Below are positions 1-64,000 of a stretch of 64,000 nt of DNA, one piece after another. The stretch is from a virus. The stretch covers positions 85,095 to 149,094 of the IMG/VR virus record IMGVR_UViG_3300001460_000004. The stretch is one strand, 5' to 3'. The notes under the pieces are model-generated. The model did no database searches. It had not been told where the DNA came from and worked only from the letters and a program-made list of their open reading frames with translations. Position numbers and translations under genes: made by a program. The first letter of the stretch is position 1. Each line of letters begins with the position of its first letter.

Positions 1-840
1 TTTGATATTCGATTAAGCAATACTTGCAATTTAAAATGTCACATGTGTAGTAGCTACTTTAGCAGCAGTATAGCACAAGAAGATAATGCAATATGGGGCA
101 CACCTTTACCAAATGAAAGATTATTGCATCGACAAAGACAAACGGCTGTAAAAGATTTACTCAAACACATAACACATGCAAAAAAACTTTATTTTGCAGG
201 TGGAGAACCGTTGTTGAGTTTAGAGCATTGGCAAATATTAGACCATTTAATTGCAGTTGGAAACACCAATGTAGAACTTATATACAACACTAACTTTACA
301 CAATTACACTTTAAAAAAAGAAATATAACAGATATTTGGAAAAACTTTCCAAATATACAAGTTATGGCAAGTTTAGATGCTCAAGGAGAAGCTGCTGAAT
401 ATAGTCGTTTTGGAACTAACTGGAATGTTGTATTAGAAAATATGGAAAAACTTCGTAACGAAGTACCACATGTGGATTTTCATATTGCTAGTACTGTTAG
501 TGTGCTAACTGTACATAATTTAATTGAATGGCAACGAGAACAACACATTGATCTTAACAAGTGGCATGTAAGTGCATTGGTTAGTCCTAATCATTTAACT
601 TTAAGAATACTCCGTGATCGACAAAAAACATCTAAACTTTTACATGAACACAGTATATGGTGTCAAGAAGTTGGTGCTGAAAATTTAAGTCAACAATGGA
701 AAAGCATTGCCGAGTATACAGTTAGTGGGGACGGCACACAATACCGTGATGAATTTAAACGATTAATAGAAATTAAAGACCAATATCGCAAAACCAATTT
801 TGTATCAATTTATCCAGATTTAGCATATCTTGTCAAATAA
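1..840 (+). CDS. radical SAM protein, 5' end missing
   Basis: The reading frame is open from the first base, so the true start lies before the window. Counting from the first codon, Cys9, Cys13 and Cys16 form the CX3CX2C motif that binds the radical SAM 4Fe-4S cluster, and a GGEPL stretch near residue 67 matches the SAM-contacting GGE motif. About 260 residues of TIM-barrel-like sequence follow. No clear SPASM cysteine cluster is seen at the C-terminus. Phage relatives of this twitch/SPASM type often have an N-terminal accessory region, here off the edge. The substrate is unknown. The next gene, gp46, has its own promoter. The radical SAM call is firm; the subfamily is not. Confidence 0.85.
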   Translation, partial: FDIRLSNTCNLKCHMCSSYFSSSIAQEDNAIWGTPLPNERLLHRQRQTAVKDLLKHITHAKKLYFAGGEPLLSLEHWQILDHLIAVGNTNVELIYNTNFTQLHFKKRNITDIWKNFPNIQVMASLDAQGEAAEYSRFGTNWNVVLENMEKLRNEVPHVDFHIASTVSVLTVHNLIEWQREQHIDLNKWHVSALVSPNHLTLRILRDRQKTSKLLHEHSIWCQEVGAENLSQQWKSIAEYTVSGDGTQYRDEFKRLIEIKDQYRKTNFVSIYPDLAYLVK

Positions 841-843
841 TGG

Positions 844-872
844 TTGTGAAACTCACAGCAATATGTTATTAT
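844..872 (+). promoter_or_regulatory. sigma-70-type promoter for gp46
   Basis: TTGTGA (844-849) and TATTAT (867-872) are separated by 17 nt in the short gap before gp46. This is a good match to the host housekeeping promoter and would suit early or middle expression of recombination genes. Confidence 0.55.
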
Positions 873-903
873 AACAAAGATAATCAAAGTAAAAAGAGAA
901 CTT

Positions 904-2661
904 ATGATAAAGATTAAGAATATTACAGTTAAAAACTTCCTTAGTATTGGGAATGTTACACAACAAGTAAACCTTGATCGTAATGATCTAACACTAGTCT
1001 TAGGGGAAAATGTTGACTTAGGCAGTGATGGTGCTCGAAATGGTGTAGGGAAAACTGCAATACTAAATGCAATAAGTTATGCACTATACGGTAATGCGTT
1101 AACTAATATTCGAAAAGATAATCTTATTAATCGAACTAATGCAAAAAATATGATTGTTAGTTTGAGCTTTGAAGTAAATGGTAAAGAATACCGAATAGAA
1201 CGAGGACGACGGCCTAACTTCTTAAAAGTGTTTGTAGGTGGTGAACAGAGCAATATTGATGATGCTCAAGGAGATTCACGCGAAACACAGGCTGAAATTG
1301 AGCGTATTTTAAATATGAGTCATGACATGTTTAAACATGTTGTGGCACTAAACACTTACACCCCTGCGTTTTTAAGTCTACGAAATAATGATCAACGTGC
1401 AATTATTGAACAACTACTGGGTATTACATTGCTTAGTGAACGTGCAGAAAAAATAAAAGAACTAATGCGTGTTACAAAAGCTAACATTATCACTGAAGAA
1501 CAACGCATTAAAGCAACCCAGGAAGCAAATATACGTATAACAGAGCAAATTAATAGTTTAAAAACTCGACAAAAATTATGGCTTAAAAAACAGCAAGAAG
1601 ATTGTGTTAGTTTTCAAAATGCAATTAATGATCTTGACCATGTTAATATCGAAGAAGAAATATTAGCACACAATCAGTTAGTTGATTGGACAAACGATAA
1701 AGCACAAATTGACGAAGCACAACGCTGGATTCAAAATATTGAATCTGACAATAAAAAACAAGAAAAAATTATTGTTAAATTAGACGAAGAAATAAAATTA
1801 CTTACTGAGCACAAATGCTATGCATGTGGACAAGAAATGCATGACGACAAACAAGAATCTATATTAACAAGCAAAGAAGAACAAAAGCAAGAAGCAGCTA
1901 GGCAACTAGGACACAATGCTGGGCAACTACAAGATTACACTGAAACTATTGCAAAAATTGGTAAGTTGTCTAATAAACCTACTACATTTTACAACAGTGT
2001 TAGTGATGCACATGAGCATAAAAATACTTTAGCTAATTTAGCCAATCAATTAGTTAATAAAGACAACGAAGAAGATCCATACACTGAACAAATTGACGAA
2101 ATGCAAAGTCAAGCATTGCAAGCAGTTGATTACGATAATATTAATCAATTAAATGTATTGTTGGATCACCAAGACTTTTTGTACAAACTATTAACCAACA
2201 AAGATAGTTTTGTGCGTAAGAGAATTATTGATCAAAATTTAGCATTTTTAAACAAAAGATTAACCAGTTACTTGAGTGATATTGGCTTACCGCACCAAGT
2301 TATATTTCAAAATGATTTAAACGTCGAAATTACAGAACTTGGAAGAGAATTAGATTTTGATAATTTAAGCAGAGGAGAACGCAATAGGCTTATATTAAGT
2401 ATGAGCTGGGCATTTAGAGATGTTTGGGAGAACTTGTATCATCCAATTAATATTTTGTTCATTGATGAAATGATTGATAGTGGAATGGATACAGTTGGTG
2501 TCGAAGCAAGTATTGGTATATTGAAAAAGATGAGTCGTACTCGCAACAAAAGTATTTGGTTAATATCACACAAAGACGAATTAGTTGCTAGAGTTGAAAA
2601 TGTCATGAAAGTTGTTAAAGAGAACGGATTTACAAATTATCAAAACGCTGATGTAATTTAA
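904..2661 (+). CDS. 46: gp46 recombination endonuclease subunit (Rad50-like)
   Basis: This is a 585-residue SMC/Rad50-type ATPase. It shows NGVGKT (Walker A, 46-51), a long charged coiled-coil region, a CYAC zinc hook with Cys305 and Cys308, the signature LSRGE (488-492), a hydrophobic Walker B strand ending in Asp521-Glu522, and an H-loop His556. T4 gp46 pairs with nuclease gp47 to resect DNA ends for recombination-dependent replication and host DNA breakdown. gp47 is not in the window and may lie upstream. Length is close to the T4 protein. The ORF overlaps the next start by one base, implying translational coupling with the radical SAM gene downstream. Confidence 0.95.
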   Translation: MIKIKNITVKNFLSIGNVTQQVNLDRNDLTLVLGENVDLGSDGARNGVGKTAILNAISYALYGNALTNIRKDNLINRTNAKNMIVSLSFEVNGKEYRIERGRRPNFLKVFVGGEQSNIDDAQGDSRETQAEIERILNMSHDMFKHVVALNTYTPAFLSLRNNDQRAIIEQLLGITLLSERAEKIKELMRVTKANIITEEQRIKATQEANIRITEQINSLKTRQKLWLKKQQEDCVSFQNAINDLDHVNIEEEILAHNQLVDWTNDKAQIDEAQRWIQNIESDNKKQEKIIVKLDEEIKLLTEHKCYACGQEMHDDKQESILTSKEEQKQEAARQLGHNAGQLQDYTETIAKIGKLSNKPTTFYNSVSDAHEHKNTLANLANQLVNKDNEEDPYTEQIDEMQSQALQAVDYDNINQLNVLLDHQDFLYKLLTNKDSFVRKRIIDQNLAFLNKRLTSYLSDIGLPHQVIFQNDLNVEITELGRELDFDNLSRGERNRLILSMSWAFRDVWENLYHPINILFIDEMIDSGMDTVGVEASIGILKKMSRTRNKSIWLISHKDELVARVENVMKVVKENGFTNYQNADVI

Positions 2662-3689
2662 TGCTAGCACTTGAACACTGGCACATTGAACCTAGTAGTA
2701 AATGCACACTACGGTGTCCACGTTGTCCTCGACTTGAAGTACCAGATAGTTTGTTGCACAAGCAGCTTGATTTAGATTTTTTTAAGAATCAACTTGGGCA
2801 ATTGTGGATTAACAAATTACAGCGTGTTACATTTTGCGGCAACGATGGCGATCCAATATATTGCCGTGATCTAATTGAAATTTGTAAATGGATTAAAAAA
2901 CAAAAATCTACAGTTAGTATAGTTATTGTCACTAACGGTAGTTATAAAAATGCAATCTGGTGGCAACAGCTAGCTGAAATCCTAAACGAACATGATGAAA
3001 TACATTGGAGTTTAGATGGGATTGATCAAGCCACAAATGAAAAATATCGTGTAAACTGTAACTGGGATAGCATCATACAAGGTGTAAAAGTATTCCGCAT
3101 GCACAACACAGACACATACACTGTTTGGGCAAGTATTGCTTTTAGATTTAACGAAAATCTAATTGAGCAACAAAAACAAAAAGCACAACAGCTTGACTTT
3201 GATTTATTTCAACTTACATTGAGTACAAAGTTTGGCAGTCATTATCCAGATGCATACGGCAAAAATGATTTATTACAACCAACCAATCCTGCGTTGATTA
3301 GTAGTAGTCATAGATTTGAACGATCCACAACTAATTTATCCAAACGACCACGTCCAGGGGCGGTTTTACGCAATCTTTATTTGTCGAGGGTACAAAAGAT
3401 AGATAAACATAATAGCTATCCAGCATTATGTGCTGTTGGCACAAAAGGTGTGTTTTTAAATAGTAGAGGAGAATTTTATCCTTGTTGTTGGACTGCAAAT
3501 AGATACGAACATAATAAAAATTGGATGAATCTTGCTGATACAAAATTTAACTTGTACAAAAGAACATACAATGAAATTACAAAAGATAGCTTTTGGGACA
3601 ATGAATTTCAAAAGTTTAATAGTTTAGAGTGTGAAACTAAATGCACTCGAGCTAGACTGCTTGACTTAGAACACAGTTTGGAATGGTAA
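2661..3689 (+). CDS. radical SAM/SPASM domain protein
   Basis: The 342-residue protein opens with a CX3CX2C cluster (Cys15, Cys19, Cys22) for the SAM-cleaving 4Fe-4S centre. C-terminal cysteines at 257, 275, 276, 324 and 328 resemble a SPASM domain, which in relatives holds auxiliary Fe-S clusters and often acts on peptides. It starts on the last base of gp46 and is followed with no gap by a nuclease gene, so the three form one transcription unit. No precursor peptide is evident next door. Substrate unknown; could be a protein- or peptide-modifying enzyme. Confidence 0.85.
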   Translation: MLALEHWHIEPSSKCTLRCPRCPRLEVPDSLLHKQLDLDFFKNQLGQLWINKLQRVTFCGNDGDPIYCRDLIEICKWIKKQKSTVSIVIVTNGSYKNAIWWQQLAEILNEHDEIHWSLDGIDQATNEKYRVNCNWDSIIQGVKVFRMHNTDTYTVWASIAFRFNENLIEQQKQKAQQLDFDLFQLTLSTKFGSHYPDAYGKNDLLQPTNPALISSSHRFERSTTNLSKRPRPGAVLRNLYLSRVQKIDKHNSYPALCAVGTKGVFLNSRGEFYPCCWTANRYEHNKNWMNLADTKFNLYKRTYNEITKDSFWDNEFQKFNSLECETKCTRARLLDLEHSLEW

Positions 3690-4211
3690 ATGAGTAGTAA
3701 GAGTAAAAACAAAGGCAAAGGATTTGAGCGTGAATGTTCTAATTTTTTGTCTGATCTTTACGAAGACAGTTTTACTAGAGTTCCTGACAGTGGTGCATTT
3801 ACTGGTGGAAAAAATGCATATCGTAGGGATAGACTTACTGAAGGTCAAATACGAGCCCACAAGGGTGATATTATTCCACCAGATGAATGGAAATACTTTA
3901 ATGTAGAATGTAAAAATTATGCAGAATTTCCATTTCATCAACTGTTTACACAAAGTCCAGTGCCTTTACTTGAAGGATGGTTAGAGCAAACGTTGGAAGC
4001 TGCGGATGAAGGCGATTGCAATATACTGTTTATGAAGTTTAACCGTAAAGGAAGGTATCTGGCATTTCAACTGCCCAATGAAAGTTTTCAAACATTACGG
4101 CATTTGGATTACACTGATAAATCTGGTTCAATTTGGCGCATCACAGGCTTTGATGATTTTTTTACGTTAAATAAAAAACAGTTTTTATCACGTTGCTCTC
4201 AGAGCATCTAG
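3690..4211 (+). CDS. PD-(D/E)XK nuclease, Hjc-like
   Basis: The 173-residue protein has the arrangement of archaeal-type Holliday junction resolvases and related restriction-fold nucleases: GKGFERE near the N-terminus (9-15), a KGD at 58-60 and ECK at 73-75, supplying the Glu, Asp and Glu-X-Lys of the active site. It starts immediately after the radical SAM stop codon and shares the gp46 operon, fitting a role in recombination or processing of branched DNA. T4 itself uses the unrelated gp49 for this. Biochemical specificity, junction versus other structures, cannot be read from sequence. Confidence 0.65.
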   Translation: MSSKSKNKGKGFERECSNFLSDLYEDSFTRVPDSGAFTGGKNAYRRDRLTEGQIRAHKGDIIPPDEWKYFNVECKNYAEFPFHQLFTQSPVPLLEGWLEQTLEAADEGDCNILFMKFNRKGRYLAFQLPNESFQTLRHLDYTDKSGSIWRITGFDDFFTLNKKQFLSRCSQSI

Positions 4212-4670
4212 GCACAGTAGCTTCGGCTAGGCATATTTAAAAGATTTTTATAGACTCTGTTTGATCGAGGTTGCTCGATCCCCATTGAGGATTGCCGAGA
4301 TAATGCTCGTAGCCGTCAGATTCTTGGGTGTCAAAGGATAGGACCAACTTAAGGCCTAAATGATTGTGGCGCTGCGAAAAAGATGCAACCACAGCGTTAA
4401 TATATTTTGCTTGTAAAGGATATATTGCGTTCCGTTGTGAGTCAAGGCTAGGGTAGGGTGTACAGCACAACCGCACCCGTGAAACGCATGCGTTTTACAT
4501 CCCTTGTTACAAGATGACGATACTACTCAGATAATGACATAGTCTCAGATTTACTTGCCCGTAGCAGGGCAAGTATGAGCAAATTATCTAGATAATAACT
4601 AAAAACTTACCATTGTAAGTTTAAAAATATTGATGAATGAAATGAGATCAATAGAACTACGAAGTAGGTC
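4212..4670. other. G+C-rich, palindrome-rich gap; candidate ncRNA or control region
   Basis: This 459-nt gap between convergent transcription units is clearly richer in G+C (about 45-53% by hand count in several 60-nt lines) than its surroundings. It holds a UUCG-capped hairpin (TAGC-TTCG-GCTA, near 4219-4230), GATCGAG-GTTG-CTCGATC (4263-4280), palindrome AAACGCATGCGTTT (4482-4495), CTTGT-T-ACAAG (4503-4513), ACTTGCCC-loop-GGGCAAGT (4552-4573) and ATTATCTAGATAAT (4583-4596). A minus-strand ORF from a GTG (4476 to 4237, 79 codons) exists, but it lacks a ribosome binding site and has unusual codon use; I cannot decide between a gene and structured RNA. No tRNA or tmRNA is recognisable. Confidence 0.4.
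4603..4622 (-). terminator. weak hairpin terminator of the minus-strand operon
   Basis: AAACTTAC and GTAAGTTT form an 8-bp stem with a 4-nt loop. Read on the minus strand it ends in a run of five T, about 50 nt beyond the stop codon of the pyruvyl transferase gene. The stem is AT-rich, so termination may be inefficient. Confidence 0.4.
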
Positions 4671-5498
4671 TTAAACAGTATCGATGATAGTATTAATATC
4701 TAATACTGTTTGTGAATTAAACCAACTATAAAAATCTTTAAAATGACTACTATAATGTTTAAAAAATGTAGTTGTTTGTGCATATGTATAATCAAATGTA
4801 TCGTATGTAGGTATTGGTATTCCACTTGAATATATTAAACCTTGAACTTTCCAACTGTTTCCGTGTATACCTATGAATGGAGTTTGTGCAGCACATGCAC
4901 CCATTATTTCGTGGAATCTACCAGTGACGTACATATCAGTATTGCGTAATATTCCAACAAAATCATCCCAGTTATGATCAAATATACTATGCCGCACACT
5001 ATCAAATCTAGTATAAACTTTCCCGTCAAAAGTGTTGCCAACGGCAACACTTATAGGTGTTGTGTGTGTTTTACTGGGTATATTAGCAACACTAAGGTCT
5101 AGATAAAAGTCAGGTTTTCTGCCAAATTTTTCTTGTGCATATTCCTGTGACAACCGATCCCTAACACTCCAGTAATATAATTTGTCTGTAACTGTACGCC
5201 AGTGTTGATCCATATTTTGCCAAACAGTATTAATTAGTATTACCGGAATATTGTGTTGTTGGGCTCGTTGTGCTAGATCAAGTATGCCAGTAGCACTAGG
5301 TCTATTGTTGTGTAATGTACCTTCACCGTTGATTACAAGTACATCTATGCTATCCCAGCTATCGAACTGTATTTTATACATGCTGGGACATGTTTGAACA
5401 ATTTTATGATGTGTTAGTTGGGTGCGTATCTCGGTCATGACTTGGGCACACCCGCTGTGATACAACTGGGTATCGTTCGCTAGGAACACCCTTTTCAT
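4671..5498 (-). CDS. polysaccharide pyruvyl transferase family protein
   Basis: The 275-residue protein has marks of the pyruvyl transferase family: NGEGTLH at 57-63, SVRD at 111-114 and GRFHEIMG at 193-200 followed by a hydrophobic strand and GNSWK. Bacterial members transfer pyruvate from phosphoenolpyruvate to sugars of exopolysaccharides or cell-wall polymers. It is the last gene of a coupled minus-strand operon, overlapping its predecessor by 4 nt, and lies with a GNAT-like gene downstream of a baseplate assembly gene. A role in altering host-surface or virion glycans is inference. It is slightly short for the family but looks intact. Confidence 0.75.
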   Translation of the reverse strand: MKRVFLANDTQLYHSGCAQVMTEIRTQLTHHKIVQTCPSMYKIQFDSWDSIDVLVINGEGTLHNNRPSATGILDLAQRAQQHNIPVILINTVWQNMDQHWRTVTDKLYYWSVRDRLSQEYAQEKFGRKPDFYLDLSVANIPSKTHTTPISVAVGNTFDGKVYTRFDSVRHSIFDHNWDDFVGILRNTDMYVTGRFHEIMGACAAQTPFIGIHGNSWKVQGLIYSSGIPIPTYDTFDYTYAQTTTFFKHYSSHFKDFYSWFNSQTVLDINTIIDTV

Positions 5499-5827
5499 GG
5501 TGTATCAGGAAAATCTCTGTACAAAAAATGTTGAATTGTTTCAACATCAACTAAATGATTAAATCCAACGTGTTCGCCTTCGATATTTTCTTCGTTGCGT
5601 ACTACACTGGTCATAGCATCGTCAAGTTGTTGCAGATTGTTGAATTCCATGTCAATTCTAAATTCTGGAAGATCCATACTTCTAAAACCCAGTTTCATGC
5701 GTGTAATGCGATATGTTTCCATACGTTTTAGTTCAATCATTCGATCTAAAAATTTTTTCATAAGTCTTACAAAATCGTGTGCATTTGTTTTTTCACTGTG
5801 ATCAGCGTAAATTGTATATACATCCAT
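5495..5827 (-). CDS. conserved hypothetical protein, DUF6614-like
   Basis: The 110-residue protein begins with a beta-strand, has a helix rich in Lys/Arg/Met, then the pattern FRIDMEFNNLQQLDDA, and ends in YRDFPD. This general shape, a ferredoxin-like dimeric alpha/beta fold ending in a Tyr-Arg-x-Phe-Pro-Asp tail, recalls DUF6614; that assignment is from memory and moderate at best. Its stop overlaps the pyruvyl transferase start by 4 nt and its start overlaps the preceding stop by one base, so it is translated as part of the six-gene operon. Function unknown. Confidence 0.55.
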   Translation of the reverse strand: MDVYTIYADHSEKTNAHDFVRLMKKFLDRMIELKRMETYRITRMKLGFRSMDLPEFRIDMEFNNLQQLDDAMTSVVRNEENIEGEHVGFNHLVDVETIQHFLYRDFPDTP

Positions 5828-6261
5828 TATATTGGTCCCAATATTTCAAATCCATCAAAATCTTTTTTGTACTCATCGGCACCGTGCAAGTACATGTATT
5901 CGTATCCTTGGTTTTTAAAATACGAACATTCATTTTCTAAACTACGTATTCCTAATCTTAATTTTGGATCAGCATAGTCCCAAGCAAATTGTTCTGCCGT
6001 TATACTTAATTGACTTGGGTATTCGATAATCCAACTAAATGCAACTATTTTTCCACGATTAAAATAACCTAATACAGTATTGTTGGCTAAATCTTCGTAG
6101 AATATTGGCATAAAACTACTGAACTTTTTATAACGACAGTATTTTAAGAATATGTCATTTAATTCGCCATAATCCCAATTGGTTAAAACTTGAAACTCAT
6201 CTTTGGGCATTTGACGATAGTGGGTTTGTTTTAAATTTATTCTACTGTACTCGTATATCAT
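5827..6261 (-). CDS. GNAT-like acyltransferase domain protein
   Basis: The 144-residue protein resembles N-acetyltransferases in outline: an N-terminal helical region, a central strand in which GYFNRGKIVAFSWIIEY marks the beta hairpin before the acetyl-CoA site, then a helix with repeated charged residues and a C-terminal YMYLHGADEYKKDFDGF strand-helix. A canonical Q/RxxGxG/A loop is not obvious, so it may be divergent or inactive. It is coupled on both sides (4-nt and 1-nt overlaps) within the minus-strand operon. Substrate unknown; proximity to the pyruvyl transferase hints at sugar or glycan modification. Confidence 0.55.
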   Translation of the reverse strand: MIYEYSRINLKQTHYRQMPKDEFQVLTNWDYGELNDIFLKYCRYKKFSSFMPIFYEDLANNTVLGYFNRGKIVAFSWIIEYPSQLSITAEQFAWDYADPKLRLGIRSLENECSYFKNQGYEYMYLHGADEYKKDFDGFEILGPI

Positions 6262-6743
6262 AATCTTGGGTCTTTGCGTCCTTTAAATAATTCGCAGAGG
6301 TAATCTTCTGGCCATCCGTCATAATAACCTCTTTTGGCAAGTTTTTCAGCTGCATCATCTAATCTACTCAAGACTTGAACAAACATAAGTGCAAACTCAC
6401 CTTGATTCATTTTAACGCCATTAATAATTTCTTCACTTTTAGGATGATCGTCAAGAACTAATAAATCTTCATCATGCAACGACTGATTTATCATTTGTAT
6501 TCTATTGCTAAAATCATCTGGATTAAAAATTTTAGGATCGTAAACAAATACTTTTACATCAAGATTGTTAAAATCGGCATTTTTTAATAATAGTGCATCT
6601 CTTTCAGGTGTTGTTCCAGCTATTATATCAACTTTATTGTCAGCTAATGCTTTTGATGCATAAGGACAAGGCGCAAATCCATTTAAATCTGGATTACTTT
6701 TACTAACAAAGTTATTAATCCATTCTCTAATGTTCTCTTTCAT
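6258..6743 (-). CDS. conserved hypothetical protein with APCPYA motif
   Basis: This 161-residue soluble protein is not recognised with confidence. It starts with a WINNFVSK helix followed by GFAPCPYAS (22-30), a Cys-Pro turn near the N-terminus such as is seen in some small uncharacterised families (for example DUF1415 proteins). An acidic middle follows, then a basic end (YLCELFKGRKDPRL). The gene overlaps its upstream neighbour by one base and its downstream neighbour by four, which places it firmly in the operon. No signal peptide or membrane segment is visible. Confidence 0.6.
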   Translation of the reverse strand: MKENIREWINNFVSKSNPDLNGFAPCPYASKALADNKVDIIAGTTPERDALLLKNADFNNLDVKVFVYDPKIFNPDDFSNRIQMINQSLHDEDLLVLDDHPKSEEIINGVKMNQGEFALMFVQVLSRLDDAAEKLAKRGYYDGWPEDYLCELFKGRKDPRL

Positions 6744-6961
6744 TAGATATGATTCATTTTTGTTTTGTTTGTAATTTCAATATTTTCTTTAATAACTTTG
6801 CTAATACTCTCACGTTCTTTAAAACTCATATTCATTATCTCAGAGTATGTTACACCACCTCTCATGTTCCAAGTCATTTTAAGAGATTCGTGTCTAATTG
6901 AATCGGCCTCTTGTTCCATTTTATCTACAGTCTCACTTACCTGACCAGGGGTTTGAATCAA
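6743..6961 (-). CDS. small protein downstream of gp26-like, possible assembly chaperone
   Basis: The 72-residue, mostly helical protein contains WNMRGGVTYSEIMNMS followed by a basic helix ending in Lys-rich sequence. Its start overlaps the gp26-like gene by 4 nt (ATGA), so it is made with it. In many tailed phages a small protein with a similar short motif (GxxYxEIMxM) works with hub or tape-measure proteins. T4 has gp51 and gp28 in the corresponding neighbourhood, but both are longer, so I do not assign a T4 number. The call of a baseplate-hub assembly partner rests on position. Confidence 0.55.
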   Translation of the reverse strand: MIQTPGQVSETVDKMEQEADSIRHESLKMTWNMRGGVTYSEIMNMSFKERESISKVIKENIEITNKTKMNHI

Positions 6962-7791
6962 GAGGCGTCCGCGAAAAAATTGGACATATCCAGTGTAAAA
7001 GGTTGTTCATATTCATGTCCACACTCGTCGCATGTGATCTGTACAGGTTTAATTTCACTGCCTTCTTTGTTAGACAGTACAAAGTGACGAATTTTTTCAA
7101 ACGTATTTTTATCACTGTTTTGTAACCATTCATTGATGTGAGCAGTATCTATAACTTCACCACCTGAATGCACAACTTTACTAATGTTCTGTGCAATAGC
7201 TGTTGTGGTTACTTGTGTAATTTTTTTAAGAGCATCACCTAGCCTATGGATTTTTTCTTCATCGGCCATTTCTTCGGTGCCTTGTAACATTTGAATAACT
7301 TTTTGTTCTTCAAACTGTGCTAAACTATTATTGTTCATATCTTTGTATGTCATTGGCTTTATGTAAATTTCCAATTCGCCAAGTTGAATAGGTTTAGTAT
7401 AGTCGCCTGGTTTAATGTTCTCTAAGACATTTCGTAGATCAATTGTATACTCATCAGTGTTTTCACAGGAAGTGCAAGTGGTATTAATGTCTAGCTCATG
7501 TCCGTAAGTTGCCAGTCTTATACCAACTAATGCAGTATCAATGTCAATACTTGGCATTGCCCAGGCATCTTTAATATTTGGCAAACAACTTTGAATTACA
7601 CTCACAACAGCATTACCATTAAAAATAGCATCTGGTGTGCGATATGTAATTTCGTCAATTGTAGTCATTGGCAACACAGGATATTCACCATTGTCAGTTT
7701 TTTCCAGTGCAGTGTCTGGATAAAAATCTCCCTTACTGGGGAGCGAAATGTAAATGCTCGGCTGCCTAAAATATTGCTGTAATGGGTTCAT
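6958..7791 (-). CDS. 26: baseplate hub assembly protein, gp26-like
   Basis: The 277-residue protein opens with an SIYISLPSKGDFYP-type stretch typical of the T4-like base plate protein family. It carries two CxxC pairs (Cys106/Cys109 and Cys254/Cys257) suited to bind one zinc ion. T4 gp26 is needed to assemble the central hub of the baseplate and is not a major virion component. It is the first gene of the minus-strand operon and sits 33 nt from a perfect CTATAAATA late promoter, matching late expression. The zinc-finger pairs are more typical of marine relatives than of T4 itself. Confidence 0.75.
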   Translation of the reverse strand: MNPLQQYFRQPSIYISLPSKGDFYPDTALEKTDNGEYPVLPMTTIDEITYRTPDAIFNGNAVVSVIQSCLPNIKDAWAMPSIDIDTALVGIRLATYGHELDINTTCTSCENTDEYTIDLRNVLENIKPGDYTKPIQLGELEIYIKPMTYKDMNNNSLAQFEEQKVIQMLQGTEEMADEEKIHRLGDALKKITQVTTTAIAQNISKVVHSGGEVIDTAHINEWLQNSDKNTFEKIRHFVLSNKEGSEIKPVQITCDECGHEYEQPFTLDMSNFFADAS

Positions 7792-7824
7792 TTTCGAGTT
7801 TTTCCTTGCAGGTAAATAACAATG

Positions 7825-7833
7825 TATTTATAG
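7825..7833 (-). promoter_or_regulatory. T4-type late promoter for the gp26-led operon
   Basis: Read on the minus strand this is CTATAAATA, the full late consensus. It lies between divergent starts at 7791 and 7847. A weaker TAAATAAC on the plus strand (7813-7820) may serve the tape-measure gene. Confidence 0.75.
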
Positions 7834-7846
7834 GCGACAAAAATCC

Positions 7847-10800
7847 ATGGAACAAGAATTACAAGATCTTATTGACCAGTTGCGTGATATAGCGCCTAGT
7901 TTGCGTAATCTTAGCCAAACTACTGGATCAGCAACAGATCAAAGTGGAAACGACAAGCTAATCATGGCATTAGCAAAGTTGTCTACGAATATTGCTAGCA
8001 ACACAAAGAGTAACTCCCAAAAACAAAAAGATGTTGATAAATTTGTCAAAGAAGTTGACAAAGGAGCTGATGCAAGTGCTCGAGCTAGGAAAGCACGTGA
8101 AAAACTTACAGCTACACAAACTGCTGCAGATACAGCCGAGCGTGAGCGTATTCGTCGAGCAAGCCTAACAGCAGATGCAAAAGATAGAGAAGATCAAAAC
8201 AGACGCCGTCAACAACGTGCTGATGCAAACAGAGAAAAAGTTGCAGAACTTCGCAGTCAAAAACAAGTTAGAAATGGCGCTGCAGAACTAGCAGATGAAT
8301 ATCTACGTGGACTTAACGCTACTAGTATGTTCAATAATAAACTTGAAGATATGGCAGGCGAAAGTGTTGGTGCTCAACTAGCACTTAAAGGATTTGCTTC
8401 AGCAGGTACTATAGCACTTAAAGGGTTAGGTGATTTTGGCAAATCGCTAGGAAGTTTTGGAAATCAATTAGCTCAGGGCAATACTAGCTTTGAAACATTA
8501 AATCCTTTAATTGATAGTGTTGCTGGTGGATTAGCTGACCTTGCAGATGCAATTCCATTTGCAGGTGGTGCACTTAGTGCAAGTATTAAACTTGTTGCTG
8601 AAGGTAGTAAATTTGTCATTAACCAACTACAGCAAGCTAGTGATGCATTCAACAGTTTAGCTAATACCGGTGGGTTGTTAGACGATGGGATGACCGGTGT
8701 ATACAAAGGATTTCTTGAAAGTGGCATGCAATTAAATGCATACACTAAAGTTATCGAAAACAACAGTATGGCACTAGCTAGATTTGGCCTAACTGTTGGC
8801 GACGGGCGAGTTAAATTTGAACGTTTTTTAGGTCAAATAGTTGATAGTAGAGCCGGTGACGAATTACGTCGAATTGGATTTAACACTAATCAAATAGGCG
8901 AAACTGCGGCAGCATTTTTAACACAGCAAACTAGACTAGGGTTATCGCAACGAAAAACACAAGCACAGTTGACTCTACAGACAAGTGATTATGCTAAAGA
9001 GTTAGATCTGTTGAGTAAATTAACAGGTAAGCAACGTGAAGAAATAATATCACAACAAGATTCAGCACTAAGCGAAGGTAGATTCCGTGCTGCTACTGAT
9101 CAAATGATTGCTCGGGGTCAAGAAACTACTGCCAAAGCATTATTAGATTTCCAATCACAAGTTAATGCTATCAGCCCTGAATTAGGAGAAGCAGTTAGAG
9201 ATACTGCTAGTGGATTTATCAACAGCCAAGCGGCTATCAAAGGTTTTAACAGTAGTGGTGGTGCAATTGTAGGTATTGTTGATGCAGTTAAAACTGGGCA
9301 AATTTCAACCGGGCAAGCACTTGAGAGACTACAAGATGCCACACAAGGTGCAGAGGCTAGACAACGAGATTTTGCAAGTGCAGTAGGTGATGGACAAGAT
9401 GTTTTTGTAAAGTATGCTGAAATTAGTGACTTTAACCGAGCATTAGTTCAAGGCAGTAGTGTAAGAGCCCAGGTTGCCCAAGATGCTCAAACTGCAGGCA
9501 CAGACAATCTAACAAATAGCGTAGTTGAAGCTCAGCGTAATATGGAGCAGTTGGGACGACAGTTAAACAATTTTGGTTTCCAGGTAATGCCACAAGCTGC
9601 AAAAGCAGTTGGTATGTTTACAAGTGCATTAAATGAATTTGTAAATTATGTCAGTGAAGAACTTGAAATTGATTTACCTAATATTACAGCTCAATTAAAT
9701 GCACAAAACCTGCCTGGGCCAGGCGGCAGTGGCTCCAATGTTAGCCCTAGGCCCGAAGTTACTGCAACTGGTGGGCACACCAAAAGAAATCAAAGAATTG
9801 CACAACAATCATGGGATGCAAGATATGGGTCAAATTATAATCCTGATGGAACACCCAAAAATCCAGTTACAATTCCAGTATCTCCGGAAGATGTACCAAG
9901 TCGGCCAGGCACCCAACAAGCACCAGTTGTGCCTCTTGAGCAAGATCAACCAAATGCAGGTCCTGCTCCTACATCAACTGCACCAGCAACTGCACCCGGG
10001 CCAAATACTAACAATGTTGTTCCTCGTCCAACAGCCAGTGGTCATAGTGGTAGAAATGCAAAACGTAAGTGGGATGATCAGTACGGAAAGACACATAATC
10101 CAGACGGATCACTTAAAGCACAACCTGCACCAGTAGTACCTCCTAGCGATCAAAGTAGTGCTGTTGTACCACCTGCACCACCTGCACCAAGTGCTGTTAC
10201 TCAAAATGTTCCACCAAGACCAGCTGCTGGATCACTTAGTGAAACTGCCGGCATGCCCGCAAGCGATGGGTCAACAGATCAAAATCTTACACAACTAGCC
10301 TCAGCATTTTCAAATGCTGGGTTTGAAAATCAAATGATTACTGCAAGTCTTGCAAATGTAATGAAAGAGAGTGGCGGACAACCTGTTCAAGAAGGTATGA
10401 GTTATAGTAGTGTTGACCGTATTAGATCAGTATTTGGTGGTAATAAAACTGCTGCTGGCGGTCGAGTTAGAGATCTTCCTGATGCAGAATTAGCAAAGTT
10501 AGTTCGAAATCCCAAAGCACTTGGCGACTTTATGTACGGTCATAAAATGGGCAACGAAGGACAAGGATTTGACTATAGAGGTAGGGGTTATATTCAACTA
10601 ACTGGTAAAAATAATTATGCATCTGCAAGTGACGCTATTTTTGGCGATGATCGAATGGTAAAAAATCCTGATCTTGCAGCACAACCTGATGTTGCTGCAC
10701 AAGTTGCGGCCTGGTTTATGAAAACAAATGCTCCGGCTATTGCTTCACAAATGGGAATCGATGCTGGCGGTGCAATGTCACAAGATCAAGCAAACTTACT

Positions 10801-11353
10801 TGCAACAAGTACAATAGCCGGTCGAAAATTAACACCAGGAAAAAGTTTTGCTGGCACAGAAGGATTGAACAAAGTAGGATCATTAGCAGGCTCGATGGCA
10901 AGTTTCTTACCACAAGCTCAAAATGGTGGAGTAGTAAAAGGCCCAATGAGTGGATATGCAGTAAACATGCATGGCGACGAAGCAGTTGTTCCACTTCCTG
11001 GTGGGAAAAAGATTCCAGTAAATATTAACAATAGTTTTGGACAAACAGGTAATAATATCACAGAGAATTCAGCTTTTCCTGATTTTGCTGGATTAATTGA
11101 AAACACCGCAGTATTGTCTGATGTTCAAAGTAGTTTGGCTTCAATGGTTGAAGAGTTAAAAGCCAATAGTGAAACACAAAATTCAGAACTGCAATCTGCA
11201 ATTAGTAATATGACCAACAAACTTAGTGACGCAATTGCATCAAATACAACAACTACTGATCCAGAAATGATAAGTGCATTAAGAGAAATAGCAGATTTAA
11301 CTAGAAGTAATAACAGTACAGCTAAACAAGCTGTTGCTGTGGCAGCAGCATAA
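7847..11353 (+). CDS. tape-measure-like tail protein with GH19 glycosidase domain
   Basis: This is a 1168-residue virion protein. Residues about 1-200 are charged and helical; about 200-600 are Ala/Gly/Gln-rich with hydrophobic stretches typical of tape measures. About 625-800 is a Pro-rich linker holding two copies of a WDxxYGxxxNPDGxxK motif. About 806-1000 is a GH19 chitinase/endolysin-like domain (KESGG near 842, GFDYRGRGYIQLTG near 907). Near 1039-1058 is MHGDEAVVPLPGG, a motif common at tape-measure C-termini. It probably sets tail length and locally cuts peptidoglycan during DNA entry. No strong ribosome binding site precedes the ATG. It could be a large hub lysozyme fusion rather than the true gp29 equivalent. 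Confidence 0.75.
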   Translation: MEQELQDLIDQLRDIAPSLRNLSQTTGSATDQSGNDKLIMALAKLSTNIASNTKSNSQKQKDVDKFVKEVDKGADASARARKAREKLTATQTAADTAERERIRRASLTADAKDREDQNRRRQQRADANREKVAELRSQKQVRNGAAELADEYLRGLNATSMFNNKLEDMAGESVGAQLALKGFASAGTIALKGLGDFGKSLGSFGNQLAQGNTSFETLNPLIDSVAGGLADLADAIPFAGGALSASIKLVAEGSKFVINQLQQASDAFNSLANTGGLLDDGMTGVYKGFLESGMQLNAYTKVIENNSMALARFGLTVGDGRVKFERFLGQIVDSRAGDELRRIGFNTNQIGETAAAFLTQQTRLGLSQRKTQAQLTLQTSDYAKELDLLSKLTGKQREEIISQQDSALSEGRFRAATDQMIARGQETTAKALLDFQSQVNAISPELGEAVRDTASGFINSQAAIKGFNSSGGAIVGIVDAVKTGQISTGQALERLQDATQGAEARQRDFASAVGDGQDVFVKYAEISDFNRALVQGSSVRAQVAQDAQTAGTDNLTNSVVEAQRNMEQLGRQLNNFGFQVMPQAAKAVGMFTSALNEFVNYVSEELEIDLPNITAQLNAQNLPGPGGSGSNVSPRPEVTATGGHTKRNQRIAQQSWDARYGSNYNPDGTPKNPVTIPVSPEDVPSRPGTQQAPVVPLEQDQPNAGPAPTSTAPATAPGPNTNNVVPRPTASGHSGRNAKRKWDDQYGKTHNPDGSLKAQPAPVVPPSDQSSAVVPPAPPAPSAVTQNVPPRPAAGSLSETAGMPASDGSTDQNLTQLASAFSNAGFENQMITASLANVMKESGGQPVQEGMSYSSVDRIRSVFGGNKTAAGGRVRDLPDAELAKLVRNPKALGDFMYGHKMGNEGQGFDYRGRGYIQLTGKNNYASASDAIFGDDRMVKNPDLAAQPDVAAQVAAWFMKTNAPAIASQMGIDAGGAMSQDQANLLATSTIAGRKLTPGKSFAGTEGLNKVGSLAGSMASFLPQAQNGGVVKGPMSGYAVNMHGDEAVVPLPGGKKIPVNINNSFGQTGNNITENSAFPDFAGLIENTAVLSDVQSSLASMVEELKANSETQNSELQSAISNMTNKLSDAIASNTTTTDPEMISALREIADLTRSNNSTAKQAVAVAAA

Positions 11354-11358
11354 AGTGC

Positions 11359-11388
11359 TTGACAAGCAAATTGGTAGTGTGTTATAAT
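11359..11388 (+). promoter_or_regulatory. sigma-70-type promoter before gp20
   Basis: TTGACA (11359-11364) and TATAAT (11383-11388) are both perfect consensus hexamers with 18-nt spacing, directly after the tape-measure stop codon. It would drive the head cassette. Confidence 0.7.
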
Positions 11389-11426
11389 TAAGCATTAGCA
11401 GTCAATTAACCATAAGTAGTATTAAC

Positions 11427-13190
11427 ATGGCATGGAAAAAATATTTTAAAGTCGTTAACAACGACGGGCAATTAAGCCCAGTTAGTGGTCAAGGAGAAAA
11501 CGGTCTTCCTGGTTATAATCGCCAGTGGGGAGGCAATGACACGTCAGGCTCTCATGCCGAAGTAGTTTATCGTAACTATGCTAGTAGACTACCTGAAGTT
11601 TATACAGGACACCCAAATCGTATTGAAAGATACAATCAATACGAACAAATGGATAGCGATAGTGAAATTAATGGTTGCTTAGACATCCTTAGCGAATTTA
11701 GTACTCAAGACGACAAAAGTGTTGGTAGCATATTTCAAATTAACTATAATGAAGATCCAACAAATAACGAAGTTGAATTAATTAAAAACAATCTAAGACA
11801 ATGGATTAAATTAAACGAGTTAGATCAACGTATATTTAAAATCTTTAGAAACACTATCAAATATGGCGATCAAGTGTTTATTCGAGATCCAGAAACATTT
11901 AAATTATTTTGGGTTGACATGACCAAAGTACGCAGAGTAATTGTAAACGAAAGTGAAGGCAAACGTCCAGAGCAATATATTGTAAAAGATATTAATCCTA
12001 ACTTTGAAAATCTAAGTATTGCTGCCAAAACAACAACTGATTATAACGCTAATACCCCTGCATCTGGTGGCTCTGGTGGAATGGATTATAATCTTCCTGG
12101 ACAAGTTGGCGGTGGTGGAGTTAGTGGACAAAGCCGATTTAGTGCTGCAATGAACGAAGCAGTTATTGATGCTAAACACATAGTACATTTAAGTTTAACT
12201 GAAGGTTTAGATTATTTTTGGCCATTTGGACAAAGTGTTCTTGAAACTATATTTAAAGTATTCAAACAAAAAGAACTGCTTGAAGATGCAGTTTTAATTT
12301 ACCGAGTTAGTCGTGCACCAGAGAGACGAGTATTTAAAATTGATGTAGGCAATATGCCGAGTCATATGGCTATGCAATTTGTTGAACGTGTTAAAAATGA
12401 AGTGCACCAGAGACGCATACCTAGTAATACAGGTGGAAGTAACGGCGGTCAAAACATAATGGATAGCAGTTATAATCCATTATCTATTAATGAAGATTAT
12501 TTCTTTCCTCAAACTGCTGACGGCAGAGGAAGTGATGTAACAGTTCTTCCTGGCGGTGCTAATCTTGGTGAAATTGATGATTTAAAATATTTTAATAACA
12601 AAATGATACGAGCCTTAAGAGTCCCAAGCAGCTATTTGCCTACCGGTGCTGATGACAGTGAAAGAACAATACAAGATGGGCGTGTGGGTACTGCACTTAT
12701 ACAAGAATATCGTTTTAATCAATATTGCGAAAGATTACAACGTCTTATTATTAAACAATTAAATGAAGAATTTAAAATGTTTATGCGTTGGAGAGGATTT
12801 AATATTGATGCTGGATTATTTGATATTAAATTTAATCCTCCACAAAACTTTGCAAGTTATCGTGAAAGTGAATTAGACCAAACTCGAGTTGGTGTTTATA
12901 ATCAAATGGAAGCTGTGCCATATATGAGTAAGCGTTTTCTAATGAAACGCTACCTTGGTTTAACTGAAGACGAAATTCGTGAAAACGAAATGCTTTGGCA
13001 AGAAGAAAAAGGTGAAGCTGAAAGCACTGATGTAAATGGTTCTGATTTAAGAAGTGTTGGTGTAACACCTGCTAACTTACAGTCTGATATAGAAACTGGA
13101 GATGAGCTTGGGTCACTCGATGCCCCTGAAAGTGAGGAAGGAGGCGGAGAGGATATTGATGTAGACGTTACTACTGAGCCTCCTGCATAA
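11427..13190 (+). CDS. 20: gp20 portal vertex protein
   Basis: The 587-residue protein matches the T4 portal in order and key stretches: EQMDSDSEINGCLDILSEF near residue 72, the QVFIRDPETF and YIVKDINP segments, and the LRVPSSYLPTG-type stretch with DDSERTIQDGR. Twelve copies form the ring through which gp16/gp17 pump DNA and to which the neck attaches. The acidic C-terminal tail (SEEGGGEDIDVDV) is typical of marine relatives. A strong sigma-70 promoter lies upstream. Its stop codon overlaps an ATAAATA late promoter for the following genes. Confidence 0.97.
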   Translation: MAWKKYFKVVNNDGQLSPVSGQGENGLPGYNRQWGGNDTSGSHAEVVYRNYASRLPEVYTGHPNRIERYNQYEQMDSDSEINGCLDILSEFSTQDDKSVGSIFQINYNEDPTNNEVELIKNNLRQWIKLNELDQRIFKIFRNTIKYGDQVFIRDPETFKLFWVDMTKVRRVIVNESEGKRPEQYIVKDINPNFENLSIAAKTTTDYNANTPASGGSGGMDYNLPGQVGGGGVSGQSRFSAAMNEAVIDAKHIVHLSLTEGLDYFWPFGQSVLETIFKVFKQKELLEDAVLIYRVSRAPERRVFKIDVGNMPSHMAMQFVERVKNEVHQRRIPSNTGGSNGGQNIMDSSYNPLSINEDYFFPQTADGRGSDVTVLPGGANLGEIDDLKYFNNKMIRALRVPSSYLPTGADDSERTIQDGRVGTALIQEYRFNQYCERLQRLIIKQLNEEFKMFMRWRGFNIDAGLFDIKFNPPQNFASYRESELDQTRVGVYNQMEAVPYMSKRFLMKRYLGLTEDEIRENEMLWQEEKGEAESTDVNGSDLRSVGVTPANLQSDIETGDELGSLDAPESEEGGGEDIDVDVTTEPPA

Positions 13191-13193
13191 ATA
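13187..13193 (+). promoter_or_regulatory. late promoter core overlapping the gp20 stop
   Basis: ATAAATA within GCATAAATAAC spans the gp20 stop codon, 6 nt before the next ATG. This is a T4-late core with a non-consensus first base. The distance to that ATG is short, so it may mainly serve the prohead core gene at 13568. Confidence 0.45.
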
Positions 13194-13198
13194 ACAAT

Positions 13199-13429
13199 AT
13201 GATTTTAAACGAACTCTTTAACCAAAAGACCAACGAAGAAATGCCTGAGCAATATCAAGATGTTGCTGCAGATAATACTCAGCCAGCTATAGGCGAATTG
13301 CGTAAAACTAAGTTAACACTAAAACATATCAATAAATTAAGAAATTTAAGTGATATTAGAAGAATTGAATTTCAAGAACGTCAACAACTAGTTCAGAAGC
13401 AATATGGCACCGCTGCCGCTGAAGTCTAA
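13199..13429 (+). CDS. small conserved protein after portal, possible prohead core component
   Basis: A 76-residue protein with a C-terminal basic helical stretch LRKTKLTLKHINKLRNLSD followed by charged residues. Small genes with this Lys/Arg-Leu-Thr-Leu-x-x-Ile-Asn-x-Leu pattern commonly follow gp20 in marine T4-like phages, at the place where T4 has 67 and 68. I infer a prohead-core or portal-associated role from position; the sequence itself does not identify a T4 homologue. A 138-nt AT-rich gap with a weak hairpin (13441-13460) separates it from the next gene. Confidence 0.6.
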   Translation: MILNELFNQKTNEEMPEQYQDVAADNTQPAIGELRKTKLTLKHINKLRNLSDIRRIEFQERQQLVQKQYGTAAAEV

Positions 13430-13567
13430 AAATTTTCCCTAAAAAATAAATTATTTTTAAAAAAATATCAAATAATGGAAAAAACACCATTAAATGCTAT
13501 TAATATACCTGTATTTACTGATTAGGTGTAAATATCAAACACGAGCCTATTACTGGAGGAATTTAGA

Positions 13568-14644
13568 ATGATAGATAAATTTGAACAACTTATTGAATAT
13601 GTTGTTAACGATGAAGAGGACAAAGCAAAAGAGCTATTCCACGAAATCGTAATTGAGAAAAGTCGAACCATTTATGAAGATATCATGAGTGAGGAAGAAC
13701 TAAGTGAAGACGATCTTGATGAAGCCAAAAAGCAAGGCTATGATGACGAAGAAGATGAGTCATTGGGTATGCGGACTGGTAAAGAGTCAGGTAAAAAACA
13801 ATCCATGAAAGCACGGAGAGATGACTCTTACGGCAAGTTTGGTAAAAGAGACAAAGAAGATCGTAAAATTTCAAAAGAAAGTGTTGATGAAGCACAAGGC
13901 TATGATGACGAAGAAGATGAGTCATTAGGCATGCGAACTGGTAAAGAGTCAGGTAAAAAACAATCTATGAAAGCACGTAGAGATGATTCATATGGCAAGT
14001 TCGGCAAACGTGACGAAGAGCATCGTGAAATTTCAAAAGAAGGTGTTGATGAAGCCATTGAAGAAGAACTAGGCGGAGATGCTGCAGCAGATCTTATTGA
14101 TGACATCGAGGTAGAAGAGCAAGGACTTGCTTATGAAGCCGAAGAAGAAATTGATATCGATATTGATGATGAAGGCGAAGAAGAATTAGAAGACCGTGTA
14201 GTTGACTTAGAAGATAAACTAGACGAACTAATGGCTGAATTCGAAGCAATGATGGACGAGCCAGAAGACGAAGTTGAAGTTGACGACATTGAAATCAACG
14301 TAAATGACGATGACGATGACGTAGATGTTGAAGTTGACGACGAAGAGTTTGAAACCGAAGGCTATGAAGCATTTAACGAAAATGTTGATTTAGTAGCTGC
14401 ACCAAAGCCAGATCTCAAAGAACCAGCAGGAACAAATACTAAAAGCCCAAACGCCGCTAACTCAGGCGCAAAAGGTGCTGCTGCTCACCCAGTAGATTTT
14501 GATGATGGTAACTCAGGCAAAGAAGGTCGACCAACACCAAAGTATGGTGACATGCAAGGTACAACTAAACCAGATGTAAAACCAGCAACTAAACCAGACT
14601 TGGCTCAAGCATCAGGTGTTAACACTAAAAGTGTTATTGACTAA
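13568..14644 (+). CDS. 67: prohead core protein, gp67-like, with acidic repeats
   Basis: The first 40 residues (FEQLIEYVVNDEEDKAKELF, then a helix ending IVIEKSRTIYEDIM) resemble T4 gp67, an internal prohead core peptide cut by gp21. The protein is far longer, 358 residues against about 80 in T4. Residues 57-110 and 111-164 are a tandem 54-residue duplication, and about 170-260 is extremely acidic (runs of Asp/Glu). The C-terminus repeats PKPDLKEPAGTNTKSP-like sequence. GGAGGA precedes the ATG. It lies between the small portal-adjacent gene and gp21, exactly the T4 position, so a scaffold or internal-protein role is likely. Confidence 0.65.
   Translation: MIDKFEQLIEYVVNDEEDKAKELFHEIVIEKSRTIYEDIMSEEELSEDDLDEAKKQGYDDEEDESLGMRTGKESGKKQSMKARRDDSYGKFGKRDKEDRKISKESVDEAQGYDDEEDESLGMRTGKESGKKQSMKARRDDSYGKFGKRDEEHREISKEGVDEAIEEELGGDAAADLIDDIEVEEQGLAYEAEEEIDIDIDDEGEEELEDRVVDLEDKLDELMAEFEAMMDEPEDEVEVDDIEINVNDDDDDVDVEVDDEEFETEGYEAFNENVDLVAAPKPDLKEPAGTNTKSPNAANSGAKGAAAHPVDFDDGNSGKEGRPTPKYGDMQGTTKPDVKPATKPDLAQASGVNTKSVID
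13736..14059 (+). repeat. tandem 162-bp in-frame duplication
   Basis: The 162-bp unit at 13736-13897 is repeated at 13898-14059 with few changes, duplicating 54 residues that begin GYDDEEDESLGMRTGKES. Perfect 3-base periodicity keeps the frame. The copies differ mostly at synonymous sites and near their ends (KEDRK versus EEHRE), so the duplication is not brand new. Confidence 0.95.
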
Positions 14645-14656
14645 GGATAATCCAGA

Positions 14657-15295
14657 ATGGCTCAACCACAACTCTATCTAAAAGAGAATTTAACGTTTGA
14701 TGCAGCAAATATAATAATTGAAGCTGCATCAGACGGTGGTAAAGATCTCTATATGAAGGGTATCTGCATTCAAGGTGGGGTTAAAAACGCTAATGAGCGT
14801 GTTTATCCAGTTACTGAAATTGAAAATGCTGTAACTACACTAAACGAACAAATTAGTGCAGGAAATAGTGTTCTCGGTGAAGTGGATCACCCTGATGATT
14901 TAAAAGTTAATTTGGATCGAGTCAGTCACATGATTGAAGGCATGTGGATGGACGGTCCAAACGGTTACGGTAAAATGAAAATTTTACCCACACCAATGGG
15001 AACACTAGTTAAAACAATGCTTGAAAGCGGAGTTAAACTAGGTGTTTCTAGCCGAGGTAGCGGAAACGTTGACCCTGGCAATGGTCACGTCAGTGATTTT
15101 GAAATAGTCACTGTAGACATTGTTGCCCAACCCAGTGCACCAAATGCATATCCTAAAGCAATTTATGAAGGACTTATGAATATGACCGGTGGTCAAAGAC
15201 TTTTAAAAATTGCCGAAGATGCTGGAAAAGGCAGTAAAGTAGAGAAGCATTTGCGAGACGGAATCACTCGTCTCATAAATGATCTCAAAATTTAA
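14657..15295 (+). CDS. 21: gp21 prohead core protease
   Basis: The 212-residue protein is the T4-type prohead protease (assemblin-like serine protease fold). Catalytic residues are visible as His78 in GEVDHP and Ser131 or Ser132 in LGVSSRG, with Asp154 in a following strand as a possible third member. It matures head proteins by cutting after Glu in L/I-x-E sites and then degrades the core. It sits between the core protein and gp22 in the standard order, and its end overlaps the longest possible frame of gp22, although the likely gp22 start is after the stop. Confidence 0.95.
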   Translation: MAQPQLYLKENLTFDAANIIIEAASDGGKDLYMKGICIQGGVKNANERVYPVTEIENAVTTLNEQISAGNSVLGEVDHPDDLKVNLDRVSHMIEGMWMDGPNGYGKMKILPTPMGTLVKTMLESGVKLGVSSRGSGNVDPGNGHVSDFEIVTVDIVAQPSAPNAYPKAIYEGLMNMTGGQRLLKIAEDAGKGSKVEKHLRDGITRLINDLKI

Positions 15296-15305
15296 GGAGA
15301 AGCAC

Positions 15306-16409
15306 ATGTTAGATGCTATTAACTCTTTGCTCGAGTCTGATGTGATAACAGACGAAACTCGGGAAGCAATCTCAGAAGCATGGGATGCTAAGTTAAACGA
15401 GGCAAAAGAGCAAGTTAGAAGTGAAATTCGTGAAGAGTTCGCTCAAAAATACGAACACGATAAAACAAACATGGTGGAAGCTCTTGACAAAATGATTACT
15501 GATAATCTCTCAGAAGAAATCGTCAGCTTGCAAGAAGAAAAAACTGCACTAGCTGAAGATCGAGTTAAGTTTCAAACTAAAATGAAAGAATCAAGCACTA
15601 AGTTTAATGATTTCATGGTTAGTAAACTTGCTGAAGAAATTGGTGAACTACGAAAAGATAGGCAGACACACAACAATGGATTCAAAAAATTAGAAAAATT
15701 TGTTGTAAAAGCCCTTAGTGAAGAAATTAATGAATTTGCACAAGACAAGCAAGACGTAGTAAAAACTAAAATACGTTTAGTGCGTGAAGCAAAAGGCAAA
15801 CTTACTAATCTTAAAAATAAGTTTGTCACTGAATCAGCTAAGAAGCTCACTGCATCTGTTTCATCTCATTTGAAAACAGAACTATCGCAACTCCATGAAG
15901 ATATTCGAGTTGCTCGTGAAAATAGCTTTGGTCGCAAAATATTTGAAGCATATGCTAGTGAATATGGCGCTACACATTTAAACACCAATGCAGAGATTCG
16001 CGAATTAAATCGAGTTGTTGAAAACAAAAATCAGCAACTAAGTCAAGCCACTAAGGTTGTGCGTAAAGCAAAAGCTATCGCAGAATCAAAAGGACAAGAA
16101 GTCAAGATGATTAAAGAAAGCAATCTAAGATCATCAACATTACAAGAATTACTTGGACCGCTAAATGCCGAAAAGCGTTCTATAATGAAAGACTTATTGG
16201 AAAGCGTACAGACATCTCGTCTCAAAAACGCTTACGAGAAATATCTCCCTGCTGTACTCGCAGAAGGAAAACGCTCCGTTGGACGTTCTACTCTTTCTGA
16301 AGGTTTAGTTGAAGTAACTGGAGATAAAAAATCTACACCAGCGCCAAAAATTAATGAAGATTCAAATAATGATAATGTAATCGACATTAAGCGTTTAGCT
16401 GGTATTTAA
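15306..16409 (+). CDS. 22: gp22 prohead scaffold protein
   Basis: I choose the ATG at 15306 because AAGGAGAA lies just upstream; an in-frame ATG at 15279 inside gp21 has no such site. The 367-residue protein is almost entirely charged alpha-helix and coiled coil, as expected for the major T4 scaffolding core around which gp23 assembles and which gp21 later degrades. It ends in NVIDIKRLAGI, a short tail whose RLAG motif recurs in other virion-associated proteins of this window. Order 21-22-23 is conserved. Confidence 0.92.
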   Translation: MLDAINSLLESDVITDETREAISEAWDAKLNEAKEQVRSEIREEFAQKYEHDKTNMVEALDKMITDNLSEEIVSLQEEKTALAEDRVKFQTKMKESSTKFNDFMVSKLAEEIGELRKDRQTHNNGFKKLEKFVVKALSEEINEFAQDKQDVVKTKIRLVREAKGKLTNLKNKFVTESAKKLTASVSSHLKTELSQLHEDIRVARENSFGRKIFEAYASEYGATHLNTNAEIRELNRVVENKNQQLSQATKVVRKAKAIAESKGQEVKMIKESNLRSSTLQELLGPLNAEKRSIMKDLLESVQTSRLKNAYEKYLPAVLAEGKRSVGRSTLSEGLVEVTGDKKSTPAPKINEDSNNDNVIDIKRLAGI

Positions 16410-16428
16410 TATATTAAAGGAGACAGAA

Positions 16429-17628
16429 ATGTCACAAGATTTACTAGAAGGTCGTTGGGGCGAGACCAAAGAAGCATTGCTCGAAGGATTGCAAGGTCCA
16501 CGCCGCAATACTATGCAAGTTATTCTCGAGAATACAAAGCGTCACCTCAAAGAGAACGCTACAGCTGGTGCAACTGCATCGGGTAACATTGCTACACTAA
16601 ACCGTGTAATTCTACCAGTTATTCGACGTGTTATGCCAACTGTTATTGCTAACGAAATTGTTGGTGTTCAGCCAATGACTGGCCCAGTTGGTCAGATTCA
16701 CACATTGCGTGTGCGTTATGCAACTACAATGGCAGATTCAAGTGCAGCGGCAACATCAACTACTGCTGGAGACGAAGCACTTAGCCCATTTAAAATTGCT
16801 ACAGCTTACTCAGCTGGTACAGGTGCCACACAGTCAGCAGCTCAAGGGTATGCTGGTGCAACTACTTCACTTCTTGAAGGTAATGGCGGACGTAACATTA
16901 GTGTGCAAATCCTCAAGCAAGCAGTTGAAGCTCGTACACGTAAGTTGCAAGCTCGCTGGACATTTGAGGCAGCACAAGATGCCCAAGCAATGCACGGCAT
17001 TGATGTAGAAGCAGAAATCATGGCAGCACTTGCTCAAGAGATTACTGCTGAAATTGATCAAGAGATTCTACTTTCTCTTCGTTCACTAGCTCAAACTGAG
17101 TTTACATACAACCAAGCTACAGTATCAGGTTCTGCTACATTTGTTGGTGACGAGCATGCTGCTTTAGCTGTTCTAATCAACCGTGTTGCAAACTTGATTG
17201 CACAGCGTACACGGCGCGGTGCAGGTAACTGGGCTGTTGTATCACCAGCATCACTAACAGTTCTACAAAGTGCTACAACTTCAGCATTTGCACGTACAAC
17301 TGAAGGTACATTTGAAGCACCAACAAACACTAAGTTTGTAGGTACATTAAATGGCGCAATGCGTGTATTTGTTGATTCATATGCATCAGATAGTACTCCA
17401 GTACTAGTTGGTTATAAAGGTTCTAGTGAAGCAGACGCAGCAGCGTTTTACTGCCCATACATCCCGTTGATGTCAAGTGGAACAGTACTAGATCCATCAA
17501 CATTCGAGCCAGTAGTTAGCTTTATGACTCGCTACGGTTATATCGAATTGTCAAACACAGCGTCATCATTTGGTAACGCTGGTGACTACGTTGGTGAGAT
17601 TGCTGTAAGCAACTTGAGCTTCTCGTAA
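16429..17628 (+). CDS. 23: gp23 major capsid protein
   Basis: The 399-residue protein has the HK97 fold hallmarks of T4-like gp23: ATLNRVILPVIRRVMP near residue 55 (the start of mature gp23 in relatives), GPVGQIHTLRVRY near 87, an EAEIMAALAQEITAEID helix and a C-terminal FMTRYGYIELSN. It is shorter than T4 gp23 (521 residues), mainly through a reduced insertion region. A gp21 cleavage site of L-x-E type could be LKE followed by NA near residue 36-38. AAAGGAGACAG supplies the ribosome binding site, and a strong terminator follows. Confidence 0.97.
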   Translation: MSQDLLEGRWGETKEALLEGLQGPRRNTMQVILENTKRHLKENATAGATASGNIATLNRVILPVIRRVMPTVIANEIVGVQPMTGPVGQIHTLRVRYATTMADSSAAATSTTAGDEALSPFKIATAYSAGTGATQSAAQGYAGATTSLLEGNGGRNISVQILKQAVEARTRKLQARWTFEAAQDAQAMHGIDVEAEIMAALAQEITAEIDQEILLSLRSLAQTEFTYNQATVSGSATFVGDEHAALAVLINRVANLIAQRTRRGAGNWAVVSPASLTVLQSATTSAFARTTEGTFEAPTNTKFVGTLNGAMRVFVDSYASDSTPVLVGYKGSSEADAAAFYCPYIPLMSSGTVLDPSTFEPVVSFMTRYGYIELSNTASSFGNAGDYVGEIAVSNLSFS

Positions 17629-17648
17629 GCACAACGTTTTATAATACT

Positions 17649-17673
17649 AAAAAGGGGCTACGGCCCCTTTTTT
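17649..17673 (+). terminator. rho-independent terminator after gp23
   Basis: AAAAA, then GGGGC-TACG-GCCCC, then TTTTTT: a 5-bp all-GC stem with tetraloop, extended by A-T pairs. It ends the head transcript 20 nt after the gp23 stop codon. Confidence 0.92.
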
Positions 17674-17707
17674 CTTGGATTTTTTTAATTTTTTGCCAGA
17701 AAAAGGT

Positions 17708-17736
17708 TGACCTTTAGTAATATAAGTGTTATATTA
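17708..17736 (+). promoter_or_regulatory. sigma-70-type promoter of a candidate ncRNA
   Basis: TTGACC (17708-17713), exactly 17 nt, TATATT (17731-17736), located after the gp23 terminator. The predicted start is near 17743. No protein-coding gene begins until 18148. Confidence 0.7.
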
Positions 17737-17742
17737 AGTGTA

Positions 17743-18067
17743 TAGCAAAGACGACGGTCTGAGTTAGATGGTGACTGAAGCGATATCGGGGAACGGTATC
17801 AAAGTACTACTTAAAGGGTCTTAGCGGGCTGTGTTTAGCGACTGCAAGTAGGTTCAGGGTTTATAGCACGAGTTCTCTTGTGCCCTGTTGGAGGTAATAA
17901 GTAAGTCCTCCCCATCATTATTAAATTGTGTTTTTTAAAATACACACCAGAGTATATGCACATGCTTTCCCGTGCATGGGACAAGAGCCGAAGGGTAACA
18001 AGTGAGTGTGTATTTTTAAAAACAGATTAGGGTAAAAGAGTAGGTATTAAGTTATCTACTCTTTTTT
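17743..18067 (+). ncRNA. candidate structured noncoding RNA, about 325 nt
   Basis: It lies between its own promoter and its own terminator. There is no ORF above about 18 codons and no ribosome binding site. The 5' half is G+C-richer than its surroundings (45-48% by hand count of two lines). Hairpins: GATATCG-GGGAA-CGGTATC (17782-17800); CAGGG, a bulge, then CACGAG-TTCT-CTTGTG-CCC (17855-17887); GGAGG-loop-CCTCC (17890-17911); and AAAATACACAC (17937-17947) with GTGTGTATTTT (18006-18016), enclosing ATGCAC/GTGCAT. The ACACAC strand can instead pair with TGTGT just upstream, so two exclusive folds are possible. No tRNA T-loop or tmRNA tag is seen. Function unknown. Confidence 0.6.
18034..18067 (+). 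terminator. rho-independent terminator of the candidate ncRNA
   Basis: AAAAGAGTAG and CTACTCTTTT form a perfect 10-bp stem around a 12-nt loop, ending in a run of six T (18062-18067). Confidence 0.8.
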
Positions 18068-18081
18068 CGTTTAAATAACTC

Positions 18082-18129
18082 TATAACACTTTCTGTGTTA
18101 TATTTTGTGAGCGACGGGGTAAAGCCGTC
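18082..18129 (+). promoter_or_regulatory. two-hairpin leader of the Cys-rich peptide gene
   Basis: TATAACAC-TTTCT-GTGTTATA (18082-18102, perfect 8-bp stem) is followed by GACGG-GGTAAAG-CCGTC (18113-18129). AAAGGAGA at about 18136 is then free to bind ribosomes. This could be an operator or leader structure; no clear promoter is assigned. Confidence 0.45.
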
Positions 18130-18147
18130 AAGCAAAAGGAGAATATC

Positions 18148-18315
18148 ATGAAGATAATGGACATACTAGATAAGAAATACACTGAGAAAGGTACATGGAT
18201 CAAAGATGGTGTACTAATGTGTAGTAAAAAATGTTGTGGAGTACCAGTTAAAGAATGTTCCTGTGGCCCCGAGTGTAAACATTGTCAATGCTATAAACTT
18301 AATAAGGAGAAATAA
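18148..18315 (+). CDS. Cys-rich small protein, putative metal binding
   Basis: A 55-codon gene with a good ribosome binding site (AAAGGAGA, about 5 nt before ATG). The N-terminal half is a charged helix (MDILDKKYTEKG). The C-terminal half has eight cysteines and a histidine between residues 25 and 48, including CSKKCC, ECSCGPEC and KHCQC, a pattern suited to binding zinc or an Fe-S centre. Another gene follows 3 nt after the stop, so it is the first of a three-gene run ending in the PiT-like transporter. The family is not recognised. Confidence 0.7.
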   Translation: MKIMDILDKKYTEKGTWIKDGVLMCSKKCCGVPVKECSCGPECKHCQCYKLNKEK

Positions 18316-18318
18316 AAA

Positions 18319-18528
18319 ATGGAAATGTTTATATTAGTATTAAGTATGTGGGGCAAAACAGCCTCAGACGAATGGATGTACATTGGCAACCAATATGTAT
18401 ACAATACTCCTATGACACAAGAACAATGTGAAAATATAATTAACCCAAGTTCGTGGTCGTTCCATGGAACAAATGAATACTACAAGGTACAGTTAGAGTG
18501 TATGCCACAAGGTAGCGAATTAAAATAG
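18319..18528 (+). CDS. small hypothetical protein
   Basis: A 69-residue protein with a short hydrophobic N-terminus (MEMFILVLSMWG) that could be a weak export or membrane-associated segment. It has two cysteines (in EQCENI and LECMPQ) and a pattern WMYIGNQYVYNT...MTQEQC. Small exported proteins with paired Cys and MTxEQC motifs occur in marine bacteria and their phages, but I cannot name the family. AAGGAGAAATAAAAA gives a plausible ribosome binding site. It sits 9 nt before the transporter, which has its own GGAGAAG, implying co-expression. Confidence 0.6.
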   Translation: MEMFILVLSMWGKTASDEWMYIGNQYVYNTPMTQEQCENIINPSSWSFHGTNEYYKVQLECMPQGSELK

Positions 18529-18537
18529 GAGAAGTAT

Positions 18538-19509
18538 ATGGACGCACTCACTCTATGGAGCCTTGTTGGGTTCCTGCTTGCTGCATATGCGGTTATAGCA
18601 AACGATTCAGTACAAACTCTCGGTACATGGATGGCATCAAACAATGAGAGATTCAACTACAAAACACTGTGGATTGCGGCATCCTCTGTCCTATTAGCCA
18701 CACTATGGTATGGCTGGACTGTAAATGGTGGTGACATCAGTTACGGTAGACTTAATAAGATTCCGTGGCAAGAAGTGCAATGGTATCATGCAGCCGCACC
18801 TGCTATATTAGTAGCATTAACTAGAATGGGTGTGCCTGTATCAACTAGTTTCTTAGTACTAAGTGTATTTGCAAGTACATTTGTATTAGAGAAAATGCTT
18901 ATGAAATCGATTATGGGCTACGGTGTTGCAGCCGCATTTGCATATGCAATATGGTTTGCAATACACAAATACTTTGGCAAGTGGTATGATGAAACCGCTC
19001 CTGTTACTGAAAGCAACAAAAAGTTTTGGCGCATCGCACAGTGGGTAGCCACAGGCGGATTGTGGTGGACTTGGCTGTCACATGACATGGCTAACATTGC
19101 AGTGTTCCTTCCACGTGAAGTGCCTATAGACTTAATGGTACTTGTGTCTGTTGTATTCGTAGCAGGCTTGTTCTTTATGTTTAGAGAACGAGGAGGTAAG
19201 ATACAGCAGATTGTATTAGAAAAACACAACACACGATATGTGCGTAGTGCTACACTAATTGATTTGTTCTATTGGCTATGCTTGTATTTCTTTAAAGAGT
19301 TAAATGATATACCTATGTCAACAACTTGGGTATTTGTTGGTTTACTTGCAGGACGTGAACTTGCAATGGCTACTTACTTTGGTAAAAAGAAAACCAGAAG
19401 TGTGTTTCCATTAGTAGCCAAAGACTTTGGTAAGATGATGGTAGGCTTAGGTGCTTCGGTTGCATTAGTTTTAGCAATTCATTATATTATTGTACCAAGT
19501 GGACTTTAA
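18538..19509 (+). CDS. PiT-like (PHO4 family) phosphate transporter
   Basis: The 323-residue membrane protein has about 9-10 hydrophobic segments. It shows the inverted-repeat signatures of inorganic phosphate permeases in degenerate form: IANDSVQTLGT (20-30) and SHDMANIAVFLPR (181-193) for the GANDVANA motifs, and MGVPVSTSF (97-105) and IPMSTTW (258-264) for the paired G-x-P-V/M-S-T motifs. PiT proteins carry phosphate with Na+ or H+. If functional it would be an auxiliary metabolic gene raising phosphate uptake during infection, as pstS does in cyanophages. It lies directly behind the ncRNA and the Cys-rich gene. Divergence leaves the transported ion uncertain. Confidence 0.72.
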   Translation: MDALTLWSLVGFLLAAYAVIANDSVQTLGTWMASNNERFNYKTLWIAASSVLLATLWYGWTVNGGDISYGRLNKIPWQEVQWYHAAAPAILVALTRMGVPVSTSFLVLSVFASTFVLEKMLMKSIMGYGVAAAFAYAIWFAIHKYFGKWYDETAPVTESNKKFWRIAQWVATGGLWWTWLSHDMANIAVFLPREVPIDLMVLVSVVFVAGLFFMFRERGGKIQQIVLEKHNTRYVRSATLIDLFYWLCLYFFKELNDIPMSTTWVFVGLLAGRELAMATYFGKKKTRSVFPLVAKDFGKMMVGLGASVALVLAIHYIIVPSGL

Positions 19510-19515
19510 AATAAA

Positions 19516-19523
19516 GATAAATA
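19516..19523 (+). promoter_or_regulatory. late promoter core GATAAATA
   Basis: GATAAATA, 81 nt before the structural gene at 19605. A GTAGG-loop-CCTAC hairpin lies between it and AAAGGAGAAATCAA. Confidence 0.55.
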
Positions 19524-19604
19524 GACATACACAAAATGTGTTTATGGGAACACCATCTCGTAGTAGGCTAGAACCTACATTGGACTTCTTAAAGGAGAAA
19601 TCAA

Positions 19605-20144
19605 ATGGGCAGACCAATTAAAATAATGAAAGGCGGAAATCAAACAACTGATATTGGATTTCCAGCCGTAAGTACACTGACTGCACCAGTAACACCATCG
19701 GGTCTTGAACCTACTGAATTTTACGGTGTTGTTGGCGGAGATGTTCTTACACCAACTACAGCTGAATCAGGAACACCTGCATATCCAACTATTAATGTAA
19801 GAGTTAAAATTGGTGGAAATTCAGAAGCTGAAGGATTTATACTACGTCAAAAAGGCGCACGTAAATTTTTAGTTTATGATGGAACTAATACAGGCGTTTG
19901 TACTCTATCAGACGAAGCAGATGCTGCACTTAGTAATGATGCTATGACAATTAGCGTATTTTTAAGTGATAGTACCGCAACTCGTTTAAAGAAAATAAAC
20001 AGCAAATGGGGAGTTTCTTGGGCTGATGATCAATATTTCTTGAATGCGTTTCAAGGCGTTGAAGGCGAAACTGCTATTAAATCGGGTAAAGCTGCAAACG
20101 GAACTACTGCATTGGCACGTGTAGAAGTATACAACACACCATAA
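19605..20144 (+). CDS. virion structural protein (head-associated type)
   Basis: The 179-residue protein starts MGRPIKIMKGGN and is mostly beta-strand. It contains FILRQKGARKFLVYDGT and later VFLSDSTATRLKKINSKWGVSW. Small proteins beginning MGRP and carrying an x-L-R-Q-K-G-x-R-x-F-x-V core recur next to capsid or fibre genes in marine T4-like phages and have been reported as virion proteins. It begins the structural cluster, with a late promoter upstream and a strong terminator downstream. Exact location in the particle is unknown. Confidence 0.6.
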   Translation: MGRPIKIMKGGNQTTDIGFPAVSTLTAPVTPSGLEPTEFYGVVGGDVLTPTTAESGTPAYPTINVRVKIGGNSEAEGFILRQKGARKFLVYDGTNTGVCTLSDEADAALSNDAMTISVFLSDSTATRLKKINSKWGVSWADDQYFLNAFQGVEGETAIKSGKAANGTTALARVEVYNTP

Positions 20145-20170
20145 TAAAGTTAAGTAAATTTTACCTAACC

Positions 20171-20209
20171 AGCCTTCCTCAAATACATAGTATAGAGGGA
20201 GGCTTTTTT
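20171..20209 (+). terminator. rho-independent terminator carrying the next gene's Shine-Dalgarno
   Basis: AGCCTTCCTC (20171-20180) pairs with GAGGGAGGCT (20195-20204) over 10 bp including one G-U, followed by a T run (20205-20209). The 3' arm contains GGAGG, placed 8 nt before the ATG at 20211, so folding ends transcription and also hides that ribosome binding site. Confidence 0.85.
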
Positions 20210-20210
20210 A

Positions 20211-20798
20211 ATGATATTTGTTTTAGGTAACGGGCTAAGTCGTAAAGCAGTTGAAATATCTTGGCTCAAACGAAGAGGATTAGTATATGCTTGCAATGCA
20301 GCATATCGACTAGATACCCCGGATGTGTTAGTTGCCACCGATCAGCCCATTGCAACTGAAATACAAAGCTGTGGATATTCATTAAAAAATACATTTTACA
20401 CACGAAGACCGGTTAATGGAACTGGAGCTTTACAACTACCTAAAAAAATATTTGGACATAGTAGCGGCCCAGCGGCTGTGGCATTAGCAAGTGATCAACC
20501 TGAAGAAACCCAGATTTATTTAATAGGATTTGATTTAGGTGGTACTGTTGATGGTAAATTTAACAATCTATATGCAGGAACTAAATTTTATAGGCCTCCT
20601 GAAGCCCCAGTTACTTTTGCAGGTAATTGGGTTCGGCAAATTGCTGCAGTGTGTAAAGAACATCCAGAAAAAAATTATATTCGTATAATTGGAGAAACAA
20701 CAAATAATGATTGCCCTGAGCTAGATGAACTACAAAATGTTGGACAACAGTCTTTTGATAGTTTTTTTGTAGAGCTAAATAGTAGAAAGGATCTATAA
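20211..20798 (+). CDS. putative LIG-motif protein, possibly glycan-related
   Basis: The 195-residue protein reads as an alpha/beta enzyme: an N-terminal FVLGNGLSRKAVEI loop like a nucleotide-binding strand-turn, then ACNAAYRLDTPDVLVATD, and later IYLIGFDLGG and NWVRQIAAV. The combination of GNG, a D near a strand end and LIGFD resembles DUF115/MptE-like and sialyltransferase-like folds, but no known active site can be assigned. The gene at 33901 shares the I-x-L-I-G and N-W-V-x-Q motifs and appears to be a distant paralogue. Its only Shine-Dalgarno lies inside the preceding terminator stem. Confidence 0.55.
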   Translation: MIFVLGNGLSRKAVEISWLKRRGLVYACNAAYRLDTPDVLVATDQPIATEIQSCGYSLKNTFYTRRPVNGTGALQLPKKIFGHSSGPAAVALASDQPEETQIYLIGFDLGGTVDGKFNNLYAGTKFYRPPEAPVTFAGNWVRQIAAVCKEHPEKNYIRIIGETTNNDCPELDELQNVGQQSFDSFFVELNSRKDL

Positions 20799-20802
20799 TG
20801 AC

Positions 20803-21456
20803 ATGAGCACATATAAACGAATTGACGGTGATTATGACATAGTTAGCATTGACCCCAGTGCTGGAGACAATGTCAATATTACCACTCACACTGTTAATGT
20901 TACTGGTAACTTAGATGTTCGTGGTAACATTACTTACATCCGTAGTGAAGATTTAACAGTTGATGATCCGTTTATTACAGTTGCTGGTAATAATACTGGA
21001 AATGTTAGTACTGCTGCTTTCCAAGAGCAAGGGCTAGTTGCACAAACAAGTGCATCAACATTTGCTGGTCTTAGATTTAATAACGGAACACTTGATTGGG
21101 AAATAAGCCCTAGTGTATCAGCAAACGGTGCACCAATAACATCTTATGCTGCCATTGGCACTTCAGGAAGTACTGTACCAGGTGTGCCACTTAATTCAAT
21201 ACAATTTAACTCATCTAATACGTTTGGTGGGTCAACAAATTTACAATTTGATTCAAGTACAAATAAACTTACATTGCAAGGACAAGCAGTATTGGGCAAT
21301 ATTGGTAGTTCACCTAGTAGTGTAGCAAACTCAGCAGTAATTTATCACAAAGCATCTAGTGGTGTTGGAGGCTCTGGTGTTTACGCAAGGACAGCCACAC
21401 AAGATGTTGAGTTAGTTGATAAACAAGCCGCACTTGTGTATTCTATAATATTTTGA
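20803..21456 (+). CDS. tail-fibre-type structural protein
   Basis: A 217-residue beta-rich, Ser/Thr/Asn/Gly-rich protein. The segment VNVTGNLDVRGNITYIRSEDLTVDDPFITVAGN closely parallels the start of the large fibre at 27003 (NLTVNGEV...DLVIEDPLMVLAKN), showing a shared N-terminal beta-helix module. It also holds an IQFNSSNTFGGSTNLQFDSS module common to marine phage fibres. It lies in the fibre cluster and precedes two small beta-rich proteins. The exact fibre part is unknown. Confidence 0.65.
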   Translation: MSTYKRIDGDYDIVSIDPSAGDNVNITTHTVNVTGNLDVRGNITYIRSEDLTVDDPFITVAGNNTGNVSTAAFQEQGLVAQTSASTFAGLRFNNGTLDWEISPSVSANGAPITSYAAIGTSGSTVPGVPLNSIQFNSSNTFGGSTNLQFDSSTNKLTLQGQAVLGNIGSSPSSVANSAVIYHKASSGVGGSGVYARTATQDVELVDKQAALVYSIIF

Positions 21457-21464
21457 GGTAAAAA

Positions 21465-21779
21465 ATGACAATCGCAATAGGAAATGTAACCACAACACCA
21501 ACTGCTATGTATACTAGTACAGGTAATACTGCAATTACATATTTAAATTTATGTAATTATAGTGGTGCTAACGTAACAGCTAACGTTTATGTAGTACCAA
21601 ACGGTAGTTCTTTTAGTACGTTAAATCAAAACGTAGCAAATCAATCTATCACTACACTTGATTCTTTTCAGTATTACGTAGGACCAGAAAAACTATTAGT
21701 AGAAAATGGTGATACTGTAGTAGTAAGCTGTAGTGCTAACAATTCTATAAACTGTACAACTAGTTTCATATCGATTTAA
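21465..21779 (+). CDS. small beta-rich structural protein
   Basis: A 104-residue protein with the pattern TTPTAMYTSTGNTAITYLNLCNYSG... and GPEKLLVENGDTVVVS, an all-beta fold with no catalytic motifs. Proteins of this form are frequent in marine T4-like fibre clusters and are probably minor virion components. The 92-residue protein at 55765 has the same general composition but little direct similarity. GAGGTAAAAA precedes the start codon. Confidence 0.55.
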   Translation: MTIAIGNVTTTPTAMYTSTGNTAITYLNLCNYSGANVTANVYVVPNGSSFSTLNQNVANQSITTLDSFQYYVGPEKLLVENGDTVVVSCSANNSINCTTSFISI

Positions 21780-21782
21780 TAC

Positions 21783-22181
21783 ATGGGCAGACTGTTAAAG
21801 AATAGACATTTAGCGCCAGGAGAAGAAGGAGTTGTTATTCCAGCAGGGGCAACCTCCACTAGACCTTCTGCTCCAGTGTTTGGGTTAATTCGATTTAACA
21901 CAGATAACAATTCAGTAGAATATTTTAACGGTACACAGTTTAATACGTTATCTAATGCTGACTCTTTAAGTTACACAGTTGACACATTCACAGGAGATGG
22001 AAGTACAACAGTGTTTACTATGACTGTTGCTGAAGCAACAACCTCACAATTTATGGTGTTTGTAGGTAGTATATATCAAGACAGCACTTCGGCATATACA
22101 GTAGACGGTGGATTTGATATTACATTTACGTCGGCACCTCCCGCGGGCCTTCCGATATCGATTATACACAGTCAAACGTAA
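21783..22181 (+). CDS. fibre-associated structural protein
   Basis: The 132-residue protein shows two modules found again in the larger fibres: GLIRFNTDNNSVEYFNGTQF (compare LRFNTTTTGVEVYNGSSW at 25585 and IRFNTTLDNLEFYDSSAW at 27003) and DTFTGDGSTTVFTM followed by a short IYQDSTSAYTV repeat. It is therefore a mini version of the fibre building blocks, probably a tail-fibre or whisker component. The start MGRLLKNRHLAPGE resembles other marine phage structural proteins. Confidence 0.6.
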   Translation: MGRLLKNRHLAPGEEGVVIPAGATSTRPSAPVFGLIRFNTDNNSVEYFNGTQFNTLSNADSLSYTVDTFTGDGSTTVFTMTVAEATTSQFMVFVGSIYQDSTSAYTVDGGFDITFTSAPPAGLPISIIHSQT

Positions 22182-22194
22182 GCCCGAAGTTCAT

Positions 22195-22202
22195 ATAAAT
22201 AC
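22195..22202 (+). promoter_or_regulatory. late promoter TATAAATA
   Basis: A perfect 8-base T4 late consensus, 20 nt before the ATG of the PKD-repeat fibre. Confidence 0.75.
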
Positions 22203-22222
22203 GTTAATAGTATAGGAACGAA

Positions 22223-25200
22223 ATGGCAATTAATCGAATCCAAGGCAACATTTTAGCTGACAACTTGCAACGTGGATCAAATCTATCAGTTCAAGGCAAT
22301 TTAGCTTATTTTGATGTAACAAACAGTAGAGTTGGTATTAATACTAGCACTCCTGGTACTGCTCTACAGGTTGTGGGTGTTAGTACTCTTGGTAATGTAA
22401 CAATTACTGGCAATGCCATTGCTTCAAATTTAAATAAACTTCAACTTGGCGCCAACAGTGTTATTAGCATCACTGGAGGAACAAACGAGCAAGTTCTAAC
22501 AACAGACGGATCTGGTGGTTTGTCTTGGACAACAGCTGGAAATGTTGATGCATTATTGGGCAATGCAATTGATTTAGGAACACCATCTGATGGAAGTTTA
22601 ACTTCAAACGTTGCATATGATCAATGGACAGTTACTACTCATGTTACTGATGGACTTGATGATTTGAACCAAGTTGCATTAAATATTGCCAACAGTACAT
22701 ATGTAGGTAGGGTAGATTTTAGTGGTACACCTATTGCCGGTGCATCTCCTATGACTGTAACATTTACAGGAGAGTATGTAGGAAACCCTACTAGTTTTTT
22801 ATGGGACTTTGGCGATGGCAATACAAGCACAGCAGGAAGTAGTGTAAGTCACACTTATCAAAATGATTCAGGTGGAACATTTACTGTTAACTTTACAGCA
22901 TCAAATCCAACCGGCACATTCTCAGGAAATGCTGCTGCAGGCGCTCGTGGAAGTGTTGATAACGAAAGCAAAACAAATTATATTACACTTTATACTCCAA
23001 ACCCAATACCTTCATTTACTATTACAGATGACACAATTGACAGTGGAGCATCGGCTGAAATTACAAATGGTACACAGTATGCAACTAGTTTTCAACTAGA
23101 TTGGGGAGCAGGTGCAGGTAATATTGATCCAGGAGATACCTGGACCACAGCAACAAATACATACACTAACGCTGGTGGCGATACTCGATATACTATTACT
23201 CTTTATGCAATTAGTAATACAGCTGGTCCTAGTGATGTAACAGTATCAGTAACTGATACCATTGATGTATTTACAGCACAAACTTCTCAGTTTACAGCAA
23301 ACACAACAACAGTGATTAATCAAGAATCAACTAGTGGTGGGGTTGTAGAATTTACAAATACTGTTTCTACTGATCCTGGTACTACTGCAATTTTTGGCAG
23401 TGGTCAAAAATATCTTTGGACTTGGGGAGATAGTTCAACAAACAGTGTAAACATACAAAGTGGGGTAGCAGGTAATCCAGGCACTCCACTTGATCATACA
23501 TTTGCATTAAGTAGCAGTCAACAATCCGCCGGAACTACAGCAACATTTGAAGTACAGTTATCAGTTGAAACAGGGCATACATCAAGTCCCTTCCAAAGTG
23601 CTAATGTTACAATCAGTGTTGAGCCCGATGTAAGAGCAATTTTTGAAACTACTGCTAATATTATTAGTGATCGTACAGGTGATACAGCTCAAGACGGGTA
23701 TATTTTTACAGATTATCGAACTGGCGCAAGCAGGGCTCAATTCCAATTCCGCAATGATAGTCAAAATGGCGACATATATGCATTTAACTGGGGAGATGGA
23801 ACAACAACAGGCAATATCAATAATGGCAGTGCTGGTACTCCTGGCCAAGCCAACTTGCTTCATACATATACATCAACTGGTAGTGAAACATTAACCCTTA
23901 ATGCATACGGAACACCTGGTACAATTGTACAAGATGATACTGAAACAAAAGCAAATTACCTTACTATCAACAGTAATCCAAGTGCTCCTGGTGCACTAAG
24001 CAGCAAAACTCTATCAATGAGTACGAGCAACCAGGGTACTAATCCAAAACTAGCCTCAAGTGCCACAGATCAAACTGGCGGAAATATTCCTTCTGCTGGA
24101 ACAAGTGTTACTCGTTATACAAGTAGTACACCAATTGTTAGTGGCACAATTACTAATGCTAATACTAGCACCGGCGGTGATATTACAGCATTTGTTAACA
24201 ATAGTGCAGATGGTACTACTAATTTTACAGTTGATAGTGATAAAACAGGAACATATACAAGTTTAGTTGTTGTTGCAGATGGTGATGCACACACTGAAAT
24301 AAGTGCAAGTACTTACCCAACTGGATTTTATAAAGTATTTGATGCAAGAATTAGCAAAGCATTAAGCGGATTAGGGTTAGGGTATAATGATTATAGATTA
24401 AATCACAGTACCACAGGTGATACTAATGCTGTAGGTTTTGTTAAAGATGATATGACTAATGCCCCAACTGTGGTACAAGGTAGTACAACTATTAGTGAAA
24501 ATACAGCTGGGACTTATAGGTATATTTCTGGTATTCCATATTACAATAGTGGATCACCAAGTATTGATATTACAGGATTAGCAGTAGGTGACTTAGTTGG
24601 ACAAACATACAGGGATACGTCAACACCATTACAATTTACACCCGGAACAACAACTGAAGGAACTAGCGGTTCAATTATTGGAACACAAACTAAAACATAT
24701 GCACAAATAGACGGATCTCCTACATTTTTAAACGGAGGAATACCTATTGCTAGCACTGGTGTTGGTAGTAACTACACAATGGGTACTATAAATGTTAGTG
24801 TTAACGGTAGTGCTAGAGCAGTTGGGTATATAGATGCTCAAATGTTTAATGTTAATGGATCTAGTTCAGTTACAGACTTAACAAACAAATATATTCAAGT
24901 TTATAGTTCAAGTCTAACTGGATTTGATGAAGAAAATATACCAGTTGCAGATGCATTAGGAAGTGTTTTTGACGATGACGGTAAACGTGTAACAGGGTTT
25001 GGTACTGCTTCCGACACACCAAGTTATAATAGTGCAACAAATTTTTACACGTCAAATGCCTGGACTGGAGCTGTTACAGTTGCAGGAACAACCGAAGCAA
25101 TTGTACGTTGGGGAACAGTCTCGCACTTTGCAACTGATTTAAGCAGTGGATATCTACCAGTTGGTGGAGATCTAGCGACTAGTAGATCAGGCACGCAATA

Positions 25201-25585
25201 TTTAACATTTGCATTTAGACGAGCAACAGTTGCAAATTTTGATATCAGCTTAAACAGTAGTACAGGTATCACCGGGTTATGGATAGCAAGTCCCGGTACT
25301 GCTATTGATAATGCAAGTACATTAAATGGATGGGTCGAAGGAACAACTCAATATGCAGGCGCAGGTGTTCCTGGAGCTGATACAGGCAATGGTGGTAATG
25401 GTGGTAATGGCTGTGCATTAACTGGTGCTGACGTAGTACCAACAGGTTCATCAATAAATGCAGCTTATACTATGACACTTGGTAGTGCAAATAGTTCAAA
25501 CGCTACAGGTAATAATGTATTAGTACGCATTGCACTTGCAAGTGGACAAACTCTTACGAGTGTTAGTGTAGGAGTACAAACTTAA
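22223..25585 (+). CDS. large tail fibre with PKD-like repeats
   Basis: The 1120-residue protein starts MAINRIQGNILADNLQRGSN, a conserved marine fibre N-terminus, with GNLAYFDVTNSRVGINTSTP. PKD-like domains are marked by WDFGDGNTS (near 192), WGAGAGNIDPG (near 290), WTWGDSSTNS (near 398) and FNWGDGTTTGN (near 520), each followed by a HTY or TNTYT-type strand. Such immunoglobulin-like folds often bind carbohydrate or act as spacers. The C-terminal third is Ser/Thr/Gly-rich with GNGGNGGNG. It overlaps the next gene by one base. It is most likely a host-recognition fibre. Confidence 0.75.
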   Translation: MAINRIQGNILADNLQRGSNLSVQGNLAYFDVTNSRVGINTSTPGTALQVVGVSTLGNVTITGNAIASNLNKLQLGANSVISITGGTNEQVLTTDGSGGLSWTTAGNVDALLGNAIDLGTPSDGSLTSNVAYDQWTVTTHVTDGLDDLNQVALNIANSTYVGRVDFSGTPIAGASPMTVTFTGEYVGNPTSFLWDFGDGNTSTAGSSVSHTYQNDSGGTFTVNFTASNPTGTFSGNAAAGARGSVDNESKTNYITLYTPNPIPSFTITDDTIDSGASAEITNGTQYATSFQLDWGAGAGNIDPGDTWTTATNTYTNAGGDTRYTITLYAISNTAGPSDVTVSVTDTIDVFTAQTSQFTANTTTVINQESTSGGVVEFTNTVSTDPGTTAIFGSGQKYLWTWGDSSTNSVNIQSGVAGNPGTPLDHTFALSSSQQSAGTTATFEVQLSVETGHTSSPFQSANVTISVEPDVRAIFETTANIISDRTGDTAQDGYIFTDYRTGASRAQFQFRNDSQNGDIYAFNWGDGTTTGNINNGSAGTPGQANLLHTYTSTGSETLTLNAYGTPGTIVQDDTETKANYLTINSNPSAPGALSSKTLSMSTSNQGTNPKLASSATDQTGGNIPSAGTSVTRYTSSTPIVSGTITNANTSTGGDITAFVNNSADGTTNFTVDSDKTGTYTSLVVVADGDAHTEISASTYPTGFYKVFDARISKALSGLGLGYNDYRLNHSTTGDTNAVGFVKDDMTNAPTVVQGSTTISENTAGTYRYISGIPYYNSGSPSIDITGLAVGDLVGQTYRDTSTPLQFTPGTTTEGTSGSIIGTQTKTYAQIDGSPTFLNGGIPIASTGVGSNYTMGTINVSVNGSARAVGYIDAQMFNVNGSSSVTDLTNKYIQVYSSSLTGFDEENIPVADALGSVFDDDGKRVTGFGTASDTPSYNSATNFYTSNAWTGAVTVAGTTEAIVRWGTVSHFATDLSSGYLPVGGDLATSRSGTQYLTFAFRRATVANFDISLNSSTGITGLWIASPGTAIDNASTLNGWVEGTTQYAGAGVPGADTGNGGNGGNGCALTGADVVPTGSSINAAYTMTLGSANSSNATGNNVLVRIALASGQTLTSVSVGVQT

Positions 25586-26853
25586 TGGCATTGGCAGATA
25601 GCACTAAAGTTGATTTTTTATGGAAGAAGTTAGGATTTGGAGTTGCCAAAACTGCACCTCCTGCAAATAAAGAAGCATTTAACGAAAGTATACCAAGCCC
25701 ACTATTGATGCGTGGAGATAAAGTATGGCAGAGTTCTGGATCAATACCTGGTGTTAAACCAGCGGCAACATCAAGTATTGTACAAATTTATCAAGATGCA
25801 GTTGGAGGAAGTGCTACAGTAGAATGCACTGAAGATTTAACTGCACCTGATAATCAGACATGGAAAACAAACGCAACTGATTGGATACCTACTGAGTTTG
25901 GTAGTACATATCTTGTTAAAGTATATGTTGATGACTCAGGAGAAAGTACTCCACAAAGTACAGGTACACAATTGTTCCAAAGTGGTAGTGGTAACGAAGA
26001 CGGGTGGTTTTTTGATTATCAAGCTGGTGTACTTAACTTTAATGGCGAAAATATTCCAAGTCAAATTGATACTGGGGTAACAGGCAAATCAATTTACATT
26101 GTTGGTGCTAGATATGTAGGACCATTTGGTGTAGGCGGTGGGTCAAGTATTGGAAATTTAACAGTTACTGATACCACCTTTAGTACCAACAATGCTGGCA
26201 GTGATATTGTTTTTGCTACAACTAGCCAAGGAACAGTCAATATAGATAATACGACTGCATTGCAAATCTCTGTTGGAACAACTGCACAACGACCTACAAC
26301 TCCTACAACTGGTGATTTAAGATTCAACACTACAACTACCGGTGTTGAAGTATATAACGGAAGCTCCTGGACAACTGTTGGATCCAATGATAGCATTACA
26401 AGTCAAACATTTACTGGAGATAATAGTACTACTGCATTTACATTAACTGCAACTGCAACCACTGCAAGTGTAATTGTAAGTATTAATGGTACTATACAAG
26501 CACCAACAACTGCTTATGCAGTATCCGGAACAACAATTACTTTTACTGAAGCACCACTTACTACTGATGTAGTTGAAGTACGTAGTATTAGTGCTTTGAC
26601 CACAGTAACCAGTATAACAAACGGAACAGGTAATGTTGTAAGCGTTGATGCAAATGGTGTAGCTCAATTTGCTACAATACATAGTTTGCAACTACCAATT
26701 TATACAGTTACAGAAGCTAATGCTTTGTCAAATAAATCTGCCGGGCAACTAATTTATGTAAGCAACGGCAACGGCGGATCTCCTTGTCTAGCAGTATATA
26801 ACGGAAGCAACTGGCAACAAGTACGCTTTGATGGCACAATTTCAGCAGTTTAA
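25585..26853 (+). CDS. tail fibre / structural protein with modular repeats
   Basis: The 422-residue protein starts ADSTKVDFLWKKLGFGVAKT. It has a YLVKVYVDDSG region and then the modules LRFNTTTTGVEVYNG and FTGDNSTTAFTLTAT... ending FTEAPLTTDVVEVRSI, which reappear almost unchanged in the fibre at 27003. The last part (AGQLIYVSNGNGGSPCLAVYNGSNW) is another common fibre module. Coupled to the PKD fibre by a one-base overlap, it probably forms part of the same fibre or its adaptor. A weak terminator follows. Confidence 0.65.
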   Translation: MALADSTKVDFLWKKLGFGVAKTAPPANKEAFNESIPSPLLMRGDKVWQSSGSIPGVKPAATSSIVQIYQDAVGGSATVECTEDLTAPDNQTWKTNATDWIPTEFGSTYLVKVYVDDSGESTPQSTGTQLFQSGSGNEDGWFFDYQAGVLNFNGENIPSQIDTGVTGKSIYIVGARYVGPFGVGGGSSIGNLTVTDTTFSTNNAGSDIVFATTSQGTVNIDNTTALQISVGTTAQRPTTPTTGDLRFNTTTTGVEVYNGSSWTTVGSNDSITSQTFTGDNSTTAFTLTATATTASVIVSINGTIQAPTTAYAVSGTTITFTEAPLTTDVVEVRSISALTTVTSITNGTGNVVSVDANGVAQFATIHSLQLPIYTVTEANALSNKSAGQLIYVSNGNGGSPCLAVYNGSNWQQVRFDGTISAV

Positions 26854-26922
26854 ACTAAATAAAATTGTAAGAAATTTAATTTAAAATTTAATTTCCACTT
26901 TATAAAATCCCCCAAAACTTAA

Positions 26923-26953
26923 ACTCAAAAAGCTGTGCCGATTGAGTGTTTTT
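26923..26953 (+). terminator. weak terminator between fibre genes
   Basis: ACTCAA (26923-26928) and TTGAGT (26942-26947) can form a 6-bp stem with a 13-nt loop, followed by GTTTTT. The stem is short. Confidence 0.4.
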
Positions 26954-26963
26954 CTGCGGTTTC

Positions 26964-26971
26964 AATAAATA
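26964..26971 (+). promoter_or_regulatory. late promoter core AATAAATA
   Basis: AATAAATA, 31 nt before the ATG at 27003. CAGGAGAA is the ribosome binding site. Confidence 0.6.
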
Positions 26972-27002
26972 CACTGAAGTAAACATCAGGAGAATTAAAG
27001 TA

Positions 27003-30000
27003 ATGGCTGTAACTAGAATTAAGAATAACCAAATAACTGACGCTACTATTGTTGGTAGTGCTAAATTAGTAAACAACTCTGTAACGGGTGGTAAGCTAGA
27101 AAATAACATGACTTACGGTAGTAATATGACCGTATCTGGTAACCTTACTGTAAACGGAGAAGTTACCGCAATTGACACAGTTGATCTTGTAATTGAAGAT
27201 CCGCTAATGGTTCTTGCAAAAAACCAGACTGGTACTCCTGCATTGGATATTGGTTTTATTGGTAAACGTGGAACCGGTACTAACATTGCATTTGTATGGG
27301 ACGAAAGCGAAGATGAATTTGCAACTGCATTTACAAATGACGAAGTAACTAACACAACAATTACTATTAGTGCTTATGCTAGCTTCAAAGCTCTTAACAT
27401 TGCAGCAACTGACTTAGCATTAACAGGTAACGTTACATCTGCCCTTAACGCTTCTAGTTCAATTGAAGCAGGCACATCTATAACATCAAACACTACAATT
27501 ACCGCAGTAGGTAATATTACTGGTGGTAATTTAAATACTGGAGCACAAGTTGTTGCAACTGGTAATATTACTGGTGGTAATTTAATTACCAGTGCATTAG
27601 TAAGTGCAGCAACTGTAACAGCATCAGGTACTATAACAGGTGGTACTATAACTGATGGTGTGGCCACTCTTACTGCTGGAGACATTACTGGAATTGACGA
27701 TATTACAGGTAACGCAGCAAGTACACTCAACATGGGAACTATTACAGATGGAACGTTGAGTATTAATGGTGGTAGTATTACTAGTGGTGTTGCAGCTACG
27801 TTTAGTGGTGCAGTACAAGGTGGTACATTAACAGATGGAACATTGAGTATTGCTAGTGGTACTCTTACTAGTGGTGTTGCAGCTACGTTTAGTGGTCAAA
27901 TACAAGGTGGTACATTAGTATCAGATGCTGGAATTACTGCCACAACAACAATTGGCGCAACTGGCAACATTACTGGAGGTAATTTAATTACAGGTGGTAA
28001 AGTTGTAGCGACAGGTGACGTTGCTGGTGGAAGTATTACAAGTGCAACTTTCCAAGGCGTAAGCCCAACCATTAGTTCAACTGATACAAATGGCGACATC
28101 ACAATTGATCCAAACGGCTCAGGTACTGTTGATGTTGCAAGTTCACGTATTACAGGTGTTAGTACGCCAAGTGGAGACACTGATGCTGCAAACAAAGCAT
28201 ACGTTGACAGTGTTGCAGAAGGACTTGACATCAAAGAATCATGTGTTGTTGCTACTACTACTGTATTACCTGCAGTAACATATGCCAACGGTGCTTCGGG
28301 TGTTGGTGCTACATTAACAGCTGACGCTTCTGGTGCAATAGCCGCAATTGACGGTGTAACACTAACAGCAACTCAAAGAGTACTAGTTAAAAACCAAGTT
28401 GCTGAATTACAAAACGGTATCTACGTTGTAACAACAGTTGGTGACGGTGGTAGTGCTTTCGTACTAACACGAGCAGGCGACATGGACGGTTCACCAGCTA
28501 GTGAAATACCAGGTGCGTTTACTTTTATTGAACAAGGTACTACTAACGAAGATTCTGGTTTTGTTTGTACAACCAACGCTCCAGTAACAATGGGTACAAC
28601 TGCAATTACTTGGAGTCAGTTCTCAGGTGCTGGTCAAATTACAGCAGGTGATGGTCTAAGTAAAACTGGTGACGTATTGAGTGTTAATGTTGATGATAGC
28701 ACACTTGAAATCAATGCTGATACACTACGTATTAAAGCAAGTGCACCACTTACAACTCCTAACATTGGAGCAGCAACAGGCACAAGTCTAGTTGCAACTG
28801 GTAATGTTGATGCTAACAACCTGAATGCAACTTTAGTAGTAAGTGGTGCTACAATAACTGATGGTGTGGCCACTCTTACTGCTGGAGACATTACTGGTAT
28901 TGATGATATTACAGGTAATGCAGCAAGTACGCTTAATATGGGAACCATTACGGACGGAACATTGAGTATTAATAGTGGTACTATTGGCTCAGGTGTTGGA
29001 GCTACTTTTAGTGGTACAGTACAAGGTGGTACATTAACTGATGGTACGTTGAGTATTAATAGTGGTAGTATTACTAGTGGTGTTGCAGCTACTTTTAGTG
29101 GTACAGTACAAGGTGGTACATTAACAGACGGCACAGCAACTATCACTGGTGGTGCTATTGCAAGTGCTACAACAATTGGTGCAAGTGGTAATATTACTGG
29201 TGGTAATTTAATTACCGGAGCACAAGTTGTTGCAACTGGTAATGTTACTGGTGGTGGATTTACTACTGCCGGAGACAGTACACTAGGTAACTGGGTGTTT
29301 AGTGGCGCTGACGTAACTCGAAGTGCAGCTGGAGAACTCACAGTTAATGATGCTGGTATTGATGTTGACTTCCGTGTTGAAGGTGACACTGATGCAGCAT
29401 TGTTTATTACTAATGCGGGTGATGATGTTGTTAACATTGGTACTGCAACAAGTACAGCAGGTGCCAAACTTAAAGTTGGTACAACAGACTCTATTATGAT
29501 TCCAGTTGGTACAACAGGTGAAAGACCAGGTAGTGCTGCAACAGGTATGATTCGTTTCAATACTACACTTGATAACTTAGAATTTTACGATTCGTCTGCA
29601 TGGACAACTGCTGGTACATCATTTACTGTTATTACTGCTAATACTCAAAGTGGTGACGGTAGTACAACAGCATTTACATTGCCTGAAACAGGTACAACTG
29701 CTGGTACAATTGTAAGTATAAACGGTGTTGTACAAATTCCAACTACTGCATATGCTGTATCAGGAACAACATTAACATTTACAGAAGCACCAGAAGCAAC
29801 TGACGTAATTGACTTTAGACAGTTGGCAACAACTACAGAAGTTGTTGGTATTGCTAATGGAACTTCAGATGTTACGATTGCATCGGCAGGTGGAGCTATA
29901 GCTGCATCAGTTGCTGGCGCTGTTGTGACTAATACAGCAGCTGGTGCTTTTGAAATAAAAGCACAAGGCGAGCTTAGACTTGCAGATACTGACAGTTCAA

Positions 30001-30863
30001 ACTATGTTGCTTTAAAAGCACCTGGTACAGTAGCCTCAGACATATCATTTACAATTCCAGGTACTGATGGTACAAGTGGACAAGCACTTGTTACTGACGG
30101 ATCAGGAACACTAAGTTTTGGCGCAGCTGGAGCTACTATTACAAGTGATACAGCGACCAACGCAGAGAGATTAATTTATGTTGGTTCGTTAACATCAGGT
30201 GCTTTAACCGCAGTTACACAGGACAGTGGCTTTACTTACAATCCAAGCAATGGCACAATTACAGCCACAGCATTTAGTGGAGCTGTATCTGGTGACCAAT
30301 CAGGTATAGTTGGTACTGGTGCACTTGATTCAGGTAGTATTACTGCTAACTTTGGTTCAATTGCTGTTGGAACTAGCACTGTAACAGCAGGTTCGTTCTT
30401 AGCTGGTGCAGCCGATGGAGTTGGTAATATTGGTGCTGTAGGCGCAACGTTTAACACTGTACATGCTAAATCAACATCAGCACAGTACGCTGACTTAGCA
30501 GAGAACTACTCAGCTGATGCAGATTCTACACCAGGTACTGTTGTTATGTTTGGTGGAGATCACGAAGTAACAGAATGCGGTGATGATCACTGTGCAAAAG
30601 TTGCTGGTGTTGTGAGCACAAATGCAGCATACGTAATGAACTCTGCACACGAAGCAGAGCATGTTGTAACAGTAGCACTTACAGGTCGTGTACCAACAAG
30701 AGTTGTTGGTACAGTTGCTAAAGGTGATATGATGGTATCAGCTGGTAACGGTTGTGCTAGAGCCGAAGCTAACCCAGCAATGGGAACAGTAATAGGTAAA
30801 GCTCTAGAAGCACACGAAGGCGATGCTGAAGGTGTTATTGAAGTTGTTGTAGGGCGTATGTAA
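27003..30863 (+). CDS. large tail fibre with trimmed-repeat shaft and shared C-terminal domain
   Basis: I choose ATG 27003 because CAGGAGAATTAAAG precedes it; the frame also runs 19 codons further upstream without such a site. Of 1286 residues, about 1-100 are an N-terminal adaptor, about 130-390 and 620-760 are degenerate GNITGGNLITG / TDGTLSINSGSI beta-helix repeats, and about 400-540 is an AYVDSVAEGLDIKESC module. Then come RFNT and TEAP modules, and 1150-1286 is a C-terminal domain shared with the fibres at 31656 and 32548. It is probably a trimeric fibre; the C-terminal domain may be a chaperone or tip. A terminator follows. Confidence 0.8.
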   Translation: MAVTRIKNNQITDATIVGSAKLVNNSVTGGKLENNMTYGSNMTVSGNLTVNGEVTAIDTVDLVIEDPLMVLAKNQTGTPALDIGFIGKRGTGTNIAFVWDESEDEFATAFTNDEVTNTTITISAYASFKALNIAATDLALTGNVTSALNASSSIEAGTSITSNTTITAVGNITGGNLNTGAQVVATGNITGGNLITSALVSAATVTASGTITGGTITDGVATLTAGDITGIDDITGNAASTLNMGTITDGTLSINGGSITSGVAATFSGAVQGGTLTDGTLSIASGTLTSGVAATFSGQIQGGTLVSDAGITATTTIGATGNITGGNLITGGKVVATGDVAGGSITSATFQGVSPTISSTDTNGDITIDPNGSGTVDVASSRITGVSTPSGDTDAANKAYVDSVAEGLDIKESCVVATTTVLPAVTYANGASGVGATLTADASGAIAAIDGVTLTATQRVLVKNQVAELQNGIYVVTTVGDGGSAFVLTRAGDMDGSPASEIPGAFTFIEQGTTNEDSGFVCTTNAPVTMGTTAITWSQFSGAGQITAGDGLSKTGDVLSVNVDDSTLEINADTLRIKASAPLTTPNIGAATGTSLVATGNVDANNLNATLVVSGATITDGVATLTAGDITGIDDITGNAASTLNMGTITDGTLSINSGTIGSGVGATFSGTVQGGTLTDGTLSINSGSITSGVAATFSGTVQGGTLTDGTATITGGAIASATTIGASGNITGGNLITGAQVVATGNVTGGGFTTAGDSTLGNWVFSGADVTRSAAGELTVNDAGIDVDFRVEGDTDAALFITNAGDDVVNIGTATSTAGAKLKVGTTDSIMIPVGTTGERPGSAATGMIRFNTTLDNLEFYDSSAWTTAGTSFTVITANTQSGDGSTTAFTLPETGTTAGTIVSINGVVQIPTTAYAVSGTTLTFTEAPEATDVIDFRQLATTTEVVGIANGTSDVTIASAGGAIAASVAGAVVTNTAAGAFEIKAQGELRLADTDSSNYVALKAPGTVASDISFTIPGTDGTSGQALVTDGSGTLSFGAAGATITSDTATNAERLIYVGSLTSGALTAVTQDSGFTYNPSNGTITATAFSGAVSGDQSGIVGTGALDSGSITANFGSIAVGTSTVTAGSFLAGAADGVGNIGAVGATFNTVHAKSTSAQYADLAENYSADADSTPGTVVMFGGDHEVTECGDDHCAKVAGVVSTNAAYVMNSAHEAEHVVTVALTGRVPTRVVGTVAKGDMMVSAGNGCARAEANPAMGTVIGKALEAHEGDAEGVIEVVVGRM
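27505..29245 (+). repeat. internal DNA repeats of the fibre shaft
   Basis: Long near-identical blocks recur in the fibre gene. A block starting ACTGATGGTGTGGCCACTCT occurs near 27650 and near 28858. GGTAATATTACTGGTGGTAA recurs near 27511, 27560 and 29190, and again at about 33063 in another fibre gene (one base differs). They encode beta-helix rungs and are potential sites for recombination that lengthens or shortens the shaft. Confidence 0.85.
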
Positions 30864-30886
30864 TTACAGCAATATAAAAATTAAAG

Positions 30887-30916
30887 TAGGGTCACATTAT
30901 GTGGCCCTATTTTTTT
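30887..30916 (+). terminator. rho-independent terminator after the large fibre
   Basis: TAGGGTCACA and TGTGGCCCTA form a 10-bp stem (one G-U) closed by TTA, followed by seven T. Confidence 0.9.
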
Positions 30917-30917
30917 G

Positions 30918-30925
30918 GATAAATA
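30918..30925 (+). promoter_or_regulatory. late promoter core GATAAATA
   Basis: GATAAATA begins 2 nt after the terminator T run and 33 nt before the ATG at 30951, resetting transcription between two fibre genes. Confidence 0.6.
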
Positions 30926-30950
30926 TAAAGAACAATACTGGTGGAGCAAT

Positions 30951-31631
30951 ATGGGCCTAACACGAATAAAAGCTAAACAAATTAGCAATATTGATTACAA
31001 ACAAAGTTGTCGAGTAATAACTGCGTCAAATATAACGTTATCCGGGGGAGCACCTACTCTAGTAGACGGGGTAACCTTAGTAAGATTTGATCGTGTTTTA
31101 GTAAACGGACAAACAACTGGTAGTGAAAATGGAATTTACAAAGTACTTACATTAGGAACCGGTAGTAACGGAACATGGGTACGTACTAGTGATGCTAATG
31201 AAAATGGAGAAATACAAGCTGGATTAGTTGTTATGATCTCAGAAGGAACTTTGTATGCAGACACACAATGGAAATTAACAACAAACGGTATAATTGTTGT
31301 TGGCACAACTGCATTAACATTTGAAAAAAATTATAGTCATAGTTTTGGAACTGTAATTGGTGGTGGTACTAATGTTGTTGCTGATAGTGTAGCCGATACT
31401 ATAGAAATTGTTGGTGGGACTAATGTTACAGTGACAGCCGATAATAGTGCTAAAACTGTAACAATAACTTCAGCAGCTGGAGCACTTTTAACTCAACCTG
31501 ACTCCTATGATACTGATATTACAGTTGATAGTAGTAGTGCAAGTTTTTTGTTTGATAGTGCAACAATTGGAGATTCAGGAAGCATAACTATACCCGATTC
31601 CAGTACACTGAAGGTCGCAACTTTAAGCTAA
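30951..31631 (+). CDS. short tail-fibre paralogue
   Basis: I use ATG 30951, with TGGTGGAGCAAT upstream; an in-frame ATG 12 codons earlier overlaps the promoter. The 226-residue protein carries the KQSCRVITASNITLSGG...GVTLVRFDRVLVNGQ...GIYKV module that also forms the middle of the fibre at 27003 (DIKESCVVATTTVLP...RVLVKNQ...GIYVV). A beta-rich NVTVTADNSAKTVTITS region and IPDSSTLKV end follow. It is evidently a fibre module copied out as a separate protein. It may decorate or cap the main fibre. Confidence 0.65.
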   Translation: MGLTRIKAKQISNIDYKQSCRVITASNITLSGGAPTLVDGVTLVRFDRVLVNGQTTGSENGIYKVLTLGTGSNGTWVRTSDANENGEIQAGLVVMISEGTLYADTQWKLTTNGIIVVGTTALTFEKNYSHSFGTVIGGGTNVVADSVADTIEIVGGTNVTVTADNSAKTVTITSAAGALLTQPDSYDTDITVDSSSASFLFDSATIGDSGSITIPDSSTLKVATLS

Positions 31632-31655
31632 ATACGATAAGCAAAAGGACAGAAT

Positions 31656-32546
31656 ATGGCAATTACATTAGACGGCACTACGGGTATTGTTGCATCAGGA
31701 AACATCCAAGGTGCAATCTTTAAAGGTGATGGCAGTTTATTAACTGGTATTGATGCAACTGCAATTCAAAACGGTACAACGAGCGTAGCTACTGCGGCAA
31801 ATGCTGATATCACACTAACACGTGGTGGAACGTTAATTGCTACAATAACAGCTGATACGATATCACCTGGGGCAGATAATACACAAGACTTAGGTACTAC
31901 TTCATTAAAATGGGCTGAAGTACATGCTACTACTTATTATGGTAGTGGATCGCAGTTAACTGGGATTGATGCAACTGCTATAACCAGCGGCACAAGTGAC
32001 ATGACTGTTATTTCCTCAGGTGGAAATATTATGGGAAATATTGGTGGTGCAACTGTAATTGAAATTCATTCTGGTGGAATAAACAACAAACTTAGTAATG
32101 GTACTGGTAATCTTGGTGAAACTGGTAGTGCATTTAATACTGTGCATGCTAAAGCCACTAGTGCTCAATACGCTGACCTTGCAGAAAAATATACAGCAGA
32201 TAAAACATACCCAACAGGAACAGTAGTTGTGTTTGGTGGAGACGAAGAAGTTACAGCCTGTGATTTTGATGACGATCATAGAGTAGCTGGAGTAATTAGC
32301 GACAAACCAAGTTATTTAATGAACGCTGATTTAAAATCAGAACATGTTGCAACAGTAGCCCTAGTAGGAAGAGTGCCAGTTAAGGTTATTGGCCCTGAAA
32401 TTTCAAAAGGTGATATTTTAGTTACTGGCGCCGACGGACATGCGAGAGTAAATAACAATGCATCTGCAGGTAGAGTATTAGGTAAGTCATTAGAAAACTT
32501 TAGTGGCAGAACTGGTACAGTAGAAGCAGTAATTGGAGTAAGATAA
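31656..32546 (+). CDS. tail fibre with shared C-terminal domain
   Basis: The 296-residue protein starts MAITLDGTTGIVASGNIQGA, a typical marine phage fibre N-terminus, with two GDGSLLTGIDATAI-type rungs. From residue 160 it carries the conserved C-terminal domain (FNTVHAKATSAQYADLAEKY ... VATVALVGRVPVKV ... GRVLGKSLENF). AAAAGGACAG precedes the ATG. It is separated by 1 nt from the next fibre gene, so the two are co-expressed. The three proteins with the same end domain are probably alternative or stacked receptor-binding parts. Confidence 0.7.
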   Translation: MAITLDGTTGIVASGNIQGAIFKGDGSLLTGIDATAIQNGTTSVATAANADITLTRGGTLIATITADTISPGADNTQDLGTTSLKWAEVHATTYYGSGSQLTGIDATAITSGTSDMTVISSGGNIMGNIGGATVIEIHSGGINNKLSNGTGNLGETGSAFNTVHAKATSAQYADLAEKYTADKTYPTGTVVVFGGDEEVTACDFDDDHRVAGVISDKPSYLMNADLKSEHVATVALVGRVPVKVIGPEISKGDILVTGADGHARVNNNASAGRVLGKSLENFSGRTGTVEAVIGVR

Positions 32547-32547
32547 T

Positions 32548-33897
32548 ATGGCTACACAGGTCCAATATAGACGAGGCACCGGCACTGAAAATAATGCATT
32601 TACAGGTGCTGTTGGTGAAATAACAGTTGATACAACTGCTAAAACTTTACGCATACATGATGGATCTACTGCTGGCGGAAGTAATATAGCAACATCACAA
32701 TTTGTAACTGATAGTATAACTAGTGGTAGTGCTATTATTGCTAATGGTACAAGTAATGTAGCAGTGTTAACCAGCAATGGAAATGTTACTAGTTTTGTTA
32801 ATGGTACTTTGATATTAACTACTAGCTCAACAGGATTAGCAAGCTCAACAGGATTAACAGCAACAGGTACTGTAACAGGAGCCACATTAACTGATGGAAC
32901 TGCAAGTTTATCTAGTGGTTCGTTAACAGGTCTTGTTAACATAACAGGTAGTGGCACAGCAACACTTGGCACATTAACCGATGGTACTGCTAGCATTACA
33001 AGTGGAGCCATTACAGGCGCAACGTCAGGATCATTTAGCACAACATTAACAGCAACTGGAAACATTACTGGTGGTAATTTAATTACTGGAGCACAAGTTG
33101 TTGCGACTGGAAATATTACATCATCTGGAAATATTGCTGGTGCATTTTTATTAGGTAACGGAAGTGCTATTACTGGGTTACCAGCGGGATACAGTAATAG
33201 TGATGTTCAAGCATTTTTGCCAACCTACACTGGTAATTTAGCTAGCATGACTGGTAACATTATTACAACAGGTAATATTACCGGTGCTAATTATACAGGT
33301 AACGTTATAACTCCAGTTCAAGGCGGTATTACTGGAGTTGGTGCACTTGATTCAGGTAGTATTACTGCTAACTTTGGTGCAATTGATATTGGTATTAGTA
33401 ATTTAACAGTGGGTAATATAGTATGCGGCGCAGCAAATGCTCTTGGTAACATTGGTAGTTCAACTACTCAATTTAATACTGTTCATGCGTTGGCAACATC
33501 TGCACAATACGCTGACGTTGCTGAGTACTATATTGCAGATGAGAATTATGATGTAGGTACTGTACTTGTATTTGGTGGAGAACACGAAGTTACAACAACA
33601 ACTATACAGTCAGATTCACGTTCTGCTGGAGTAGTAAGTGAAAGTCCTGCATTTCTCATGAATAGCGGTGAACAAAGTGATACTAGAGTAGCATTAGCAT
33701 TATTAGGAAGAGTGTCTTGTAAAGTTTTAGGTAAAATTAATAAAGGTGACAGGCTTGTGTGTAGTGCAACACCAGGAGTTGCAATAGCATATAATATTGA
33801 CACATATACACCTGGTTGTATTATTGGTAAAGCACTTGAAAGCTATGATGATTTTGAACAGATTGGCTTAATTGAAATTGTAGTAGGTAAAGTATAA
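32548..33897 (+). CDS. tail fibre with Mtd_N-like start and shared C-terminal domain
   Basis: The 449-residue protein begins ATQVQYRRGTGTENNAFTGA, then GEITVDTTAKTLRIHDGST, which matches the small head domain found at the start of many fibre and major-tropism-determinant-like proteins. The shaft repeats GNITGGNLITGAQVVATGN, also seen in the fibre at 27003, and includes GVGALDSGSITANFG, encoded by DNA nearly identical to 30317-30356. Residues 309-449 are the shared C-terminal domain (FNTVHALATSAQYADVAEYY onward). It is very likely a receptor-binding or long-fibre component. Confidence 0.75.
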   Translation: MATQVQYRRGTGTENNAFTGAVGEITVDTTAKTLRIHDGSTAGGSNIATSQFVTDSITSGSAIIANGTSNVAVLTSNGNVTSFVNGTLILTTSSTGLASSTGLTATGTVTGATLTDGTASLSSGSLTGLVNITGSGTATLGTLTDGTASITSGAITGATSGSFSTTLTATGNITGGNLITGAQVVATGNITSSGNIAGAFLLGNGSAITGLPAGYSNSDVQAFLPTYTGNLASMTGNIITTGNITGANYTGNVITPVQGGITGVGALDSGSITANFGAIDIGISNLTVGNIVCGAANALGNIGSSTTQFNTVHALATSAQYADVAEYYIADENYDVGTVLVFGGEHEVTTTTIQSDSRSAGVVSESPAFLMNSGEQSDTRVALALLGRVSCKVLGKINKGDRLVCSATPGVAIAYNIDTYTPGCIIGKALESYDDFEQIGLIEIVVGKV

Positions 33898-33900
33898 AAT

Positions 33901-34575
33901 ATGTCTATAGGATCTTTTCGTAGAGATTACGACGGTGAGTACGTGGTTACACGTACTACTTTTAGAGACGGCAAAAAAATACAAGAAAGAGAATGGATAC
34001 CCAATCCTATTCAAAATCAACACATTAGTGGTAGAGCTGCAATAATTGGTAGTAATCTTGATACAAAAAAACTTCCTTTTTATTTGTTTGAATCACATGT
34101 AGGCGGACTTTTTGGCAGCCAAAGATTACAGTTATACGGTACCGGCGGTATTTGGAAAGAATGTACCACCAATTTTTATTACGACAACGATTCTGCAACT
34201 TTAAACGAAATGATTGAAACTGGATACAGCGACCATACTATTATATATGCAAATACCAAAAACTTACTGTTGCACCCTGGTAAATTATATAATGTTCCGT
34301 ATTCTCCATTCTTAGATCATATTACAACTATGATATTTTTAGCAAGTTTTGATGGACACAAAGAAATATTTTTAATAGGGTGTCAAAAAGACGACAATCA
34401 ATCTGTAAACTGGGTTAACCAATTTAATAAAATTATGCAAAACTATCTTGGAACTACTTTTAATTATGTAGGATATCCAGGGAGTGTTGAACCAAGTTGG
34501 AAAATGAATCCCAACTTTAATATGATGTCACATGATGAGTTTATTAGCCATTGTGATATTGGTATGATGAGTTAG
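33901..34575 (+). CDS. putative LIG-motif protein (paralogue of 20211 gene)
   Basis: The 224-residue protein starts with a short basic segment that may be a fibre-like linker (SIGSFRRDYDGEYVVTRT), then RAAIIGSNLDTKKLPFYLFE, and later KEIFLIGCQKDD and VNWVNQFNKIMQ. The I-F-L-I-G and N-W-V-x-Q motifs are shared with the gene at 20211, suggesting the same fold, perhaps glycosyl- or nucleotide-sugar related. It closes the plus-strand fibre cluster and overlaps the convergent NUDIX gene by 4 nt. Function is unproven. Confidence 0.5.
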   Translation: MSIGSFRRDYDGEYVVTRTTFRDGKKIQEREWIPNPIQNQHISGRAAIIGSNLDTKKLPFYLFESHVGGLFGSQRLQLYGTGGIWKECTTNFYYDNDSATLNEMIETGYSDHTIIYANTKNLLLHPGKLYNVPYSPFLDHITTMIFLASFDGHKEIFLIGCQKDDNQSVNWVNQFNKIMQNYLGTTFNYVGYPGSVEPSWKMNPNFNMMSHDEFISHCDIGMMS

Positions 34576-35018
34576 TCTTTACGATATTGAGAAAATCCAT
34601 CAGTAATAATAGTAATCTTATCTTTAATAGTATCAAAATTAATAGTATTCCAAAGTCCAGGATGTAATGGTTTTGGAACAATATTATTATCCACCCAAGC
34701 ATATCCAATATGCTCGTTATTTAATGTTGGCAACCATTCTTTTTCAACACAGCATATGAATGTATGATAACAAAAAACATCATCTTTTGTTGTAAATTTC
34801 TCAATGGGTATTAAGTTTATGTAATCTGGCATTCCACCAAGTTCTTCAGTACACTCTCGTTCAATGGCAGCAAGTAAACTTTCACCTGCTTCAATTTTAC
34901 CACCTGGGAGACCCCAGGTTTGTTTGTACTTTTTATCGGCTCTCATTAAGTATAAATGACGGCTAGTTGTAACACAATAAAATAAAACACCAACAGCGTT
35001 CACAGCACCAAGCTCCAA
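34572..35018 (-). CDS. NUDIX hydrolase
   Basis: The 148-residue protein has a complete NUDIX box at residues 40-62 (G-x5-E-x7-R-E-x2-E-E-x-G), following a QTWGLPGG turn typical of MutT-like and ADP-ribose-type pyrophosphatases. It would hydrolyse a nucleoside diphosphate linked to X, with Mg2+ bound by the box glutamates. It is the last gene of the gp14-gp15 minus-strand unit and overlaps the end of gp15 by 19 nt. Relatives in T4-like phages may clean up modified nucleotides or regulate NAD and RNA-cap metabolites. Substrate not predictable. Confidence 0.85.
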   Translation of the reverse strand: MELGAVNAVGVLFYCVTTSRHLYLMRADKKYKQTWGLPGGKIEAGESLLAAIERECTEELGGMPDYINLIPIEKFTTKDDVFCYHTFICCVEKEWLPTLNNEHIGYAWVDNNIVPKPLHPGLWNTINFDTIKDKITIITDGFSQYRKD

Positions 35019-36394
35019 TCTCCGCCTCCGTAAAATCCTTCATAGCTTTTAACCCACTCAGTGGTTGTCCAGCGATATTGCAATGAAGTTGTAACATTAC
35101 TTACATATTGTATATTAGTATTTTGATGATCAGAATTAAACGAAATAGTCCAACTCGTGCCGTTATATTCAATAATACTATTAGCACTTGCAACTAAATT
35201 TCCCCATGCTGTAGTCGAAGTTGGACCTGTGCTAGAAGAATCACCTATGCTTTGAAGTATTAGATAACGTTGACCTACTGTAGCAGCTGGTAACCCAATA
35301 TCAGGTGCAGTAATAAAAGGATCAATAACACTGTTGACAGCTTCTAATGTATTTTGTGGAATAGTATCACTATCAACTGAAAATAATAAGAAACGTTGAT
35401 CAGTTGGGTCGTAACTAATAGTCCCTACAATTTCGCTATCGTCCCAGTTATTAGTTAATCGTATTTGGCTAATACCTGGACGTAGTGTACCATAGAGTTC
35501 AACAATAGCTCTCCAGTCTTGAATAACATCTAATGTTTCCGGCGGTTTAGTGTTATCATTAACTGGATTATTGTTAGGTGTTTGTGATTTTAGTGCTTGT
35601 AGTTTGTTACCAATTAATATTGTTTGGTAACCAAAAGGTGTAAATTTTTGTCTTGTGCCTAGCAACAAATCATTATCACCAATAGCATCTCTGGCATCAA
35701 TACCGCTGTCGTATACGCTTGCAATTATTTTTTCAACAACCCCAAGTTTTTTAACTTTGGTTGGACTGCTAATCCAGATAGGTAATTGAAAACGCATAGT
35801 CATAATATCAATTGAATCATTATCGCCAGTAGGAATAGTTCTACTACTCCAGTTGACATCTTGTAATTCAACCACAGTTAAACTTGTCCAATCAATAAAG
35901 TTATCGGTACTTTGTATTTCAAGTGCAGGATTAAACAAAGTAGCAATTTGTTCAAATATTTGAAATTTTTGATTTGTATTGCTGGTCCATATGTCAGTAC
36001 TAAGCGTTAATCGATAAGGCACAGGCATTAACTTCTCAATAGTAAATGCATTTCCTTGTGTAACTTCGTACTCATCTATATCGCTGTCGTATGTACGTTG
36101 CCTTACATTTTGTTTCTCTACAAAGTAAGGCTCTTGCATTCTTGGTCTATCGTAGTCAAGCCCAGATATATGAAAAGTTATTAACGGACAACTAGGCATA
36201 AAATTTGCACTATTGTTTTGTATTATAGTTTGTGCATTTCGGCTTGAATCACCGTAACGCACTGGTACACGTAACAGGGTTTCTTCCCCTGCTTCAGTTT
36301 TACCATATTCTACTTGAAACTGACTAAAAATTCTAGCAAATTGCAACAAGAATCTACGAATTTGTTCGTCATAAAAGTATTGCTGATATGCCAT
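35000..36394 (-). CDS. 15: gp15 tail sheath stabiliser / tail completion protein
   Basis: The N-terminal about 240 residues align with T4 gp15 landmarks: FARIFSQFQVEYG, LRVPVRYGDSSR, PLITFHISGLDYDR, a PVPYRLTLSTDIWTSN strand and FQIFEQIATLFNPAL, and IMTMRFQLPIWIS. T4 gp15 forms the hexamer that caps the finished sheath and tube and joins tail to neck. The protein is 464 residues, against 272 in T4; the extra C-terminal part is beta-rich with GTSWTISFNSDHQNT and may be an extra surface domain. It lies directly after gp14 and its stop overlaps the NUDIX start. Confidence 0.85.
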   Translation of the reverse strand: MAYQQYFYDEQIRRFLLQFARIFSQFQVEYGKTEAGEETLLRVPVRYGDSSRNAQTIIQNNSANFMPSCPLITFHISGLDYDRPRMQEPYFVEKQNVRQRTYDSDIDEYEVTQGNAFTIEKLMPVPYRLTLSTDIWTSNTNQKFQIFEQIATLFNPALEIQSTDNFIDWTSLTVVELQDVNWSSRTIPTGDNDSIDIMTMRFQLPIWISSPTKVKKLGVVEKIIASVYDSGIDARDAIGDNDLLLGTRQKFTPFGYQTILIGNKLQALKSQTPNNNPVNDNTKPPETLDVIQDWRAIVELYGTLRPGISQIRLTNNWDDSEIVGTISYDPTDQRFLLFSVDSDTIPQNTLEAVNSVIDPFITAPDIGLPAATVGQRYLILQSIGDSSSTGPTSTTAWGNLVASANSIIEYNGTSWTISFNSDHQNTNIQYVSNVTTSLQYRWTTTEWVKSYEGFYGGGDWSLVL

Positions 36395-37720
36395 TTATCC
36401 TCCGTTATCGGCCTTAGGCCGGAGCACTTCACTAAGGCTTTGGCGTGTATTCATTTTACCTCGGTCAGTTGTTTGTGTTTGACTTGTATCATTGACAAAA
36501 CTACTTCTTAGTGTTTTATTTTGTGGACCATTAGTTAGGTCTGTGCGTATATCATCTTCAATTTTAACCCATCTCTTTCCGCTATATCTAAACAATCTAT
36601 TTGGATAATAATCAAGTCTTAATGCATAATCACCACTCTTAGGACTAACTGGAAAACTAGTACCAGGAGTAACCGGTAACCCGTTTGGTGCCATGTCAGT
36701 ACCAGTCATATAACCAAGTGTGTATCCTTCACTACGTGGGGTTGCACCATCATTACTTGCTAGTGTGCCAGTAGTATCAGTAGTTTCTTGTGTAGTGTCA
36801 GCAAGTATTGCATTTGGATTACCAGGAGTACCATCTGGATTAGTAGGGGCAATATAAAACTTTACAGTATCATACCCACTAAGTGGCACCTCAACTTCGG
36901 CTTGTAGTAGTACAGCATCATTGATTTCGTAATCTTTAACACGAGTAGTAATTTTAGTGTCACTAGTAGGAACAGTAGTTTCTAACCAATATTCGGTATT
37001 GGATATATCTGTACCAACTGGAACATCTTTTCGAGCAGTATAGTATACATCACCGTAGTTTACAAGACTACCACTAGGGTAAAAGTTTCCATTATCCCAA
37101 ATTTGTTCACTAACAAATGGATTTTTAAGTACATCTTGAAACTCTTGCTGGTTTACCATTGGTGTACATTTTACACGCCACAGGTGGGGTTGCCAAGTTT
37201 GACTAAATCCTTCGCTTGCTAATGCTGCATCTTGTATTACGTAATATCTAGGAATAGCTTTTGCTATTGAAGTATCAAGTGGATCACGATCTCTTAAATT
37301 AGGCACCTCAATAACATCGCCGTTCATTAATTTACGACCAATAGTATCTATCATGTTATTGTAATGAAATGTAATAAACAAAGTATCGTTTGCAATAAAC
37401 AATCCAAATTGACTTAAATCAAAATCAATATCTTGTGTATTATAAACGCCACGCAGTTCGTAAATATCTTGATCGTAGGCTCGATCTCTGTTTTCTAATA
37501 AAAATAAATCTTGTATAAAAAGAGGATCTTCGGTGCTGTAAATTGGTTGAGTGGCATCAGCATTGCCACTTCCTGAGCTATCGTCGCCTCCAGTTTTAGG
37601 CCCTAAGTACTTGTGTATGTAAATGTCAATACCACCGACGGTATACATTTCGGCTATAGTTCTATCCATAAACTTATAGTCGTTTGTTCTCTGCGGATGA
37701 TATAAACTTAATCTGGGCAT
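36395..37720 (-). CDS. 14: gp14 neck protein
   Basis: The N-terminal about 200 residues match T4 gp14 features: RTIAEMYTVGGIDIYI, a SQFGLFIANDTLFITFHYNN segment and GRKLMNGDVIEVPNLRDRDP. gp14 with gp13 forms the neck that joins the filled head to the tail. It is 441 residues, against 256 in T4. Residues 207-246 look like a carbohydrate-binding-type insertion (NFYPSGSLVNYGDVYYTAR...EYW), and later residues add further surface loops. It follows a late promoter at short distance and is immediately followed by gp15. Confidence 0.85.
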   Translation of the reverse strand: MPRLSLYHPQRTNDYKFMDRTIAEMYTVGGIDIYIHKYLGPKTGGDDSSGSGNADATQPIYSTEDPLFIQDLFLLENRDRAYDQDIYELRGVYNTQDIDFDLSQFGLFIANDTLFITFHYNNMIDTIGRKLMNGDVIEVPNLRDRDPLDTSIAKAIPRYYVIQDAALASEGFSQTWQPHLWRVKCTPMVNQQEFQDVLKNPFVSEQIWDNGNFYPSGSLVNYGDVYYTARKDVPVGTDISNTEYWLETTVPTSDTKITTRVKDYEINDAVLLQAEVEVPLSGYDTVKFYIAPTNPDGTPGNPNAILADTTQETTDTTGTLASNDGATPRSEGYTLGYMTGTDMAPNGLPVTPGTSFPVSPKSGDYALRLDYYPNRLFRYSGKRWVKIEDDIRTDLTNGPQNKTLRSSFVNDTSQTQTTDRGKMNTRQSLSEVLRPKADNGG

Positions 37721-37736
37721 TAATGATTCCTCAATG

Positions 37737-37744
37737 TATTTATC
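37737..37744 (-). promoter_or_regulatory. late promoter core for gp14-gp15
   Basis: On the minus strand GATAAATA sits 16 nt before the gp14 ATG, with TTGAGGAATC between them as ribosome binding site, giving a very short leader. Confidence 0.6.
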
Positions 37745-37756
37745 GAGGAATTAAAA

Positions 37757-38203
37757 CTAAGCTAAAGGTATCGTGGTCCAGGTTTTGTGGTTTAATTCTT
37801 CTCGTATAGTCCAATTAATAAAAAGTCCTAATTCCCAACCATGTGCTTCAATCTCCCATGGACGTTCCCAGTAATCAACTTTATCTGTATTATATGATTT
37901 ATTATACCAGGTTGATAACTCACTACCTAATTCACCCCGAGCATATTGTTTTACATGCACCATTTCATGTGCAATTGTTCGTAACTGTTCTTTTAAACAT
38001 GCTCTACTATCAACTTCTATTTCAAATGTACGTTTATCTTGTGAAAGACAATAGCCCATTGCATCTTTAAGTCTAGTAAATTTAATAGTAATATCGAGTG
38101 TTTGCATTCTTGGCATTAGTTTTCCAATGCAAAAATCTACTATGCTATAAGCATAATGATGCTGTGACTTACGACCACCTATAACTTCAACAAAATTAGC
38201 CAA
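37757..38203 (-). CDS. SprT-like / HExxH zinc metallopeptidase-like protein
   Basis: The 148-residue protein has HEMVH at 79-83 (an HExxH zinc site), preceded by a hydrophobic helix, and WERPWEIEAHGWE (112-124), where Glu117 or Glu119 could be the third ligand. This is the general plan of SprT-like and other minimal gluzincin-type proteins. Phage members are often small and of unknown substrate; protein removal from DNA or virion processing are both possible. It is in the minus-strand unit between small genes and gp14, upstream of the gp14 late promoter. Confidence 0.7.
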   Translation of the reverse strand: MANFVEVIGGRKSQHHYAYSIVDFCIGKLMPRMQTLDITIKFTRLKDAMGYCLSQDKRTFEIEVDSRACLKEQLRTIAHEMVHVKQYARGELGSELSTWYNKSYNTDKVDYWERPWEIEAHGWELGLFINWTIREELNHKTWTTIPLA

Positions 38204-38207
38204 ATCT

Positions 38208-38402
38208 TTATTCCTTTGAATTCCATTTCAGAATATGGTCTTCACCGTCCTTGTCCGTTTTACAACGCAAGTAACCGTCAGCTATTAGCTTATCGATTAC
38301 TGCTTCAGTTGCTATACTGAATCCTCGAGTATTGCCAACCCACCATCCATACGCTGTAAAAATTACAGCAGTAAGTAATATCCAAAATTCTCCTATCACC
38401 AC
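38208..38402 (-). CDS. small membrane-anchored protein
   Basis: A 64-residue protein with one membrane segment near residues 5-25 (hydrophobic, with FWILLTAVIFTAYGWW) and a soluble C-terminal part ending in HILKWNSKE. The likely topology is an inner-membrane anchor with a cytoplasmic tail. It overlaps the upstream gene by 7 nt and lies 4 nt from the metallopeptidase-like gene, so the four-gene run 39039-37757 is co-translated. No family recognised. Confidence 0.6.
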   Translation of the reverse strand: MVIGEFWILLTAVIFTAYGWWVGNTRGFSIATEAVIDKLIADGYLRCKTDKDGEDHILKWNSKE

Positions 38403-38800
38403 GCACTCTCCTCAAATTTAACAACACTTGTTAAGTCTTGGACTAGTTTACGTCCGTAATCAGTAAACAGAATCCCTTGATTCCAGACCCAATGTTCAAC
38501 ACATTGAGTAGTGTAAAACGGCTCGCTTTCTGCCATCCAACGTATAGCAGTACGATAATTGCAAGCGCCAAGCTCAATTACGCTAGCAACTTCGTTTTTA
38601 AAATCTTCAACGGCTTGAGCTTCTCGGGCTTGGTCTTCCTTCATTTGGCGCTCGTTGGCGTCACAATATTCGTCCCAGATCTTCTGTTTTACTCCAGGCG
38701 TAGATTCGTTCCACTCTTGCCAAAAAGATTCACTAGGACGAAATCCATAAACTTCTTTATGGAGGTCCGAAATACAATCCTCTGAGTAAGTAAATTCCAT
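38396..38800 (-). CDS. hypothetical protein
   Basis: A 134-residue, acidic and mostly helical protein rich in Glu and Trp (SFWQEWNESTP, VKQKIWDEYCDANERQ). No catalytic motif or signal peptide is visible. It starts on the final base of the preceding gene (TAATG arrangement) and overlaps the small membrane protein by 7 nt. The sequence GFRPSESFWQEWNE is the most recognisable conserved-looking stretch. Function unknown. Confidence 0.6.
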   Translation of the reverse strand: MEFTYSEDCISDLHKEVYGFRPSESFWQEWNESTPGVKQKIWDEYCDANERQMKEDQAREAQAVEDFKNEVASVIELGACNYRTAIRWMAESEPFYTTQCVEHWVWNQGILFTDYGRKLVQDLTSVVKFEESAW

Positions 38801-39039
38801 TATGCTGCTTTCCCAAATAATTTGCCCATGTTTTCAAACACTACATTGAAAGCGTTTGCTTCATATATATAGTTGTCCCAAAATGCATCATCATCATTAC
38901 CAGATGCACAATGTTCTTCCCAAACACGGTTCATTGCTTCCATACCTTCGAGTGCATCTCCCCGTCCAAAGTTTGTAATTGTTTTCCATGCATTGTCAAA
39001 ACTTGGTGTGTCTTCATAAAAATTTGGAATTCTAAACAT
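38800..39039 (-). CDS. hypothetical protein, first gene of minus-strand early unit
   Basis: A 79-residue acidic helical protein (FGRGDALEGMEAMNRVWEEH, then DDAFWDNYIYEANAFNVVFE). It is led by a clear sigma-70 promoter on the minus strand at 39068-39096 and by CGGAGAAAC. It is therefore likely made early, with the next three genes. Nothing in the sequence indicates a function. Confidence 0.6.
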   Translation of the reverse strand: MFRIPNFYEDTPSFDNAWKTITNFGRGDALEGMEAMNRVWEEHCASGNDDDAFWDNYIYEANAFNVVFENMGKLFGKAA

Positions 39040-39067
39040 ATGTTTCTCCGTTTTCTAACTTATATAC

Positions 39068-39096
39068 ACAGTATACGATTAAAACTTACAAAAGTC
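39068..39096 (-). promoter_or_regulatory. sigma-70-type promoter, minus strand
   Basis: Read on the minus strand: TTGACT (39096-39091), 17 nt, TATACT (39073-39068), 29 nt before the ATG at 39039. Confidence 0.7.
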
Positions 39097-39222
39097 AAGA
39101 AAAACGTTCCTTTTGAAATCAATGACTTACATTACAAATTGGCTAAGTTATTGAAATATAACAAAAAATAAATGAAAAATAATTTATTTGATAAGTCTTT
39201 GATATATAAAGAAACTTAAAGG

Positions 39223-39251
39223 TTGATTTATTTTTTATTGTATGTTACTAT
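39223..39251 (+). promoter_or_regulatory. sigma-70-type promoter, plus strand
   Basis: TTGATT (39223-39228), 17 nt, TACTAT (39246-39251), 32 nt before the gene at 39283. It diverges from the minus-strand promoter in the same AT-rich gap. Confidence 0.55.
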
Positions 39252-39282
39252 ATAATTGAAGTTAAATTTTGTGAGGTGCTAC

Positions 39283-40473
39283 ATGGCTGTAAAGAAAAAA
39301 GTAGTTAATCGTCGAGGTAAGCGAGTTAATCCTGATCCTGTATTTGAAGGATGCGAGAGTTGGAGTGGACAAAAGTTCCTTCGAGAACAGCATAAAGCCA
39401 CTGACTACTATCGTACTGAGTACAAAGCATCTGATTTATTGCCTGATTATTTTAAATGGATGTCTAACAATGGCTACAGCAAAACTGATATCAGCCATTG
39501 CAGAAAACACGGCAGTTTTTTGAATGTTGCAGCTATATATGCCCGGTGCATTAATACTGGCATGGTAAATTCCCACCAAGGTGCAATTGAACATTGGGAA
39601 ACACTACCTGGAACAACAGGCAATTTAAGACCAACTAGTGAGTTTCTGCATAGTAAAGCCAAAGAGTGTTTGCGTATAGACAACACAAGTCTTATGCCAG
39701 ATTCAACTGCAACAACTGATACAAAAGAAACAACTAAGAAAACAATACAAGACCATCTTAAAGAAAAAGCTGGTGAGATGATGGGCGATCTTGAACAGAT
39801 GTTTGATGATTATATTGATGAAGGTATGCCTAAAGCGTTTAAGCAAAAACCTTTTACTGTTCTTAATGAAAGTAACTTAGGCCCGCAGTTTATCAATAAA
39901 GCTATTGGTTACTGGGAAGGTCTTAAAGATGAAATGTTAGAGCTACAAGCAGGCGAATGCGAACAACTAAACGAGGGTTATGCACATTGGAATAAAATAC
40001 AAGTTCGTAATGTAATAAAGTTTATTGAAGTTATTATTGCTGATTGTAACGGATACTTACAACTTAAAAAGTCTAATAAAAAGCCAAGAACTCGTAAACC
40101 TGTAAGTCCAGAAAAACTTACCCGCAAATTTAAATATCTTAAAGAGGATACAACTTTAAATATTAAGAGTGAAAAAGTAACTGAATTAGCTGAAGCCGGA
40201 GAGGCTTGGTTTTACGATACAAAAAAGAGAAAGCTAATACATGTAGTAGCAGATCAATATAGTAAAACGTTTACAGTTAAAGGTAGTACACTAATTGGCA
40301 TTGATGCAAGTAAAACAGTACAAAAAACACTACGTAAACCTGTAGAACAACTTAAAGAGTTTATAAAAGCAAGTGTACCTAACAAACGAAAGTTTTACGA
40401 TAGTGTTAAAGCTGTTGAAATCAAGTATACAGGGCGTGGCAGTGATAACTTATTGTTGCTTTCTATAAGGTAA
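39283..40473 (+). CDS. conserved hypothetical protein
   Basis: I choose ATG 39283 because GTGAGGTGCTAC lies just upstream; an in-frame ATG nine codons earlier has no such site. The 396-residue protein has a very basic N-terminus (AVKKKVVNRRGKRVNPDP), a helical middle with ISHCRKHGSFLNVAAIYARC, and a Lys/Arg-rich second half (KKSNKKPRTRKPVSPEKLTRK). This suggests a nucleic-acid-binding protein, though no domain is recognised. It has its own early-type promoter and precedes gp13. Confidence 0.6.
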   Translation: MAVKKKVVNRRGKRVNPDPVFEGCESWSGQKFLREQHKATDYYRTEYKASDLLPDYFKWMSNNGYSKTDISHCRKHGSFLNVAAIYARCINTGMVNSHQGAIEHWETLPGTTGNLRPTSEFLHSKAKECLRIDNTSLMPDSTATTDTKETTKKTIQDHLKEKAGEMMGDLEQMFDDYIDEGMPKAFKQKPFTVLNESNLGPQFINKAIGYWEGLKDEMLELQAGECEQLNEGYAHWNKIQVRNVIKFIEVIIADCNGYLQLKKSNKKPRTRKPVSPEKLTRKFKYLKEDTTLNIKSEKVTELAEAGEAWFYDTKKRKLIHVVADQYSKTFTVKGSTLIGIDASKTVQKTLRKPVEQLKEFIKASVPNKRKFYDSVKAVEIKYTGRGSDNLLLLSIR

Positions 40474-40501
40474 ATACATTGGCTAAAGGAGCCAATGAAG
40501 T

Positions 40502-41263
40502 ATGTCCAATGAAACCTTAGATAAATTAAAAAGTGATTTGATCACCTATGTCAAAAATGAAATGGGTGATGGAATCATTGACTTGGAATTGGATCCAGCA
40601 CACTATGAAACTGCATATCAAAAAACACTTGGTGTGTATAGACAACGGGCACAAAATGCATACGAAGAAAGCTATAGTTTTATGGAGTTGCAAGACAACA
40701 TAAATGTTTATACATTACCCCAAGAAGTCAATAGTGTAAGACAAATATTTCGTAGAACACTAGGGCAAAGGGGTAACCAAGGACAATCATTTGATCCGTT
40801 TGGCCAAGCAAGTGCAAATATTTACTTGCTTAATTTTAATAACGGCGTTGGCGGCCTTGCAACATATGATTTTTATCAACAGTATGTTGAGCTTGCTGCA
40901 CGTATGTTTGGTGGATATATTAATTATAATTTTAATCCATCAACTAAAAAACTGCAATTGATTGCTGATCCAAAAGGTAGTGATGAGGTTGTATTGTTAT
41001 GGACATATAACCAAAAACCAGAAATTACATTACTTACTGATAACTCAATTGTGCAATGGATAAGAGACTACATGACATTTGCATCCAAGCATATTATTGG
41101 CGAAGCTAGAGAAAAATATGCTAGTATTGCTGGCCCACAAGGGGGAAGTGTATTAAATGGTAGTGCAATGAAAGCCGAAGGCTCGGCTGGTATGGAACGT
41201 TGTATTCAAGAATTAAGAGATTATGTTGATGCAAGTGATCCTATAACATTTGTAATAGGATAA
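40502..41263 (+). CDS. 13: gp13 neck protein
   Basis: The 253-residue protein parallels T4 gp13: an N-terminal KSDLITYVKNEMG-type helix followed by IIDLELDPAHYE, a QNAYEESYSFMELQDN strand region, the Gly-rich middle with LNFNNGVGGLA, and a SDPITFVIG ending that matches the final strand (PPFGILVG) of T4 gp13. With gp14 it forms the neck. It is slightly shorter than the T4 protein (309). CTAAAGGAGCC lies upstream. gp14 is in a separate minus-strand unit nearby. Confidence 0.82.
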   Translation: MSNETLDKLKSDLITYVKNEMGDGIIDLELDPAHYETAYQKTLGVYRQRAQNAYEESYSFMELQDNINVYTLPQEVNSVRQIFRRTLGQRGNQGQSFDPFGQASANIYLLNFNNGVGGLATYDFYQQYVELAARMFGGYINYNFNPSTKKLQLIADPKGSDEVVLLWTYNQKPEITLLTDNSIVQWIRDYMTFASKHIIGEAREKYASIAGPQGGSVLNGSAMKAEGSAGMERCIQELRDYVDASDPITFVIG

Positions 41264-41267
41264 TAGT

Positions 41268-41570
41268 ATGCGAGCAATTGATTTTATATCTGAAGATTAT
41301 ATTATATCAGAACATAGTATGGTTTGGAAACGAGCCAGCAATGGAACTGTAAAACTTAAATGGAAATGTGGATTTGGTCCTCGTCGAGATCGAGTAGTAA
41401 GCGATGTTAAACAATGCAGTGCAGCACCAAACTTAAAAAAATCACAAGCAATGAAAAAGACTCGGGCTAGAACTAAAGTTAAACAAGCAAGAAAAGCCAA
41501 AAAAACTAAAAAAGTAAACCCTGCAACCAGATTAGCAACTAGATTAAATAAACTTAGCCGCAGACGATAG
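41268..41570 (+). CDS. small highly basic protein, DNA-binding or virion internal
   Basis: The 100-residue protein has an N-terminal WKRASNGTVKLKWKCGFGPR region with cysteines in KCGFGPRRDR and VKQCSAAP, then an Arg/Lys-rich tail (KKTRARTKVKQARKAKKTKK). The pattern KxKWKCxxGPRxxRxVSxxxxC followed by KKTRARxKxKQARKAK is widespread in marine T4-like phages next to gp13. The charge suggests DNA binding or packaging inside the capsid. No enzyme motif is visible. Confidence 0.65.
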   Translation: MRAIDFISEDYIISEHSMVWKRASNGTVKLKWKCGFGPRRDRVVSDVKQCSAAPNLKKSQAMKKTRARTKVKQARKAKKTKKVNPATRLATRLNKLSRRR

Positions 41571-41576
41571 AAACTC

Positions 41577-43028
41577 ATGCAAATTGAATGTTTAGACAAT
41601 CCTAACAAGGACACAGTAGATGTTCTGTTGATTACAGTTCCGTGGACTGATAGTAGCATGCCATTGATGGCACCAGCAGTATTACTTCCTGTTATTGAAA
41701 GTACTGGTGCTACTGCTAAATGTGTTGACTTAAATATTGAAGTGTATAACATGGTAAAAGACCATGAACATAAAGATGCACTTGTTCGTTTTTTCTTTGA
41801 CGAAGTAATTGATCCTGATATTGAAGAATGGGTGTTAGACATGCTTACTAGCATTGCTACACAAATCATGTCATATCAACCCAAGTATGTAGGATTAAGT
41901 TTGTTTAGTTATGTGTGTCAACACACTGCAAAATGGCTTAGTTATGTTATTAAAAAAATAGATCCTAATGTTAAAATTGTAATTGGTGGAGCAGGGTGTT
42001 TAACAACTTTTACCGGCCCAAGTGAGTTTGCACAAGACTGCATACAACAAGGAATAGTTGATTACCATCTAAGAGGTGACGGCGAACAAGCATTTTATGA
42101 ACTATTAACTGGTAATGCAGATTATCCTGGAATTAATAGTTTAGAATGGAAAGAACTTGATAGAGAAGCTCTTGCTAAACTTCCTATACCAGATTATAGA
42201 CACTATAATTTTGATCTCTATCAACAAAGAAGTTTGCCATTAGTTGGTAGTAGGGGATGTGTAAGACAGTGTAAATTTTGTGATTACATTGCTAATTGGA
42301 AGAAGTTTCAATGGCGTAATGCCGATGACATTTTTAACGAAATGTATTATCAATATAAAAAATACAAAATTAGAGATTTTAAATTTCAAGATAGTTTAAC
42401 CAATGGAAACATGAAAGAGTTTTTGAGACTTACTGAGCTGTTAGCAGAACACAATCAAACAAATCCAGATGAAAAGTTTACCTGGAGTGGATATTTTATT
42501 TTTAGAAATCCAACAACAAACAGTGATTACGAATGGGAAATGATTAAAGCAAGTGGTGCTAAAGTATTAGTTGTTGGTATTGAAAATTTAAACGAACATA
42601 TACGTTATCATATAGGTAAAAAATTCAGTAATGAAGCCATTGATTATCATTTAGAGCAAGCCTATAAACATAATATTACAATACAAGTATTAAACATAGT
42701 TGGATATATTAATGAAACTCAAGCCGATATTGACTTTGCAAAGAAATGGTTAGATGAACACACAAAATACAAAGACATGATGTATTTGCAATGGGGAGGA
42801 ACACTGGGTATATTTCCTAATACCTGGCTTGAGCGTAATATTAATGATTTAGGTATAATACAAACAGACAAACATCCACAAAGTTGGGTTAATGAAAGTA
42901 TTGGAAGCACACCTAGTGTAAGAGCAAACTGGGTCAAGGATCTCAATCAGTATAGTAGTAATTTAGGCTATACCGTAGCAGACAACATTGACAATCACTT
43001 TTTATTGGAAATTTTAATGAATGCTTAA
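41577..43028 (+). CDS. B12-binding-domain radical SAM enzyme
   Basis: The 483-residue protein has an N-terminal Rossmann-like B12-binding-type region (VDVLLITVPWTDSSMPLM, then IVIGGAG at about 134-140 and HLRGDGEQAF). The radical SAM cluster motif CVRQCKFC has Cys228, Cys232 and Cys235. The C-terminal third includes WGGTLGIFPNTWLERN. This class includes methyltransferases and lipid or nucleoside ring-modifying enzymes. It follows the basic protein by 6 nt and overlaps the next gene by 8 nt. Phage-encoded versions have no assigned substrate. Confidence 0.85.
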   Translation: MQIECLDNPNKDTVDVLLITVPWTDSSMPLMAPAVLLPVIESTGATAKCVDLNIEVYNMVKDHEHKDALVRFFFDEVIDPDIEEWVLDMLTSIATQIMSYQPKYVGLSLFSYVCQHTAKWLSYVIKKIDPNVKIVIGGAGCLTTFTGPSEFAQDCIQQGIVDYHLRGDGEQAFYELLTGNADYPGINSLEWKELDREALAKLPIPDYRHYNFDLYQQRSLPLVGSRGCVRQCKFCDYIANWKKFQWRNADDIFNEMYYQYKKYKIRDFKFQDSLTNGNMKEFLRLTELLAEHNQTNPDEKFTWSGYFIFRNPTTNSDYEWEMIKASGAKVLVVGIENLNEHIRYHIGKKFSNEAIDYHLEQAYKHNITIQVLNIVGYINETQADIDFAKKWLDEHTKYKDMMYLQWGGTLGIFPNTWLERNINDLGIIQTDKHPQSWVNESIGSTPSVRANWVKDLNQYSSNLGYTVADNIDNHFLLEILMNA

Positions 43029-43455
43029 CTTACAAACAGCACTAATTGAACTTGAATTTGAATTTGGTCGAGCTAATGATCGTTTTATAAACATAGTTAT
43101 TAGTGATGCTAAAAGTAAATTTAATGTTTTTCCTTATGAGGATAACGGATGGTTTGGCCATGTTGCTTTGCCAGTGCAGTTACCAACTAAGATTTTTATA
43201 GAGTGTAGTGGCAAAACTGATCAAGATGTAATAGTAGACAAAAATAATAATATAATACAAGACACATATGTAAAAATTAAAAACATAAAAATAGATGGAT
43301 TTTTCTTATCTAAAAATTATATTGACCAAAAAATTATACAGCATACGTCAACTGGTGAAGAAATTATCAGTAGTTATATTGGACACAACTGCTCAATTGT
43401 TTTAGACTTTTCAAAAAATAATGCAATTTATCAAGTTTTATACGCTAATCAGTAG
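43021..43455 (+). CDS. hypothetical protein downstream of B12 radical SAM
   Basis: A 144-residue beta-rich protein (VALPVQLPTKIFIECSGK, KIKNIKIDGFFLSKNYID) with no recognised motif. It overlaps the radical SAM stop by 8 nt, which suggests functional coupling, and is followed by a strong promoter. It could be a partner or substrate of the radical SAM enzyme; this is speculation based only on adjacency. Confidence 0.55.
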   Translation: MLNLQTALIELEFEFGRANDRFINIVISDAKSKFNVFPYEDNGWFGHVALPVQLPTKIFIECSGKTDQDVIVDKNNNIIQDTYVKIKNIKIDGFFLSKNYIDQKIIQHTSTGEEIISSYIGHNCSIVLDFSKNNAIYQVLYANQ

Positions 43456-43484
43456 TTGACTTTATAGTGCATTAGTGCTATAAT
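43456..43484 (+). promoter_or_regulatory. strong sigma-70-type promoter
   Basis: TTGACT (43456-43461), 17 nt, TATAAT (43479-43484). GGAGAAAAAC precedes the ATG at 43515. Confidence 0.75.
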
Positions 43485-43514
43485 ATAAATTACTATAGAG
43501 TTTAGGAGAAAAAC

Positions 43515-44042
43515 GTGGATATTATGATTGATTTAGAGACAGCAGGAGTAGGCCCTGATGCTTGCATATTAACAATTGCTGCTCAAGTGTTTGATCCACT
43601 TAAAGTAACAAACTTTTCTGACCTACCATATGGTTACTGGCGTGTAGATATAGACAGCCAACCTGACCGACAAGTTGACCAATCCACGATTGAATGGTGG
43701 GCAACACAGCCTAAGCATATACAAGACGAAGCATTTAGTGAAGGCGATCGTGTTAGTTTGTCGCAGGCATTAACTGAATTAGGAAAAATGATCTGGCATA
43801 GTACTCGCTTTTGGGCACAAGGTCCAACGTTTGATGCTACTATATTAGAACATGCATATAAAAGTAATGGGCAAAGTTTACCTTGGAAATTTTGGAGTGT
43901 TCGCGACAGTCGAACTTTATTCAGTTTAGTTCCTAATTTGCCAAGTCATCCAGCCTCACACAATGCTTTAGAAGATTGTCGAAGGCAAGTTAACATGTTA
44001 CATGATGCTTTTAAAATTTTAAATATTAGAGAGATAAAATGA
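43515..44042 (+). CDS. DEDDh-type 3'-5' exonuclease
   Basis: The 175-residue protein shows the DEDDh exonuclease residues: Asp6 and Glu8 in MIDLETA, Asp107 in FDATILE, His149 and Asp154 in HNALEDC. Similar small phage exonucleases (T4 DexA functional class, or Rv2179c-like) degrade DNA or RNA. It has its own strong promoter, and gp1 follows with a 4-nt overlap, fitting an early nucleotide and DNA metabolism pair. The nucleic-acid preference is unknown. Confidence 0.85.
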   Translation: MDIMIDLETAGVGPDACILTIAAQVFDPLKVTNFSDLPYGYWRVDIDSQPDRQVDQSTIEWWATQPKHIQDEAFSEGDRVSLSQALTELGKMIWHSTRFWAQGPTFDATILEHAYKSNGQSLPWKFWSVRDSRTLFSLVPNLPSHPASHNALEDCRRQVNMLHDAFKILNIREIK

Positions 44043-44665
44043 TAATTGGTATTTGCGGATTAATAGGAAGTGGCAAAGGTACAGTTGCAGACATTCTTAT
44101 TGATTATCATGATTTTAAAAAAGTTAGCTTTGCTGATAAACTCAAAGATGGTGTGTCGGCAGTATTTGGGTGGGATCGATCGTTGTTAGAAGGCGATACT
44201 GATCGCAGCCGAATTTGGCGTGAGAAGGAAGATGCTTTTTGGAGCAATGAACTTGATCGAAGTATAACACCTAGACTTGTATTACAATTATTTGGCACTG
44301 ATTGTATGCGTAATGGGTTTGACCCTGACATATGGATGTCATTGGTCAAAAAAGAATTGTTGGATAACCCTAAGCAGAACTATGTTATTCCAGATGTGCG
44401 TTTCCAAAATGAAATGCAGATGATTAAATCAGTTGGAGGTAAGATAATACAAGCACGACGAGGTGCTTTACCCGATTGGTTTTTGAGTTTTAGGGATTAT
44501 GGATTTCTTCCTGATCCCGAAATACACGAAAGCGAGTATATGTGGATTGGTCCAGATTGCGATTTTGATACAATTATATATAATGATGGCGGGCTAAGTC
44601 AACTTGAGCAAACAGTTAAAGATCAGGTAATACACCACCTCTCCCCCATGGTAGATTCAGTTTAG
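44039..44665 (+). CDS. 1: gp1 deoxynucleoside monophosphate kinase
   Basis: The 208-residue protein has a P-loop GLIGSGKGT (7-15) and the T4 gp1 layout, with FADKLKDGV, the SITPRLVLQLFGTDCMR region and a NYVIPDVRFQNE strand. T4 gp1 phosphorylates dTMP, dGMP and hydroxymethyl-dCMP to diphosphates. Whether this phage has modified cytosine cannot be judged here. The gene is coupled to the exonuclease and its 3' end overlaps the convergent zinc-ribbon gene by about 50 nt. Confidence 0.85.
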   Translation: MIIGICGLIGSGKGTVADILIDYHDFKKVSFADKLKDGVSAVFGWDRSLLEGDTDRSRIWREKEDAFWSNELDRSITPRLVLQLFGTDCMRNGFDPDIWMSLVKKELLDNPKQNYVIPDVRFQNEMQMIKSVGGKIIQARRGALPDWFLSFRDYGFLPDPEIHESEYMWIGPDCDFDTIIYNDGGLSQLEQTVKDQVIHHLSPMVDSV

Positions 44666-44960
44666 CAATTTCAATTGTACAATTTAAACAAACAGTTTTT
44701 AAATTTAATAGATCACAATTGTTTAAATTTCCATCAACATGATAAACTATCAGTTGTGCTTTATACTTACAACTAAAACCACAACGATCACAAGTTTTCT
44801 TTTGTTGGTATCCTGCTAATTTCCAATTTGGAATTTGTGGTTTTAGTTTTTTGTCTTTACGTATACAACTATTGCACCTAGTTCGATAGTAGGTTTTTCC
44901 GTTAATTTTGTTATTAATTGCTGCAACTTTTCGATTACATATTTGACAAAAGGGTCTCAT
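44616..44960 (-). CDS. HNH-like zinc-ribbon protein
   Basis: I choose ATG 44960 (MRPFCQIC) over an upstream TTG at 44975. The 114-residue protein has CxxC pairs at 5/8 and 29/32, then Cys57/Cys60 and Cys91/Cys94 around YHVDGNLNNCDLLNLKTV. His74, Asp76, Asn78 and Asn81 follow the H-x-D-G-N-x-x-N pattern of HNH-type nuclease domains. Close look-alikes are present in many marine T4-like phages and may be inactive zinc-binding proteins rather than homing endonucleases. GATAAATA directly upstream on the minus strand could be its late promoter. Confidence 0.7.
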   Translation of the reverse strand: MRPFCQICNRKVAAINNKINGKTYYRTRCNSCIRKDKKLKPQIPNWKLAGYQQKKTCDRCGFSCKYKAQLIVYHVDGNLNNCDLLNLKTVCLNCTIEIAKLNLPWGRGGVLPDL

Positions 44961-45023
44961 ACGGGTATTTATCAAGCAGACCTTAATTAAGGTACCTATT
45001 AAAGCTAGTTTCTATATATATTG

Positions 45024-45031
45024 CATAAATA
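45024..45031 (+). promoter_or_regulatory. late promoter core CATAAATA for gp18
   Basis: CATAAATA, 37 nt before the gp18 ATG. AGAAGGAGCG is the ribosome binding site. Confidence 0.6.
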
Positions 45032-45068
45032 TTCTATAGCAATATAACTTAGAAGGAGCGTCCTCAAT

Positions 45069-48000
45069 ATGGCACTAGTATCACCAGGCGTAGAAGTTAC
45101 TACAGTTGACGAATCGAATTATTTACCAGCAGCAACGAGTTCGGTTCCGTATATTCTTGTAGCAACAGCCGCAAACAAAGCTTCAGGTACAGATAGTACT
45201 GTGATAGCACCAGGAACCACATCAGCAAATGCTAATAAAGTTTACTTAGTCACAAGTCAAAGAGATTTGGCAGCGACTTTTGGTAATCCAACTTTTTACA
45301 ACACTGCGAGTGGAACACCCTTAAACGGGTATGAATTAAATGAATACGGACTGTTAGCTGGATTTAGTTCGTTAGGTGTTAGTAATCGAGCTTATGTACA
45401 GCGAGCCAATATTGACTTAGCTCAATTAACTGCTACAACTGTACGCCCAGTAGGTGCTCCTGCAAATGGAACTTACTGGCTTGATACCGGAGCATCGCTT
45501 TGGGGTCTTAAGCAGTGGAATGCAGCTACATCAACTTTTACAGATAAAACACCAATTGTAATTACTAGTGCAACACAACTTAGTGGCGGCGTACCAGCTT
45601 CAAGTATTGGAGCACAAGGCGATTATGCAGTTGTTGCAACAAATGCAAAGAATCCAATTTACTACAAAAACACATCAAATGCATGGGTGTTAGTAGGAAG
45701 TGACGCATGGAAAAATAGTTGGCCAACATTAGTTGCTAGCAATGCTGTCACTGGTACACTTACAGCCGCAGACGTTATTATTATTAACGGAACTTCAGTA
45801 GCAGTGCCGGCTGCCGCAAATAATACATTAACTGGTCTAAAAGATGCAATTAATAGTGCTGCAATTACAGGTGTAACAGCAACCATAGACACAAGTAACA
45901 AACTTACATTCTTTGTAGACAGTGATGCACAATCTGATGGTAGTAGTGCAGACGGTGGTATCATTAATATTGGTACTGGAAGTACAGCTGGATTGCTAAC
46001 AACACTAGGATTAGAAGCAGGCGAAACACATAATTCCCCAGCTTTGCAGCAAAGTTACAACTACACAATTCCACGTTGGAGAACTACTGATAGTTCGCCT
46101 CGTCCTTCTGGATCAATTTGGAATATGTTGTCAGCAGTAAACAATGGCGCAGATCTCAGTGTTAAAAAATATAATTCAACTACAGCAGCTTTTACAGCAC
46201 AAGATGTACCTTTGTATGCAAACGATCAATCTGCACTTAAAGCTCTTGATGCTACCAATGGTGGATCAGCTATTACAGTAGGATCGCTTTATGGACAGTA
46301 CAATGTAGATCCTGAAGCAAATGCTATTTCACTTTACAACAATACCGCTACATTTAAAGTTTATGAAAGATATGCAACTGGTGCGTTAAACGTAACAGGT
46401 GATAATACAGCATCAGTTTTTGTAGCCGCAGAAGAATTTACAATTCAAGCAAGTGCTAAAAATAGCGACACATTATCAAGTGCGGTAACTGCCGTCCTTG
46501 GAGGAACAACATCTGCAGACTTTGTTGCCGCAGTAAGTGCCGCAGGCGTAGCAAACGTAAGTGCAAGTGTAAGTGCCACTGGTGCAATTGTTATGACACA
46601 TGATGAAGGTGGAGTTATTGTTCTTAAAGACACAACTGGTACTCCAGTTGCTGATGCAGGTTTTGCAACAACAATCACAACTGGTCAAGTTAAAGCAGGT
46701 ACAGGCACAGATACTGGTGCTCTTATCCTGAGTAACTGGATTGCACTAACTTATACAGCAAGTGCAAATGCCCCAAGTTTAGATCCAACAACTGGCACTA
46801 ACTGGTACTATAGCCCAGTTGATGAAGTAGACATTATGATTCAAAGTGGTGGAGCTTGGAAAGGTTATCAAACTGTATCACTAGACACACGTGGTATGAA
46901 CCTTACTAATACTAGTCCAAATGGACCAATTGTAAGTGCCAATGCACCGTCACAACAAAGTGATAAAACTGACCTAGTGTATGGTGATATTTGGATCGAC
47001 ACAAGTAACTTAGAAGAATATCCAGTAATTAAACGGTATTCTTCAGTTAACAATGTTGACACATGGGTAACAATATCAAATATAGATCAAACAACCGAAA
47101 ATGGTATACTATTTGCAGACGCACGTTGGGCTGGTAACGGTAATGTTGATCCAATTACAGATGACATTCCAACAGTCAAAAGTCTATTAACAAACAGCTA
47201 TACTGATGTAGATGCTCCAAACCCAGCACTATATCCTGAAGGTATGCTATTGTTCAATACACGTCGAAGTGGCTACAATGTTAAAACATACCAAACTAAC
47301 TACTTTATTCCAACTAGCTATACTTTTGCAACTTACGCAAGCACAACTGCTTATGTATCCGGCGATCGTGTAACCTATAACGGTGGAATTTATGTAGCAA
47401 TTGCAAGTACAACTGGTAACGTACCAACTGATACTTCTTATTGGGCACTATTACAGCAAGCAGCTTGGGTAACAACTGCTGGTAATAAATCAGATGGATC
47501 TCCCTACATGGGACGGTTAGCAGTTCGACAATTGGTTGTAGCAGCAATGAAATCAGCAATTGACACAAGTGATACATTGCGTGAAGAGCAGCTGGATTTT
47601 AATTTGTATGCAACACCAAACTATCCAGAACTAATTTCTAATATGGTTGCACTTAATAACGAGCGTGACAATACAGGATTTGTTATTGGCGATACACCAA
47701 TGCGTATGGCGCCTACTAGTGCTGATATACTTGCATGGTCAGGTAATACTACTGCTTGGAATACAGGCGACGGGCTTACAACAGCAAGTGAATTTATGGG
47801 TGTTTTCTATCCTTCCGGTCAAACAAACAACGTTGACGGAAAGATAGTTGTAGTACCTCCAAGTCATATGATGTTGCGTACTGTTATACGTAGTGACGAT
47901 ATTAGCTTTCCTTGGTTGGCACCAGCTGGATCCCGTCGAGGGCTAATTGATAATGCACTTGCAATTGGTTACATTAATGCTTCAACAGGAGAGTTTACTA

Positions 48001-48470
48001 AATTCTCAAATGGACAAGGCATTAGAGATACTTTGTATGAAAACAAAATTAACCCAATCACGTTTATTCCGGGTGCTGGATTGCAGAACTACGGTAACAA
48101 AACTGAAGCTGCAGCATCTAGTGCAATGGATAGAATCAACGTTGCACGACTTGTTGCATATATACGTGGAAGACTTGACTCGATTGCAAGTACATTCTTG
48201 TTTGAACCAAATGATCAAATTACAAGAAATGAAATTTCAAATGCAATAAGTGGGTTGTTGAATGATCTAGTCGCTAAACGAGGAATTTATGATTACCTAG
48301 TTGTATGTGACTTGTCAAACAATACACCGGCAAGAATTGATCGAAATGAGCTTTATGTAGATATTGCGATTGAACCGACTAAAGCAGTTGAATTTATCTA
48401 CATTCCGGTTAGAATTAAAAACACAGGCGAATTAGCAGCAGGTAATGTTGCAACTTCGCAGACAGTTTAA
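45069..48470 (+). CDS. 18: gp18 tail sheath protein, greatly enlarged
   Basis: The first residues (ALVSPGVEVTTVDESNYLPA) and the C-terminal about 250 residues (GRLAVRQLVVAAMKSAI, PPSHMMLRTVIRSDDISFPW, IDIAIEPTKAVEFIYIPVRI) are those of T4-like contractile sheath proteins. It is 1133 residues, against 659 in T4. The extra length lies in the middle: repeated beta-rich, Ala/Thr-rich surface domains, including a FVDSDAQSDGSSADGG stretch and, near residues 755-795, a YVSGDRVTYNGGIYVA...YW module resembling small carbohydrate-binding domains. It polymerises around the gp19 tube and contracts at infection. Confidence 0.95.
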   Translation: MALVSPGVEVTTVDESNYLPAATSSVPYILVATAANKASGTDSTVIAPGTTSANANKVYLVTSQRDLAATFGNPTFYNTASGTPLNGYELNEYGLLAGFSSLGVSNRAYVQRANIDLAQLTATTVRPVGAPANGTYWLDTGASLWGLKQWNAATSTFTDKTPIVITSATQLSGGVPASSIGAQGDYAVVATNAKNPIYYKNTSNAWVLVGSDAWKNSWPTLVASNAVTGTLTAADVIIINGTSVAVPAAANNTLTGLKDAINSAAITGVTATIDTSNKLTFFVDSDAQSDGSSADGGIINIGTGSTAGLLTTLGLEAGETHNSPALQQSYNYTIPRWRTTDSSPRPSGSIWNMLSAVNNGADLSVKKYNSTTAAFTAQDVPLYANDQSALKALDATNGGSAITVGSLYGQYNVDPEANAISLYNNTATFKVYERYATGALNVTGDNTASVFVAAEEFTIQASAKNSDTLSSAVTAVLGGTTSADFVAAVSAAGVANVSASVSATGAIVMTHDEGGVIVLKDTTGTPVADAGFATTITTGQVKAGTGTDTGALILSNWIALTYTASANAPSLDPTTGTNWYYSPVDEVDIMIQSGGAWKGYQTVSLDTRGMNLTNTSPNGPIVSANAPSQQSDKTDLVYGDIWIDTSNLEEYPVIKRYSSVNNVDTWVTISNIDQTTENGILFADARWAGNGNVDPITDDIPTVKSLLTNSYTDVDAPNPALYPEGMLLFNTRRSGYNVKTYQTNYFIPTSYTFATYASTTAYVSGDRVTYNGGIYVAIASTTGNVPTDTSYWALLQQAAWVTTAGNKSDGSPYMGRLAVRQLVVAAMKSAIDTSDTLREEQLDFNLYATPNYPELISNMVALNNERDNTGFVIGDTPMRMAPTSADILAWSGNTTAWNTGDGLTTASEFMGVFYPSGQTNNVDGKIVVVPPSHMMLRTVIRSDDISFPWLAPAGSRRGLIDNALAIGYINASTGEFTKFSNGQGIRDTLYENKINPITFIPGAGLQNYGNKTEAAASSAMDRINVARLVAYIRGRLDSIASTFLFEPNDQITRNEISNAISGLLNDLVAKRGIYDYLVVCDLSNNTPARIDRNELYVDIAIEPTKAVEFIYIPVRIKNTGELAAGNVATSQTV

Positions 48471-48473
48471 CTG

Positions 48474-48481
48474 GATAAATA
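48474..48481 (+). promoter_or_regulatory. late promoter core GATAAATA for gp19
   Basis: GATAAATA spans the gp18-gp19 gap, 31 nt before the gp19 ATG. Confidence 0.6.
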
Positions 48482-48512
48482 GTATTAATAATACGATAGG
48501 AGATAAAAAAAT

Positions 48513-49163
48513 ATGTCAAGTGCATCATTAAACAAGATGACGGTTCCTCTAGCAAACGATCAATCGTCACCTACTCAAGGGCTGTTGATGCCAAAGCTCA
48601 AATATCGCTTCCGGGTGATATTTGAAAACTTTGGTGTTAGCACACCTAGAACACAATTAACAAAACAAGTAATAGACTTTACTAGACCATCAGTAACGTT
48701 TGACGAAATACCAATTGAAATTTACAACAGTAGATTATATGTTGCTGGTAAGCACACATGGGAAATGCTGTCTGTTAACTTACGTGACGATGCTTCTGGT
48801 AGCGTTTCGAGACTAATGGGCGAGCAGTTGCAGAAACAATTAGATTTTGTTGAGCAAGCAAGTGCCGCATCGGGTATTGACTATAAATTCACTACTAAAT
48901 GTGAAATCCTCGATGGTGGTAATGGGCGAAGTGCACCAAACGTTCTCGAAACATGGGAAATGTATGGTTGTTACTTAAATCAAGTTAACTACAATGATTT
49001 AAACTATGGATCAAGCGAAGCAGTCACAATTACTGCTCAGATACGATTTGACAATGCAGTACAAACACCTCTTGGTGATGGCGTTGGCGCTCCGGTAGTA
49101 AGAGGCATTGATGATAACGCAACTGGTCCTGGAACAAGCTCGCTACTACAGTCATTATTTTAA
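48513..49163 (+). CDS. 19: gp19 tail tube protein
   Basis: The 216-residue protein has the tail-tube fold signature: KYRFRVIFENFG at the start, a VIDFTRPSVTFDEIPIEIYN strand, SRLYVAGKHTWEMLSVNLRDD, and a LETWEMYGCYLNQVNYNDL segment. It forms the hexameric tube through which DNA passes, inside gp18. It is somewhat longer than T4 gp19 (163) owing to a C-terminal Gly-rich tail. It directly follows gp18 as in T4. Confidence 0.92.
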   Translation: MSSASLNKMTVPLANDQSSPTQGLLMPKLKYRFRVIFENFGVSTPRTQLTKQVIDFTRPSVTFDEIPIEIYNSRLYVAGKHTWEMLSVNLRDDASGSVSRLMGEQLQKQLDFVEQASAASGIDYKFTTKCEILDGGNGRSAPNVLETWEMYGCYLNQVNYNDLNYGSSEAVTITAQIRFDNAVQTPLGDGVGAPVVRGIDDNATGPGTSSLLQSLF

Positions 49164-49182
49164 TACGAGGCTTTAACTCAGC

Positions 49183-50286
49183 ATGTCTTTTGGAAATAGC
49201 TCAATCACATCACTTTTTGGAAATCCTATCGTACGTGATTATAGACATGCTGAGAAGCTCTTTAGGTCAAATAACTATGCAAATAGTCCTCGCCTTAAAT
49301 TTCTTTTCCATGTATATTTTAATCTTAACACTGGACAGATTCCGCAATTAAGGAATCTGTTCCAGAATACTGAAAGTAGTACTATAGGGTTGTTAGTTAA
49401 AAGTATTGACTTGCCTAAATATTCAATTGAGACTGATGTAAAAATACAGTATAACAGAAAACGTATTATACAAAAAAGACTTAATTACGATCCTATACAA
49501 GCTGTGTTTCATGATGATCAAAACGATTTGATTAGAGAAATGTGGTATCAATATTATACATACTATTATAAGGATGCACAGAATCCTTATAATGGCCAGC
49601 CTGCAAACAACGGAAGTATTGGTGCATATAATTTGAATAGCGAAGGATTTAGTTACAGCGACAGAGATATCTATGCACCTTTTAGAAGCGTTAATGATTG
49701 GGGGTATACCGGTGAAAGTTATACTGACAGTACATCTAGTCAAGGCGGAAAACCTAGTTTCTTTACTGACATCAGAATATACGGAATAAATCAACACAAG
49801 TTTGCAGAATATATTTTAATTAACCCACTTATTAGCGAGTGGAGCCATGATACATTTGATTATGCACAAGGCGATGGTGTAATGGAAAACATAGTAACGT
49901 TACAATACGAAACTGTAAAGTATCGCAAAGGATGGATTGGTGATCAAAGACCCGATACAAATGTTACTGGGTTTGCATCACCAACACAATATGATGTAGA
50001 ACCAAGCCCAAATGTTGTAAATGCAGGGCTTGCTAGTGTTATATCAAGTGGCGACCGTATTGATACAGGCGCAGGTATGATACAAGATTTACAAACAAGC
50101 GGCCTTATGGGATCAGTTGGTGGAGTTCAATCAGCTGGGACTTTTTATAGTAGTCAAGCCGATCTTCCAGTAACTGGTGCAGCTAATGCTATAACAGTTA
50201 ACGAATTAAGTGATGTAGTTAATCAGGCACTAGGCGGTTCTCCAATATTTCCAGTAGCCAATAATGGAGGATCTAATGCCCAGTAA
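49183..50286 (+). CDS. tail-tube-like protein (gp19 superfamily, gp54/gp48-like candidate)
   Basis: The 367-residue protein has a tube-type core: LFHVYFNLNTGQIP, KSIDLPKYSIETDVKIQYNRK, YDPIQAVFHDDQNDLIREMW, and FTDIRIYGINQHKFAEYILINP. This core resembles gp19 and related tube-initiator baseplate proteins (T4 gp48 and gp54). Its position after gp19 makes either a second tube protein or the tube initiator likely. The C-terminal region is Gly/Ser/Asn-rich. I cannot decide between gp48, gp54 and a gp19 paralogue from sequence alone. Confidence 0.6.
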   Translation: MSFGNSSITSLFGNPIVRDYRHAEKLFRSNNYANSPRLKFLFHVYFNLNTGQIPQLRNLFQNTESSTIGLLVKSIDLPKYSIETDVKIQYNRKRIIQKRLNYDPIQAVFHDDQNDLIREMWYQYYTYYYKDAQNPYNGQPANNGSIGAYNLNSEGFSYSDRDIYAPFRSVNDWGYTGESYTDSTSSQGGKPSFFTDIRIYGINQHKFAEYILINPLISEWSHDTFDYAQGDGVMENIVTLQYETVKYRKGWIGDQRPDTNVTGFASPTQYDVEPSPNVVNAGLASVISSGDRIDTGAGMIQDLQTSGLMGSVGGVQSAGTFYSSQADLPVTGAANAITVNELSDVVNQALGGSPIFPVANNGGSNAQ

Positions 50287-50653
50287 TGTATTAAATTCAG
50301 CATCTAACCCACAATTAGACAATACTGTAAGAATATTTGATAATTTTTACAAGTATGAACAGCAAGTAAATCCAGAAGAATATGATGTTGTTTTTGGTTA
50401 CTTTAAAGACGTAATGACAACTGACCAAGCTGCTAATAATTTCACAACAGCATTGTTTCGAGTTGCATCAACAAGCAATCAAAATGTATTAACACTGCTA
50501 GATGAAATAAAAACAATAGGCACCCAAAACACTCTTACTTTAAGTGCTGCTGTGGCTTATTATCTTAATGCTTCTCGCAGTAAATCTTCGTTATTGGGAG
50601 TTAATAGTCCACTTGCAACTAACAAGTTTGTGGCCCGTAATCTATTTGCATAA
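50276..50653 (+). CDS. small virion protein
   Basis: I take ATG 50276, with GGAGG just upstream, inside the end of the previous gene; a longer start at 50264 lacks a site. The 125-residue helical protein has VRIFDNFYKYEQQVNPEEYD, then FKDVMTTDQAANNFTTALFR, and an Ala/Ser-rich end. Homologues of this kind sit between gp19-like and gp4 genes in marine T4-like phages and are reported as structural. No enzymatic motif. Function in the virion unknown. Confidence 0.6.
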   Translation: MPSNVLNSASNPQLDNTVRIFDNFYKYEQQVNPEEYDVVFGYFKDVMTTDQAANNFTTALFRVASTSNQNVLTLLDEIKTIGTQNTLTLSAAVAYYLNASRSKSSLLGVNSPLATNKFVARNLFA

Positions 50654-50656
50654 CTT

Positions 50657-51112
50657 ATGGCTAATAAATTCATACAAGGTGCCTACAAGCCTCTTAATCC
50701 TCAAAAGTATGTAGGAAAAGGAACCCCTAGATATCGTAGTGGCTGGGAATGGGCGTTCTTTCAATTTTGTGATACTAATGTTAGTGTTTTGGAATGGGCT
50801 AGTGAAGCTATTGCTATAAAATACAAACATCCTTTTACAGGAAAAATAACAAATTATATCCCAGATGTGTTTGTACGTTATCGCACTAAAAATAATAAAA
50901 TTTGTACAGAATTAGTTGAAATTAAACCCAAAAAACAAAGTGTACTTGAAGGTAAAATGAATGAAAAACAAAAAATAACTGTTGTTATTAATATGGCTAA
51001 GTGGGAAGCAGCAAGAGCCTGGTGTAAAAATGCAGGGATTGTTTTTAGAGTTATAACTGAAGAGCAGATGTTTCATAACGGAAATCCTAAAGCCAAGGCA
51101 AAAAGACGTTAA
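50657..51112 (+). CDS. 4: gp4 head completion protein
   Basis: The 151-residue protein follows T4 gp4 closely in plan: an N-terminal QGAYKPLNPQKY, YRSGWEWAFFQFCDTN, a central ELVEIKPKK nuclease-type E-x-K stretch, and INMAKWEAARAWCKNAGIVF. gp4 is needed to finish the filled head before the neck joins, and the fold is PD-(D/E)XK-like. It is placed before gp16 here. Its stop is one base from the next gene's start (TAATG). Confidence 0.85.
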   Translation: MANKFIQGAYKPLNPQKYVGKGTPRYRSGWEWAFFQFCDTNVSVLEWASEAIAIKYKHPFTGKITNYIPDVFVRYRTKNNKICTELVEIKPKKQSVLEGKMNEKQKITVVINMAKWEAARAWCKNAGIVFRVITEEQMFHNGNPKAKAKRR

Positions 51113-51672
51113 TGCGGTGTGCATTTGTACATATTCCTAAAACTGGTGGCGGAAGTGTAGTTGAATGGGCAAAACGAAATAATGTCTGGGACCAATTTAT
51201 TTTTTATGGACACAAAGATATTGATTATATTAAAAATTTAGACGATACCTTTGATGCTAGTTTTTGCATTGTAAGAAATACATACAGTCGTTTGGTAAGT
51301 GCCTATGTGTTCAGTGAGGCAAAGTTTCGCAAAAATATAACCAAAGGTTATCAACTTGAATGGATGACTAATTTATTATTAGCATGGGAAAAAGGTATTG
51401 TACCTTGGCTTGAACTAATGCACGAAACACAACATGTAACATGTAGAGATCAACTTGATTTTAGTCAAGGAGTAGATTTTATTATACAGACATCAGATTT
51501 GTATAAATCTACAAAGTTACACGAAATGTTTAATATAACTGATCCTATTAGAAAAGAACGCAGAGTACAAATGTTTAACCCTAGCCTGTATTATACTACA
51601 GACTTTATTAATTGTGTCAATAGACTATATAAAGACGAGATAGCATACTTTAACTACCAACCGGATATATGA
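51112..51672 (+). CDS. sulfotransferase family protein
   Basis: The 186-residue protein has the PAPS-binding 5' loop FVHIPKTGGGSV (5-16) and the 3'-phosphate contact motif VRNTYSRLVSAY (54-65) of the sulfotransferase_2-like family. It would move a sulfate from PAPS to a carbohydrate or other acceptor. It is shorter than most cellular enzymes but has both key motifs. It is inserted between gp4 and gp16 with a one-base overlap to gp4, so it is made in the late phase. A host-surface or virion-glycan target is inference. Confidence 0.8.
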   Translation: MRCAFVHIPKTGGGSVVEWAKRNNVWDQFIFYGHKDIDYIKNLDDTFDASFCIVRNTYSRLVSAYVFSEAKFRKNITKGYQLEWMTNLLLAWEKGIVPWLELMHETQHVTCRDQLDFSQGVDFIIQTSDLYKSTKLHEMFNITDPIRKERRVQMFNPSLYYTTDFINCVNRLYKDEIAYFNYQPDI

Positions 51673-51678
51673 TAAATA
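51671..51678 (+). promoter_or_regulatory. late promoter core GATAAATA for gp16
   Basis: GATAAATA overlaps the end of the sulfotransferase gene, 23 nt before the gp16 ATG. Confidence 0.55.
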
Positions 51679-51700
51679 ATAGCATATATTTGGATGAACA

Positions 51701-52186
51701 ATGACCAAACAACTTGAAGAATTATTTGATGTAGAATCAACACCAAAGGGCTGGGAAACAACCGTGCCAGATATTCCTGTTGAAGATACACAAACTTCAT
51801 TATCAGAAACATATCAGGCCATTGATAAGATAGAAGCAGCATTGCCTACAGTCAGGGGACTAGAAGCATCTGATGCTGAAATGGATGACCTTGCAGTAAA
51901 AGCTAGAGAAAGTTTTGAAGACCTAATGAACTTAGGAATGAATGTTGATAGTCGCTATGCTAGTGACATATTAAGCGTTGCAAGCCAGATGCTTGGACAT
52001 GCAATTACTGCCAAAACAGCCAAAGCAAATAAAAAGCTAAAGATGATTGATCTACAATTAAAGAAAGCCCGGCTGGATCAAACAAGTGGTGATCCAAATA
52101 TGCAAGAAGGATCGGGTACTCTAGTTGATCGTAACGAGTTGCTGCAATCACTGCGACAAGCTAAATCAAGCGATAGCGATAAATAA
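51701..52186 (+). CDS. 16: gp16 small terminase subunit
   Basis: The 161-residue protein has the T4-like gp16 plan: a charged N-terminal leader, a central coiled-coil pair (RESFEDLMNLGMNVDSRYASD and GHAITAKTAKANKKLKMIDLQ) that forms the DNA-recognition ring, and a C-terminal DRNELLQSLRQ tail that contacts gp17. It is similar in length to T4 gp16 (164). gp17 is about 6.8 kb downstream rather than adjacent. The identification rests on size, coiled-coil layout and position. Confidence 0.75.
   Translation: MTKQLEELFDVESTPKGWETTVPDIPVEDTQTSLSETYQAIDKIEAALPTVRGLEASDAEMDDLAVKARESFEDLMNLGMNVDSRYASDILSVASQMLGHAITAKTAKANKKLKMIDLQLKKARLDQTSGDPNMQEGSGTLVDRNELLQSLRQAKSSDSDK
52178..52185 (+). promoter_or_regulatory. 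late promoter core GATAAATA
   Basis: GATAAATA overlaps the gp16 stop codon, 18 nt before the ATG at 52203. Confidence 0.5.
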
Positions 52187-52202
52187 AATATAGGATACTA
52201 AC

Positions 52203-52805
52203 ATGAAAAATTTGTCACAATATCTCACTGAGACTGCACAAACTTACGATTATAGAATTAAAATCGTAGGTGAATTACCAAATGGCTTTATGAAAAGTTT
52301 TAAAAAATGCTTAGACAAATATAACCCGTCAAGCATTAGTGACATCAAAAAGACTCCAGTAGTAAGTGCCCCTCTTGACTTTCCCAATTTTAATAACGAA
52401 TTAGTTAACATTATGGATGTAGTGTTTAACTACCCGGCTGCTGAAGATGAAATCCGTCAACTAGCAAAATTGTCAGGATTAAATCCAGATAAAATTATTA
52501 TTAATACTGCAAAATATGCAGCTAGTATGGATGCAGAAGTTGCAGGAATTCAAGACCAAAACACAGACTTGCTTAATTCAGCATATCCAGATGATAATGC
52601 AGAACAAAAGAAAGCAAGTAAAGATTATGGTGATGGTAATCAGCAAGTAGTAAAAAATAATGCAGACGAAGCAACTTGGACTGTAGCAGGTGGTAAAACA
52701 CCTCCAGCTGAATATACTAGCAGCCTTCCAATGGGTGATAAAAGTCCACTAACTGACATCAAACGCCCACCACTACCAGCAACTGGTAATCACCCAAAAG
52801 GATAA
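52203..52805 (+). CDS. conserved virion-associated protein
   Basis: The 200-residue protein starts MKNLSQYLTETAQTYDYRIKIVGEL. A MKxLxxYLxE-type start is typical of proteins co-packaged or matured with T4-like heads. An alpha/beta core of about 110 residues includes a NIMDVVFNYPAAEDEIRQLA segment, followed by a Gly/Pro/Lys-rich tail (PPAEYTSSLPMGDKSPL). It lies after gp16 and begins a block of acidic virion-type proteins. Exact role unknown. Confidence 0.65.
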   Translation: MKNLSQYLTETAQTYDYRIKIVGELPNGFMKSFKKCLDKYNPSSISDIKKTPVVSAPLDFPNFNNELVNIMDVVFNYPAAEDEIRQLAKLSGLNPDKIIINTAKYAASMDAEVAGIQDQNTDLLNSAYPDDNAEQKKASKDYGDGNQQVVKNNADEATWTVAGGKTPPAEYTSSLPMGDKSPLTDIKRPPLPATGNHPKG

Positions 52806-52809
52806 TATT

Positions 52810-54444
52810 ATGAACAATATGTACAAAATTTTAGAATCGTTTAATTCAGTAACAAACGAAGATATTGCTGCAAAAGATGCTGCAGTAATGAACAAACAAA
52901 AAAACTACAAACCTTTTGGTAAATCTGATCCTGACTATGAAACTGGTGTTGCTCGTGATCCTAAAAAAGATAAAATGTTTGACGAAGATATTGATGCAGA
53001 AGATGCTGCAGTAATGAACAAACAAAAAAACTACAAGCCTTTTGGTAAATCTGATCCTGATTATGAAACTGGTGTTGCCCGTAATTCTAAAAAAGATAAA
53101 ATGTTTGACGAAGGCTATGGTTCCATGGTATCTCCAGCCGCTAAAAAAGCCATTGATGCTCGAGTAGCCGCTAATACAGCAGCACTTAAAGCAAAAGGCA
53201 AAAAGGCTGACGAATCTTACTCTCCTGGTGATGAAAACGAAGAAGATATGGTAAGCAATTGCTGTAGTGCCCCTATTTCAGATGTTAGGGATGGGCACGG
53301 CAGATGCTCAGATTGTAAAGAAATGGCAAGTGCAGTTAAATTAGATGAAGACGTGAATGAATCAAAATTTGTTTTTTTCAGTGCAGATGAAGGTGGAATT
53401 AATGTATCAATTGATAAGGAAACAGCTGGCTGGGCATATAGTAGTGATGAGCTATGCGAATTGTTAAACAAATATAATATTAGCAGTGCTGATAGATTGG
53501 CGCACAGCAGCTCTATAGACTTTGCTAGTGAAGAAGGCTTTGATACAGACGGTGATGCACATGATATGATTCAAGATGCGTTTGTTAAGTGCGGTATTAC
53601 TGAAGATACTGCATTAATGAATGAAGCAGATGTTGAAGAAAATGCATTTAATCAAGCGGCGGCCGCGGCGGCAAGAGCCAATAAGTCAGAGTTTGAGTTT
53701 GGTGGTAAGACACATAAAACTACAATGAAAAAAGACACAGCACATAAGCTAGATGATGATGTACAAATTGACGAAGGTACAGAAATGGGCAGCATAGGCG
53801 GAATTGATATTAAACAGTTTGGCATGGGCAAAGGTAAACTTGGCCTGCAACTTACTGGGCCTGATGGTGCTGTACAACTATCTAAAAAAGATTGTGCATC
53901 ACTTGCAAAAAGAATTACTAAATGGTGCGATAGCGATGGTGCACGACCCGGCGAATACGACGAAGCAATAGAAGAAACTACTACCGCAGGTAGTGTTGCA
54001 GTATCCGAAGAACCAAAAAAGCCAGATATGAGTGCAAGTGTTTATGAGTCTGCTTATATTGATACACTTAACGAAAGTGTCAACATTACAACTAATATGA
54101 GTAGTGACGGAGCTGACAGTATGACAGTAAGTGCTACTGACGAAGATGCAACAGCATTGGCTATGTTACTACGCAATGCTGGCATGGCAGGATCCTCATC
54201 TGGTTATCAAGAAGTTGATGTTGATGTTGCTGAAGACTACAGCAACAGCCCTGAAGAGCAGTATCAAACTACTGAGTATCAGCAAAATAATATTGCAGGC
54301 GGCTTAAATGGACCAAAAACACAAGTTAATCCTAACAATCGCGGAGATAATCCTTTAGCAATGAAAGGTTTAGGAAACGGCGGATCAGGCCAAATTAATA
54401 TTGATGAAACAAAACTATGGTCATTATATAAGGAAATGAACTAA
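52810..54444 (+). CDS. acidic, repeat-containing virion-associated protein
   Basis: The 544-residue protein has an N-terminal MYKILESFN start. Two tandem 42-residue copies (residues 18-59 and 60-101) are built around DAAVMNKQKNYKPFGKSD. A zinc-ribbon-like NCCSAPISDVRDG...CSDC follows near 150-171. A FNQAAAAAARANKSEFEFGG module, seen in other T4-like head proteins, lies near 280. It is rich in Asp/Glu. It is likely an internal or capsid-associated protein. It overlaps the next ORF by one base. Confidence 0.6.
   Translation: MNNMYKILESFNSVTNEDIAAKDAAVMNKQKNYKPFGKSDPDYETGVARDPKKDKMFDEDIDAEDAAVMNKQKNYKPFGKSDPDYETGVARNSKKDKMFDEGYGSMVSPAAKKAIDARVAANTAALKAKGKKADESYSPGDENEEDMVSNCCSAPISDVRDGHGRCSDCKEMASAVKLDEDVNESKFVFFSADEGGINVSIDKETAGWAYSSDELCELLNKYNISSADRLAHSSSIDFASEEGFDTDGDAHDMIQDAFVKCGITEDTALMNEADVEENAFNQAAAAAARANKSEFEFGGKTHKTTMKKDTAHKLDDDVQIDEGTEMGSIGGIDIKQFGMGKGKLGLQLTGPDGAVQLSKKDCASLAKRITKWCDSDGARPGEYDEAIEETTTAGSVAVSEEPKKPDMSASVYESAYIDTLNESVNITTNMSSDGADSMTVSATDEDATALAMLLRNAGMAGSSSGYQEVDVDVAEDYSNSPEEQYQTTEYQQNNIAGGLNGPKTQVNPNNRGDNPLAMKGLGNGGSGQINIDETKLWSLYKEMN
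52861..53112 (+). repeat. tandem 126-bp in-frame duplication
   Basis: The 126-bp unit at 52861-52986 is repeated at 52987-53112 with near-identical sequence, duplicating 42 residues in frame. The copies differ at a few positions (RDPKK versus RNSKK). Confidence 0.9.
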
Positions 54445-55745
54445 TGAAATCACTGGGAGCATATCTATTAGAAACAGAAAAATTACAAAACTATGCAATG
54501 CCCGGTGACGGATTTGGTTTAGAAATTAATAATTCATTAAGTTTAGACACGCATATAATTGAAGTATTTGAAGATGGAATACTCATTAACACTGACGACA
54601 CAGCATATAATTTGTTAGCGGAAAATGGGTGTACATTTGAAGACCAAAGTCCCATGGAACTAAATGCTAGCATTGAAAATGATCACGTTGGCGAAGGCTA
54701 CAAAGTTATGCCTCCAATGGACGACAAGTATCAACCACGTAATGGACTCGAAGGACCTTTTACTACGCTAAGTGGAAAAGTAGTATACTATGATCCACGA
54801 GAAGGTAGTTACTACGATCCAGACACAGACATTTATATGTCATACGATGAATTTCAAAACTATGATAAAGACTACACTGACATGCGAAGCGATGAAGACA
54901 TGGGCAGTGATGCCGACGAAGCACGTTTAAAAGTAGCAAGTACATTAGATGCACAAGAAGGCCCAGTTGATGAAGCTGGCTGTTCAAATAGTAGGCTGAG
55001 AGAACTTGCTGGACTTCCTGAAACAACAATAAAAGATAGAGACGCATACGATGCTAGTGAACCAGGTGATAAGAAAAAAATTACACTTCCAAAAGCACCT
55101 TGGGAAAAAGACAAAGAAGTAAATGAAGCTGGTACTGTAAGAACAATGCCACTTGATAGTATTGATTGGCCAGATTCAAACATGCTACAAACTGCCACTG
55201 ATGCTATTAGATATGACTACACTTCAAATGATGCATTTAGTCACTTGTACAGTATGCATGGTGATGACCACGGAAAATGGTTAAGAGCAAACGAAGATGA
55301 TATACTTGCAATGTTCTCACAGTATAGTATGGACGAAAGTATCGATGAAGAATCTGATGCAGAGATGGACGATCATGCAGAACGTGCAGGTAAAGAAGTT
55401 GCACATGATGCACATTATGATGGTCGTAAGCACTCGGGTAGAGATGGCAAAGATGTCACTAAAGACTTAGAATATGATGATTACAAAGATCACCATATGG
55501 ATGAAGCAGAATATCAAGGACGCAAAGTTAAATTAAACAAACCAATGCGTGGAGATGTTAAAAAATCAAAAGTATATGTCAAGGATCCTAAAACAGGAAA
55601 CACTAAAAAAGTTAACTTTGGTGACCCAGATATGAAGATAAAAAAGTCAAACCCTAAAAGACGTAAAAGTTTTAGAGCCAGGCATAATTGTGAAAACCCA
55701 GGTCCAAAGACTAAAGCACGTTATTGGTCATGCAGAGCTTGGTAA
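54444..55745 (+). CDS. acidic virion-associated protein with SFRARHNC tail
   Basis: The 433-residue protein starts MKSLGAYLLETEKLQN and is dominated by acidic linkers. Near residues 184-190 it has RLRELAG, a variant of the tail motif in gp22. The last about 70 residues form a distinct basic module (MRGDVKKSKVYVKDPKTGN, then KRRKSFRARHNC and RYWSCRAW) that recurs at the C-termini of virion proteins in marine phages. No enzyme motif. It overlaps the preceding ORF by one base. Confidence 0.6.
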   Translation: MKSLGAYLLETEKLQNYAMPGDGFGLEINNSLSLDTHIIEVFEDGILINTDDTAYNLLAENGCTFEDQSPMELNASIENDHVGEGYKVMPPMDDKYQPRNGLEGPFTTLSGKVVYYDPREGSYYDPDTDIYMSYDEFQNYDKDYTDMRSDEDMGSDADEARLKVASTLDAQEGPVDEAGCSNSRLRELAGLPETTIKDRDAYDASEPGDKKKITLPKAPWEKDKEVNEAGTVRTMPLDSIDWPDSNMLQTATDAIRYDYTSNDAFSHLYSMHGDDHGKWLRANEDDILAMFSQYSMDESIDEESDAEMDDHAERAGKEVAHDAHYDGRKHSGRDGKDVTKDLEYDDYKDHHMDEAEYQGRKVKLNKPMRGDVKKSKVYVKDPKTGNTKKVNFGDPDMKIKKSNPKRRKSFRARHNCENPGPKTKARYWSCRAW

Positions 55746-55764
55746 AAGAAAAGGAAAATAAATT

Positions 55765-56043
55765 ATGGTAGCAGTATATTCAGGTGCAATTTCAGCACAA
55801 ACATGGACAACTGATAAAGCAACTATAGCAACTGGTACAACCGCTGTTACAGCACAAGTTGGGCTAGCTGGTAATCCCACTGGCAATGCATCAGTTACGT
55901 TGTATACTAATCCTATCAATTGTCCAGCAAATTCAAATACACAAATATATGTAGGTGTAGGTAATCAGCTTACTATAGTTGGTACTAATAGCACAGCAAT
56001 GGAATTAGGCACACGAACATCGGCGAACGCAGGAGTTTTCTAA
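55765..56043 (+). CDS. small beta-rich structural protein
   Basis: A 92-residue all-beta protein (AVYSGAISAQTWTTDKATIA, then NSNTQIYVGVGNQLTIVGTN). The composition is like phage decoration or fibre-associated proteins, and a similar style occurs in the 104-residue protein at 21465. GGAAAATAAATT precedes the ATG, and the next gene begins immediately after the stop. Function unknown. Confidence 0.55.
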   Translation: MVAVYSGAISAQTWTTDKATIATGTTAVTAQVGLAGNPTGNASVTLYTNPINCPANSNTQIYVGVGNQLTIVGTNSTAMELGTRTSANAGVF

Positions 56044-56421
56044 ATGAAAGCCAAAGACGTCATTGGTGAAAGTGTAGCACGTAATAATGCTAGAACACCA
56101 GGCGAATTAAAACCCAGTTATGACTATGCAAACCCAGGTGCATTAACAGGCAAAGGCATGGACCGTTATTATGATTTGTATCGGGCAAGCATGATGATGG
56201 GAAGATTGCCTAGCGATTTAGACAATATTGATGAAGCAAGCTGGTTAAACAATACTGGATACTTTGGTTATACAAACGAAGTTGATAAAGCAAAGATTGA
56301 AGCTGCATTTAAGGCACTAGGACTACCAGTTATAGAATTAATTGAACAAGGCAGTGAGGAAATGCCTGAGGTAAACACTAAATCTCCAGTTATAGGATTT
56401 AAAGGATATCCAGGAACATGA
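56044..56421 (+). CDS. virion-associated protein, paralogue A
   Basis: A 125-residue helical protein with an MKAKDVIGESVARNNAR start, GKGMDRYYDLYRASMMMGR, and a C-terminal EVNTKSPVIGFKGYPGT. The next gene (56418) has the same plan and ends EVNTISPVTGFKGY, so the two are adjacent paralogues that arose by duplication. They overlap by 4 nt. Similar small proteins are found near terminase in marine T4-like phages. Function unknown. Confidence 0.6.
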   Translation: MKAKDVIGESVARNNARTPGELKPSYDYANPGALTGKGMDRYYDLYRASMMMGRLPSDLDNIDEASWLNNTGYFGYTNEVDKAKIEAAFKALGLPVIELIEQGSEEMPEVNTKSPVIGFKGYPGT

Positions 56422-56783
56422 GAGCAATAGAGTTCATACAAGAAAACAAAGACGGTAAACTTAATAAAATTTCGTCTAATGCAATGACTCAAACTGATAA
56501 ATTTAAAGATGATGGTAGTGATAGAGCGTATACATTAAATCGTATTATGATGGCTACCGCAGTAGCCGACGGATCTAACACAAAACCAGTTGATATAAAT
56601 CAAGCAAGTTGGCAAGAAGATTATAACACAGCACATCCGTATACTGAACAAGAAATGAATATGATGCAAAGTGCATACAACACGGTTGACAGCAAAGTTA
56701 AAAAAGTTGTGAAACGCAAAGAATCTAAAGAACACCCTGAAGTAAACACTATTAGTCCAGTTACTGGATTTAAAGGTTATTAA
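56418..56783 (+). CDS. virion-associated protein, paralogue B
   Basis: A 121-residue protein aligned in plan with its upstream neighbour: an MRAIEFIQENKDG start, YTLNRIMMATAVADG, then WQEDYNTAHPYTEQEMNMM and the shared SPVTGFKGY end. It is coupled to paralogue A by a 4-nt overlap and followed one base later by the SNase gene. Duplication within the cluster is clear from the shared C-terminus; the middle has diverged. The MRAIEFIxE start matches other co-packaged proteins here. Confidence 0.6.
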   Translation: MRAIEFIQENKDGKLNKISSNAMTQTDKFKDDGSDRAYTLNRIMMATAVADGSNTKPVDINQASWQEDYNTAHPYTEQEMNMMQSAYNTVDSKVKKVVKRKESKEHPEVNTISPVTGFKGY

Positions 56784-56784
56784 T

Positions 56785-57252
56785 ATGTATCAATATAAAT
56801 GTAAAATACTACGAGTAGTTGATGGTGATACAGTTGATATTGATATTGACTTAGGATTTGGTGTATGGTTACATCGCGAACGTGTAAGAGTACATGGCAT
56901 TGATGCACCAGAAAGTAGAACACGAGATTTAACTGAAAAGTTATTTGGTATTGCAGCTAAAGAGCGTGTAAGGGAACTATTACCAGTTGGCAGTACTAGC
57001 ACACTAGTATGTCAAGAATATGATAGCACAGGTAAATTCGGTCGTATACTTGGGGACTTCACAGTATACAATAATGTTGGAGATAGATGGGGATCAATGG
57101 CAAGTATTCTTATTAATGAAGGATATGTTGCTCCTTATGCCGGCGGCAATAAAGAAGAAATAGAAAAAATCCATTTAACTAATAGACAGAAACTTCTGAA
57201 CGAAGGTCGAGTAAGTGATGAAGAATATAAAAAAACATTGACTGAAGACTAA
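56785..57252 (+). CDS. staphylococcal-nuclease-like (thermonuclease family) protein
   Basis: The 155-residue protein is a full-length SNase-like nuclease. Active-site residues fall at the classic places: Arg35, Asp40 and Glu43 in RVRVHGIDAPES, Arg87 in KFGRILGDF, with VVDGDTVDIDID supplying the calcium-binding aspartates. SNase-type enzymes cut DNA or RNA using Ca2+. No signal peptide is visible, so it probably acts in the host cytoplasm, perhaps on host DNA, unless packaged. It sits among virion-type genes before gp17. Confidence 0.9.
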   Translation: MYQYKCKILRVVDGDTVDIDIDLGFGVWLHRERVRVHGIDAPESRTRDLTEKLFGIAAKERVRELLPVGSTSTLVCQEYDSTGKFGRILGDFTVYNNVGDRWGSMASILINEGYVAPYAGGNKEEIEKIHLTNRQKLLNEGRVSDEEYKKTLTED

Positions 57253-57273
57253 AAACATGTTAAGCTATATATA

Positions 57274-57495
57274 ATGGATATTGAAGACCTCAAAAGATTA
57301 AGTGGGCAAATAAACCCAGCTAACACAGCCAGGATGACTCCCTATGAAGCAACCGAGGGTAGTAATATAAGCATTACTGGCAACGAAAAAGGTGAACTAA
57401 TGAAAAAAGATGGAATTGAACCTGGTACTCCAGAATGGTTTCAGCTATGGTTTAGTTTACCATATATGACAGGCGAACCACCTGTTGGAAAGTAA
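57274..57495 (+). CDS. small conserved protein with LKRLSG start
   Basis: A 73-residue acidic protein beginning MDIEDLKRLSGQINP and ending in EWFQLWFSLPYMTGEPP. The LKRLSG segment resembles the LKRLAG tails of gp22 and the 60531 protein. Proteins of this size with a GTPEWFxLWFSLP segment are common in marine T4-like phages near terminase genes. No catalytic motif. Function unknown. Confidence 0.6.
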   Translation: MDIEDLKRLSGQINPANTARMTPYEATEGSNISITGNEKGELMKKDGIEPGTPEWFQLWFSLPYMTGEPPVGK

Positions 57496-57506
57496 GTGAG
57501 AAAATT

Positions 57507-57758
57507 ATGGAATCAGTATTAGAAAAGCCCACTGTTCCAATTGATATTTTTGAATATAAAAATAATTGGAAACCTGGATTTACTGTTAAGCTGCACAGCG
57601 ACTGGACTGACAAGGGAAAAACTTGGTGCAGACGTAAACTAGAACGACATGAGTGGAGTATGACCTCGTGGACTAATGCATACGAGCATACTTTTCATTT
57701 TGAAAAAGAAGAAAACGCCCAGCAATTTGCACAAGCGTTTTCCGACAATATAAGTTAA
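57507..57758 (+). CDS. small conserved hypothetical protein
   Basis: An 83-residue protein, beta-rich with Trp-rich segments (WKPGFTVKLHSDWTDKGKTW, then HEWSMTSWTNAYEHTFHF). It follows the small LKRLSG-type gene by 11 nt. It converges with the minus-strand DUF1127 pair, whose last gene ends 7 nt beyond it. No motif recognised. Confidence 0.55.
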   Translation: MESVLEKPTVPIDIFEYKNNWKPGFTVKLHSDWTDKGKTWCRRKLERHEWSMTSWTNAYEHTFHFEKEENAQQFAQAFSDNIS

Positions 57759-57764
57759 ATTAAC

Positions 57765-57932
57765 CTATAATTTCTTTATTTCCATCATACATTTCTTCGA
57801 TTGCTCTTGGTATCCCAATCTTGCGAGCTCCACCGCTGCTCTCGAGTAACCAATAATCTGCAACTGTCGATCGAGTGAAGACCACAAGCCAGACAATGGT
57901 GAAAAGACATAGTTGCTTACTAATGATGTCAT
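57765..57932 (-). CDS. short helical protein coupled to DUF1127 gene
   Basis: A 55-codon gene whose ATG overlaps the stop of the DUF1127 gene by one base (TAATG), so it is translationally coupled. The protein has LWSSLDRQLQIIGYSRAAVELARLGY and a Lys-rich tail, a composition seen in short helical regulators and in the small partner proteins of DUF1127 genes in marine alphaproteobacteria. No DNA-binding motif can be named. It is too short for standard ORF cut-offs but well supported by its overlap. Confidence 0.65.
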   Translation of the reverse strand: MTSLVSNYVFSPLSGLWSSLDRQLQIIGYSRAAVELARLGYQEQSKKCMMEIKKL

Positions 57933-58192
57933 TAGACCCAACCTTTCAAATTGACATTTTCTTGATCAATCATAGGTTTTATTTTCCTAGGAAACGAACT
58001 ATGTGCAACATACAAAATCTCACCACGTGACATGCCAATGTCGTTTAATTCGTAATCTGTAAGTTTTGACAATTCAGTAATTGTCACCCGAATACCTTGA
58101 CGCCTTTTCATTTCAGCATGTAATTTTCTAAACCAGTTGGCAATAATTGTTAAACCAACCCAGCTAAATGTGTTTGCTACTAATACAGTCAT
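57932..58192 (-). CDS. DUF1127 (YjiS-like) small protein
   Basis: The 86-residue protein contains TITELSKLTDYELNDIGMSR (37-56), matching the short DUF1127 core (xELxxLxDxxLxDIGxxR). It has a hydrophobic N-terminal helix (VGLTIIANWF) that is amphipathic or membrane-seeking. In alphaproteobacteria, small DUF1127 proteins affect RNA turnover, growth and phosphate- or stress-linked phenotypes. GAAGGAACAAAA is a clear ribosome binding site. A copy in a phage suggests acquisition from the host and possible manipulation of host RNA or stress responses. Role in infection is inference. Confidence 0.75.
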   Translation of the reverse strand: MTVLVANTFSWVGLTIIANWFRKLHAEMKRRQGIRVTITELSKLTDYELNDIGMSRGEILYVAHSSFPRKIKPMIDQENVNLKGWV

Positions 58193-58220
58193 TTTTGTTC
58201 CTTCTATATGTATATGTGTG

Positions 58221-58255
58221 TAATATGCAATAATATCATTCTTTATTGCATATTA
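58221..58255. repeat. 13-bp perfect inverted repeat in divergent gap
   Basis: TAATATGCAATAA and TTATTGCATATTA flank a 9-nt spacer (58221-58255) in the leader of the minus-strand pair. It could be a dimeric operator or RNA hairpin; there is no T run for termination. Confidence 0.75.
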
Positions 58256-58290
58256 ACTATATTTAACACTAAAACCACCGTTTAACAACT

Positions 58291-58323
58291 GCAAAATAGG
58301 CATTTCGCCTCTGCGTATTTTGC
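58291..58323. repeat. second inverted repeat in divergent gap
   Basis: GCAAAATA (58291-58298) and TATTTTGC (58316-58323) enclose GGC-ATTTC-GCC, forming a compound hairpin 26 nt upstream of the hydrolase -35 box. Possible operator or leader hairpin. Confidence 0.6.
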
Positions 58324-58348
58324 ATACCTAAAAAATTGCATTTTCTGG

Positions 58349-58379
58349 TTGACAATGCATTACTAGTATGTTATAAATA
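58349..58379 (+). promoter_or_regulatory. overlapping sigma-70 and T4 late promoters for the hydrolase
   Basis: TTGACA (58349-58354), 17 nt, TATAAA (58372-58377), with the -10 inside a perfect TATAAATA late consensus (58372-58379). The same start region could be read by host and late phage polymerase. Confidence 0.8.
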
Positions 58380-58408
58380 CACATCGACGCAGAAAAAGAG
58401 GTTCCAGA

Positions 58409-58936
58409 ATGAGAACAATAACAACTGTAATATGTGTAGTGATTACTATTTTTGGTAGTACATCATATATTGGAGCATCTCCAAAAACACAAGAAGCATT
58501 AAAAACTAGTCTTAATCCTCTAACTTTTGATGAACAAACTTTCCCTCAAGTCCACTGTATGGCATTGAATATTTACTATGAAGCTCGAAGCAGTAATTTA
58601 GCTGATAGAGTTGCTACAGCCGATGTAGTTATAAATCGAGTACTAGATTCGCGATACCCTGATACTATTTGTGAAGTAGTCAAGGATGGATATGTACTAG
58701 GAAAACGTAACTGTCAATTTAGTTGGTACTGTGATGGTAAATCAGATGACCCGCAAGACGAAGATCGATGGGTTGAGGCACAAACCTTAGCCTGGGCTGT
58801 AGTTAGGTGGGGACAATACCGAGGCATTACTGAAGGTGCTACCCATTACCATGCTACATATGTAAACCCAAGGTGGGCAAAAAGTTTGCAATTAGTTGGA
58901 CGCATAGGAGCACACGTTTACTATCGTTGGCAGTAA
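58409..58936 (+). CDS. secreted cell-wall hydrolase (SleB-like, hydrolase_2)
   Basis: The 175-residue protein has a predicted signal peptide (1-23, cleavage near IGA) and then a SleB/CwlJ-type domain starting near 48: CMALNIYYEARSSN with Glu58 as the likely catalytic residue, VINRVLDSRYPDTIC, NCQFSWYCDG, and ATHYHATYVNPRWA. SleB-type enzymes are lytic transglycosylases that open peptidoglycan. With export to the periplasm it may act as the endolysin. It has the strongest combined promoter in the window. No holin was recognised nearby. Confidence 0.88.
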   Translation: MRTITTVICVVITIFGSTSYIGASPKTQEALKTSLNPLTFDEQTFPQVHCMALNIYYEARSSNLADRVATADVVINRVLDSRYPDTICEVVKDGYVLGKRNCQFSWYCDGKSDDPQDEDRWVEAQTLAWAVVRWGQYRGITEGATHYHATYVNPRWAKSLQLVGRIGAHVYYRWQ

Positions 58937-58956
58937 TAAAGTAGATAAGTACATGT

Positions 58957-60519
58957 ATGAACAGTACAGATCTCAGTTTAATAAAAACAGCCCATAAAAA
59001 AACATCATTTACACAAGAAGAAATTGATGATTTCCGAGCTAGTGCTGATCCAGTAACTGGCCCGGATTTTTTCTTGAGTAACTTTTTCTATATACAGCAT
59101 CCCGTTCAGGGTAGAATAAAATATCAACCTTTTGACTATCAAAGAAGGTTGACAAATGTTTATCATAATTATAGATTTAGCATTAGTTTAATGCCAAGGC
59201 AAACTGGTAAAAGTACAACAGCTGCCGGATATTTGTTATGGTATGCTATGTTTATTCCTGATAGTACTATTCTTGTTGCTGCACACAAGTTTTTAGGCGC
59301 ACAAGAAATTATGCAACGTGTGAGATATGCATACGAAAGTTGTCCTGATCATATACGTGCAGGGGTGGTAAGCTACAACAAAGGTAGTATTGAATTTGAC
59401 AACGGCAGTCGTATTGTAAGCCAAACTACTACTGAGAATACCGGACGTGGTATGAGTATATCTTTAATGTATGCAGACGAGTTTGCATTTGTGCGTCCAA
59501 CTATTGCTAAAGAGTTTTGGACTAGTATTAGTCCCACTCTAGCAACAGGTGGTAAAGCAATTATTACTAGTACGCCTAACAGTGATGAAGATCAATTTGC
59601 ATTTTTATGGAAAGGTGCAAACAAGTGTTTAGATGAACACGGCAATGCAACAGAAGTTGGACAAAACGGTTTTAAAGCATTTAGGAGTTTTTGGGATGAA
59701 CATCCAGATCGTGATGACAAATGGGCACAAGAACAACGTGCTGCATTAGGAACTGATCGTTTTCGTCGAGAAATGGACTGTGAATTTATTATTAATGATG
59801 AAACATTAATTGCTCCAACTACCCTAATTGATTTAGAAAGCGAAGACCCACTGTATAAAACTGGCGAAGTACGTTGGTATCGCAGACCAGAACCAAATAA
59901 AATTTATGTTATCGGACTTGACCCTAGTCTAGGAACTGGTGGTGATCCTGCTGCTATACAAGTGTATGAAGCTAACAGTACTGTGCAAGTAGCTGAATGG
60001 TGCCATAACAGAACTGATATACCTACCCAAATTCGGATACTTTCTGATATTATAACAGCAATAAATGTAATAGTTAAAAATCCTCAAAGTATATACTATA
60101 GCGTTGAAAACAACAGTATAGGAGAAGCCGCATTGATTAGTATTAATGAATACGGTGAAGAGAATATCCAAGGTTACTTTTTAAGCGAATCTGGATCTAA
60201 AAATGCAAGTCGTTTTAGAAAAGGATTTAACACTACTCATAAAGTAAAGTTAGCAGCTTGTAGTAAGTTTAAAAACTTAGTTGAAAGTAAAAAGATGCGT
60301 ATCAACAGTGCTGGACTTATAAGCGAACTTAAAAACTTTGTAGCATTAGGAACAAGTTATTCAGCAAAAACTGGAGAACATGATGATCTAGTTATGTCTA
60401 CATTATTAGTTGTTCGGATGTTACAAATATTACAAACTTATCACGTAGAATTAGACACACAAATGAGAGATCACAATGACCCATCGCAAGAACCTTTACC
60501 CTTTATCATGTCAATGTAA
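58957..60519 (+). CDS. 17: gp17 large terminase subunit
   Basis: The 520-residue protein has both terminase domains. The ATPase has PRQTGKST (Walker A, 80-87) and LMYADEF (Walker B, Asp174-Glu175). The nuclease has GLDPSLGTGGDP (Asp322), Glu384 in SVENNS and Asp476/Asp477 in HDDLVMS. It cuts and pumps concatemeric DNA into the prohead through gp20, guided by gp16. Unlike T4 the small subunit is not next door. An AATAAATA late promoter overlaps its end and serves the next gene. Confidence 0.96.
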   Translation: MNSTDLSLIKTAHKKTSFTQEEIDDFRASADPVTGPDFFLSNFFYIQHPVQGRIKYQPFDYQRRLTNVYHNYRFSISLMPRQTGKSTTAAGYLLWYAMFIPDSTILVAAHKFLGAQEIMQRVRYAYESCPDHIRAGVVSYNKGSIEFDNGSRIVSQTTTENTGRGMSISLMYADEFAFVRPTIAKEFWTSISPTLATGGKAIITSTPNSDEDQFAFLWKGANKCLDEHGNATEVGQNGFKAFRSFWDEHPDRDDKWAQEQRAALGTDRFRREMDCEFIINDETLIAPTTLIDLESEDPLYKTGEVRWYRRPEPNKIYVIGLDPSLGTGGDPAAIQVYEANSTVQVAEWCHNRTDIPTQIRILSDIITAINVIVKNPQSIYYSVENNSIGEAALISINEYGEENIQGYFLSESGSKNASRFRKGFNTTHKVKLAACSKFKNLVESKKMRINSAGLISELKNFVALGTSYSAKTGEHDDLVMSTLLVVRMLQILQTYHVELDTQMRDHNDPSQEPLPFIMSM

Positions 60520-60525
60520 TAAATA
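60518..60525 (+). promoter_or_regulatory. late promoter core AATAAATA
   Basis: AATAAATA overlaps the gp17 stop codon, 6 nt before the ATG at 60531. The very short distance makes it tentative. Confidence 0.4.
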
Positions 60526-60530
60526 ACATT

Positions 60531-61877
60531 ATGGATAACTCAAGTAACAATATGTTGTTTAACCTTTTGGTAACAAAAGGATTTGAACCAGAACTATTAG
60601 ATATTAGTGGTAAACCTATCACTAATCCTACTGAAGCAGAAATGTTTAGCTTTGAATATCGCGGTGACGAAAAAAATTACGGCACAGTTGTTATTTTGCT
60701 AGGCAAAGAAGGAGACTTGCAGGTTTTCTTTGGAGACAATCTTGGCAAAACAATGGAACTTGGAGACAAGGACGAATGGTATGATTTTCTTGCACAGATT
60801 AAAAAATTTGCCACTCGTAATTTGTTAAACTTTAAAGTTAACAACATTAACAAACTAAAGTATACCATGCAAGGAATAGCAGCAATTAATGAGGGTCTGT
60901 TTGAAGGTCAGTACTATGGCAAAAAAGATGTTAGCTACAATGGCCCTAAGGATGGTGCTAGATTAATGATCAAACACAAAAATCCAATTGGGGAAAATGG
61001 CAAACGATATACTCAAGTTGATAAGTTATACGTAGAAAATTCAGAAGGCGAAAGATTTAAGCTACCTTTTAAAAATATTTTAGGTGGAAAAATAATGACT
61101 CGTCATGTTAAAAATGGCGGAACTCCTTACGATGCATTAGGTACTCATATTAATGATATGATGGAAGAAATGAATGTGTTAGGAAAATTTATTAATGCTA
61201 CACGTAATAAAACATACGAAGATGCAGGAAATGCTATGGTGGAAACTGCTATCCAGCATTATAAAAAACTAAAGAGTAAAGCTAAAAAAATGGTCAGTGA
61301 CAGAGGATATGCCAGAGCCAAACATGACTTTGATCCCGGTAAAATACATGAGAGTGAAATTGCAACAGAGGTATTAAAGAGATATTTTGTTGAACAATCA
61401 ATTGATCAACGCATTGAAGAAGCACTACCGATGCTTGCACGTTTGGGCATAGCCTCAGCGGCAAATAACGTAGGAGAAGAAAAAATGAAAGAAGTAAATG
61501 AATTTAGTGAATGGGTTGAAGATGTAACCGAAGGGACTTGGGCTGTTCCAGAAACACGTGAAGAAATAAAAGCACTTGAACAACTACTAGCGGAACCATT
61601 AATTTTAGGACCAGATGCAACCAACGCAACCAACGCAATTTACGGATACATTGGTGATGATGAATTGTTTGATACACTATACGAGTTATCACTTGATAAT
61701 CCTGATGCAGATGCAAGACCTGCTATTATAGCTCGTTTAGAAAATATGGGAATTGACATTAACATAGATGATCGTCCAGTAACACCAAATGAAGATTTAG
61801 ACACTGATGGTGTTATGATGACTACCCCAAGTAATATGAGCAGCGAGTCTCTTAAACGTTTAGCTGGAATGCTATAA
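60531..61877 (+). CDS. virion-associated protein with LKRLAG tail
   Basis: The 448-residue protein is alpha/beta and acidic, with a conserved-looking N-terminal half (LVTKGFEPELLDISGKPITN, later TVVILLGKEGDLQVFFGDN), a basic helix near the centre (KKLKSKAKKMVSDRG), and an acidic linker. It ends SSESLKRLAGML, sharing the LKRLAG tail with gp22. The gene follows gp17 and precedes gp32. It resembles structural proteins in this position in other marine T4-like phages; its role in the capsid is unknown. Confidence 0.6.
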   Translation: MDNSSNNMLFNLLVTKGFEPELLDISGKPITNPTEAEMFSFEYRGDEKNYGTVVILLGKEGDLQVFFGDNLGKTMELGDKDEWYDFLAQIKKFATRNLLNFKVNNINKLKYTMQGIAAINEGLFEGQYYGKKDVSYNGPKDGARLMIKHKNPIGENGKRYTQVDKLYVENSEGERFKLPFKNILGGKIMTRHVKNGGTPYDALGTHINDMMEEMNVLGKFINATRNKTYEDAGNAMVETAIQHYKKLKSKAKKMVSDRGYARAKHDFDPGKIHESEIATEVLKRYFVEQSIDQRIEEALPMLARLGIASAANNVGEEKMKEVNEFSEWVEDVTEGTWAVPETREEIKALEQLLAEPLILGPDATNATNAIYGYIGDDELFDTLYELSLDNPDADARPAIIARLENMGIDINIDDRPVTPNEDLDTDGVMMTTPSNMSSESLKRLAGML

Positions 61878-61900
61878 AAACTCAAACGGTAAAACTTTTT

Positions 61901-61908
61901 AATAAATA
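61901..61908 (+). promoter_or_regulatory. late promoter core AATAAATA before gp32
   Basis: AATAAATA lies just upstream of the gp32 -35 box, so late polymerase could also read gp32. Confidence 0.45.
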
Positions 61909-61910
61909 AC

Positions 61911-61939
61911 TTGACATTACACTGTGACCAATGTATATT
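61911..61939 (+). promoter_or_regulatory. sigma-70-type promoter for gp32
   Basis: TTGACA (61911-61916), 17 nt, TATATT (61934-61939). The start is predicted near 61946, right at the first leader hairpin. Confidence 0.8.
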
Positions 61940-61946
61940 AGTAATA

Positions 61947-62036
61947 TATACACAGTGAGTGTATAGGCAATCAAAGATACGTAGTTGCGTATCATAGGCA
62001 AATGAAAGAGTAGTAGTAGCTACTCGTAGGCAAAAA
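61947..62036 (+). promoter_or_regulatory. three-hairpin UAGGCAA leader of gp32
   Basis: Three hairpins follow one another: TATACAC-AGTGA-GTGTATA (61947-61965), GATACG-TAGTTG-CGTATC (61976-61993) and GAGTAG-TAGTAG-CTACTC (62008-62025). Each is followed at the same place by TAGGCAA (61964, 61995, 62027; spacing 31 and 32 nt). The stems differ in sequence but not in form, so structure and linker are conserved, as for a protein-binding operator. T4 gp32 represses its own mRNA through a leader pseudoknot and unstructured repeats; a similar role is likely. Confidence 0.75.
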
Positions 62037-62047
62037 GGATAAACATT

Positions 62048-63022
62048 ATGGCTTCATTAGCAGAAATTCGTGCAAGACTTGCACAAGCAGAAAACAAGCA
62101 ATCAGGTGGACGAGCTCCAGATTCTGATAGCGTAGTATACCCCCACTGGAACATGGATGAAGGAAAGTCAGCGTTAATGCGTTTCTTACCTGATGGCGAT
62201 AGTAATAACACGTTCTTTTGGGTAGAGCGGGCAATGATCAAACTTCCATTTAATGGCGTCAAGGGAAGCATGGACAATAAAATGACTATGGTTCATGTGC
62301 CTTGTGTTGAGATGTGGGGAGACAACTGTCCAATTCTTGCAGAAGTACGTGGTTGGTTTAAAGATCCAAGTCTTGAAGATATGGGTCGTAAGTATTGGAA
62401 AAAGCGTTCATATATTATGCAAGGCTTTGTACGTGAAAACCCAATTAGTGATGATCGTGCTCCAGAAAATCCCATTAGACGTTTCATTATGGGACCGCAA
62501 ATCTTTACTGTTATTAAGAGTGCGTTAATGGATCCTGAGCTTGAGGAAATTCCAACTGATACTATGCGTGGGTTAGACTTTCGTATTAGTAAAACCTCTA
62601 AAGGTGGTTATGCAGATTATAGCACCAGTAAATGGGCTCGTAAAGAAACTCCTTTAACAGCGGATGAACAAGCCGCAGTAGACACACATGGTTTGTTTAC
62701 GTTAAATGACTTTCTTCCAAAACGTCCTGACGATGCAGCTCTTCAAGTAATGAAAGAGATGTTTGAAGCAAGCGTAGATGGACAAAGCTATGATTTAGAT
62801 CGTTGGGGATCGTACTTCCGTCCAGTGGGAATGGGTCCTGTGGCTAACACAGCACCTGCACCAACACCAGTAGCTGCACCAGTAGCTGCACCAGTAGCTG
62901 CACCAGTAACTGAAGCACCAGAAGTTAACCCAGTTACAACTCCTCCTCCAGAGGCACCTAAGAGCGATAAAGCAGAGGACATTCTTGCAATGATCCGTGC
63001 TAAACAATCAGCAACACAGTAG
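62048..63022 (+). CDS. 32: gp32 single-stranded DNA-binding protein
   Basis: The 324-residue protein fits T4 gp32: an N-terminal cooperativity segment, an OB-fold core with ALMRFLPDGD, YWKKRSYIMQGFV and IFTVIKSAL, and an acidic C-terminal tail. His83, Cys86 and Cys94 match three of the four zinc ligands, but the expected fourth Cys near 97 is Leu, so zinc binding may differ. A linker with three repeats of PVAA precedes the tail. gp32 coats single-stranded DNA in replication, repair and recombination. The leader suggests self-regulation. Confidence 0.93.
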   Translation: MASLAEIRARLAQAENKQSGGRAPDSDSVVYPHWNMDEGKSALMRFLPDGDSNNTFFWVERAMIKLPFNGVKGSMDNKMTMVHVPCVEMWGDNCPILAEVRGWFKDPSLEDMGRKYWKKRSYIMQGFVRENPISDDRAPENPIRRFIMGPQIFTVIKSALMDPELEEIPTDTMRGLDFRISKTSKGGYADYSTSKWARKETPLTADEQAAVDTHGLFTLNDFLPKRPDDAALQVMKEMFEASVDGQSYDLDRWGSYFRPVGMGPVANTAPAPTPVAAPVAAPVAAPVTEAPEVNPVTTPPPEAPKSDKAEDILAMIRAKQSATQ

Positions 63023-63025
63023 CAC

Positions 63026-63676
63026 ATGCTAACTGAACTGGATTGGCTCTTATATCCAGAAGACTGTGAGGTGCTAATAACGCCTCACAGTCTATCACCA
63101 TATCTAATTGAAAAGAATGGCAGTACTGCACTTCGTTGGTATAGTGAACAAAACAACTGGAAAATTGCTAAAAATCATCAAATATATGATTTAGAAAACA
63201 TAGATGTTTTTATACGCCCGCCAAAAGTTAGATATTTAAGTGGACTGTATACCTGGTTGCAATGGCTTAAACGTGATCATAATTTAGACTTAGCAACTGC
63301 TGAATGGTTTGCTAAAGAGTTTAGTTTTTTAAACAGGCACTATCTACCACAGTTCCATTGGTTACTTAACTTGGCACGTTATGTAAACCCTACATGTACT
63401 ATAAACTTTCATAAATTTGAAACGTTTTCTCAACACTTCCCTAATAATCATAACCCACATGGGTTTAAGTATGAAGCTGATTGGGGTCGTAACGTATTAC
63501 AGCAACAAAAAAAACTGGATTTTTGGTTTTATCTTGATGATATATTACGTGAACTTGATGGCAAAAGTTTTAATTGGTATGAATTTAGAAATTATTTTAA
63601 ATCAAACTACAGTGATACATATCACGTGTTAACAAGGACTAGTAGCTCAATTAGTAATGTATTGTCCACGACTTGA
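63026..63676 (+). CDS. hypothetical protein downstream of gp32
   Basis: A 216-residue protein, Trp/His/Tyr-rich, with patterns WFAKEFSFLNRHYLPQFHWLL, a HKFETFSQHFPNNHNPHGF segment and a C-terminal tail of Ser/Thr (TRTSSSISNVLS). Part of it resembles the alpha/beta acceptor region of small glycan- or sulfate-transfer enzymes, but no motif is firm. Its 3' end overlaps the start of the following radical SAM gene by 20 nt, so the two are likely translated together. Confidence 0.5.
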   Translation: MLTELDWLLYPEDCEVLITPHSLSPYLIEKNGSTALRWYSEQNNWKIAKNHQIYDLENIDVFIRPPKVRYLSGLYTWLQWLKRDHNLDLATAEWFAKEFSFLNRHYLPQFHWLLNLARYVNPTCTINFHKFETFSQHFPNNHNPHGFKYEADWGRNVLQQQKKLDFWFYLDDILRELDGKSFNWYEFRNYFKSNYSDTYHVLTRTSSSISNVLSTT

Positions 63677-64000
63677 TCATTTTGCAAGACTAAACAGCAA
63701 TGGCACTATTGGAAAATGTGGTCATATGACAATCCAACATGGATTTAAAAATGTTGAACAAATGCAAAATAGCAAATGGTTGGCTAGAGTAAGAGAAGAT
63801 TTTTTAAATCAAACTTGGCCAAAAGAATGTATACGCTGTAGAGATACTGAAGCAGTAACACAACGTAGTATTAGACTTTCTAGTATTGAAAGAGATCGAT
63901 TATTATCAAAATTTGATTCTAACTATTTAATTGTTGGTGGTGTACTTGACAACATATGTAATAGTGCATGTCAAAGCTGTAGCAGTGATCTAAGCACAAA
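63657..64000 (+). CDS. radical SAM protein, 3' end missing, with N-terminal Cys region
   Basis: An ATG at 63657 opens a frame that runs off the window end. The first part (MYCPRLDHFARLNSNGTIGK, then a Cys in KCGHM and WPKECIRCRD) looks like a SPASM/twitch-type accessory segment. Near the end, IVGGVLDNICNSACQSCSSD holds CX3CX2C for the radical SAM cluster. So the accessory cysteines precede the core, the reverse of the 2661 protein. The gene overlaps the preceding ORF by 20 nt. Substrate unknown. Confidence 0.75.
   Translation, partial: MYCPRLDHFARLNSNGTIGKCGHMTIQHGFKNVEQMQNSKWLARVREDFLNQTWPKECIRCRDTEAVTQRSIRLSSIERDRLLSKFDSNYLIVGGVLDNICNSACQSCSSDLST

Follow-up and report, generated by a model that had tools for sequence, protein, structure and literature searches.

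We found that the segment downstream of gp23 in the analysed 64,000-nt stretch of DNA (hereafter the window, part of a 230,036-base IMG/VR virus record) is best explained as an autonomous phage RNA gene, namely a trans-acting RNA with a manA-type core that is carried as an accessory cassette after gp23. We assign this reading a probability of roughly 0.7. At the level of sequence, its signals, homology, covariation and presence independent of the downstream genes are all established.

The gp23 gene of the window (16429-17628; Pfam Gp23 match 1.4e-97) shares ~66% identity with gp23 from jumbo T4-like phages, PA5oct among them. The RNA segment lies between the intrinsic terminator of gp23 (17649-17672, plus strand) and a series of small genes. 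This terminator follows the gp23 stop (17628), precedes the RNA promoter and sets the unit apart from gp23. The promoter is of the sigma-70 type with an extended TG (TTGACC-17-TATATT, 10 of 12 matches; 17707-17735, plus strand), and the unit has its own intrinsic terminator (18034-18065, plus strand), in which 13 pairs are followed by a T run (-14.9 kcal/mol). The initial annotation had described a promoter and a terminator framing about 325 nt devoid of ORFs. This description holds: there is no plus-strand ORF of at least 40 aa from gp23 to 18148, and the sole ORF within the segment (49 aa, TTG start) is on the minus strand. The strong stems and the raised G+C of the 5' half, also reported there, were borne out as well. 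The predicted fold of 17742-18067 has an energy of -99.6 kcal/mol (z = -4.5), which none of 100 shuffles equalled; the minus strand of the same segment has z = -2.3. The G+C content of the 5' half is 0.46-0.49 versus 0.27-0.38 in the intergenic flanks, and does not exceed that of gp23.

Judged by its sequence, the core of the unit (17743-17922, plus strand) is a divergent manA RNA. With permissive settings (601 nt searched), the first 175 nt aligned to the whole manA model RF01745 (positions 1-192) with 39.0 bits and E=1.4e-8. This score is below the gathering cut-off of the model (55.2 bits), as are those of the relatives (24.9-53.2 bits). At gathering cut-offs Rfam called nothing in the segment, freshwater-2 (see below) being the only match. 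A search of the window's own record with RF01745 likewise came up empty, no candidates having emerged at its first look. Weak matches to GibS, SraG, L20_leader and other families (E 0.02-3.3) were taken as chance. The homology is reciprocal: R1, a covariance model trained on eight window-subgroup sequences, recovered canonical manA RNAs of P-SSM2 (1.5e-8), P-SSM7 (6e-8) and metaG-MbCM1 (7.7e-6), a second manA-like subtype (E down to 1.2e-12) and further divergent manA-type RNAs (L084, L135, L093, L111 and L157; E from 2e-16 to 6e-7). The window core scores 185.8 bits with R1, being one of its training sequences. In gp23 relatives lacking the RNA, R1 gave nothing under E=0.3 (first match, E=0.31). 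The regions of P-HM1, S-TIM4, S-SSM5, P-TIM68 and P-RSM6 gave no R1 match at E=1 or better, and their manA copies were identified by blastn with a marine copy (L081). In blastn against phage records, the window RNA produced short partial matches only and the group A RNA (defined below) none. The divergent RNAs detected by R1, together with L137, have other neighbours, and several of them possess TAGC-type 5' hairpins.

Homologues were collected by scanning IMG/VR viral contigs with two conserved motifs at manA spacing, which yielded 82 stretches. Two of these (L089 and L125) match the window almost exactly, and many others represent canonical marine manA. The close relatives of the window RNA comprise groups A (L086, L101 and others), B (L105 and others) and C (L103, L156, L085 and L099). 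Eleven pattern matches without P1/P5 pairing (e.g. L128, L131 and L146) were discarded on visual inspection, being judged coding or fortuitous. Because the motifs served to choose the homologues, motif conservation carries no independent weight, unlike covariation and flanking signals. The loci around group A gp23 genes contained a previously undescribed subtype with a GUGCAAGGAA core, which we labeled type II (29.7-53.2 bits with RF01745). No RNA was found by blastn or profile in the gp23 relatives L001-L080, or by R1 in the capsid-gene regions of PA5oct and Vibrio phage 2.275.

The proposed structure of the core (all elements on the plus strand) begins with a 5' hairpin, P0 (17743-17766), which has a GACG loop (GAC-GACG-GUC). 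P1 (17767-17771/17912-17916) closes the core, and the remaining helices are P2 (17782-17787/17795-17800), P3 (17807-17812/17846-17851), P3a (17817-17820/17827-17830), P4 (17855-17859/17883-17887), P4b (17867-17872/17877-17882) and P5 (17890-17894/17907-17911). Both manA motifs are present, GUGACUGAA beside P1 (17771-17779) and GGUAAUAAGUAA in the P5 hairpin (17893-17904). The former and the GGUA and AGUAA of the latter are invariant in the aligned type I homologues, themselves found via these motifs. Compensatory changes support the predicted fold. Within the window subgroup, 19 of the 44 hand-assigned pairs (93.4% paired) changed on both sides, compared with a shuffled mean of 12.6 and with 1-4 in slid controls; for P0 in the relatives this applies to 6 of 10 pairs. 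The structure of the second subtype, obtained with RNAalifold independently of that of the window subgroup, has both sides changed in 26 of 40 pairs (shuffled mean 15.9; slid controls 6-13). None of the 500 shuffles was as high as the observed covariation. P0, P1 and P5 are common to both subtypes, and both P1 and P5 covary. The check suggested by the initial annotation, Rfam and covariation in homologous loci, has produced both a full-length RF01745 match and compensated pairs.

Downstream of the core, the window RNA has an extra 3' hairpin domain (17927-18031, plus strand; -31.3 kcal/mol), a long A/U-rich stem in which AAAATACACAC (17937) pairs with GTGTGTATTTT (18006). It had been proposed that AAAATACACAC may pair either upstream or downstream, giving two mutually exclusive folds. 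The complementarity is real and both pairings exist in the sequence, yet the competing local hairpin is worth -3.3 kcal/mol against -31.3 kcal/mol for the long-range domain, a gap of ~28 kcal/mol. Pair probabilities at equilibrium are 0.79-1.0 for the long-range pairs and 0 for the local ones. Therefore, a balanced switch is not supported thermodynamically. In addition, the exact inner sequence of the domain is confined, outside the window, to two near-identical contigs (L089 and L125), which makes covariation impossible for this part, and the other relatives do without the domain. We consider a two-state switch in the 3' half highly improbable.

The flanking signals were compared in 45 non-redundant homologues with available flanks, counting promoters with at least 10 of 12 matches within 100 nt upstream and terminators within 130 nt downstream. 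A promoter was present in 33 of the 45 homologues versus 9 of 400 random positions, a terminator in 21 versus 23 of 400, and both together in 16 versus 0 of 400. The terminator of the window falls outside the 130-nt limit because of the extra 3' domain. Other T4-like phages also have the promoter-RNA-terminator cassette downstream of gp23, and cargo may come before it, after it or be absent. The RNA is present in 18 of the 48 group A gp23 loci that have at least 1 kb downstream. Those RNA-less loci that were examined also lack the promoter (L247 is one possible exception), so the promoter, RNA and terminator are gained or lost together. Type II RNAs are located 103-1013 nt after gp23, a distance that varies because cargo may sit on either side of the RNA.

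The gene that follows the RNA differs as well. In the window three small ORFs follow, and in group A an ORF of 134 aa; group B and type II have an MGRP gene preceded by its freshwater-2 leader, and group C (L103/L156) has a convergent gene. The same probably applies to phage P-TIM68, in which the next annotated gene after manA is a convergent hypothetical one. tRNA genes may be close, with tRNA-Gly 9 nt after the RNA in L283 and tRNA-Leu before it in L085/L099. We also observed a tmRNA match in L121 (1-174; 28 bits, below the cut-off and ended by the contig edge) starting 14 nt after a manA-type RNA. In L103 and L156, the manA-type RNA has a same-strand neighbour ~0.5 kb away, a permuted tmRNA of the alphaproteobacterial type (10357-10658 in L103; tag ANDNFAPSELRLAA).

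These data bear on the possibility that the segment is a manA riboswitch or attenuator, whose core senses a ligand and decides on terminator read-through into the genes behind it (the three small ORFs in the window, MGRP in relatives). In Weinberg 2010 (PMC2864571), cis regulation by manA was rated certain and a switch probable, and manA was proposed as a candidate riboswitch, which counts against an autonomous gene. Moreover, the terminator comes after the fold, most of the next genes are on the strand of the RNA, and a promoter just upstream fits a leader RNA equally well. However, the downstream genes are unrelated among relatives and may be absent or convergent, they have their own late-promoter-like boxes past the terminator, and cargo may precede the RNA. 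Complementarity between the terminator arm and the RNA, as expected of an antiterminator, did not rise above shuffles in 18 homologues, nor did these reveal a mutually exclusive fold tied to an expression platform; a simple complementarity test of this kind would miss long-range or ligand-dependent terminator control. Since downstream genes vary, some being convergent, and antiterminator complementarity was not found, we prefer the autonomous RNA gene and regard a switch in a 5' UTR as unlikely. Of the earlier proposals, the autonomous noncoding RNA is well supported by its own promoter and terminator, its non-coding nature, covariation and presence regardless of the neighbouring gene. The switch or attenuator fared poorly, given relatives that lack the 3' domain and have other or no downstream genes.

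The same considerations argue against regulation of the putative transporter gene suggested in the initial annotation. Immediately past the terminator, TTTAAATA (18070-18077, plus strand), one mismatch away from TATAAATA, is a putative T4-late-promoter-like box of the next genes, and relatives have equivalent GATAAATA boxes behind the terminator. The genes next to the window RNA could not be assigned to any Pfam or PHROG family. The 'PiT-like' protein (18538-19509, predicted to be membrane-like) has an ANDSVQTLGT stretch resembling the PiT signature; it had no Pfam, PHROG, phage or plasmid match, and neither Pfam, PHROGs nor tblastn confirmed the label. Farther downstream, the freshwater-2 RNA (RF02980; 19525-19607, 58.9 bits, above the cut-off) constitutes the leader of the MGRP gene (19605) and is itself preceded by a GATAAATA late-promoter box (19516-19523). 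Such leaders precede MGRP genes in many relatives, and weaker matches are found at positions 202018 and 219930 of G000. The entire gp23-to-MGRP slot (17629-19604 in the window; also L001-L080) is a variable cargo site, as close gp23 relatives carry quite different genes in it.

Canonical manA occupies a similar position in known cyanophages. It lies downstream of the capsid gene at a distance of ~70-90 nt in P-HM1, S-TIM4, P-RSM4, S-SSM5, metaG-MbCM1 (capsid gene annotated as gp24 precursor) and MED4-213, some of which are closely related to each other. The unit has other locations too: after pstS in the mutually related P-SSM3, P-SSM4 and P-RSM3, after ferredoxin and regA, before gp32 in P-HM2, before the purL/hsp20 segment in P-SSM2, before carbamoyltransferase in P-SSM7 and before transaldolase in P-RSM6. 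In most known-phage copies the TTGACA..TATAAT promoter overlaps the terminator tail of the preceding gene. The recurrence after gp23 in many phages, including these six, might suggest a 3' end or insulator of the capsid operon, in which a highly stable fold would serve to end or protect gp23 mRNA and to insulate the sequence behind it. Nevertheless, gp23 has its own terminator ahead of the RNA promoter, and the unit also occurs at the other locations listed above, near tRNA/tmRNA genes and up to 1 kb from gp23, making such a role quite improbable. Many canonical manA RNAs, lacking a separate terminator hairpin, lie 50-61 nt upstream of gp32. This is where a 5'-UTR element would be, which counts against an autonomous gene, and for gp32-type copies a cis reading is possible. 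The 2010 description puts weight on 5' UTRs (PMC2864571), and copies are found here elsewhere; therefore, the manA family is mixed in context.

If the segment is an autonomous RNA gene, the host-type sigma-70 promoter would drive a ~325-nt transcript ending at 18065, at the intrinsic terminator. Its first 180 nt would fold into the 5' hairpin, P1 closing a multi-branched core, and P5 with the GGUA...AGUAA loop, followed by the extra 3' hairpin domain. Transcription would be early, by host RNA polymerase, ahead of the late programme, and the structured RNA would act in trans. Most likely, it would bind a conserved partner, a protein or RNA of host or phage, via the single-stranded GUGACUGAA and GGUA..AGUAA motifs. 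As an accessory cassette, the RNA would occupy the variable slot that follows gp23. Since 2010, manA has stood as an orphan riboswitch candidate. A self-contained unit, gained and lost next to gp23 and near tRNA/tmRNA genes, points to a trans-acting RNA instead of ligand control of the next gene. Extending this to all manA RNAs, as a phage-specific, promoter-driven, trans-acting RNA gene that is not a riboswitch, has at least two subtypes and follows gp23 in phages of cyanobacteria and other bacteria, is more tentative, and we place it somewhat short of even odds. An exact-motif scan of ~85,000 species genomes for cellular copies returned 61 stretches, of which only two passed the P1/P5 pairing filter, neither of them convincing. 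Therefore, manA-type RNA may be a phage tool used on hosts.

Several known or related RNAs can be compared with that of the window. The T4 stable RNAs C and D are likewise phage-encoded and located near tRNA genes; their function is unknown, and we treat the likeness as a lead only. Freshwater-2 is also a structured RNA of the gp23-MGRP slot, but it belongs to an unrelated family and serves as the 5' leader of the MGRP gene. The type II RNA, detected by both RF01745 and R1, shares the promoter, 5' hairpin, P1, P5, terminator and slot with the window RNA, whereas GUGCAAGGAA replaces GUGACUGAA, the internal helices are different and the RNA is ~30 nt longer. Compared with manA RF01745, the window RNA scores under the curated cut-off, has other internal helices, its own terminator and an extra 3' domain, and lies outside the 5' UTRs of genes for mannose, nucleotide or other metabolism or for photosynthesis, the terminator intervening. 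In contrast, alignment along the full 192-nt model, GUGACUGAA and GGUA...AGUAA, P1, P5, the phage setting and a promoter close upstream are all shared with manA, canonical members of which follow gp23 in six cyanophage genomes.
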